DNA from: Methanomassiliicoccales archaeon
GTDB lineage: Archaea > Thermoplasmatota > Thermoplasmata > Methanomassiliicoccales > UBA472
Reading direction: 5' to 3'
NCBI GenBank assembly: GCA_028682915.1
Contig: JAJRAN010000036.1
Location: 1 to 34,254, forward strand
Length of the DNA stretch: 34,254 bases
In this document: one piece after another, positions 1 through 34,254 of the stretch
Layout: every line of letters starts with the position of its first letter
Numbering within the stretch: position 1 is the stretch's first letter
Made by a program: the position numbers and the translations under genes
The notes under the pieces: generated by a model
Told to the model about the DNA's origin: nothing
Seen by the model: only the letters and a program-made list of their open reading frames with translations
The model's database searches: none

Positions 1-1086
1 CGGGCCTCTTCGCCTTCTGGGGGCGCTCCTCTTCCTCCTCTTCCTCTTCCTCCTCGTCTTCCATCCCCGACTTCTTAGATTTGGAATCCTTGGAGACCTT
101 CTTGGTGAGGATGCGCTCGTAAATGACCTTCATGTACATGGCGTCGTGCTCTAGCAACGGAGAGGATGAGATGATCGTGATATTGGGGTTCGCGTCCACC
201 ATGTACTCGGCCAAGGGCTCGAAGCGCAGATCCCCCTTCTTTATCGGGGTGACCCTCTTCTCGTTCCCAGCCTCGTGCTCCACGCCGGAAAAGTGCGTAT
301 AAAAGAGCCCGCCAACGTACTTCTTGGTCTTATCGAACAGCTCGGCGAAATCGCTCGGCTCCCTTAGGATGCCGTTCTCCCGAGCGTGATAATGGGCGAA
401 ATTTATCACTGGTACCGGGCCATCGATGTCATCGCAGAGGTCCAGTATCTCCGCCAAGGATCCCCATACCTCCAGCCTTCCGGAGAACTCCAAGCCGAGC
501 TTGGGCTTTATCTTGTTGTCCTTCCACCAATGGGCGATCTCATCGAGGTTGTGCTTGATGCTCTGGGTCGCGACCTTCTTCGAGGTCTTGCCATAAAGTC
601 CGATGTGGGTGACGACCAGAGCCCCGTTCATCTGATTGGTCATCATGCCAGCCCATCGGATGGAATCCATGGACTTCTTGGTCAGCTCGTTGTTGCTCAC
701 CAAGTCCATGTAATATGGGGTATGCATGCTGAGCTCGACGTCCAGCTCCCTGCCCATCTTGCCCAGCTCCTGCAACTCCTGATAGTTCTGGACCAGGCCA
801 GAAGCCAAGGTGATGAGGGAGTCCTCTTCCTTGATCGCCTCGGAGAGGTTGGTCACCACCACTTCCTTCTTGCCCTTGCGGCGGACCATGCCCACGACCA
901 TATCGCCCTCGATCTGAAGGGGGGTGCGGCCGACCTCTTCCTCGTCGGGGAATCGTTCGACGACGTTTACCCGTACCATCTGCACTTCCATGGCGTTGAG
1001 CCCGAGGTTGTGAACGTCCTCGATGCCGTCCTTCAGAGTGCGACCTTTACAAGAAAGAGGGATGCCAGCTGGCCCGAAGCGAATCA
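1..1086 (-). CDS. Endonuclease IV-like TIM-barrel protein (C-terminus beyond window)
   Basis: The 362 codons seen read as a xylose-isomerase-like TIM barrel of the AP endonuclease family 2 / sugar-phosphate isomerase type. Possible metal-site segments are MHTPYYMDL near residue 121, VTHIGLYG near 160, LGLEFSGR near 198, INFAHYHAR near 229 and THFSGVEHE near 264. These correspond in order to the His/Glu/Asp ligand segments of endonuclease IV, but the match is not exact, so DNA repair is inferred rather than shown. After the barrel comes a Lys/Ser-rich linker and an acidic run of about ten Glu, then a basic end that leaves the window at base 1. The start is the ATG at 1084-1086, preceded by an AGGTGA ribosome site four bases upstream. 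It is divergent from the ribosomal operon. A non-nuclease isomerase is the main alternative. Confidence 0.75.
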
Positions 1087-1127
1087 TCAAGTCACCTGAG
1101 CGGTAATCCCTAGTAATCCGGTACTTG

Positions 1128-1136
1128 TATATATAA
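1128..1136 (-). promoter_or_regulatory. TATA box for the endonuclease IV-like gene
   Basis: TATATATAA lies about 45 bases upstream of the minus-strand ATG at 1086. An archaeal spacing of about 25 bases puts the transcript start near 1106 and leaves a short leader containing the AGGTGA site. The box is nearly symmetric, so direction is inferred from the gene it serves. Confidence 0.5.
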
Positions 1137-1209
1137 TGCCTTACCGCTATGCCTGGCTAACGATTCTCATATATCAGTTTCGCCTCACCACGGCCAGCTG
1201 CTTTGCTAG

Positions 1210-1264
1210 TATATAAATCCCGGATGGTCCAGGATGGCTGTCTTTCTAGGAAACCTTTATTAAA
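1210..1264 (+). promoter_or_regulatory. Two candidate TATA boxes of the ribosomal protein operon
   Basis: TATATAAAT at 1210-1218 and TTTATTAAA at 1256-1264 both resemble archaeal TATA boxes. They predict starts near 1240 and 1288, with leaders of about 70 and 24 bases before the L18e ATG at 1312. Sequence alone does not tell which is used. The rest of the 225-base divergent gap shows no gene. Confidence 0.45.
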
Positions 1265-1266
1265 GA

Positions 1267-1281
1267 GGTCTCTATTAGACC
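1267..1281 (+). promoter_or_regulatory. Small hairpin in the ribosomal operon leader
   Basis: GGTCT, a five-base loop and AGACC form a perfect five-base-pair stem 30 bases before the L18e ATG. If transcription starts at the upstream TATA box, the hairpin is in the mRNA leader and could bind a regulator. If it starts at the downstream box, the hairpin is mostly untranscribed. A stem this short can occur by chance. Confidence 0.25.
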
Positions 1282-1311
1282 GCCTTACCCAATGTCGGGA
1301 GAGTCAGAACC

Positions 1312-1674
1312 ATGAAGACCGGGAACAAGACGGACCCGAACCTGGTCGCCCTGATCGATACGCTCAAGGCGGCCTCAAGGGAGAAGGGTGCCGGCGTCTG
1401 GCGAGACATTGCTCAGAGATTCGAGAGGTCCAGCAAGAACTGGGCTGAAGTGAATCTGAGCAGGCTCGAGCGTTACGCTAACGAAGGCGACATCATAGTG
1501 GTGCCAGGGAAGGTGCTGGGGGCCGGGAGCATCAACAAGAAGCTCACCGTAGCCGCCTACAAGTTCTCCGACTCCGCAGCCAAGAAGATCGAGGAAGCGG
1601 GCGGCAGGAAGCTGACCATTCCGGAGCTGATACGGGAGAGCCCGAGCGGCCGTGACGTAAGGATCATGGGGTGA
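1312..1674 (+). CDS. rpl18e: 50S ribosomal protein L18e
   Basis: The 120-residue product is a full-length archaeal L18e (eL18, related to bacterial L15), a large-subunit protein. It begins MKTGNKTDPNLVALIDTLK and contains the family segments NLSRLERYA, VPGKVLGAGSI and VAAYKFSDSA. The ATG at 1312 follows a GGGAGAG ribosome site about ten bases upstream. It is the first gene of the conserved archaeal order L18e-L13-S9-RpoN. Its TGA overlaps the ribosome-binding region of the L13 gene, so translation is probably coupled. Nothing is odd about it. Confidence 0.95.
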   Translation: MKTGNKTDPNLVALIDTLKAASREKGAGVWRDIAQRFERSSKNWAEVNLSRLERYANEGDIIVVPGKVLGAGSINKKLTVAAYKFSDSAAKKIEEAGGRKLTIPELIRESPSGRDVRIMG

Positions 1675-1679
1675 ACTTC

Positions 1680-2099
1680 ATGACCACAGTCATCGATGCC
1701 GATGGGAACGTGCTGGGCCGGCTGTGCACCAGCGTCGCCAAGAAGATACTTAATGGTGAGGAGGTCGTGGTGGTGAACGCGGAGAAGGCGATCGTCACTG
1801 GAAACAAGGAGGACATCCTCGCCCAATACAAGCAGAAGAAGGACCGCGGCAAGGTCATCCATGGGCCTTTCTACCCCCGAAGGGCGGACCTGATCCTTAA
1901 GAGGACGGTCCGAGGCATGCTGCCCTGGGACAAGCCGAAGGGGCGCGACGCCTACCGCCTGTTGAAGGTGTACGTGGGCGTGCCCAAGGAGTTCGATGCC
2001 GCGGAGAAGGTCAAGTTGATGGGTGCCACGAACCTTAGCCGTGACCGCTACGTCACGCTGAGTGAGGTCTCTGAGCACCTCGGTTCGAAGGTGAGGTGA
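1680..2099 (+). CDS. rpl13: 50S ribosomal protein L13
   Basis: Archaeal L13 (uL13), 139 residues from the chosen start [17 protein letters not shown]. The segments [12 protein letters not shown] and [22 protein letters not shown] are typical of the family. An in-frame GTG at 1671 would add three residues, but GGGGTGA at 1668-1674 is placed as the ribosome site for the ATG at 1680 and overlaps the L18e stop codon, so the ATG is preferred. It is the second gene of the operon, and its own stop lies inside the ribosome site of S9. Confidence 0.95.
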
Positions 2100-2104
2100 G
2101 GCTG

Positions 2105-2506
2105 ATGGCAGAGGTTGCAAACACCAGCGGAAAGAGGAAGACGGCCGTGGCCAGGGCGTCCGTGAAAGAGGGAACGGGCAAGGTCCGCATCAACTCCAAG
2201 CCCGTGGAGATCTGGACCCCTGAGCTGGCCAAGCTCAAGATAATGGAGCCACTCATGCTCGCACCCGAACGTGCGGCCAAGGTGGACATCGACGTCTCCG
2301 TCCAAGGGGGCGGCGTGATCGGACAGGCCGAAGCGGCCAGGACGGCCATCGCCAAGGGATTGGTCGAGTATTTCCAGGATGAGGAACTGGAGCGGACCTT
2401 CAAGTCCCAGGACAGGACGCTCATGGTCTCCGACGCCCGCAGGAAGCTCCCCAAGAAGCCTCTCGGCCGTGGTGCCAGAAAGAAGCGGCAGAAGTCGTAC
2501 AGGTGA
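2105..2506 (+). CDS. rps9: 30S ribosomal protein S9
   Basis: Archaeal S9 (uS9), 133 residues, with the N-terminal segment [16 protein letters not shown] and the conserved basic C-terminus ending KKRQKSYR that reaches the decoding centre. A GTG at 2096 is in frame, but GAGGTGAG at 2093-2100 sits four bases before the ATG at 2105, so the ATG is the likely start. The L13 stop codon is within that ribosome site. It is the third gene of the operon, followed by rpoN after four bases. Confidence 0.95.
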
Positions 2507-2510
2507 GAAT

Positions 2511-2702
2511 ATGATCATACCGGTTCGATGCTTCACGTGCGGGAAAGTGATTGGCTCCTCATACCAGACCTTCGTCAAGAGGGTGCAGATGGGCGAGGAC
2601 CCACAGCAGGTGCTGGACGATCTCGGCCTCACGAGGTACTGCTGCCGGCGTATGATCGTCTCGCACTCCGACCTGGTGGACGAGATCATCCCCCTGGGTT
2701 GA
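2511..2702 (+). CDS. rpoN: DNA-directed RNA polymerase subunit N
   Basis: RpoN, the archaeal equivalent of eukaryotic Rpb10, 63 residues. The zinc-binding cysteines are C7 and C10 (RCFTCGK) and the adjacent pair C44-C45 (RYCCRRM), as usual for the family, and the length is normal. The ATG at 2511 follows AGGTGA at 2501-2506, which includes the S9 stop codon. It is the last protein gene of the operon, and the tRNA-Pro gene begins 31 bases later. Confidence 0.95.
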
Positions 2703-2733
2703 AACCTCTTACAACCCCAATCTTTTAACAACT

Positions 2734-2809
2734 GGGTCTGTGGGGTAGCTTGGTATCCTTCCAGCTTGGGGTGCTGGTGACTCCGGTTCAAATCCGGACA
2801 GACCCACCA
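2734..2809 (+). tRNA. tRNA-Pro (anticodon GGG), CCA encoded
   Basis: The acceptor arms GGGTCTG (2734-2740) and CAGACCC (2799-2805) pair perfectly. The anticodon stem CCAGC/GCTGG encloses the loop TTGGGGT, giving anticodon GGG for proline codons CCC and CCU. The T arm is TCCGG-TTCAAAT-CCGGA, and the D arm matches archaeal tRNA-Pro. Discriminator A and an encoded CCA follow at 2806-2809. No intron is seen. It may be read with the ribosomal operon or from a weak AT-rich site at 2721-2731. A lower-GC accessory block begins directly after it. Confidence 0.95.
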
Positions 2810-2814
2810 TATCA

Positions 2815-2821
2815 TTTTTTT
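2815..2821 (+). terminator. Poly-T terminator after tRNA-Pro
   Basis: A run of seven T begins six bases after the encoded CCA. Archaeal RNA polymerase stops on such tracts without needing a hairpin, so this probably ends the ribosomal/tRNA transcript. Confidence 0.55.
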
Positions 2822-2920
2822 GAACGGCTGAATCTTGTTTGATGGTAGAGCCTGATTTTAAAAAAGTTGGGGTACAACATCTTCGATGGATCTATGCCCT
2901 CTTTCTCTTACCAATGATAG

Positions 2921-2929
2921 TTTTTATAT
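2921..2929 (+). promoter_or_regulatory. TATA box for the M6-like metalloprotease
   Basis: TTTTTATAT predicts a transcript start near 2950, 14 bases before the ATG at 2964. This box lies inside the reading frame if the more upstream ATG at 2886 were used, which argues for the shorter protein. Confidence 0.5.
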
Positions 2930-2963
2930 CCGAACGGTCAAGTACTATTTTGGGGAAGCAGGA

Positions 2964-5798
2964 ATGAGCAATAAGGTGAAGGTCAGTCCTCAGCCAATTG
3001 ATGAAGTAGGTTCTAAGGTACCCATATCAAGACGCTCTGATAGAGTAAGAATCAATCTACCTGACGAAATGGTTGCTGGGTCGCATATAAAGATAGCTCT
3101 TTATAATTCGGGCAACAGCAGGATCTCTCCCAGCGATTTCACTCTTAAATTCGTCGGAGATGCAGGTGGCTGTGAGATATCCAAGGCTTTAGAAACGACA
3201 AAAAAAGGCAAGGAGCTCATCATCCTACTCATCGCCGGTTCTGTACCTGGAGAGAGAATACTCCAAGTAACCTTGAAGCGAGCCCCTAGTAGACCTTTTA
3301 AATTCACATTCAAGGTGATCCGCCACAGGTCCAACTCACCTGAGGGGGCGGGTTTCAACGTTCAAGGTTTGGATCCGGCCCACCGGCCAAAGATCCCCTC
3401 ATTCGCAGGCATTAGCCCCCAGTCTGAAGGCTACCCAGGAGGAGGGGGAGCTCAGAATGTACTGAATTTTGGTATAATCAGGATCGGTTGGGATTATGGG
3501 GGCTACTCCCATCCTTTCGAATCCGACAAGGACTGGACTGCTCTGTTCGGAGGAGTAGGAGGGACGGGAAGTGGGGGTAGGAACGTCAAAACCTACTACG
3601 AAGAGATGCAGAACTCCTTCACCATACAATGCCAAGAGATCGGAACGTACCAAATGGAAGTGAACTGGAACGATTGCTTCTGGCTCGGGGCAAGTTATCA
3701 CTGGTTCCCGAACGAAAATCTCCTGGATCACATCTTCGATATGGCCAAAGGCGACATCGAGACATTGGGAGAAGAGTTCGTCAAGAGTCTGCACGGCCTC
3801 TTCATCGTGGTCATGCCTAGCCCGCACAATCAGGCGGTTTGGCCATGCTGCTTCGGGCCAAGGAACGTAAAAGTCGCTTATTCTGAAGGTTCCCCAGAGA
3901 TTTCGAAATATATCTATGGCATCTTCGTTTCAGAGGATATCGACGAGCCTGGAACCGCGACCTACGTACCTGATTATGACCTGGTCGAGAGAGCCGCACA
4001 TGAAATCGGCCATACGTTGGGCATGCAGGACCTTCGGATGACCACGTCCCCAGGGGGCGGATCAGCGCCTTTGAACCCGATCAACGATTGGGACCTTATG
4101 TGCGATGAGAAGTTGCTCCCCCAGATTGCCTTGGCGAATCGAGTCCATCATTCTTTAATTCCTGACACCCGGCTCTACGGGCACTCTATCTACCATCCCA
4201 ATCAGGGCGTTGTCCAATCATCTGGTCAGGGATCGAACCGTCCTGTCGCAAGCTACCGAGGTAAGCGCGGCCTAACATTCGTTCCAGAAGGAGATGTTCA
4301 AGCCTCGGAGGCTAGCCTAGAACCTCTGGAGACGGTAGCGAGCGTCGGCCCTAGCGGGTTAGAGATAGTCATCACGGAAGGATGGAGCCTTTTCTTCGAG
4401 TTTAGGAAAAGGCAGAGCGGCCAAATCAGTGACCAACATCTTGATAGAATCGCTCATGTCCAATCCAGCGCAGAGCAGGCCCTCATAGGCATGCAGAGCA
4501 AGCTTTGGGGCAAATTTGCACCATACAGGCAGGTCGAAATGTTACCGCATTTCCATGATGGTCTGCCTTTCTTCACGTCAATTAATCTCAACGAATCGTT
4601 TGAGGACATCGTGGTCAAGACCCTTGAGACCAGTCCAGTTGGAGATATTCAATCGGAGAGGAAGTTGGGATTGAGCGTTAAGTTCGTGGGCATCGAGAAT
4701 GGTTGCGCAAAAGTCGCCATACGAACCGTCCAACCACCAGAAAAGAAGGTCGATCCCTGCATCCATCCATGGAAGGGCTACGATGAATGGATTAGCCCGG
4801 ACATCAGGGTAGAGAACGATCCTGGCACTGACAACATAGTCCCAGGCCTCATGAACACCATCAAGCTGACGGTCTGGAACGCTGGCAATGACATATTGAG
4901 TGGCATAAGCGTCGACCTTTTCGCGATGGACATGGCGCTGGGCCACCCATGGGACATCTGGGACACCACGCCCATAGGCACCGTGAGAATGGGAGCGGGG
5001 GATCCACCGATAGCTCCGGGCGGGTCCCAGGAATTCTCGTTCGACTATCTCGCCCCAGAAAAGAATGAAGTCTCCGATGATGAGGAACGGAGCGATATCA
5101 AGTGCGGGACCATCATCGCCGCAAAGATCAGGGAGCTGAGCGGCGAGATCACTCGGGAAAATAATTTCGCACAATCACGTTTCATCTCCCTGACCGCGAT
5201 TAAGGAGTCGCTTGAGGAGTACTCCCGCGAGGTCACTGGGTTCGAGGTCACCAATCCTTACGATAGACCTGTGCAGATCTTCATCACCGCCAGACAGACA
5301 AGCCCGAACTACCGGATCCTGTTGGACAAGTCATGGCTCCGTCTTGGGCCTAATGAAACCAAGACCTTCGTAGCGCACTTCGAGTACAGACCTCAAGGAA
5401 GAGCGGTGAGCACCAGCGATGATGTGAATTGGGTCACAATCGAGTCCTTTGTCAGGGACCCTCTCGATGCCGATGGGCATCTTAAGCCTCTGTCTGGAAT
5501 CAATGTCAAGGTCTCCAATGCAATTTCGACTTCCATGAGGTTGAGCATTAACCGGACGACGCTCAGAGCGGAGGTCAAGGACTACAAGGGTAAATTGTTG
5601 AAGTCAGGGAAATTGATATTTTTGGTGGGCAGAGGCAAACCGCTTGATTCGAAGAAAATGAGATTCGAGGTCAATGTCAAGGAGAGAATAGGTGAGAATA
5701 TCGAGATCGAGCTTCCGAGAGGTTGGCAAAATATCAAGGCTTATTTCATTCCTCCTGCTGGATACGCAAGATGTGAATCCACCTTGGCTCACAAATAG
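2964..5798 (+). CDS. M6-like zinc metalloprotease, large multidomain protein
   Basis: A 944-residue protein centred on HEIGHTLGMQD at residues 346-356, which matches the zinc-binding HExxHxxGxxD pattern of immune-inhibitor-A-like (M6) peptidases. Upstream, NVKTYYEEMQNSF resembles the M6 'SVxDYYxE' segment, and downstream NDWDLMCDE resembles the M6 'WDLM' segment. About 110 N-terminal residues look like an immunoglobulin-like beta domain. Residues about 605-700 look like a CARDB adhesion-type domain, followed by further beta-rich sequence. No signal peptide or membrane segment is visible at MSNKVKVSPQP, which is unusual for M6 enzymes, normally secreted. The start is the ATG at 2964; one at 2886 would precede the TATA box. 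The 5' part is more AT-rich than neighbouring genes. Protease function is inferred from motifs; substrate unknown. Confidence 0.75.
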   Translation: MSNKVKVSPQPIDEVGSKVPISRRSDRVRINLPDEMVAGSHIKIALYNSGNSRISPSDFTLKFVGDAGGCEISKALETTKKGKELIILLIAGSVPGERILQVTLKRAPSRPFKFTFKVIRHRSNSPEGAGFNVQGLDPAHRPKIPSFAGISPQSEGYPGGGGAQNVLNFGIIRIGWDYGGYSHPFESDKDWTALFGGVGGTGSGGRNVKTYYEEMQNSFTIQCQEIGTYQMEVNWNDCFWLGASYHWFPNENLLDHIFDMAKGDIETLGEEFVKSLHGLFIVVMPSPHNQAVWPCCFGPRNVKVAYSEGSPEISKYIYGIFVSEDIDEPGTATYVPDYDLVERAAHEIGHTLGMQDLRMTTSPGGGSAPLNPINDWDLMCDEKLLPQIALANRVHHSLIPDTRLYGHSIYHPNQGVVQSSGQGSNRPVASYRGKRGLTFVPEGDVQASEASLEPLETVASVGPSGLEIVITEGWSLFFEFRKRQSGQISDQHLDRIAHVQSSAEQALIGMQSKLWGKFAPYRQVEMLPHFHDGLPFFTSINLNESFEDIVVKTLETSPVGDIQSERKLGLSVKFVGIENGCAKVAIRTVQPPEKKVDPCIHPWKGYDEWISPDIRVENDPGTDNIVPGLMNTIKLTVWNAGNDILSGISVDLFAMDMALGHPWDIWDTTPIGTVRMGAGDPPIAPGGSQEFSFDYLAPEKNEVSDDEERSDIKCGTIIAAKIRELSGEITRENNFAQSRFISLTAIKESLEEYSREVTGFEVTNPYDRPVQIFITARQTSPNYRILLDKSWLRLGPNETKTFVAHFEYRPQGRAVSTSDDVNWVTIESFVRDPLDADGHLKPLSGINVKVSNAISTSMRLSINRTTLRAEVKDYKGKLLKSGKLIFLVGRGKPLDSKKMRFEVNVKERIGENIEIELPRGWQNIKAYFIPPAGYARCESTLAHK

Positions 5799-5855
5799 AT
5801 AAAGAACGTCGGAAGGGGTTTGGCAGGCGTTGGCGACTTATTGTTATGCCCTACC

Positions 5856-6680
5856 CTACGGAAGGAGCATGCCTCCACCAGGATATAGACCACCGCCACC
5901 TGGATAAAGGCCTCCACCACCTGGATAGAGCCCACCTCCTCCAGGATAGAGCCCGCCACCACCTGGATATAATCCGCCCCCGCCTTGATTCACTGTACCA
6001 GTACCTGGATATAGACCACCGCCACCAGAGGACGGTCCGCCTGCTTCAAGAGCCGTGGACAAAGCGGCGACTATGGAGTCCCAGACCATTCTGGCCTCCG
6101 ATGGATCAATATCCACCCTGATGAAAAGTCTCGTGTACTTGTCCCAGGTGTTCAGATATAGCTCCTCGAGATTCCTAGGCCTGGTAAAGCTAGATGCGCG
6201 GAAGGCATTCGCAACGACGAATTTCTTGATCACCTCATCGTTCAGGGTCTTGAAACCTGACCAATCGGTCTGCAACGGATTCTTGTCTAAAACCCATTTC
6301 CCAACCAAGCGGAGTGAATTCAGGAGGAGCTGATCCTTGTAGCGCTCAATCCTCAGTTCCTTGACCGTTTCCTCCATTGCTCCGACACACTGCAGCACCG
6401 AGGTATGTACCTTGATGGCTTCCTTCATCTGCGCCTTGAGCTTGTCGAGGTCTTCGCAATTATCAATCTGGCTTTCGTCGAATAGGGATGCGCTCGATTG
6501 GCGCTCCGCTCCTACCCTATCGATAAGGTCCTGAATGCGATCCAGCTTTGGGAGGATTGCCAATTCGACAAGTTTGTTGATCGGATTGACCCCGAGAAGT
6601 TGGTTCGGGTCTGTGATCTTATAGCTGTCAAGCAACTCTCTGCCATTCATTGGCAAGAATGGTACTTCATCTAGCCCCAT
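5856..6680 (-). CDS. Unrecognised helical protein with GGGGLYP repeat tail
   Basis: The family is not recognised. From the ATG at 6680 the product has 274 residues. About 215 residues are mostly helical, soluble and charged (for example LPKLDRIQDLIDRVGAE and EETVKELRIERYKDQ), with no signal peptide or membrane segment. The last 56 residues are eight heptads based on GGGGLYP. An ATG at 6695 adds five residues but has no ribosome site, whereas GGAGGGG lies eight bases before the ATG at 6680. The gene converges on the M6-like protease (57-base gap) and diverges from the STAND ATPase, with which it may share a TATA element. A scaffold, surface or assembly role is possible but not shown. Confidence 0.7.
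   Translation of the reverse strand: MGLDEVPFLPMNGRELLDSYKITDPNQLLGVNPINKLVELAILPKLDRIQDLIDRVGAERQSSASLFDESQIDNCEDLDKLKAQMKEAIKVHTSVLQCVGAMEETVKELRIERYKDQLLLNSLRLVGKWVLDKNPLQTDWSGFKTLNDEVIKKFVVANAFRASSFTRPRNLEELYLNTWDKYTRLFIRVDIDPSEARMVWDSIVAALSTALEAGGPSSGGGGLYPGTGTVNQGGGGLYPGGGGLYPGGGGLYPGGGGLYPGGGGLYPGGGMLLP
5859..6026 (-). repeat. Eight tandem 21-base units encoding GGGGLYP heptads
   Basis: Read on the minus strand, the order is GGGGLYP (6026-6006), a degenerate GTGTVNQ (6005-5985), five GGGGLYP units (5984-5880) and a terminal GGGMLLP (5879-5859) just before the stop codon. The units are contiguous and in frame. Copies differ mostly at third codon positions, for example TAT/TAT/TTA-type variation in the complementary bases and varied glycine codons, so the amino-acid pattern appears to be kept while the DNA drifts. 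Confidence 0.9.
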
Positions 6681-6747
6681 TATCTTCCCCTCCATTAGAT
6701 TTCAACGAAGAGCAGCCCCCTTCGCCATTTGTACATGGGATTCCGGG

Positions 6748-6755
6748 TTTATATG
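6748..6755. promoter_or_regulatory. Possible shared TATA element between divergent genes
   Basis: TTTATATG reads as CATATAAA on the other strand, and both are acceptable archaeal TATA boxes. Leftward it predicts a start near 6725 and a leader of about 45 bases to the repeat-tail gene. Rightward it predicts a start near 6780, about 90 bases before the STAND ATPase. The leftward assignment is stronger. Confidence 0.4.
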
Positions 6756-6870
6756 TATCTTTTCCCAGCGGAGGGGGCACATTGGACCAGCGCATCCAAC
6801 GGACCCAGCAATAACAGAAAAGGATATTAGCATCGCATCGCCTGATAAGGCAGGGGAAGGAGAAACTAGT

Positions 6871-9408
6871 ATGCCCGCCCTGGCCATGTCCAATACAAGC
6901 GCCTCAATCCCATTTTCAGGGAGGGCAAGGGAGCTGGACATCCTCTCAGAGAACTTGCTATCTGCGGCCGCTGGTAAGGGATTGACCGTCCTGGTTTCAG
7001 GGGAGGCTGGAATCGGTAAGACTCGCCTTCTTGAGGAGCTAAGGCTCGTAGCCGAATCCATGGGATTCGTGACCGCGATGGGGCATTGTATTCCAGGGCC
7101 TCCCTGCCCTTATCTGCCCTTCCAAGAGGCTTTCAGGTCTCTCAGGTCTTCGTCGCAGAGATACGGGGTACAGAATTGGTTGGAGGGCGATGGGCAGACC
7201 AAGAGCGTGGCTGCTCGGTTTGAGCAAGACGACGTGACGGCTGACGATCTCTTTACCTTCCAATCTGGAAAATTCACAGCAGACCAAGCCTTCTTCCAAA
7301 GGGAGAATGTCTTCTTCTCTAACTTGGAGTTCCTTAAGGGAAGGGCCGAGAACACGCCGGTCCTACTAATCGTTGAGGACCTCCACTGGTCCGATTCCGC
7401 CACGGTCCAGCTACTGCACTTCATCGCCAGCAATATCAGCAAGAGCCGAATAATGGTGATCGGCACTTACAGGCCGGAGGACCTTGTGGCGAAGGGAGAT
7501 GAGCCGATGCATCCCTTCTTGGCCGAACTCGCTGGCATGAGGAGAGAGGGCTTCATCAGGGAAATGAGATTGACTCCCTTGGATAACGAGGCGATCGAGA
7601 GGGCGCTCAGGGGATTGCTCGGAGGACCTTTGGACGATGAAGTGAAAACGAGGATGGCGGAGGAAGCTGAGGGGAATCCACTCTACGCTCTGGAGATGGC
7701 GAGACTCCTAGTCATGGAAGGGGCCTTGGAGCTGAATGACGGCGTCTGGAGATTCGGAGCGAAGGCGGTGACGTCCATCCCGCCCAACATCAAGGACGTG
7801 GTCCTTCGGCGGATTGAGAGGCTGAGCCATTCCGAGAGGCAATTGATCGAGTGCGCATCGGTCATCGGGGTCGACTTCGACCCCTTCGTGGTGATGGAGC
7901 TCCTGCCCAAAGCCGCAAATGAGACCATCTCCGCCTTCAACCGGATCCAGGAGAATCATGGGCTGCTGGTCGTTTCTGAGGATAAATTCCACTTCAGCCA
8001 CGAGCTGATTCGACGGGTATGTTACGAGAGCATTTCGCCCCAAAGGAGGAAGGAGCTGCACAGGAGGACTGCATCCATCCTCGAGTCCACCTATTCCGAG
8101 GTCTGCTCCCTGCCGCAGCTATCTTATCATTTCTATGAATCTGGAAACAGGGAGAAATGCTTCCGCTACTCCGTTCTTGCCGGTAAGAGGTGCAATGCGA
8201 AATGCGCTGGCCATGAAGGAATCCTGTACTTCAAGAGAGCTCTGGAGGTCGCTTCAGCGGTCGACTCATCTAATCCAAGCTTGAGGGAGGCCAAGGAAGG
8301 ACTCGGCGACGCATATTATGAGAAGGGCGATTACCAGGCCTCCTACAATGAGTTCGAGGAGCTCCTGAATGAGGAATCTACCGACGACGAGCGGGCGAGG
8401 CTGCTGAGGAAATGCAGCGATTGCTGGGCCCCTCAGAAACTCGGCAAGGGCGAGATCACCAGGCACATTGAATATCTGCAGAAGGCCCTAGCCTGCGTTA
8501 ACGTGAGCAGGAAGGAAAGGGCCGAGATCCTTCGAAACGCTTCGGTGGAGGCCATTTGGAGGGGAGACTTCAAGGAGGCGAACGGGCTGAGCATGGAGGC
8601 CGTCGGGCTCCTTAAGGAGGAGGGGGAGATGGAGATTGCCTCTTGGGAGCTCTCGTGCCATGCCTTTGTCTACATCTGCGAGGGGAATCCCACACAGGCC
8701 TTGATCGAGCTTAACGAAGCGAGGGAGATATTATTGGACCGCCCATGGCCGAGGGGCGAGGTCGAGAATGAGTTCTTCCAAGGAATGGCTCACCTCACCC
8801 TCGGGAGGGAGGAGGACGCCATCGAGCACTTTTCCGAGGCACGGGATTTGGCTGAGAAGCTCGGTGACAGGTACATTGAGTCATGGATCCAATTCTATGT
8901 CTCCTTGATCTTCGAAATGAAGGGAGAATACGGTGTCGCTGAAACCCTGGCGGAGCACGCGAGGAACTCAGCCTTCCAGTCCAACAACCTCAATCTGGCG
9001 GCGATGATCGATTCTCTGCTCGTCCATATCTATGGAACCACCCACCAAGCCGAGGCCGCTGAAGATCGGTATTCTGAGATCCTTAGAATCGTCAGACCCG
9101 ACCTCCGAGTGAAATCGCCGGTGTGGGGCCTTATCGAGATGGCGAAGGCAGAGATGCTCAACCTCTGGGATGATGAGGGCTGCTTGGCCGCCTACGCGAA
9201 CGGGATCAAGCTCCTGACCGGGGTCCAGATGGGTTCCTTCTACAGGGGGGTGGCTAGAACGTGGTTCGCGGAAGGGAGATCGAGGCACGACCCAGAGATG
9301 GCACGGTCAGAATTGCTATTGGCGAAGGAGGATTTCGTCAGCTTGTCCAACCATCGATACGCGGCGAAAGTTGACAAGATGCTGGCGTTGATCCATCTTG
9401 CGGAATGA
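6871..9408 (+). CDS. STAND-type ATPase with TPR-like C-terminal half
   Basis: An 845-residue protein. Residues 15-30 (PFSGRARELDILSENL) are the usual AAA_16 entry. The P-loop GEAGIGKT is at 44-51, and the Walker B segment VLLIVEDLHW at 164-173 is followed by SDS and a sensor-like IGTYRPED. A winged-helix-like region (FSHELIRRVCYESI) follows near 370-390. From about 430 to the end come helical pairs typical of TPR repeats (ILYFKRALEVA, GDAYYEKGDYQASYNEFEELL, YFYVSL-type segments). Such proteins are ligand-triggered signalling switches related to MalT. No LuxR-type HTH or other effector domain is visible at either end. The ATG at 6871 follows GGAAGGAG. The gene is divergent from the repeat-tail gene and ends 24 bases from the convergent rhodanese. 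Confidence 0.8.
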   Translation: MPALAMSNTSASIPFSGRARELDILSENLLSAAAGKGLTVLVSGEAGIGKTRLLEELRLVAESMGFVTAMGHCIPGPPCPYLPFQEAFRSLRSSSQRYGVQNWLEGDGQTKSVAARFEQDDVTADDLFTFQSGKFTADQAFFQRENVFFSNLEFLKGRAENTPVLLIVEDLHWSDSATVQLLHFIASNISKSRIMVIGTYRPEDLVAKGDEPMHPFLAELAGMRREGFIREMRLTPLDNEAIERALRGLLGGPLDDEVKTRMAEEAEGNPLYALEMARLLVMEGALELNDGVWRFGAKAVTSIPPNIKDVVLRRIERLSHSERQLIECASVIGVDFDPFVVMELLPKAANETISAFNRIQENHGLLVVSEDKFHFSHELIRRVCYESISPQRRKELHRRTASILESTYSEVCSLPQLSYHFYESGNREKCFRYSVLAGKRCNAKCAGHEGILYFKRALEVASAVDSSNPSLREAKEGLGDAYYEKGDYQASYNEFEELLNEESTDDERARLLRKCSDCWAPQKLGKGEITRHIEYLQKALACVNVSRKERAEILRNASVEAIWRGDFKEANGLSMEAVGLLKEEGEMEIASWELSCHAFVYICEGNPTQALIELNEAREILLDRPWPRGEVENEFFQGMAHLTLGREEDAIEHFSEARDLAEKLGDRYIESWIQFYVSLIFEMKGEYGVAETLAEHARNSAFQSNNLNLAAMIDSLLVHIYGTTHQAEAAEDRYSEILRIVRPDLRVKSPVWGLIEMAKAEMLNLWDDEGCLAAYANGIKLLTGVQMGSFYRGVARTWFAEGRSRHDPEMARSELLLAKEDFVSLSNHRYAAKVDKMLALIHLAE

Positions 9409-9432
9409 ACGAATCGACAGCGGTATACTCGA

Positions 9433-10284
9433 TCAATCAGGGGTCTGTCCAATCACGGTAGGGTTTTCTTGATGGGCGCACCATTCGGTGAAGGACCCTT
9501 CGAATAGCCTGACATTTGGATAGCCCAATGCCCATTTCAAGACGCAGAGCTGGGCCGCGGCTTTCCTTCCACTCCCGCAATGGCATATTACCTCTTTCTC
9601 CCTAGTCACGTTCAACCTTTCCAGGATTCCCATCATATGGCTGGCATCCCTGAGTTTGCATAGGTTGCCGGCCTCGAACGCCTCAGACCACGGTATGTTC
9701 AATGCCCCGGGGATGTGCCCCCGCTTAGGCCAGTAAGAGCTGCCAGCGTACTGGTCAGCAGGCCTTGAATCAAGATGTGCCACATGGGGACGCCCCTTGA
9801 TGAGGCGGAATTCTTCGTAATCGACCGAAAGGCCGGTTCTGGTTCTCGCCACGAACCTGGATCTCTCGATTGCTGGGTACCTGGTCTCGATCTCCCTATC
9901 TTCTTGCAGCCAATCATCAAAGCCTCCATCAAGGACATACACCTCGCCGTGCCCATAGCGTACCAGCGAGTAGGCGAGCATCGGCGGGGGGACTCCGTCC
10001 CCCAATGGAATGCCAGGCACCGCCCTCCCATAAACAACAATCGGTCTCTCTATGTCGACACCTACGGTTGAAAGAACAGAGCTCGCCAGTGGGTCGTCCA
10101 GCCAAACATGGGGCAAGCCTCCCCGGCTGAGCCTAAGGCTCTCTTCGTTCAGATAGACGGCTCCCGGGATGTGACCGCGAATATAGTCATGCACGCTCGG
10201 TTGGCAATCGATGACTGTGAACGCGCCAAGTCGCCCTTGGAGCCAATCGGTGCTGACCCATTTGAAAACGGGGCCATTGGACAT
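9433..10284 (-). CDS. Two-domain sulfurtransferase (rhodanese / 3-mercaptopyruvate type)
   Basis: A 283-residue tandem rhodanese. The N-terminal domain has the CDC25-like entry VIDCQPSVHDYIRGHIPGAVYLN but no catalytic cysteine in its loop (VVYGRAVPG). The C-terminal domain carries DSRPADQY, RGHIPGALNIPW and the active loop HCGSGRKA, with the predicted persulfide cysteine at C236. The CGSG form resembles 3-mercaptopyruvate sulfurtransferases, though the donor cannot be fixed from sequence. Transfer of sulfane sulfur to an acceptor in the cytoplasm is the expected role. No signal peptide is seen. It is a single gene, convergent with the STAND ATPase and divergent from the Fe-S protein gene. Confidence 0.85.
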   Translation of the reverse strand: MSNGPVFKWVSTDWLQGRLGAFTVIDCQPSVHDYIRGHIPGAVYLNEESLRLSRGGLPHVWLDDPLASSVLSTVGVDIERPIVVYGRAVPGIPLGDGVPPPMLAYSLVRYGHGEVYVLDGGFDDWLQEDREIETRYPAIERSRFVARTRTGLSVDYEEFRLIKGRPHVAHLDSRPADQYAGSSYWPKRGHIPGALNIPWSEAFEAGNLCKLRDASHMMGILERLNVTREKEVICHCGSGRKAAAQLCVLKWALGYPNVRLFEGSFTEWCAHQENPTVIGQTPD

Positions 10285-10364
10285 GGAGCGTACCCGTTGG
10301 TGCTAGATTCTAGCCATAATGTAATGCTTTCTCTAATCGAATTCAGGCGATTGAAGAAATCAGA

Positions 10365-10375
10365 ATATTAAATAT
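10365..10375 (+). promoter_or_regulatory. TATA box for the Fe-S protein gene
   Basis: ATATTAAATAT predicts a start near 10397, 18 bases before the ATG at 10415. The element is nearly palindromic and could also serve the rhodanese gene to the left with a leader of about 55 bases. Confidence 0.45.
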
Positions 10376-10414
10376 CGAGGCCACATAGCATCTGATCATC
10401 CGCGGGTAGATCAC

Positions 10415-11128
10415 ATGGTGAGGCGCAAGATAATCAGGGTCGATGAAGCGAAATGCACCGGTTGTGGAGAATGTGCTATCACCTGCGCCGAGGGCGCGAT
10501 CGAAATCATCGACGGCAAGGCCAAGGTAATCAACGAGGTCTACTGCGATGGCCTAGGGGCTTGTATTGGCGAGTGTCCAGAAGGTGCTCTCACCATCGAG
10601 GAGAGGGAAGCACCGGAGTTCGACGAGCACAAGGTCAAGGAGCATCTTTCGAAAAAGGCGGAAAAGGAGCCACATATGATGGCCTGCCCTGGCTCCGGCC
10701 CGAGGCGCATCCTCGCTCCCAAAGCTGTGAAGGAAGGGGAGAAGCCCACACCCCAGCTCTCCAATTGGCCGGTGCAGCTGCGGCTCGCCCATGCCCAAGC
10801 TCCTTACTTCAAGAGGGCCAGGCTCCTCATCGCTGCCGACTGCTCCGCCTTCGCATATGCGGCCATGCACTCCGATTTCATCAAGGGAAGGGTGACGGTC
10901 ATCGCCTGCCCCAAGCTCGATGACAACCAGGAGCAGATCGCCAAGCTGACCGATATCTTCTCCATGAACGACATCCAGGACATCAAGTTAGTTAGGATGG
11001 AGGTGCCCTGCTGTGGCGGCCTGAAACTGGTGGTGAAGAAGGCCATGGAGCGGGCGAAGAAGAGGATACCATTAGAAGAGGTGGTGGTCGCTGCTGACGG
11101 CTCCATCATCGAGGGCTCCGTCGCCTGA
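10415..11128 (+). CDS. Ferredoxin-domain Fe-S protein with unusual second cluster motif
   Basis: A 237-residue cytoplasmic protein with an N-terminal ferredoxin fold. The first motif is complete (C14, C17, C20, C24). The second reads CDGLGACIGECP, with C44, C50 and C54 but Leu47 where the middle cysteine normally sits, so that site has three cysteines rather than four. The remaining 170 residues hold further conserved-looking cysteines in MACPGSG, AADCSAFAY, VIACPKLDD and VPCCGGLKL. This arrangement is that of a family common in strict anaerobes whose function is not established; electron transfer or sensing is inferred. The gene stands alone and converges on the peptidase E-like gene with a 19-base gap. 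Confidence 0.8.
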   Translation: MVRRKIIRVDEAKCTGCGECAITCAEGAIEIIDGKAKVINEVYCDGLGACIGECPEGALTIEEREAPEFDEHKVKEHLSKKAEKEPHMMACPGSGPRRILAPKAVKEGEKPTPQLSNWPVQLRLAHAQAPYFKRARLLIAADCSAFAYAAMHSDFIKGRVTVIACPKLDDNQEQIAKLTDIFSMNDIQDIKLVRMEVPCCGGLKLVVKKAMERAKKRIPLEEVVVAADGSIIEGSVA

Positions 11129-11147
11129 AAATCACTTGCTCGTGGAC

Positions 11148-11771
11148 CTAGACCTTCCTCCCTTCCTGGAAGACCGCGACCGGGCCGATGAGGGAGATGC
11201 TGCAGCGCGAGACCACCACCGCCCCTCCCTCGGGGATGGCGAAGATGTTACGCGAAGTCGATAAGCTCTCCAGCTGGGCGTCCATGTACGGGTCGTAATG
11301 CACTGCCACTCCCAGGTCCACCAGGCCCAGGCCGGAGGATATGGAGAAGGTGTCGCTATCTCCGGACAATAGGACGTACTCGGCGCAGAGGGCCACCGCC
11401 CCCGCGCTGTTGCCCACTATGACCTTTTCATAATTGGCCAGGAGGTGGGAGGCGCCGGTGTTGCGCATCCGCTCGATCAAGACCTTCGGGTCCCCTCCAG
11501 GCAAATAGATCAAGTCGGACTGCTCCACCAGCTTCACCATGTCCGGGTAGGGGAGGGAGGGCTCCACGAACCTGACCCCCCTCGCGCCCAGCTCCTTGAA
11601 GTAATCGACCATCAGACGGCGATACGCGTCCTCCCTGACCTTCTCCCTCGAGGTCCAGGGGAAGACCACCACCAGGGGGGACCCGCCCGCATCGCTGAAG
11701 GCGTGGCCGTTGACCTCCTTCGAGCCCCTGTCCTTTATGTCCTCCCCGCCGAGCAGATACAGCCTTAGCAT
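11148..11771 (-). CDS. Peptidase E-like protein (S51, class I glutamine amidotransferase fold)
   Basis: A 207-residue protein with YLPGGDP at 90-95 and the nucleophile elbow GNSAGA at 120-125, making Ser122 the predicted catalytic serine, as in peptidase E, which cleaves Asp-X dipeptides. A later HYDPYMD segment may supply the histidine. Length and order fit S51. The activity is inferred, since the family also contains cyanophycinase-like enzymes. It lies 46 bases downstream of the unrecognised 141-residue gene on the same strand and may be co-transcribed with it. Confidence 0.75.
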   Translation of the reverse strand: MLRLYLLGGEDIKDRGSKEVNGHAFSDAGGSPLVVVFPWTSREKVREDAYRRLMVDYFKELGARGVRFVEPSLPYPDMVKLVEQSDLIYLPGGDPKVLIERMRNTGASHLLANYEKVIVGNSAGAVALCAEYVLLSGDSDTFSISSGLGLVDLGVAVHYDPYMDAQLESLSTSRNIFAIPEGGAVVVSRCSISLIGPVAVFQEGRKV

Positions 11772-11817
11772 GGTCCTTCGGAGATTGGCAGTCCTTGATG
11801 AAAAGGGTTCTCACGGA

Positions 11818-12243
11818 TCAGAATTTCGTCTCGTTTTCCTTGGACCGCTCTGTCTCGGCCTGCTTTTCCGCCCATTGATAGTAATCGGAGCGGCGTCTCT
11901 TCCTCAGATTGTAGTCATCCTCCTCGACCTCGGAGGTGAAGATGATGGTGTATCTCTGCGCCACCCCCTCGTACTCGACGACGGGGAACTTCAGGCTCTT
12001 GTCCACGCGGCCCACGTAGGCGCGCATGAACTCCAGGTCCTCGTGCCCGTACTTCGGGGGCAGGGTGACCACGAAGGTGTTGACCTCGCGGACGGCGTCG
12101 AAGACGTAGCGTACGTCCGCTTCCAGGATCGTCTTGATGAAGCGGTCCTTGTCCTTCCTCCGCTTCGAGAGCTGGACCATGCGCTCGACCCAGACGTTTC
12201 CCATCTTGGGGATGACCGTCTCCTCGCCCAGGACTTTCCACAT
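11818..12243 (-). CDS. Unrecognised conserved-looking 141-residue protein
   Basis: The family is not recognised. The product is small, soluble and mixed alpha/beta, with a basic patch (SKRRKDKDRF) near residues 26-35, the hydrophobic strand NTFVVTLPP near 54-62, and a highly charged C-terminus rich in Lys, Arg and Glu. No cysteine pairs, signal peptide or membrane segment is seen. The ATG at 12243 has no clear ribosome site. It lies 46 bases after the flavin oxidoreductase stop and 46 bases before the peptidase E-like gene on the same strand, so a loose three-gene unit is possible. Third-position GC looks like its neighbours', supporting a real gene. Confidence 0.6.
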   Translation of the reverse strand: MWKVLGEETVIPKMGNVWVERMVQLSKRRKDKDRFIKTILEADVRYVFDAVREVNTFVVTLPPKYGHEDLEFMRAYVGRVDKSLKFPVVEYEGVAQRYTIIFTSEVEEDDYNLRKRRRSDYYQWAEKQAETERSKENETKF

Positions 12244-12289
12244 GAGGGGGGAATCGGGGGCCGGTTAGAAAAACTTTCTACAGGCAACT

Positions 12290-13567
12290 TCAACGGGCCT
12301 CGGCTGCAGGCTCCCTTACTAAGAGGGCTCCGACCAGCCTATCGAATTCGAAGCCGTCCTTGAGCAGGAGGTCGCGGATGGCGCGAACATCGATGCGGGT
12401 GCAAGGGACGCCTTTGAAGGCGCCAATATCCCCCGCCCCTCCCACCAGGATGGCGCCGACGACGCGGCCGTCCCTTATCGCCAGTTTACGGTACCCGTTC
12501 TGGCCGGTATCCATCTCCACCTTCCCCTCCGAAGCGCTAGCGTCCTTCGGCTCCCTGGACTCGCCGACGGTGACCACGGGCATCCCAAGGAAGTCCACCG
12601 CGCATATCTGCACGCCACCAGGGTATGCTGAGTCGCCCCCCGCCATGTTCATGCCCGCCACCCGGCCTTGCTCAGAGGCGACCGGCCATATGGTCAGGGT
12701 CGTGCCCTGGCCGGTGATGAAATCCTTGGCCTCGGCCACGTCCCCGGCGGCGTAGATATCGGGGGAGCTGGTGCGCAGATGGTCGTCAACGACCACGCCG
12801 CGCCTTACTGACAGACCCGCCCCAACGGCCAGATCGGTGTTCATTTCGACGCCCTTGGCCGAGACCACCAAATCACATTCGAGGATCCGTCCGTCCGATA
12901 ACCTGGCACCGATCGCTCTATCAGTCCCAAGGATCTCGTCCACATCCGTGCTGAGTACGACGTCGATGCCGCTCTTGCGGAGATGACCTGCCACCAGGTC
13001 GGCCGCTCTCTGATCGACGTTTTGGGAGAGGACCCGGGGGGAGGCTGACACCAGATGGGTTAGGATCCCCCGTTGGTGTAGAGCTATGGCCACCCCGATC
13101 CCCACCAGCCCGCCTCCCATGACCACGGCCGACCTGGCCCTGGCCGCCTCTTCGGATATCGACTGCGCATCCTCGATGGTCCTGAGCAAGTGAACCCCTG
13201 GTAGGTGATTCCCTTTCAGCGAGCGAAGGAGGGCTGAGGAGCCGGTCGCCAAGAGCAACCTCCCGTATCCCAATCGCGAGCCGTCGTCCAGTTGCACCTT
13301 CCTTTCTGAGGGGTCAAGGCTTGTCGCCCTTCGCCCAAGGAAAAGGCTCACCCCGTTCCGCTCATAGAAAGATGATGGCCGGTAGGTCAGGCTTTTCTCG
13401 GAGACCCTGCCAGATATGTATCCTGGCAAGAGGCATCGCGAGTAGGGCATCGCCCTCTCGTCCCCGACGATGGCGATCGTTCCCTTCGGATCGACCTTGC
13501 GCACGCCCTCGACCCCTCCCACGCCAGCAGGTCCGTTGCCGATGATCAAATAATCAAAGCCGAGCAA
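12290..13567 (-). CDS. NAD(P)/FAD-dependent oxidoreductase (pyridine nucleotide-disulfide type)
   Basis: The product has 425 residues from the proposed TTG start. The FAD-binding GNGPAG is at 10-15, followed by MPYSRCLLPGYISG as in NirB/rubredoxin-reductase-like proteins. An NAD-binding GGGLVG sits mid-protein (SAVVMGGGLVGIGVAIAL), and the second FAD motif is IYAAGDVAEAKDF. The substrate is unknown; it probably moves electrons between NAD(P)H and a small redox carrier. The open frame extends upstream to 13771, but that would place its start inside bioY and its promoter. The TTG at 13565-13567 lies just before the flavin domain with GAGGGA six bases upstream. An ATG at 13672 is the alternative start. 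Confidence 0.8.
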   Translation of the reverse strand: MLGFDYLIIGNGPAGVGGVEGVRKVDPKGTIAIVGDERAMPYSRCLLPGYISGRVSEKSLTYRPSSFYERNGVSLFLGRRATSLDPSERKVQLDDGSRLGYGRLLLATGSSALLRSLKGNHLPGVHLLRTIEDAQSISEEAARARSAVVMGGGLVGIGVAIALHQRGILTHLVSASPRVLSQNVDQRAADLVAGHLRKSGIDVVLSTDVDEILGTDRAIGARLSDGRILECDLVVSAKGVEMNTDLAVGAGLSVRRGVVVDDHLRTSSPDIYAAGDVAEAKDFITGQGTTLTIWPVASEQGRVAGMNMAGGDSAYPGGVQICAVDFLGMPVVTVGESREPKDASASEGKVEMDTGQNGYRKLAIRDGRVVGAILVGGAGDIGAFKGVPCTRIDVRAIRDLLLKDGFEFDRLVGALLVREPAAEAR

Positions 13568-13700
13568 ATCCTTTCCCTCATGTCCTACAGACCACCCAGT
13601 CCGAAGTAAATTACGTTTTCTATGTCCATTGGGGTCCTTCCCAAGGATGCGGCGAGCCTCCCGGCCTGACATCAGGCCATGGTTTGGGGCCGTGACAATG

Positions 13701-13708
13701 TTTATCAA
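13701..13708 (+). promoter_or_regulatory. TATA box of bioY (leaderless)
   Basis: TTTATCAA is centred 28 bases before the bioY ATG, which would make that ATG the first transcribed codon. No ribosome site is present, in keeping with a leaderless message. Confidence 0.5.
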
Positions 13709-13731
13709 TCCTAGGCACCTTATCCGCCCCG

Positions 13732-14322
13732 ATGCCCGAAATCGACCTGTTCGAGCACCGCCGCCAATCATACGCGCTTAGATTGCATGAATGGAGGGAG
13801 AGCGCCAGCCTGACTGAGAAGTTGGCGCTCAGCCTGTTCTTCGCCATTCTGGCCGGGGCTTCGGCCCAGATGCGGCTGTTCCTACCCTTCACCCCCGTCC
13901 CCCTGACCGGACAGGTCCTGGTTGTGCTCCTGGCCGGATTCGTGCTCGGGCGCTTCGGCGTCGTTAGCATGGGGATGTACCTCGTTCTCGGCTCTGCCTT
14001 CGGCTGGTTCAGCGGCGCCTTAGGCATGGCCGCGCTCTCCGGCATAACCGCAGGCTATCTTTTCGGATTCGTGCTGGCCGCCGCAGTCGTGGGTGAGCTG
14101 GCTCAGAGAAGGAAGGATTGGAGCTATAGCCAGATAGCAGCGGTCATGTGCGTGGCCGTGGGCACGATATACCTGCTCGGCTCGGCTTGGCTCAGCCTTG
14201 CGTTGGGCATAGACCCGCTGCAAGCCCTGGTCATCGGAGCGCTGCCCTTCGTGGTCGTCGATGCGATCAAGATACTCGTGGCCTCATCGGTGGCATACTC
14301 CATCACGCCCCGGAAGGCCTGA
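13732..14322 (+). CDS. bioY: Biotin transporter S component BioY
   Basis: A 196-residue integral membrane protein with about six hydrophobic segments. The BioY signatures are the AGASAQMRLFLPFTPVPLTGQ segment (residues about 41-61) and GSAFGWFSGALG. BioY binds biotin in the membrane, alone or with the ECF energising module; no EcfA or EcfT gene is in the window. The first 30 residues are a hydrophilic charged leader before the first membrane segment. No biotin synthesis gene is nearby. The ATG at 13732 is supported by the promoter spacing. Confidence 0.9.
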   Translation: MPEIDLFEHRRQSYALRLHEWRESASLTEKLALSLFFAILAGASAQMRLFLPFTPVPLTGQVLVVLLAGFVLGRFGVVSMGMYLVLGSAFGWFSGALGMAALSGITAGYLFGFVLAAAVVGELAQRRKDWSYSQIAAVMCVAVGTIYLLGSAWLSLALGIDPLQALVIGALPFVVVDAIKILVASSVAYSITPRKA

Positions 14323-14363
14323 GGCGCAGGGTTAATAGAAGGGAAACGGTTGTAGCGACGTAC

Positions 14364-14561
14364 ATGCCAGAGAACCTCCCCGACCACACCCATTGCCTGG
14401 AGTGCGACGCTGCGATACCGTTTGGCAAGCCGTTCTGCTCCGAGAGATGCGAGGCAGCTCACAATTCCAAGGTCAAGAGGGAGAAGAACAGGAACCTCAT
14501 GTACATGGTCATATTGGTGGCGATAATCGTGACCCTCGGCCTCGTCTCGCTGCTTCTATGA
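14364..14561 (+). CDS. Small zinc-ribbon membrane protein (DUF2116-like)
   Basis: A 65-residue protein. Cysteines C11, C14, C25 and C29 (HCLECDAAIPFGKPFCSERC) form a small zinc ribbon, then a basic linker (KVKREKNRN), then one C-terminal membrane helix at about 46-65. This build matches the archaeal DUF2116 family, whose role is unknown. It is 41 bases downstream of bioY and may be co-transcribed. Its stop codon overlaps the convergent folP stop by six bases. Confidence 0.75.
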   Translation: MPENLPDHTHCLECDAAIPFGKPFCSERCEAAHNSKVKREKNRNLMYMVILVAIIVTLGLVSLLL

Positions 14562-15725
14562 GATGCTCTGGGCCCGACGCACCGCGTCCACCATGCGCGC
14601 CACCATCTTGGTCTCCTTGACGTCGTGGGCGCGCACTACGCTCGCCCCGTTCATCATGGCGATGGAGGCGATCGCCAGGCTCCCCTCCTTCCTGTCGGTA
14701 ACGTCCTGGCCCAGCACCTTGCCGATGAACGCCTTGCGCGAGGCGCCGATCAGCAGGCCCCGCCCCAGGCAGCGGAACTCCCTCAAACGAACCACCACCT
14801 GCAGGTTGTGGTCCAGCGACTTACCGAAGCCTATGCCCGGATCCAGGAGCATGGAGGAGGGGTCTATGCCGCTGACCTCCGCGCTTTTCATCCTTTCATC
14901 GAGGAAGAGCGAGATGTCCCCCACCACGTCATCGTAGCTGGGGTGCTCCTGCATAGTCCGAGGGTCCCCGAGCATGTGCATCACCACCACTCCGGAACGG
15001 TGCTGGGCCACCACCTCGGCCATCCTCGCGTCCCGTAGGCCGCTGACGTCATTCACGATCTGAGCCCCCGCCTCCAAAGCCGCTCGAGCGACCTGGTGAT
15101 GCCTGGTGTCGATGGAGATAGGTACTTCGAGGCGGGAACGGAGCTCCTCGATGACCGGGACGACTCTCCGTAGCTCCTCTTCGGCCATGACCTCGTCCGA
15201 GTACGGCCTGGTGCTCTCACCGCCCACGTCGATGATGTCGGCGCCCTCCCCGACCATGTCCAAGGCCCTCTTGACCGCCTTGTCCTTGTCCAGATAGAGA
15301 CCGCCGTCGGAAAAGGAGTCTGGGGTCACGTTGAGCACCCCCATCACCAGGGTAGAGTCCAACCTCAGCTCCCTGTCAGCCAATCTCCAGGAGGGGGGTT
15401 CTGGGGCCAGGTAGTTGGAGAGCGCCCGCCAGATGGGCCGGAGGCGATCGTCCGGGCCTATTTGACAACTGTTGTTCTGCAGGACGCCATGCTCGAACAC
15501 CAGCATTGCTCTTGCGGTGGCCGTCCGACAACAGTAGGCATCGCCCCCAAGCTCCTCCGTGGCGAGGGCGATCTCCTCGACTTCCCTGGCGTCGCGCGAT
15601 TCGATGAAGAAGAAAACCAGGTCATAGAGGTCCCGTGGAGCCTCGGCGACCTGGGGAAGGCCCAGCCTTGTCCACTCGCTGATTGCCTCAGGAAGCCCTG
15701 AGTAATTGCGGAGCCGGGCGATCAT
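14556..15725 (-). CDS. folP: Dihydropteroate synthase with N-terminal extension
   Basis: A 389-residue protein. From about 124 on it is a pterin-binding TIM barrel: NVTPDSFSDGG at 132-141, DVGGESTRP at 166-174, ISIDTRHH, IVNDVSG, DPGIGFGKSLDHN, GASRKAFIG and the terminal RAHDV. It should join a pterin diphosphate to p-aminobenzoate or a related arylamine. The first 123 residues are an archaeal extension with a possible Cys pair (YCCRT) and no assigned function. It is the last gene of a three-gene unit, starting one base after the HdrD-like stop. Whether the product is folate or a methanopterin-type cofactor cannot be told from sequence. Confidence 0.88.
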   Translation of the reverse strand: MIARLRNYSGLPEAISEWTRLGLPQVAEAPRDLYDLVFFFIESRDAREVEEIALATEELGGDAYCCRTATARAMLVFEHGVLQNNSCQIGPDDRLRPIWRALSNYLAPEPPSWRLADRELRLDSTLVMGVLNVTPDSFSDGGLYLDKDKAVKRALDMVGEGADIIDVGGESTRPYSDEVMAEEELRRVVPVIEELRSRLEVPISIDTRHHQVARAALEAGAQIVNDVSGLRDARMAEVVAQHRSGVVVMHMLGDPRTMQEHPSYDDVVGDISLFLDERMKSAEVSGIDPSSMLLDPGIGFGKSLDHNLQVVVRLREFRCLGRGLLIGASRKAFIGKVLGQDVTDRKEGSLAIASIAMMNGASVVRAHDVKETKMVARMVDAVRRAQSIS

Positions 15726-15726
15726 C

Positions 15727-16836
15727 TCAGGCCTCGATAAGGGGCTCTAGGAACTCCACCAGGTCCATTATCTGCACCTTGCTCCCGCAGCTGCTCCCTC
15801 CCACCCTCAGGTTGTTCACGCAGAATGGGCACGTGGTCACCAGGACCTCGGCGAAGGACGCCTCCTCTACCCGCCTCGCCGCGATCTTCTCCGACAGATC
15901 AGGATAAGCGGAGCGGACACCCCCGCCCCCTCCGCAGCACCGAGCCGTGTCCTTGCTCCTAGGCATCTCCCTGAACTCGGCGTCGGGGACCCGGGCCAGG
16001 AGCTTCCTGGGTGCTTCGTAGACACCGCAGTGCCGCCCGAGATGGCACGGGTCGTGGTATGTCACCTTCTTGCGCAGCGGCGAGAGCTTGATGTCCCTCT
16101 CCGCTAGGAACTCGGAGATATGCTTGACTTTGAAGTCGACCTTGACGTGGCGGGGGTATTCCTCCTTGAACATGCGATAGCAACCGGCGCAGGAGAACAC
16201 CACCTCGTCCTTACCAGCTGAGGCGATCGCCTCCACGTTGCGCTCCATCAATTCCTTGACCTCTTCCTCGTCCACCCCGATGCGCTGCAGAACGCTGCCG
16301 CAGCAGACCTCGTCCACGATGGAGAACTCCTCGCCCAGCTTGTCCAGGATTGACGCGGTGGCCTTGGCGATGCTGGGATTGCGATAGGCGGCGGTGCAGC
16401 CGGCGAAATAGCCCAGCTCCCCTCCTCCCCCGCCAAGCCTCAGGGCGTCCTGTACGCGCTTCGCCTCCCCATAGGGGTTGCCATGGGCCGCGACGCTGGC
16501 CACAAGCCTCGCGTGCCTGGGAAGCATCTTGCCGCTGGCCACCAGGTCGCGGCGCGCCCGCTCCACCACGTCCACCACCTCGATGCCCGAGGGACAGCGG
16601 CGCTCGCAGTCCTTGCAGGTGGTGCATTGATAGAGGTGCTCGACGACGCTCTCGTCAGCGGGGATATCCTTCCGGAGGAGGCCATAGGAAAGGATTATGC
16701 GCCCCCTGGCCACGCTCGGGTCCCAGCCTATGCCCTCATAGGTGGGACAGACCGATTTGCAGAAGCCGCAGTAGGTGCAGGTCATCATCGTGCCCTGCGC
16801 GGCTCGAAGGTTCTTGGCCTCGATGTAATCCGCCAT
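15727..16836 (-). CDS. HdrD/GlpC-like Fe-S oxidoreductase subunit
   Basis: A 369-residue protein. Two [4Fe-4S] ferredoxin motifs lie at C20/C23/C26/C30 and C71/C74/C77/C81. Two CCG domains follow: YFAGCTAAY with DEVCCGSVLQ, and HDPCHLGRHCG with ARCCGGGGG and TTCPFCVNNL. This is the layout of heterodisulfide reductase subunit D and of lactate or glycerol-3-phosphate dehydrogenase Fe-S subunits. It starts three bases after the LarA-like gene and ends one base before folP, so the three are surely co-transcribed. Pairing with a LarA-like enzyme suggests 2-hydroxyacid oxidation, but no flavin subunit of the GlcD/LldE type is present. True heterodisulfide reductase is the alternative. Confidence 0.85.
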   Translation of the reverse strand: MADYIEAKNLRAAQGTMMTCTYCGFCKSVCPTYEGIGWDPSVARGRIILSYGLLRKDIPADESVVEHLYQCTTCKDCERRCPSGIEVVDVVERARRDLVASGKMLPRHARLVASVAAHGNPYGEAKRVQDALRLGGGGGELGYFAGCTAAYRNPSIAKATASILDKLGEEFSIVDEVCCGSVLQRIGVDEEEVKELMERNVEAIASAGKDEVVFSCAGCYRMFKEEYPRHVKVDFKVKHISEFLAERDIKLSPLRKKVTYHDPCHLGRHCGVYEAPRKLLARVPDAEFREMPRSKDTARCCGGGGGVRSAYPDLSEKIAARRVEEASFAEVLVTTCPFCVNNLRVGGSSCGSKVQIMDLVEFLEPLIEA

Positions 16837-16839
16837 GGC

Positions 16840-18075
16840 TCAGCTCACCTTCGGCACCACCACGCTTCCCTCGTATATGACGATGACGCTGGCCTCGGGG
16901 TCCCTGGCCAAGGCATCGTCCAAGGCGGCCTGGGCGCTGGCATAGGGATGGATGTTGATCTGCTCCAGGTCCGTGGGGTCCAACGAGGTCACGCCGCAGA
17001 TGCGGGAGCGCTTGGCAATCTCCGCCATCCTGACCGCCTTGTGGTCGCCCAGCCTGTACTCGGTCTCCATGTCCCTTTGGGCTTTCGTCGGGTCTCCCAT
17101 GGATTTCAGCGCCTCGTAGAACGGGCCCTCGCCTATCCCGTGCCGGCATTTCGACACCAGGATGAGAGTGCCCCCGTCGTTCAATGCGTACTTCGCGTTC
17201 TCCATGGCCTTCTGCGATTGGTAGAGGTCGACGTCCATGGGGTAGGGGGCGATGGTGATTACTACGTCCGCCTTGCGCTTGATCGGGACCACGTACACCT
17301 TGTTGGCCCAGCGCACGGCCCTCTCGAAGGAGGCGTGCAGCTCTCCCACCGCGACCTTGTGGACCATCTGGTTGCGGTCCAGGACCACCTGGATGCCGAC
17401 GATCCTCTTCCCCTTGAGCTCCTTGGCGCAGTCCACCATGTCCTCGTGCACCGGGTTGCCCTCCAGGGCCAGAACCTTGGACCCGGGCTTCATGGCCAGG
17501 CTATGGTTGTCCTCGATGGTGCTGTAGGCGCACACCCCTGGCAGTATGGACTTCCTCCCTCCGGTGTAGCCAGCGAAGTAATGGGGCTCCACGCTGGTGA
17601 TGATGAGGATGCGGTCGAACCTCTTCACCATCTCGTTCACCCAGATCTCGGTCCCGTGCCTCGACCTGCCCAAGTACTCGGTCTTGGAGCGGTGGGAATC
17701 GTGGACGTGGACCCTCGGTCTGAGGCGACCGAGCATCTTTCCGAAGATGAGGCTGAACTCTTCCTCGGTAGGCGCCCGATGCGCCCCCGTGGCGACGAGG
17801 AACTGCGCTTTTTCCAGGTCCACGCGCTTGTCCAACTCCTGAAGGACGGTCGCAGTGGGAGTGGGCCTCGTCCCGTCGTTGACGATGACCAGCACCTCCC
17901 CCTCGAAGAGGGACTCGACCGATTCCCCTCCAAGCGGTCGGTCAAGCCCCTGGTTGATCGCCTTGGCGTCCTCGTCGAAGCTGACGTCGTTGGGCCTGAC
18001 CACTTGGATGAGATTTCTCTTAGGCACCTCCAAGTGCTGGACCTCCTCCTTCCCGAATGGTATTTCAAGCCTCAT
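16840..18075 (-). CDS. larA: Lactate racemase-like (LarA family) nickel-pincer enzyme
   Basis: A 411-residue DUF2088/LarA-type protein. Known LarA active-site residues align by position: D67 and R70 in NDGTRPTP, H99 in TGAHR, H165 in EPHYFAGY, K175 in TGGRKSILPG (the lysine that holds the nickel-pincer nucleotide) and H191 in DNHSLA. Their spacing matches Lactobacillus LarA. A racemase or epimerase acting on a 2-hydroxyacid is therefore likely; the exact substrate is open, as the family is broad. The cofactor makers LarB, LarC and LarE are not in this window. It is the first gene of the unit with the HdrD-like gene and folP. Confidence 0.82.
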   Translation of the reverse strand: MRLEIPFGKEEVQHLEVPKRNLIQVVRPNDVSFDEDAKAINQGLDRPLGGESVESLFEGEVLVIVNDGTRPTPTATVLQELDKRVDLEKAQFLVATGAHRAPTEEEFSLIFGKMLGRLRPRVHVHDSHRSKTEYLGRSRHGTEIWVNEMVKRFDRILIITSVEPHYFAGYTGGRKSILPGVCAYSTIEDNHSLAMKPGSKVLALEGNPVHEDMVDCAKELKGKRIVGIQVVLDRNQMVHKVAVGELHASFERAVRWANKVYVVPIKRKADVVITIAPYPMDVDLYQSQKAMENAKYALNDGGTLILVSKCRHGIGEGPFYEALKSMGDPTKAQRDMETEYRLGDHKAVRMAEIAKRSRICGVTSLDPTDLEQINIHPYASAQAALDDALARDPEASVIVIYEGSVVVPKVS

Positions 18076-18128
18076 GAACGGGCGGAACGAAGGCGGGCGG
18101 CAATAATCAATCTTTCTTTATTGACGGG

Positions 18129-18135
18129 ATATTTA
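18129..18135. promoter_or_regulatory. AT-rich promoter candidate between larA-like gene and thiL
   Basis: ATATTTA reads TAAATAT on the minus strand. Leftward it would start transcription near 18104 (leader about 29 bases to the LarA-like gene), and rightward near 18158 before thiL. It is the only clear TATA-like site in this 115-base divergent gap. Confidence 0.35.
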
Positions 18136-18190
18136 GGTGCGCAAGTTGGCGGAAGCAAAGTAAAAGGAGCGGTCGAGCATACATGGAGCG

Positions 18191-19159
18191 ATGAGCCGCC
18201 TGAGCGAGATGGGTGAGAAGGAGGCTGTCCGCCGAATCCAGAATCTGATCGCTGATCGAGGTGCCTCCAGCAACATCGGTCCGGGTGATGACGCCGCGGC
18301 AGTAGACCTGGGGGTGATCTATCTCGTGGCCACCACGGACATCATGGCGCAGAGCACTCACATCCTCCCGGGCATGAGCTATTGGCAAGTGGGATGGAGC
18401 CTGGCCGCCATCAACTACAGCGATGTGGCCGCCATGGGGGCAAAACCCATCGGCCTACTGGTATCGATGGGGTTGCCCCGCGACTTCGAATCCAACGATC
18501 TGGATGAGGTCTTCCGAGGCATCCTCGACTGCTGCGAGTTCGCCGGGGGGGAACTCCTGGGTGGGGATACCAAGGAGACCAAGGAAATCACCTTGGCCGG
18601 CTCAGCCCTGGGCACCGTGGGAAAGCGCGAAATACTGCTGCGACGCGGGGCGTCGCCGGGAGACCTTCTCTGCGTCACCGGCAGCGTGGGATTGGCCGCG
18701 GCTGGGTATCATTCGCTGGCCAATAGGCTCTCGTTCAAGGCGGCCGAGAAGGCCATCCTCGAGCCATCCCCGAAGGTGAGGGAGGGCATGCTCCTCTCCG
18801 CCTCCGGCGCGGTCACCTCATGCATGGACGTCTCTGACGGACTGTCATCCTCCGTGCATACCCTGTCTGGAATGAGCCGGGTCTCTTTCTCCCTCGATTT
18901 CGACGAGATCCCGGTAGAGGACGAGGTGCTGGAGGTGGCCGAGGCCCTGGACCTGGACCCCATCGAGCTGGCCCTTTACTACGGAGGCGACTATCAGCTC
19001 CTCTTCACCGTCAGACCCAAAGGCTTGGACAGGCTGCGGGATGCGCTGGGGAACGACTTCTCGGTCATCGGCGAGGCCAAAGCCCCTGGTGAGAACGTAT
19101 TAGTAAGGGGGAGCGAAATAATCAGGCTCGAGAACCGAGGCTATGAGCACTTCCGATGA
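18191..19159 (+). CDS. thiL: Thiamine-monophosphate kinase
   Basis: A 322-residue member of the PurM/ThiL ATP-binding superfamily. IGPGDDAA at 29-36, TTDIMAQSTHI, NYSDVAAMGAKP, GGDTKET and CMDVSDGLSSS are all family signatures, as is GGDYQLLFTV near the end. It phosphorylates thiamine monophosphate to the active diphosphate. Length is normal. The ATG at 18191 sits close behind GGAG; no in-frame alternative is better. The 3' end overlaps the radical SAM gene by 17 bases, so the two are translationally linked. Confidence 0.92.
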   Translation: MSRLSEMGEKEAVRRIQNLIADRGASSNIGPGDDAAAVDLGVIYLVATTDIMAQSTHILPGMSYWQVGWSLAAINYSDVAAMGAKPIGLLVSMGLPRDFESNDLDEVFRGILDCCEFAGGELLGGDTKETKEITLAGSALGTVGKREILLRRGASPGDLLCVTGSVGLAAAGYHSLANRLSFKAAEKAILEPSPKVREGMLLSASGAVTSCMDVSDGLSSSVHTLSGMSRVSFSLDFDEIPVEDEVLEVAEALDLDPIELALYYGGDYQLLFTVRPKGLDRLRDALGNDFSVIGEAKAPGENVLVRGSEIIRLENRGYEHFR

Positions 19160-20168
19160 CCGCGGTCTGCGGGAGGCGAAGTTCTGGAGGAAGGAAGGGG
19201 AGAGGCTGGAGTGCCTTCTCTGCCCCCACCATTGCCGGATCGCTTTGAACAAGATGGGCATCTGCGGGGTGAGGCAGAACCGTAACGGCCGGCTCTACAG
19301 TTTGATCTATGGCCAGGTCTCGGCCATGCACGTCGACCCCATGGAGAAGAAGCCCCTCTTCCATTTCCATCCTGGGAGGCCGGTGCTCTCGCTCGGAAGC
19401 ATCGGATGCAACCTCAGGTGCTTGCATTGCCAGAACTTCTCCATCTCCCAGGCCAAGTTCGGGTCGGCCCATCTGAATCCTCTGAGACCGGAGGATGTCC
19501 CCCAGCTCGCACGCGAGGGCGGGTGCCGCGACGTGGCCTTCACCTACAATGAGCCGACGATATGGCATGAGTTCGCCTACGACGCCTTCAGGCAATGCAA
19601 GGAGCGGTCGATCTCGACCGTTTACGTCACCAATGGCTTCATGGAGACCGAGCCTTTGCGGGAGCTCGCGCCTTACCTGAGCGCCGCGAACATAGACGTC
19701 AAGAGCTTCAGGGAGGACTTCTACCGCCAGACCTGCAAAGGGAGGCTCGGCCCGGTCCTGGAGGCCACCGAGCTGGCGCATAAGCTGGGGGTGCATGTTG
19801 AGCTCACCTACCTCATCATTCCCACCCGGAACGACAAGGAGGAGGAGGTCCAAGACTTCTGCCGATGGGTGGCTGACAAGCTCTCCCCCAAGGTGCCGGT
19901 GCACTTCACCCGCTTCCATCCCGACTACATGATGACGGACCTCCCGGGCACCCCGATGGCGACCATGGAGATGGCCATGCGCGTGGGGAGGCGCGAGGGG
20001 TTGAACTTCATCTATCTGGGCAACGTGAGCTCGGCGGAAGGCGAGAACACCCGCTGCCCCAAGTGCGGCTCACTGGCCATCAGGCGCTCTGGATACCGCG
20101 TAGAGATCACAGGCCTGCGGGATGGCAATTGCTCGAAATGCGGCGAGCCCCTCAATATCGTCGGTTGA
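19143..20168 (+). CDS. amrS: AmmeMemoRadiSam-type radical SAM enzyme
   Basis: A 341-residue radical SAM protein with the cluster motif C89/C93/C96 (GCNLRCLHC). N-terminal cysteines C24, C27, C31 and C41 (CLLCPHHC...GICG) and a C-terminal zinc ribbon (CPKCGS...CSKCGE) frame the barrel, as in the AmrS / PflA-like family. The usual partners (AMMECR1 and Memo domain proteins) are not seen in the window. The substrate is unknown; in the family it is thought to modify a protein or small molecule through a 5'-deoxyadenosyl radical. The ATG at 19143 lies within the end of thiL. Confidence 0.85.
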   Translation: MSTSDDRGLREAKFWRKEGERLECLLCPHHCRIALNKMGICGVRQNRNGRLYSLIYGQVSAMHVDPMEKKPLFHFHPGRPVLSLGSIGCNLRCLHCQNFSISQAKFGSAHLNPLRPEDVPQLAREGGCRDVAFTYNEPTIWHEFAYDAFRQCKERSISTVYVTNGFMETEPLRELAPYLSAANIDVKSFREDFYRQTCKGRLGPVLEATELAHKLGVHVELTYLIIPTRNDKEEEVQDFCRWVADKLSPKVPVHFTRFHPDYMMTDLPGTPMATMEMAMRVGRREGLNFIYLGNVSSAEGENTRCPKCGSLAIRRSGYRVEITGLRDGNCSKCGEPLNIVG

Positions 20169-20170
20169 AC

Positions 20171-21055
20171 CTAGCCGATGAACGCCAAGATGGGGTTGCC
20201 GACCAGTGCGGAGATGACCAATCCTGCGGTGATGAAGATCAGGAAGGGGATCTTGGGGGTGACCCATATCCTGCTCGCCCCAACCGCGGCGAGGTCGTCC
20301 AGGATCTTTTCGTTCTCCTCTTCTTCCTTGGGGAAGTAGACGAACTTGAGTGCGCCGTTCTCCACTCTTTCCATGGGCCAAACGAACCTTTTCTTGGCCT
20401 CGCTCAAGCTCACCTTGTATCCCAGAAGCATGGCCGGGAACCTGATGTCGCCATGCGTTAGGTTGTGAATGAGCAGGCCCAAGGGCACGACCAGCGAGAC
20501 TATGGCGGCGTTGAATAGGACCAGCAACGAGAAGGGGAAGATGAGCATGAAGAGGTCGTTGGGAATGGAAATGAGGGGGAGGTCGCCTATCGACGGGTAC
20601 ACTGGGAACAGTAAGGACAAGGCTATCAGTGCCTTGGCATCTGCCCCTCCCTTGATTATGTCGATCTGGTAGAGGAGTATCATCACGCCGAACATGATCA
20701 GGATGTCCAGCAACTGCCAGAAGAGCAGTTCCTCCCAGAAGGAGAAGGCCAGGTAGACCAAGGCGATGACGGCCGCCAAATACATTAGCAAGGGAGCGAG
20801 GTTGATGCCGTTCTCGAGGATCCCTCTCCTCTCCCAGAAAATATCGAAGAACACCACGCCTAGCGGCAACAAGAAAATGAGGTAGCGGAGATCAGCACCG
20901 GAGATGATGACCTGACACGTTATAAGGCCGAGACCGACGCACCCCATGACGATCCAATATAGGTCGGATGCCAAGCGCGTCCTCCAATCCGAATAGGACG
21001 CCGCGACCAACACGACCATGGCCACCGCTAGACGCAATATGTCCAGCCATTCCAT
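20171..21055 (-). CDS. A24 prepilin / archaellin signal peptidase
   Basis: A 294-residue polytopic membrane aspartyl protease. The catalytic aspartates are D23 in ASYSDWRTR after the first helix, and D139 in GGADAKALIAL, the archaeal form of the GxxD motif. About eight hydrophobic segments are visible, and the last ends at the C-terminus. It cleaves class III signal peptides of archaellins or type IV pilins at the inner membrane face. No pilin or archaellin gene is next to it. It converges on amrS with a two-base gap. The ATG at 21055 fits a leaderless transcript. Confidence 0.88.
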   Translation of the reverse strand: MEWLDILRLAVAMVVLVAASYSDWRTRLASDLYWIVMGCVGLGLITCQVIISGADLRYLIFLLPLGVVFFDIFWERRGILENGINLAPLLMYLAAVIALVYLAFSFWEELLFWQLLDILIMFGVMILLYQIDIIKGGADAKALIALSLLFPVYPSIGDLPLISIPNDLFMLIFPFSLLVLFNAAIVSLVVPLGLLIHNLTHGDIRFPAMLLGYKVSLSEAKKRFVWPMERVENGALKFVYFPKEEEENEKILDDLAAVGASRIWVTPKIPFLIFITAGLVISALVGNPILAFIG

Positions 21056-21076
21056 GTTTCGTAATCAGGGGTGCCT

Positions 21077-21084
21077 ATTATAAT
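21077..21084 (-). promoter_or_regulatory. TATA box of the A24 peptidase (leaderless)
   Basis: ATTATAAT is centred 25 bases upstream of the minus-strand ATG at 21055. The remaining 130 bases up to the next stop codon show short inverted repeats only (for example GCCA-tttc-TGGC at 21101-21112) and no gene. Confidence 0.5.
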
Positions 21085-21215
21085 CGTTCCGACCTGGTTT
21101 GCCATTTCTGGCATCGTGAAAGGAGGGTGGAGGTTCACCAAGGAAGGCATTGATATGCCATCCCCGCAGGGTGGTCACCGTTAAGTAAGACCACGCAGGA
21201 GCGCAGGAACCAGCC

Positions 21216-22250
21216 TCAAAGCAGACGGAGCCCTAGGTCTGTAGCGTGACGGATGGCCGCTTGGTACTCCTCGTGGCTCACCCTCGCCGTGAGCTCGGGG
21301 TGCTCATGAGCTAAGTGCATGGGCCGGTATTGGTCCATGATATTGACGCTCGCATCAGGGACGTTCTTGGATAACCAGTCCAGGACCGGCAAGGTGCAGC
21401 AATCCAGATGACCTGGCAGCATAAGATGCCGTACGAGTAGATCGGCGTGTTTGGCACCCAGCTTGTGGTTCCGGGTGACCACGCGGAAATAGTCGTCCAC
21501 CTTGGAGAGCCTGGAGGCGCACTCGTCGTTCCCGTACTTTAGGTCCGCTAGGAATACGTCGACCGTCCCATCGAGGAGCCGCATGGCCTCCTCGCTCATG
21601 TACATGTTCGAATTCCAAATCTGGGGGAGGTTGCTCCTCGTTTCCCTTAGGACCTTGAGGACGTAGGCGAGGTTGGGCGTGGGCTCCCCTCCCACCCAGT
21701 TGATGTTCTTTGCCCTCTCGCCCCATTCCCTGACCAATGTGACCTTGAATCCGGCGCGACCGACCTCGCTCAAGTTCTCCAGCCTTCTGGCCATAAGATC
21801 GACGGGATATGCCCGGCCGGAATCTGGATCGGTCGATATGTCGCAGTTCTGGCAGAACGCGCATTCGAAGTTGCAACCTGCGAAAAAAATGGTGTAGGAC
21901 GGGACCAATGGCCTCTCCTCACCATGATGCATGAAATGGCTAGCGATCTTGGCGTCCAGCACGCCGCATCTTCCCCGCTTGCCCGAGGTGCGGTCGGCCC
22001 GACACCTGCGCTCGCATAGCTCGCACGAGGACAACATGCTCTCGGCGATGGCTATCCTCAGGTCAAGGAGGCTGGAATCCGAGGGCGAGGACCTCTCCTT
22101 CCTAGCTCTGGCAGCTTTGGAATGCGCCTTCCACATCGCCTCGAGGCTGGCACCGGGAATGAGCTCCGCCTGAATGGACTTAGTGCTTTGGAAGCTCGGG
22201 CTGGCTTGCCCTCTTAATATGGATTGGTAACGAGGCAATGCTTCGCTCAT
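21216..22250 (-). CDS. PflX-like radical SAM protein
   Basis: A 344-residue protein. The radical SAM motif is C126/C130/C133 (GCNFECAFCQNCDIS). An N-terminal cysteine array, CELCERRCRADRTSGKRGRCG at about 76-95, and the segments WVGGEPTP, WNSNMYMS and FLADLKYGND are those of the PflX group (COG1313), named by resemblance to pyruvate formate-lyase activases. No glycyl-radical enzyme is nearby, so the target is unknown. The open frame reaches 22658, but that part would lie antisense to the nitroreductase. The ATG at 22250 fits the TATA box at 22275-22283 and is taken as the start. Confidence 0.8.
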   Translation of the reverse strand: MSEALPRYQSILRGQASPSFQSTKSIQAELIPGASLEAMWKAHSKAARARKERSSPSDSSLLDLRIAIAESMLSSCELCERRCRADRTSGKRGRCGVLDAKIASHFMHHGEERPLVPSYTIFFAGCNFECAFCQNCDISTDPDSGRAYPVDLMARRLENLSEVGRAGFKVTLVREWGERAKNINWVGGEPTPNLAYVLKVLRETRSNLPQIWNSNMYMSEEAMRLLDGTVDVFLADLKYGNDECASRLSKVDDYFRVVTRNHKLGAKHADLLVRHLMLPGHLDCCTLPVLDWLSKNVPDASVNIMDQYRPMHLAHEHPELTARVSHEEYQAAIRHATDLGLRLL

Positions 22251-22283
22251 CGGCACTTGGTTATCGCGGGAACGGATTAATTC

Positions 22284-22303
22284 TTTGCCACCGGGGTGGC
22301 AAA
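22284..22303. promoter_or_regulatory. Palindromic operator candidate between two divergent promoters
   Basis: Arms TTTGCCACC and GGTGGCAAA are perfect nine-base complements separated by GG. On the left the sequence touches GAATTAATCC (22275-22283 region, minus strand), a TATA box whose predicted start falls at the PflX-like ATG. On the right, TTTTAA at 22314-22319 is a TATA box giving a start near 22342 for the nitroreductase. A dimeric repressor bound here could block both promoters. The same arms could form an RNA hairpin, but the site is upstream of both predicted starts. Confidence 0.55.
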
Positions 22304-22367
22304 TAAGAAGTGATTTTAAGGGCCGGAGAGAATAGCAAATCGGCAAATGGCAGAGCGAGGTGAGCCA

Positions 22368-22868
22368 ATGGATGTATCCAGCGCTATTCAGAAGAGGAGA
22401 AGCATTCGCAAGTACAAGGCCAAGGAGATCCCGCACGACCTGCTCATGGAGACATTGGAAGGCGCTCGACTTGCACCTTCCGGCGCCAATCGGCAGCCTT
22501 GGCAGCTGATCGTGGTCACGGACGCTGAGAGAAAGCGCGGCCTGGTCCCCATCTGCAAGGACCAGAAGTTCATCGCCGACTGCTCCGCGTTCATAGCCGG
22601 CGTGGACGACCCCTCCCAGAAGTGGGCCAGGGTGGACGTGTCCATCGCCCTGGAGCACATCGCGCTCATGGCCGTGGAGAAGGGGCTCGGGACCTGCTAC
22701 ATCGGCGCCTTCGACGGCGAGAAGCTGGCAGCGTACTTGGGGATCCCCAAGCCTTATGTGGTGACGGTGGGGATGACGCTAGGATACCCAGACGAGTCGC
22801 CAGAGGCACGGAGCAGGAAGCCCGTCGCCGAGCTGCTGCATTGGGAGCGATATGGCGGTGGGGAGTGA
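22368..22868 (+). CDS. Nitroreductase family FMN protein
   Basis: A 166-residue nitroreductase-fold protein. The FMN-binding start KRRSIRKYK, the segment APSGANRQPW at about 38-47 and GLGTCYIGAF with the terminal GYP are typical. Such enzymes use NAD(P)H and FMN to reduce nitro groups, quinones or other acceptors; the natural substrate is unknown. An ATG at 22347 is in frame, but GAGGTGA at 22357-22363 is placed for the ATG at 22368. It is divergent from the PflX-like gene across a palindromic operator candidate. A small size near 170 residues is normal for the archaeal branch. Confidence 0.85.
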   Translation: MDVSSAIQKRRSIRKYKAKEIPHDLLMETLEGARLAPSGANRQPWQLIVVTDAERKRGLVPICKDQKFIADCSAFIAGVDDPSQKWARVDVSIALEHIALMAVEKGLGTCYIGAFDGEKLAAYLGIPKPYVVTVGMTLGYPDESPEARSRKPVAELLHWERYGGGE

Positions 22869-22981
22869 ACCTTCGCGCCCATTGAATAAAATGGATTAAT
22901 AGGCAAGCGCCTCTCCCAACGGCGGGCATTGTTTTTTCCGTTTCCAGCCCGAGCCAACCAGGAAATGGCGGAGGCAGGCCA

Positions 22982-24421
22982 TTGGTGGTTCGAAGGCAGG
23001 GTGACACCGAGGGGACCGATAAGCGCTGGAAGGAATACCATTCCCTATGGCTCCTGCTCTTCCTCTCCTGGACCCTCCTCTACATCGACCGGGCCATAAC
23101 CGGGCCCGTCGTTGCTTGGATGATCGACAACGATGCGGGTTTCATGGCCGAAGCTCGATTCCCGTTCGCCTTGGGCGGGATCATCGGCTCCATGTTCTTC
23201 GCCGGCTACATGCTCACCCAATTCCCCTCCGGATATCTTGGGGACCGGCTCGGGCATAGGGCGATGATCGTTCTAAGTCTGCTTTGGTCGGGGATCGCCA
23301 CATTGGCAAGTGGTATGACCAAGAGCCTTACAGGCTTCGTCGCTCTCAGGGTCTTGACCGGCTTGGGCGAGGGAGCCTATTATTCGAACGACCGCGCGGT
23401 CGTCTGCGAGACCACTCCGGAAGGGGAACGGTCATTAGGCCTTGGGTTGGTCTTCACCGGTCTGGCGCTGGGCATGACCCTGGCCTTTGCGCTCACGCCC
23501 ACCATGCTCGACATGGGGGAGGATTGGTTAGGGGCCGAGGTGGCCTGGACCCTTCCCTTCCTGGCCTTCTCTGTTCCCACTTTCCTCCTTGGGATAATCC
23601 TCTGGCGGCGCTTCGGTGTGCCCAAAGGGGTGCTGGGAAAGGCGGGGTTGAAGCTCGCTGTCTGGTCGTCCTGCTTCCTCGTGGCTCTGATGCTTGTTTA
23701 CCTGGCCACCGTGCATCTCGGCTTCGGTCTATTGTTCCAGGCTTCTGCCGTGCTCTTGGTCACATTGATCCTTATCGCCATTATCTACCGAAGGCTGGGA
23801 GGGACGAGCCAGGCGCTGCGGGACCGTCGCCTGGTCATCCTTTATGTCTCGGCCATACCTCTCCTCTACACCCTATGGTTCTTCGGCTTCTGGGCCCTCA
23901 TGGTCGTATCCGAGTCGTCCGACCTTGGCATCTCCGCGGCGGCTATGTACGCTGCACTGTTCGGTCTGGCCAATGGAATTGGATATCCGCTCGGAGGCAG
24001 GCTGGGGGACGCCGTGGGGAGGGAACACAGGCCAAGATTGTACGTGATGCTGTGCGCAGGCGTCGCTGTATCGGTGCTCGCCATAGCCTTCCTGGTCCTT
24101 TCCAAGACGAGCTCCCTCGAGCTCGGCATGGCGCTCTTCATCATGGGGGTGTTCTTCGCCTCTGCCCAGACCGTGCATATGACCATCGCTGCCGACATGT
24201 CTCCACCAGGACAGAGGGGACAGACCTTCGGGATGTGGAACCTGGTCGCCGAGATAGGTGCGGTCTTGGCCCCAGTGCTCTCGGGAGTATTGAGGGACAT
24301 GACCGGGAACTGGACCCTCGCGATCCTCCTGGACGCATCATTGCTGGCCATAAGCGCGGCTTTGGTCTCCTACCTGTGGTTCGACGATAGGCGAAGTGCG
24401 CGCCCCTGCCACCGACAATGA
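22982..24421 (+). CDS. Major facilitator superfamily transporter
   Basis: A 479-residue protein with about 12 hydrophobic segments in two halves and a longer central loop. GYLGDRLGHRA between helices 2 and 3 matches MFS motif A, and RVLTGLGEGAYYSNDRAV matches the helix 4-5 region of organic anion or sugar-phosphate type carriers. GYPLGGRLGDAVGREHR is the second-half copy of motif A. The substrate cannot be told. The start is a TTG at 22982 with GGAGG eight bases upstream; a GTG follows directly as the next codon. AT-rich sites near 22884-22901 may be its promoter. The end is near the phosphoesterase promoter. Confidence 0.82.
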   Translation: MVVRRQGDTEGTDKRWKEYHSLWLLLFLSWTLLYIDRAITGPVVAWMIDNDAGFMAEARFPFALGGIIGSMFFAGYMLTQFPSGYLGDRLGHRAMIVLSLLWSGIATLASGMTKSLTGFVALRVLTGLGEGAYYSNDRAVVCETTPEGERSLGLGLVFTGLALGMTLAFALTPTMLDMGEDWLGAEVAWTLPFLAFSVPTFLLGIILWRRFGVPKGVLGKAGLKLAVWSSCFLVALMLVYLATVHLGFGLLFQASAVLLVTLILIAIIYRRLGGTSQALRDRRLVILYVSAIPLLYTLWFFGFWALMVVSESSDLGISAAAMYAALFGLANGIGYPLGGRLGDAVGREHRPRLYVMLCAGVAVSVLAIAFLVLSKTSSLELGMALFIMGVFFASAQTVHMTIAADMSPPGQRGQTFGMWNLVAEIGAVLAPVLSGVLRDMTGNWTLAILLDASLLAISAALVSYLWFDDRRSARPCHRQ

Positions 24422-24429
24422 TTTAATTG
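24421..24429 (+). promoter_or_regulatory. TATA box of the phosphoesterase (leaderless)
   Basis: ATTTAATTG is centred 25 bases before the ATG at 24450, at the end of the MFS gene. This spacing supports a leaderless start at 24450 rather than the in-frame GTG at 24396. Confidence 0.45.
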
Positions 24430-24449
24430 AGGATACCGTGGGAATCACG

Positions 24450-25196
24450 ATGCTCGTTTGCGCCATGGGGGACGTGCACGGCGATCAATACCTGGACCTG
24501 CTGAAAGAGGGCCGAGATAAGTTGGGAGCATGCGACCTCGTCCTATTAGCTGGGGACGTCACCGATACCAACGACCTGGAGATATACGGTCAGGTGCTCG
24601 GCACCCTGAGGGAGCTGACCGATGCGGAGATCCTGGCGGTTTTCGGAAACGAGGAGTATGATTCCTCCCACTTAGAGTACAGGGAGAGGTTCCGCATCGT
24701 CTTTCTGGAGGAGGAGTCCAAGGACCTGCGGTTCGATGACCTCAAGGTCAAGGTGGTAGGTACCACGGGTTCATTGGACCGGCCCACCTGGTGGCAGCGC
24801 ACCAACGTGCCTGACATCTGGGTAAGATATAAGGAGAGGCTGAGCAAGACCTCCTCCTTGCTAGAGAAGGGCGACGCCGACGTCATGGTGCTGCTCATGC
24901 ATTATGCGCCAACCTATGCCACGTTGGAAGGGGAGAAGCCATCGTCGTTCCCGGAGATGGGGTCCCTGGCCTTCGAGGGCCTGGTCCTGGAACGAAGGCC
25001 GGACCTGGCGCTGCACGCCCATGCCCACAGGGGAAGGAGGAAGGCGGCCCTGGTCAAAAGGCAGCGGAGCCTCGAGGACTATTCCGCCAAAGGCTCCGAG
25101 GTGATGGTCCACAACGTCTCCCTTCCCGTGGTCGGGCGGCCAACCTTCTTCGAGATAAAGGGGGAGGAGAGCGGTGTCTCCGTCCGCGAGTTGTAG
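24450..25196 (+). CDS. Calcineurin-like metallophosphoesterase (archaeal Icc-related type)
   Basis: A 248-residue protein with the phosphoesterase metal motifs in order: D8 and H10 in GDVHGD, D36 in AGDVTD, GNEEYD at 66-71, H151 in MHYAPTY, and HAHAH at 189-193. The usual GNH(D/E) motif has Glu in place of His, which should affect the general-acid residue; the rest of the di-metal site is intact. The substrate is unknown, and phosphodiester or nucleotide hydrolysis is the family role. Its end overlaps the next gene by 23 bases, so it is translationally linked to the EndoV fusion. The GTG at 24396 inside the MFS gene is an alternative start. Confidence 0.8.
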   Translation: MLVCAMGDVHGDQYLDLLKEGRDKLGACDLVLLAGDVTDTNDLEIYGQVLGTLRELTDAEILAVFGNEEYDSSHLEYRERFRIVFLEEESKDLRFDDLKVKVVGTTGSLDRPTWWQRTNVPDIWVRYKERLSKTSSLLEKGDADVMVLLMHYAPTYATLEGEKPSSFPEMGSLAFEGLVLERRPDLALHAHAHRGRRKAALVKRQRSLEDYSAKGSEVMVHNVSLPVVGRPTFFEIKGEESGVSVREL

Positions 25197-26139
25197 CGAG
25201 GACGTGGATCTGATCGGCCTGATCTTCGAGGCCGTGGGCCAGATTCCAGAAGGGAAGGTCAGTACCTATGGGGATATAGCCAAGGCCATGGGGGACGTCA
25301 GAGCGGCAAAGGCGGTGGCCCAGGTCCTATGGGATGTGGATTGCCAGGAGGTGCCGAGGCATCGAGTGGTCTCCGCTGACGGAACCCTCGGCAGCTGTGT
25401 TGCGATATCCGTCTCAGAGGTGACGAGGCGGCTGATGGAGGAAGGCGTGTTCATACATAATGGGAGGATCGCCAGCCTGGAGGCGACCAGATTCGCCGAC
25501 TTTCACATCCCATCGGTCCTTCGGCAGCTACAGGCGGAGCAGGAGGCTCTGCGGCTCTCGGTGGTGGATTCGGACGATTTTCCGAGGCCGGCATGCGTCT
25601 CAGGGCTCGATGCCTCTTATACCAAGGATTGGGGGTGCGTTGCATTGGTGCGCATGGACCTGGAGAGCCTGGAGGTGGTGGAGGCCAGGAGCGCGGTTGG
25701 CCGGGTGCGGTTCCCCTACATAACCGGATACCTGGCATACAGGGAGCTCCCTCTCATCCGTAAGGTCTTCAGTGACCGAGACGGCGACATCCTTCTAATC
25801 GATGGCCATGGTATCCTTCATCCCAGGGGGTTCGGGGTCGCCTCCCAGGTCGGGGTGTGCTTGGACGTCGCCACCATCGGGGCGGCCAAGAGCCACCTCG
25901 TCGGGGCGATAGAAGGTGATGGGCCGAAGGCCAAGGTGATGGTCGATGGTGAGCTGAAGGGGATAAGGCTCAGTCCCAAGGGAGGGAAAGGGATTTTCGT
26001 CTCGGTGGGACATCGCATCTCATTGACGACCGCCTGCGCCTTATGCGAGCGCCTTATGATCGGAAGGATCCCGGAGCCGCTGCGATTGGCGCATGTCCTG
26101 GCCACAAGAAGGCGGAAGGAATTGGAGATAGAGCCATGA
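25174..26139 (+). CDS. Alkyltransferase-like domain fused to endonuclease V
   Basis: A 321-residue two-domain DNA repair protein. Residues 10-100 form an O6-alkylguanine transferase DNA-binding domain (EGKVSTYGDIAKAMG, RAAKAVAQVLW), but the active site reads PRHRVV at 61-66 instead of PCHRVV, so the alkyl-acceptor cysteine is Arg62. Residues 112-321 are endonuclease V: D146 in SGLDASY, E191 in GYLAYRELP, D210 in LLIDGHGILHPRGFG and K239 in IGAAKSHL. EndoV nicks near deaminated bases such as inosine. A similar fusion with an active transferase is known from Ferroplasma. The GTG at 25174 has the strong site GGGGGAGGAG and overlaps the phosphoesterase end. The N-domain probably only senses alkylated guanine. 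Confidence 0.88.
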   Translation: MSPSASCSEDVDLIGLIFEAVGQIPEGKVSTYGDIAKAMGDVRAAKAVAQVLWDVDCQEVPRHRVVSADGTLGSCVAISVSEVTRRLMEEGVFIHNGRIASLEATRFADFHIPSVLRQLQAEQEALRLSVVDSDDFPRPACVSGLDASYTKDWGCVALVRMDLESLEVVEARSAVGRVRFPYITGYLAYRELPLIRKVFSDRDGDILLIDGHGILHPRGFGVASQVGVCLDVATIGAAKSHLVGAIEGDGPKAKVMVDGELKGIRLSPKGGKGIFVSVGHRISLTTACALCERLMIGRIPEPLRLAHVLATRRRKELEIEP

Positions 26140-27035
26140 GGATCGTCGTGTTCGGCGCTGGATCGCTGGGAAGCCTGGTGGGAGGATTGCTCACCCGGAG
26201 GAACGAGGTCACCCTGATCGGCCGACAGCCGCATGTCCAGGCGATCGAGGAGAGCGGGCTGGTGATCGCGGGCATGGTGGAGGCGGTGGTGGTCCCGAGG
26301 GCGGCGGAGGACATCCGAGGCCTGCCCCCGGCGGACCTGGTCCTGGTCACGGTAAAATCCTATGACACCCAGGAGGCGCTGGAGGCCATAAGACCTCTGG
26401 TATCCGATTCCACCCTGGTGGTCTCGCTCCAGAATGGGCTGAACAACGCGGGGCTCGTCACCAGGGCCTTCCCCGGAAGGGCGGTGATCGGCGTTACCTC
26501 CCTGGGAGCGACCAAGTCCGGGCCAGGTAGGGTGTTCTATGCGGGCGAGGGCGACACCTATTTCGGCACCGTCCAGGGCGATCCCGAGGATGCTGCGAGA
26601 GTGGCCGAAACCTTCAATTCCGTGGGGTTGGACTCCTACGTAACCGACGACATCATGGCCGAGGTCTGGGCCAAGGCTATCATCAATGCCGCGGTCAACC
26701 CCCTCACCGCGATCGCCCGCTGTAAGAACGGGGGCATATTGAAGGACGAGAGCCTCAAGCGGCTGGCGGAGCTGGCTTGTCTAGAGGGCGAGAGGGTGGC
26801 CAAGGCCAATGGAATCGAGCTGGGGGCCGAGCCCATGTTCGAGCGCACCAAGCTTGTCCTCCGCCGGACCTCAGAGAACAAGTCCAGCATGCTCCAGGAT
26901 GTGGAGAGGAGGAAGAGGACCGAGGTCGATGAGATCTCCGGTGAGATTGTACGCCGGGCTTTGGCTTCTGGGGTGGAAGCACCTGTCAATCATACGTTAT
27001 GGCTTCTGGTCCGTTCCATAACCAATTTCAGCTGA
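26136..27035 (+). CDS. panE: 2-dehydropantoate 2-reductase
   Basis: A 299-residue ketopantoate reductase. The NADP-binding GAGSLGS is at 7-13. The segment VKSYDT, SLQNGLNN at about 97-104 and the catalytic region WAKAIINAAVNPLTA (K180, N184, N188) are all as in PanE. It makes pantoate for coenzyme A. The open frame continues upstream within the EndoV gene, but the ATG at 26136 overlaps the preceding stop in ATGA and begins directly at the Rossmann strand MRIVVFG, so it is the start. It is the last gene of the run phosphoesterase-EndoV fusion-panE. Confidence 0.9.
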   Translation: MRIVVFGAGSLGSLVGGLLTRRNEVTLIGRQPHVQAIEESGLVIAGMVEAVVVPRAAEDIRGLPPADLVLVTVKSYDTQEALEAIRPLVSDSTLVVSLQNGLNNAGLVTRAFPGRAVIGVTSLGATKSGPGRVFYAGEGDTYFGTVQGDPEDAARVAETFNSVGLDSYVTDDIMAEVWAKAIINAAVNPLTAIARCKNGGILKDESLKRLAELACLEGERVAKANGIELGAEPMFERTKLVLRRTSENKSSMLQDVERRKRTEVDEISGEIVRRALASGVEAPVNHTLWLLVRSITNFS

Positions 27036-27121
27036 GCCCAGCGATGCTTCGGCCCATGACCGCAAGGTCGCATGGTGGTCCGAAGCCTTGTGATGGTGGA
27101 TGGTCCAGCTGGAACGGAAAC

Positions 27122-27130
27122 CTTAATTAT
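27122..27130 (+). promoter_or_regulatory. TATA box of the GfcR-like gene
   Basis: CTTAATTAT predicts a start near 27152, nine bases before the ATG at 27161, so a near-leaderless message. The rest of the 125-base gap after panE shows nothing else. Confidence 0.45.
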
Positions 27131-27160
27131 GATGCCTCCTGATGTTCAAGCGGTGGTCCG

Positions 27161-27802
27161 ATGGTAGATGTGAAGGACTTGGCGAAGAAGGCACGAGAGT
27201 ACAAGGAGCGGGGCCTGAACGAGAGGGAGATCGGCGACGAGCTGCATGTATCCGTGGACACAGTCAGGTACCTTTTAGAAGAGGGGATGGACGGGACCCT
27301 TCCGCCAAGCGACATCAAGATCGGCTGGAGGAGCATCGGCGTCTACGGTGCCAGGATCGCCATGATGAGCGAGATCCTGTCCGACCTGATCGTTGAGGAG
27401 ATGGAGCAGCGCGATCTGGACGTCGAAGTAGTCTTGGGTATCGCCGTCAACGGGGTCTCCTTCGCCACCTATATCTCGGACATGCTCGATTCCGAGCTGG
27501 CCATCTACAAGCCTCCGGTCGAGCGCGGGAAGGCGGGGGGCTCGATCAGCGGCAACTATGCCTCCGTCGAGGGGAAGAAGGTGGTCATCGTCGATGACGT
27601 GATGTCCACTGGAGCCACCGCGCAGGAGGCGATCAAGGACGTCCGCGCCGCGGGCGGCACGCCCGTACTGATGGTCGTAATAGTGAACAAGAGCAGCCAG
27701 AACGAGGTCGATGGCGTCCCTCTCAGGGGAATCATCCGGGCCAGGTCCATGGGCGGCACCATTCTGGGGCATGGTCCGTTGCGCTCCTTCCCCTACAAAT
27801 AG
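27161..27802 (+). CDS. gfcR: HTH-phosphoribosyltransferase regulator, GfcR-like
   Basis: A 213-residue protein. Residues 1-45 form a helix-turn-helix (LNEREIGDELHVSVDTVRYLLEEG). The rest is a type I phosphoribosyltransferase fold with the PRPP-binding signature VVIVDDVMSTGAT at 141-153. Archaeal proteins of this build are annotated as orotate phosphoribosyltransferase-like, and in haloarchaea GfcR controls sugar catabolism genes. Here it probably senses a phosphorylated metabolite; the targets are unknown. The ATG at 27161 opens right after the promoter. The small gene downstream follows after three bases and is in the same transcript. Confidence 0.85.
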   Translation: MVDVKDLAKKAREYKERGLNEREIGDELHVSVDTVRYLLEEGMDGTLPPSDIKIGWRSIGVYGARIAMMSEILSDLIVEEMEQRDLDVEVVLGIAVNGVSFATYISDMLDSELAIYKPPVERGKAGGSISGNYASVEGKKVVIVDDVMSTGATAQEAIKDVRAAGGTPVLMVVIVNKSSQNEVDGVPLRGIIRARSMGGTILGHGPLRSFPYK

Positions 27803-27805
27803 ACC

Positions 27806-28282
27806 ATGAACGCCCCTGAGGACAAATGGGACCTCGACACCGACCCTCTCACCGAGGATGACCGAGCCAGGATATTGGCCCGGATACACTCGGCGCTTTA
27901 CTGGCTGGGGAAGTTCATCCCCGAGGAAGAGATACTGGACGGCAAGATGGTCCCCCTTCGCGATATCATTTACAAGTTCGTGACCGATCCAAACCCATCG
28001 GACGAGGAGGTGGCCGCGGCCCTGTCCCTCTCCGATTCTATGCAGAGTAAGGCCAGGGACCTCGAGGCCTCCTTGAAGGGCGAAGAGCACCTGACCAAGG
28101 GGCAAGCGCACATGCTCCTGGATGAGATATGCGGCCTGATGCGCGCGGTCGACGAGGTCCGGACCTCCAAGGGACCAGACGCACAGCTCAAGGCGAGGGC
28201 GCTCATGGCCAAGGTCAGGGACGAGAAGCGCTGGCAGGAATTCATCAAATCTGTGGGCTTCTTGAACGACATCGAGCATTGA
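27806..28282 (+). CDS. Conserved-looking helical protein of unknown function
   Basis: A 158-residue soluble, mainly helical protein. The segment RARILARIHSALYWLGKFIPEEE near residues 20-42 and KMVPLRDIIYKFV near 48-60 recall the archaeal DUF5788 group, but I cannot confirm the family. No cysteine motif, signal peptide or membrane helix is seen. It begins three bases after the GfcR-like stop codon, so the pair is co-transcribed and may act together. The end is 111 bases before the lysine operon regulator, with the promoter of that operon between. Confidence 0.65.
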   Translation: MNAPEDKWDLDTDPLTEDDRARILARIHSALYWLGKFIPEEEILDGKMVPLRDIIYKFVTDPNPSDEEVAAALSLSDSMQSKARDLEASLKGEEHLTKGQAHMLLDEICGLMRAVDEVRTSKGPDAQLKARALMAKVRDEKRWQEFIKSVGFLNDIEH

Positions 28283-28322
28283 ACCTGTGCAAACACTTTA
28301 TGACGTTGCTGTTTCTCGGAAG

Positions 28323-28330
28323 TATTAAGT
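28323..28330 (+). promoter_or_regulatory. TATA box of the lysine operon
   Basis: TATTAAGT predicts a transcript start near 28352, about 42 bases before the Lrp-type regulator. An ACTTTATG site near 28295 is a weaker candidate. The following 50 bases hold two inverted repeats. Confidence 0.4.
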
Positions 28331-28345
28331 AATGTTCTTCCTTTA

Positions 28346-28363
28346 TCGTAAAAAAACATACGA
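28346..28363 (+). promoter_or_regulatory. Inverted repeat at predicted lysine operon transcript start
   Basis: TCGTA and TACGA flank eight A-rich bases. With the outer bases included, eight of nine positions pair (TTTATCGTA against TACGAAAAA). The dyad with an A/T centre is what Lrp/AsnC dimers often bind, and it covers the predicted transcription start, so autoregulation is plausible but not shown. Confidence 0.4.
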
Positions 28364-28367
28364 AAAA

Positions 28368-28381
28368 TTGTAGAGATACAA
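28368..28381 (+). promoter_or_regulatory. Second inverted repeat before the Lrp-type gene
   Basis: TTGTA, GAGA, TACAA is a perfect five-base dyad just upstream of the GGAGG ribosome site. It could be a second binding site in phase with the one at 28346, at about two helical turns, or a small RNA stem. Confidence 0.35.
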
Positions 28382-28393
28382 CGAAGGAGGCGA

Positions 28394-28825
28394 ATGAGGA
28401 TGATCGATCATTTGGACGAGAACATCATTGAGATCCTCAAGAAGGACTCCAGGAAGCCCTTCGTGGAGATCGCGGACGAGTTGAAGGTCTCAGAGGGGAC
28501 CATTCGAAGCAGGGTGAGGAAGCTCTTCGACGAGGGCGTAATCCAGAGCTTCACCATCAAGACCAGCTCCAAGAACGTGAAGGCCATCATCGAGGTCAAG
28601 ATCGATGTGAACGTCAATACCTCGGAGGTCGCCAACCAGATCGCGAAGTTCGATGGCGTTTCGGAGGTGTTCGAGGTGACCGGGGAGGAGGACATCGTCG
28701 CCATCATAGACGTCACCTCATCGCCTCAGCTGAACGACATCATCGAGCGCATCCGTCATTTCGATAATGTGCAATCGACACGGACCAGGCTAATCCTCAA
28801 GGAGCACTTCGGGGTGAGCGAATGA
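28394..28825 (+). CDS. Lrp/AsnC-type regulator heading the lysine operon
   Basis: A 143-residue protein. An N-terminal helix-turn-helix (DENIIEILKKDSRKPFVEI, then VSEGTIRSRVRKLFDEG) is joined to a C-terminal RAM ligand domain (VNTSEVANQIAKFDGVSEVFEVTGEEDIVAIIDV). Its place at the head of the dap/lys genes recalls LysM, the lysine-responsive regulator of Sulfolobus. Lysine or another amino acid as effector is inferred. GGAGG at 28386-28390 precedes an ATG at 28394 by three bases and an ATG at 28400 by nine; the second may be the true start and would remove two residues. The stop overlaps dapA in ATGA. Confidence 0.88.
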   Translation: MRMIDHLDENIIEILKKDSRKPFVEIADELKVSEGTIRSRVRKLFDEGVIQSFTIKTSSKNVKAIIEVKIDVNVNTSEVANQIAKFDGVSEVFEVTGEEDIVAIIDVTSSPQLNDIIERIRHFDNVQSTRTRLILKEHFGVSE

Positions 28826-29703
28826 TCCACCTCCAGGGCACTGGGACCGCCATCGTGACCCCCTTCAAGGAGGGCGGGGAGGTGGACGAGGAGGGCTTGC
28901 GCTCGCTAGTGACATTCCAAGAGGAGAACGGGGTCGACTTCATCGTCCCAGTGGGCACGACCGGGGAATCGGCCACGCTCTCCCACACGGAGCATCTCAA
29001 GGTGATCAAGATCGTTGTCGACCAGGCCAAGCGGGCAAAGGTGGTGGCGGGGGCGGGGAGCAACTCCACCAGCGAGGCCATCCACCTTTCAAAGGGAGCC
29101 AGGGACCTGGGGGTGAGCGCCATCCTGTCCATCTCCCCGTACTATAACAAGCCGACTCAGAAGGGGCTGATCAAGCACTATGAGGCCATCACCAAAGCGG
29201 TGGACGCGCCCTTCATCGTCTACAACGTCCCAGGGCGGACGGGCAGCAACATTAACCCGTCGACCGTGCTGAAGCTGGCCGAGAACCCCAACATCATCGG
29301 GGTAAAGGAGGCCAGCGGGAACATGTCCCAGATAATGGCCATATTGGAGAGGGCCCCGAAGGGCTTCTCCGTCGTCTCCGGGGACGACGCGCTGACCTTC
29401 CCGATAATGGCCTTGGGAGGAAGGGGCGTCATCTCTGTGGCCTCGAACGTGGCGCCATCGCAGGTCAGCTCGATGGTCAGGGATGCCCTCGATGGGAGGT
29501 GGGAGGAGTCGCGCAAGCAGCACTTCAGGCTGCTGCCGCTGTTCACCAACCTCTTCCTGGAGACCAACCCCATACCTGTGAAGACCGCATTGCGCATGAT
29601 GGGCATGCCAGCGGGGGTCTTCCGCCTGCCCTTGTGCGAGATGGAACCATCCAATCAGGAGGTCCTAAGGAAGACCCTGGCGGATCTCGGGCTACTCAAG
29701 TGA
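28822..29703 (+). CDS. dapA: 4-hydroxy-tetrahydrodipicolinate synthase
   Basis: A 293-residue TIM-barrel aldolase. GTTGES at 45-50, the proton-relay Tyr134 in VYNVPGRTG and the Schiff-base Lys162 in GVKEASG are the DapA catalytic set. It joins pyruvate and aspartate semialdehyde, the first committed step to diaminopimelate. Related aldolases share this fold, but the genes around it settle the role. The ATG at 28822 overlaps the regulator's stop by four bases. The 50-base gap to dapB is the largest in the operon. Confidence 0.95.
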   Translation: MIHLQGTGTAIVTPFKEGGEVDEEGLRSLVTFQEENGVDFIVPVGTTGESATLSHTEHLKVIKIVVDQAKRAKVVAGAGSNSTSEAIHLSKGARDLGVSAILSISPYYNKPTQKGLIKHYEAITKAVDAPFIVYNVPGRTGSNINPSTVLKLAENPNIIGVKEASGNMSQIMAILERAPKGFSVVSGDDALTFPIMALGGRGVISVASNVAPSQVSSMVRDALDGRWEESRKQHFRLLPLFTNLFLETNPIPVKTALRMMGMPAGVFRLPLCEMEPSNQEVLRKTLADLGLLK

Positions 29704-29753
29704 GGCCCGAGCCTCATCATTTTCCCTATCTGATCCAAAGGAGAGGTGTTGGC

Positions 29754-30533
29754 ATGATCAAAGTAGTAGTGGGCGGAGCCACAGGAAGACTCGGCTCCAT
29801 GATTTGCGAGCTTGTGAGACAGCAGAGCGACATGCAGCTGGTGGCGGGAGTGGTCTCGGACTCGGGAGGGCATGCGGGCAAGGAGATTTCCCAGGGTTGC
29901 AGGCTCTTCCCCTCAGCGGAGCTGGAGAAGGCGTTGGAACGCGCCGATGTCTACGTGGACGCCACCTCACCCTCCGCGGCCGCCAAGAACTTGGTGAAGG
30001 TGCCACCGCTGGGCATCAATTGCGTAGTGGCAACCACCGGCCTGCCAGAGGATTTGCTGAAATCGTTCGAGGCTGGGGTCCAGGAGAACAACATCTCGGC
30101 GGTGGTGTCTCCCAACTTCTCGGTGGGAGTGAACGTCTTCTGGAAGATGTGCGGGGTGCTGGCTGCGGTCCTGGAGAATTACGATATAGAGATAATCGAG
30201 ACGCATCACGACAAGAAGAAGGACGCGCCCTCGGGGACGGCGGCCAAGGCGGCCCAGATCGTTTCCGAGGTGACCGGGATAGAGTCCATCGTATACGGGC
30301 GCCAGGGCGTGGTCGGCGCCCGGGGCCGGGAGATCGGCGTTCACGCGGTCCGGGCCGGGGACGTGGTGGGGGAGCATACCATCATCTTCGCAGGCAACCG
30401 GGAGAGGGTCGAGCTCACGCATCGGGCGCATTCCCGCGAGACCTTCGCCGAGGGCTGCTTGACGGCCATCCGCTGGGTCTCGGCCAGGCGCGATGGGAAG
30501 ATCCACAGCATGGCAGAGGTGCTGGGGCTTTGA
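29754..30533 (+). CDS. dapB: 4-hydroxy-tetrahydrodipicolinate reductase
   Basis: A 259-residue reductase. GGATGRLG at 7-14 binds NAD(P)H, and ETHHDKKKDAPSGTA at 149-163 is the DapB substrate signature with its His pair and Lys. ATTGLPED and VVSPNFSVGVN also fit. The frame is open upstream, but the ATG at 29754 follows GGAGAGGTG by five bases and opens on the Rossmann strand MIKVVVGGATG. Its TGA overlaps the TTG start of lysC in TTGA. Confidence 0.95.
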   Translation: MIKVVVGGATGRLGSMICELVRQQSDMQLVAGVVSDSGGHAGKEISQGCRLFPSAELEKALERADVYVDATSPSAAAKNLVKVPPLGINCVVATTGLPEDLLKSFEAGVQENNISAVVSPNFSVGVNVFWKMCGVLAAVLENYDIEIIETHHDKKKDAPSGTAAKAAQIVSEVTGIESIVYGRQGVVGARGREIGVHAVRAGDVVGEHTIIFAGNRERVELTHRAHSRETFAEGCLTAIRWVSARRDGKIHSMAEVLGL

Positions 30534-31885
30534 TCAAGGTCATGAAGTTCGGCGGGACCAGCGTGGGGAGCGAGCGGGCGCTGCGCAACCTCGTCTCCGT
30601 GGTCAAGGGCGATGAGGCCAGAAAGGCCTTGGTGGTCTCGGCCATGTCCGGGGTGACCAACTCCCTCATAGGCCTGATGAAGGAGGAGCAGGGGGCCAGC
30701 GACGCCTTCTTCGATGAGCTGCTTTGGAAGCACACCTCGGCGGTAAGGCCGATGATGGGCGAAGATGCCCTCGGCGACCTGGAGGCGAAGCTCAAGGTGA
30801 GGATAGCTGGCCTCAGGCAGGCAGTGGACCGATACCAGGAACCCTCCGCCCGGGTGATCATGCACGATGCCATTTCTTCCTGGGGCGAGAGGCTCTCCTC
30901 CTTGATGATCGCGTCCCTCCTCAAGTCCGACGGGGTGGACTCGCTTGCCATGACCTCCGAGGAGGCAGGAATCGTGGCGATCGGAGCCCCCGGCAACGGC
31001 ACCGCGGACCTGGAGGCCACCTCCCGCAACTTCAAGCGGAGCGTAGTGCCCCAGATCGAGGCGGGGAAGACGGTGGTCATCACCGGTTATTACGGTTGCG
31101 ATTCGGAGGGCAGGCCCCTGACCTTCGGAAGGGGAGGATCCGACTACTCCGGTTCGGTGGTGGCTTACTCCCTGAACGCCAGCACGTTAGAGATCTGGAC
31201 CGATGTCAACGGGTTCATGACCGCTGATCCTCGAGTGGTGCCCGCCGCGCGGACCATCAGGGAGATGGACTACGGGGAGGCGGCGGAGCTGGCCTTCTTC
31301 GGGGCCAAGGTGCTGCATCCACGGACGATCGAGCCGGCCCGCAAGAAGAGGATACTGGTGAAGGTCAAGAACACCTTCGACCCTGCGGCGGAGGGGACCT
31401 CCATACGCGACTCGAAGAAGAACGGCGACCGCCTCCTCAAGAGCGTGGCGGTAAAAAGCGACCTGGCGGTGGTGAAGGTCTATTCGTCGGAGATCGTCTA
31501 CAACCCAGGCCTGGTCATGCATCTGCTGGCGACGGTCTCGGAGAACGGCTCCGCGGCCTATGCCATTTCCACCTCGCTTTCCACCTTGGCCTTCGCTGTG
31601 CCATCCTCCTCGGCCAGGAGCATCTGCGAACGCATCAGGCACTCGGGGGAGGAGGTCGAGAAGGTCACGGTCAAGGAGAACGTTTCGCTGATTTGCGCGG
31701 TCGGCGACGACCTCATAAACCGCACCGGCGCCTCGGCCATGGTTTTCCATGAAGCGGCAGAGGTGGAGGCGAACATCGAGATGATCTCCGAGGGAGCCTC
31801 GGACGTGGCCTTGAACTTCGTTGTCCCCAGCGATAAGGCCAACGATGTGGTGAGGAGGCTTCACAGCAAATTCATAGGTGCTTGA
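30530..31885 (+). CDS. lysC: Aspartate kinase
   Basis: A 451-residue aspartokinase from the TTG start. KFGGTSVG at 6-13 is the kinase signature; SSWGERLSS, TFGRGGSDYSGSVVA and WTDVNGFMTADPRVV follow in order. The last 150 residues hold two ACT domains (AVVKVYSSEIVYNPG and VSLICAVGDDL), the site of feedback control, probably by lysine. It makes aspartyl phosphate; aspartate-semialdehyde dehydrogenase for the next step is not in the window. TTG at 30530 overlaps the dapB stop and follows GAGGTG; an ATG at 30542 would drop four residues. An open frame further upstream runs inside dapB and is not coding. Confidence 0.93.
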   Translation: MIKVMKFGGTSVGSERALRNLVSVVKGDEARKALVVSAMSGVTNSLIGLMKEEQGASDAFFDELLWKHTSAVRPMMGEDALGDLEAKLKVRIAGLRQAVDRYQEPSARVIMHDAISSWGERLSSLMIASLLKSDGVDSLAMTSEEAGIVAIGAPGNGTADLEATSRNFKRSVVPQIEAGKTVVITGYYGCDSEGRPLTFGRGGSDYSGSVVAYSLNASTLEIWTDVNGFMTADPRVVPAARTIREMDYGEAAELAFFGAKVLHPRTIEPARKKRILVKVKNTFDPAAEGTSIRDSKKNGDRLLKSVAVKSDLAVVKVYSSEIVYNPGLVMHLLATVSENGSAAYAISTSLSTLAFAVPSSSARSICERIRHSGEEVEKVTVKENVSLICAVGDDLINRTGASAMVFHEAAEVEANIEMISEGASDVALNFVVPSDKANDVVRRLHSKFIGA

Positions 31886-31886
31886 T

Positions 31887-33146
31887 ATGAGGGAATTCAG
31901 CAACGAGGACGGACAGATGATGATCGGCGGCGCGAGGGCTAACGAGTTGGTGGAGAGGTTCGGCTCCCCCATCTACGTCACGGACGAGAGGGCGGTGCGG
32001 GAGAACTACCGCAACATACGCGACGCCTTCAAGCCCTACATGCCAGCGAGGGTGCACTATGCCTGCAAAGCCAATGCCGCCCTGGCTATACTCAGGATAC
32101 TGCAGCAGGAAGGAAGCTACATCGATGCCGTGAGCATCGGCGAGGTGGACACCTGCCTGCGAGCGGGTTACTCGCCTGACAAGATACTGTACACCGGCGT
32201 CAACGTCAGCACCAAGGAGCTGCAGCAACTGGTGGCGCGCAAGGTAATGATCAACGTGGACTCGCTCTCGGAGCTCGAGCGCCTGGCCAGCATCTCCACC
32301 GACGTGGACATCTCCTTCAGGGTCAACCCACAGGTGGGCGCCGGGCACCACACGCACGTGGTGACCGGGGCCAAGAGCACGAAGTTCGGCGTGCCTAAGG
32401 ACCTGATCGTCCGCGCCTACGACCGCGCCCTGGAGCTGGGGTTCATGCCCTTCGGGCTGCACGCCCACATCGGCGCCGGGGTGCAGGACGTGGCGCCCTT
32501 CGCCGAGGTGACCGATGTCCTGGTCGGGATAATGAACGACGTCGAGCAACGGCTTGGCCTCAAGCTCGACGTGCTGGATATCGGGGGCGGTGTGGGCATC
32601 CCCTATCGGCCGGAGGACAAGCCGATGGACGTCGACGCCTATGCCCGCGAGGTCACCTCCCGCATCAAGGGACGATGCAGCGCCAAGACCGTGGCCATCG
32701 AGCCAGGCCGCTACATCATCGCCGACACCACCGTGCTGCTGACCAGCGTGGTGGACGTCAAGGACACGGGTGACAAGCGCTTCTGCGGCGTCGACGCGGG
32801 CTTCAACACCTTAATCAGGCCCGCCTTCTACGGCTCCTACCACCACGTGGCCGTGGCCAATAAGTTCCATCGACCAGAGGAGTTCACCTACGACGTGGTC
32901 GGGCCCATCTGCGAGAGCGGGGACTTCATCGCCAAGGACCGCCGGTTGCCCAAGGTGGAGGAGGGCGACGTCATCGCCGTCTACGATGCTGGCGCCTACG
33001 GCTTCGCCATGTCCTCCCAGTACAACATGCGCGGCAAGCCAAGGGAGGTGCTGGTCAAGGACGGCGCCGCCTCCCTCATCCGTGAGGCTGAGACCACCGA
33101 CGACCTGCTCCGGCTGGAACGGATCCCTTCGAGGCTGATGATTTGA
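31887..33146 (+). CDS. lysA: Diaminopimelate decarboxylase
   Basis: A 419-residue PLP enzyme of fold type III. The PLP lysine is K61 in VHYACKANAA, with HAHIGAG at 192-198, LDIGGGVGIPY at 230-240, EPGRYI at 272-277, CESGDF at 342-347 and Y371 in YDAGAYGF. It decarboxylates meso-diaminopimelate to lysine. A GTG at 31878 is in frame, but AGGTG at 31876-31880 is spaced for the ATG at 31887, one base after the lysC stop, which is preferred. The stop overlaps the dapF start in TTGA. Confidence 0.94.
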   Translation: MREFSNEDGQMMIGGARANELVERFGSPIYVTDERAVRENYRNIRDAFKPYMPARVHYACKANAALAILRILQQEGSYIDAVSIGEVDTCLRAGYSPDKILYTGVNVSTKELQQLVARKVMINVDSLSELERLASISTDVDISFRVNPQVGAGHHTHVVTGAKSTKFGVPKDLIVRAYDRALELGFMPFGLHAHIGAGVQDVAPFAEVTDVLVGIMNDVEQRLGLKLDVLDIGGGVGIPYRPEDKPMDVDAYAREVTSRIKGRCSAKTVAIEPGRYIIADTTVLLTSVVDVKDTGDKRFCGVDAGFNTLIRPAFYGSYHHVAVANKFHRPEEFTYDVVGPICESGDFIAKDRRLPKVEEGDVIAVYDAGAYGFAMSSQYNMRGKPREVLVKDGAASLIREAETTDDLLRLERIPSRLMI

Positions 33147-33973
33147 GGTTCTTCAAGTACGAGGGGCTGGGGAACGACTTCATCGTCCTCGAGGACCTGG
33201 ACGGAAGATCGCCGAAGGACCCGGACTTCGCCATCAAATGGTGCGACCGCCGCTTCGGAATCGGCGCAGATGGCATACTGTACATCATGAGGAGCGAGGG
33301 CGCCGACGCCTACATGAAGATCCTCAACTCCGACGGGAGCGAGGCGGAGATGTGCGGCAACGGCATCCGCTGCGTCGCCAAGCACCTCTACGATCATAGA
33401 CTGGTCGGCAGCAAGGAGATGACCATCGACACCATGGCCGGCAAGAAGCGCGTCCGATGCAGCCTGAGCGACGGCAAAGTGGCCCAGGTCTCGGTGGACA
33501 TGGGCGCCCCCATCCTGGACTGCGAGCGCATACCCATGCGCTGCCAGGGGCGGTTCGTGGAGGAGGAGGTCGAGGTGGCCGGGATGAGGGTGCGTGGAAC
33601 GGCGGTGAGCATGGGCAATCCTCACTTCGTCACCTTCCAAGACCTAAAGCCAGAGGAGGTCGAGCAACTGGGACCGTCGCTGGAGCGGCATCCGCTCTTC
33701 CCCAGGAAGACGAACGTGGAGTTCGCTACCCAACGCCAAGGCATCATCCATGTGAAGGTCTACGAGCGCGGGGCCGCCTGGACGTTGGCCTGCGGCACCG
33801 GCGCCTGCGCCACGGTGGTCGCGGGGGTGCTGAGCGGCAGGGTCAAGGCGGGCAAGGACGTGGAGGTGCGCCTGCCTGGCGGCAGCCTGTGGATTAATGT
33901 AGATGAAGGCTTATCCTCGGTAGCCATGCGCGGCCCGGCCAAGCTGGTATACCAAGGCACGTTCCTGGAGTGA
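33143..33973 (+). CDS. dapF: Diaminopimelate epimerase
   Basis: A 276-residue epimerase. The two catalytic cysteines are C71 in EMCGNGIRC and C217 in ACGTGAC, with NDFIVLED and GNPHFV also typical. It converts LL- to meso-diaminopimelate. The start is a TTG at 33143, overlapping the lysA stop and opening directly on the family start MRFFKYEGLGNDF; no ATG is available nearby. The next gene begins six bases after the stop. Confidence 0.95.
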   Translation: MRFFKYEGLGNDFIVLEDLDGRSPKDPDFAIKWCDRRFGIGADGILYIMRSEGADAYMKILNSDGSEAEMCGNGIRCVAKHLYDHRLVGSKEMTIDTMAGKKRVRCSLSDGKVAQVSVDMGAPILDCERIPMRCQGRFVEEEVEVAGMRVRGTAVSMGNPHFVTFQDLKPEEVEQLGPSLERHPLFPRKTNVEFATQRQGIIHVKVYERGAAWTLACGTGACATVVAGVLSGRVKAGKDVEVRLPGGSLWINVDEGLSSVAMRGPAKLVYQGTFLE

Positions 33974-33979
33974 TGCAAA

Positions 33980-34254
33980 ATGGTGTTCGAGTACGCCAAT
34001 CGGGTCAGGAAGATCCCACCATACCTGTTCGCGGAGATCGAGGAGAAGGTACGCGTCAAGAAGGCGCAGGGAGTCGACATCATAGACTTCGGCATCGGGG
34101 ACCCGGACATACCCACCCCCGCCCCGATCATCGAGGAACTCCGCCGGCAAGTGCTGGACCCCGAGAACCACAACTATCCCTCGTCGGCGGGCGAGCCGGA
34201 GATCAGGCAGTCCATCGCGGACTTCTACAAGAGGCGGTTCGGGGTGAGCCTCGA
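33980..34254 (+). CDS. dapL: LL-diaminopimelate aminotransferase, N-terminal part
   Basis: The first 91 residues of a fold type I aminotransferase cut by the right edge. FEYANRVRKIPPYLFAEIE, DFGIGDPDIPTP and NYPSSAGEPEIRQSIADFY match the DapL group. It would turn tetrahydrodipicolinate into LL-diaminopimelate in one step, explaining why no dapD, dapC or dapE gene is seen and why dapF is needed. GGAGTGATG lies just upstream of the ATG at 33980. A general aspartate-type aminotransferase is less likely given the operon. Confidence 0.85.
   Translation, partial: MVFEYANRVRKIPPYLFAEIEEKVRVKKAQGVDIIDFGIGDPDIPTPAPIIEELRRQVLDPENHNYPSSAGEPEIRQSIADFYKRRFGVSL

Follow-up and report, generated by a model that had tools for sequence, protein, structure and literature searches.

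An archaeal endonuclease V fused to an alkyltransferase domain without its acceptor cysteine, and the probable retention of that domain as a DNA-binding arm

Why would a repair protein keep an alkyltransferase (AGT) domain that has lost the cysteine on which alkyl transfer depends? The question is raised by a gene in the window, the whole 34,254-nucleotide stretch of DNA analysed here, which belongs to a Methanomassiliicoccales-type archaeon, phylum Thermoplasmatota (a 1.84 Mb draft genome, 148 contigs, 93.7% complete). Within a single open frame, the gene encodes an AGT domain (residues 17-92) N-terminal to an endonuclease V (EndoV) domain (residues 126-307), and the frame and both Pfam matches confirm the initial annotation's reading of it as an AGT-EndoV fusion without an acceptor cysteine (Table 1). 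It shares its first 23 bp with the end of the gene upstream, and its GTG start is preceded by a GGAGGAG-like ribosome-binding stretch. A bifunctional AGT-EndoV protein from Ferroplasma acidarmanus was described by Kanugula et al. 2005, as related in PMC10779285 and PMC3489907, and an archaeal fusion of EndoV to an alkyltransferase-like (ATL) domain by Tubbs et al. 2009, as related in PMC10779285. The F. acidarmanus protein comes from the same phylum and has the same layout, with EndoV behind an AGT domain of the C-terminal type; the closest relatives of the window's protein retain PCHR at the active site.

Table 1. Positions in the window of the fusion gene, its domains and the residues discussed in the text
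Feature	Position	Strand	Details
AGT-EndoV fusion gene	25174..26139	+	GTG start, 321 aa; ORF, Pfam domains, syntenic orthologues across the order
AGT DNA-binding domain, Cys-less	25222..25449	+	PF01035, residues 17-92, E 8e-15, above cut-off
Tyr32, equivalent of the base-flipping Tyr (human Y114, Atl1 Y25), kept	25267..25269	+	
Lys46 at the arginine-finger position (human R128, Atl1 R39)	25309..25311	+	
PRHR replacing PCHR, Pro61-Arg62-His63-Arg64	25354..25365	+	codons CCG AGG CAT CGA
Arg62 at the acceptor-Cys position	25357-25359	+	codon AGG
Lost substrate loop region, residues 73-79, G-S-C-V-A-I-S	25390..25410	+	alignment column counts
Endonuclease V domain, catalytic residues intact	25549..26094	+	PF04493, residues 126-307, E 1e-47
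Thr184 in the strand-separating wedge, PYIP to PYIT	25723..25725	+	

The fusion lies in a cluster of overlapping genes (24396-27802) that runs phosphoesterase, AGT-EndoV, ketopantoate reductase, phosphoribosyltransferase, an order conserved across much of the host order. Elsewhere in the window, two long open reading frames (2886-5798 and 16483-18216; 970 and 577 aa) have no Pfam match at E 1e-8. Two queries found no viral relatives of the fusion, and a role in a defence system was rejected after PADLOC gave no hit.

We begin with the AGT half. The active site reads PRHR at residues 61-64, codon for codon as first annotated, and the replacement of the acceptor Cys by Arg62 bears out the accompanying claim that the domain cannot take up an alkyl group by the normal route. 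The pocket is lost as well: Cys-bearing fusions have G-W-Y-x-G where the window has GSCVAIS, so that no substrate loop of either the WYxG or the GGYSG type is found. The helix-turn-helix fold and the base-flipping Tyr are kept, as seen in the PF01035 match, Tyr32 and an AlphaFold2 model of residues 10-111 (pLDDT 87.6) that retains the AGT/ATL fold; a model of the full protein (pLDDT 52 with 7 sequences) was left out of the evidence. The arginine finger is present in 33/33 Cys-bearing and 9/10 Cys-less fusions of the order and is exchanged, conservatively, for Lys46 in the window, which also has Ala49 in place of Gly. The window's protein is the most eroded in the order, and its AGT-domain branch (1.0-1.4, compared with 0.61 for EndoV) is the longest in the Cys-less set. 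Given Lys46, Ala49 and this long branch, the domain's own binding to DNA could be weak. Lacking the Cys and the substrate loop and having a Lys finger, the protein differs from that of F. acidarmanus and is not expected to transfer alkyl groups; as judged from its sequence, it does not combine both activities of the bifunctional type, alkyl transfer being excluded by the loss of the Cys.

The EndoV half presents the opposite picture. Alignment to Thermotoga maritima EndoV places Asp146, Tyr182, Glu191, Asp210, His216, Lys239 and His307 at D43, Y80, E89, D110, H116, K139 and H214, and the catalytic set (Asp43, Glu89, Asp110, His214 and Lys139 in T. maritima) is thus complete in the window (D146, E191, D210, H307 and K239), in agreement with the initial annotation. 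The domain is predicted to be active, like the Nfi-type enzymes (T. maritima 2w35, E. coli 4xpu) whose catalytic set it shares whole, with 103 bits to the T. maritima protein; it differs from them in the AGT-derived domain at its N-terminus and in the PYIT wedge. There, Tyr182 is kept and the second Pro has become Thr184, a change that the initial annotation passed over. No second Thr occurs at this place in the 165 aligned fusion rows, though Ser does in 25 of them. No other EndoV was found in the host genome.

How common is the loss of the Cys? The fusion is present in most of the 61 near genomes that we examined, and we widened the census by a phylum-wide draw of 390 genomes, from which the fusions were fetched and aligned. 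At the PCHR position, where the initial annotation had proposed such an alignment, 137 of the 164 fusions in Thermoplasmatota have the Cys and 27 do not, and across the whole set the catalytic residues of EndoV hardly vary. Among the 27, the acceptor position is occupied by T, S, R, W, L, V, G, K, A or I, the motif being deleted in four; the three species of the window's genus alone have R (the window), W and G. On a tree built from EndoV only, the Cys state changes at least 11 times, of which well-supported branches force only 3. The best tree for the order requires 3 changes and makes the genus a single loss (support 72), and grouping all of the order's Cys-less fusions into one clade is rejected (AU test, p 0.0006). 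These counts were taken on unrooted trees with weak support in places, and the changes are read as losses since the Cys is the general AGT state. Cys-bearing and Cys-less fusions share the same syntenic place, between the phosphoesterase gene and those for ketopantoate reductase and phosphoribosyltransferase, which indicates that the Cys was lost in place. From the alignment and trees together, we infer that the same loss has occurred repeatedly among the relatives of the window's protein.

The Cys-bearing fusions vary too. Their motif is PCHR in 59 of the 137, PCYK or PCYR in another 59, and has Phe after the Cys in 18 (15 of them PCFK), with variants for example in L079, L103, L127 and L163, and Asp often replaces the Glu of the triad. 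Most Cys-bearing fusions thus have another residue in place of the catalytic His; since these are usually their genome's only strong AGT, the PCYK, PCYR and PCFK variants may be active through another proton relay.

We now turn to the genomes' other AGTs. The host genome encodes a separate 112-aa PCHR protein on another contig (L002, 1483-1821, G000:C124), and, in its genus, this AGT (L002, and L221 in G001) is short and comprises the C-terminal domain only. It clusters with the AGT domain of a fusion from a distant lineage, L168, away from its own genus's fusion locus. This placement suggests that the genus gained its separate AGT horizontally and leaves its origin by fission of the fusion locus unsupported. 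Using PF01035 searches, and with genomes at least 80% complete as the main comparison, a separate AGT was found beside 19/19 Cys-less fusions and beside 27/117 Cys-bearing ones (Fisher 5e-11), or 19/19 and 40/117 when weak hits are counted too (p 2e-8), counts that carry the caveat that metagenome-assembled genomes can miss genes. The four genomes with a Cys-less fusion and no strong second AGT are just 54-79% complete. In a two-trait maximum-likelihood model on the tree, with absence in less complete genomes treated as unknown, the rate of Cys loss is near zero where there is no second AGT (LR 28.1, p 1e-7); when only well-supported branches are counted, there are too few pairs to reach significance. 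PCHR is found in the separate AGTs recovered from Cys-less genomes, except in G051, whose copy is divided between two contig ends, leaving the Cys position unseen. The second AGT could also be a consequence of the Cys loss instead of its cause. Our literature search, which was partial and does not prove absence, found no report of recurrent Cys loss or of its link to a second AGT.

Has the fusion's domain become an ATL? The initial annotation proposed that it finds O6-alkylguanine or bulky lesions in the manner of an ATL while EndoV nicks, and it called this a repair path not seen in either family alone. On such a reading, the domain would flip the base out and leave it unrepaired, and EndoV would nick close by to set repair going, a one-protein ATL route. 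The novelty was overstated, as archaeal ATL-EndoV fusions, which likewise join a Cys-less AGT fold to EndoV, had already been reported according to the account in PMC10779285, where an XPG-like role for EndoV is proposed as well; both points lend the route some plausibility. So does structure. Like S. pombe Atl1 and V. parahaemolyticus ATL, the domain is an AGT fold without an acceptor Cys; its best PDB sequence match is Atl1 (42.8 bits; best AGT, 21.8), and its model is nearest Atl1 in fold (TM 0.82, compared with about 0.6-0.72 for AGTs). A Cys-bearing sister matches AGT best, another Cys-less fusion domain is likewise nearest Atl1 in the PDB, and the Tyr is kept, as is the Arg finger in most relatives. 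However, the resemblance to Atl1 is partly trivial, because ATLs also have neither the N-terminal domain nor the AGT-type loop.

A check residue by residue weighs against a lesion finder. Among the five Atl1 lesion-binding and flipping residues (Y25, R39, P50, W56 and R69), the window is identical only at Tyr32; it has Lys46, Cys57 and Arg62 at the next three, and Val or Cys, depending on the alignment, in place of R69. Most ATLs have Trp where the window has Arg62. The acceptor position holds any of ten residues across the phylum, and R, G and W inside one genus, which is what a site with no job would show. A pairwise score marks only one protein, L147 (PWHR), clearly as an ATL. A search for UvrA, the partner to which ATLs pass lesions for nucleotide excision repair in the known route, found none in the 93.7% complete host genome or in any of the 10 Cys-less genomes of the order, and a PCHR AGT is present to handle O6-alkylguanine. 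The domain also differs from ATLs in its origin, a Cys-bearing fusion at the same locus. The residue check and the pairwise score led us to reject an assignment to ATL from the best PDB hit and to class the domain as an eroded AGT domain, ATL-like in its missing Cys and loop. We consider a sensor coupled to a nickase rather unlikely for the window's protein. L147 itself (G266:C39:15796-16947) is an EndoV fusion with PIPWHRVI, a genuine ATL motif, in a genome elsewhere in the phylum that has a full-length UvrA, and likely represents the ATL-EndoV fusion known from earlier work. That Thermoplasmatota have repeatedly turned AGT-EndoV proteins into nickases of alkyl or bulky lesions, each time alongside a second AGT, with the Cys-less domain flipping alkylated bases and EndoV making the cut in a UvrA-free, one-protein incision pathway, seems to us improbable.

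If not lesion finding, what keeps the domain in the protein? In the order's Cys-less domains, the Cys is found in 0/10, the W-Y-G loop in 0-1/10 and the Lys at window position 83 in 0/10, and Gln23 is often lost too. In contrast, the helix-turn-helix positions G33, A36, G40, D41, A44 and V48 are kept in 10/10, as is the motif's His-Arg. The ratio of AGT to EndoV tip lengths rises from 0.58 with the Cys to 1.57 without it (per-tip test, p 1e-4), and from 0.59 to 1.29 when the Cys and loop columns are removed. In five close Cys-less pairs, the AGT-domain dN/dS is 0.19-0.29, each significantly below 1, compared with 0.02-0.12 in Cys-bearing pairs, and EndoV is alike in both groups. The Cys-less domain is thus, by these ratios, relaxed yet under purifying selection, in close pairs from other genera of the phylum; the window's own relatives, at 47-51% identity, are too distant for the comparison. 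Because the domain is under selection in Cys-less relatives, it probably has a use, and by extension from those genera the window's own domain is presumably still under purifying selection.

That use could be purely structural, the domain having no useful binding to DNA and being kept for the folding, stability or dimer contacts of EndoV. The faster evolution once the Cys is lost, the Lys at the window's arginine finger and a stepwise erosion down to stubs in some lineages all agree with such a remnant. In L177, L180, L181 and L184, little more than the beginning of the helix-turn-helix remains, in a short stub from which the active-site motif is deleted, so the domain is not always needed; all four genomes have a separate AGT. 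Even so, the best-kept parts of Cys-less proteins include the DNA-facing helix-turn-helix positions and the arginine finger, the domain's dN/dS is well below 1, and many EndoVs fold alone, and we judge a structural remnant unlikely. That the reads or the assembly are in error, or that the gene is a pseudogene in decay, is hardly credible even in a fragmented draft of 148 contigs at 93.7% completeness: a change from Cys (TGC/TGT) to AGG takes at least two bases and both other genomes of the genus lack the Cys, so a single read error is insufficient, and the substrate loop is also gone, the frame is open, EndoV is conserved and species of another family are likewise Cys-less.

We think it probable that the window's protein is an EndoV whose former alkyltransferase domain serves as a DNA-binding arm, alkyl transfer having passed to the second AGT. 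Its ancestors would have been bifunctional AGT-EndoV proteins. Once a second, separate AGT was present, selection on the fusion's alkyl-acceptor pocket would have ended, and the fusion would then have lost the Cys along with the substrate loop and Asn-hinge region. Selection would have continued on the helix-turn-helix, the part predicted to grip the minor groove. The arm probably helps EndoV to hold or scan DNA as it nicks beside deaminated bases, and alkyl repair would now be done by the second AGT.

Among sufficiently complete genomes, these fusions form a natural series in which a repair domain loses its chemistry yet persists, and does so only where a backup gene exists. The series makes it possible to separate the AGT domain's probable service to EndoV, the gripping of DNA, from its own alkyl transfer, and it bears on how alkyltransferases give rise to ATL-type proteins. 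For annotation it is a warning: not every protein of these archaea that bears the name 'methylated-DNA-cysteine methyltransferase/EndoV' is an alkyltransferase.
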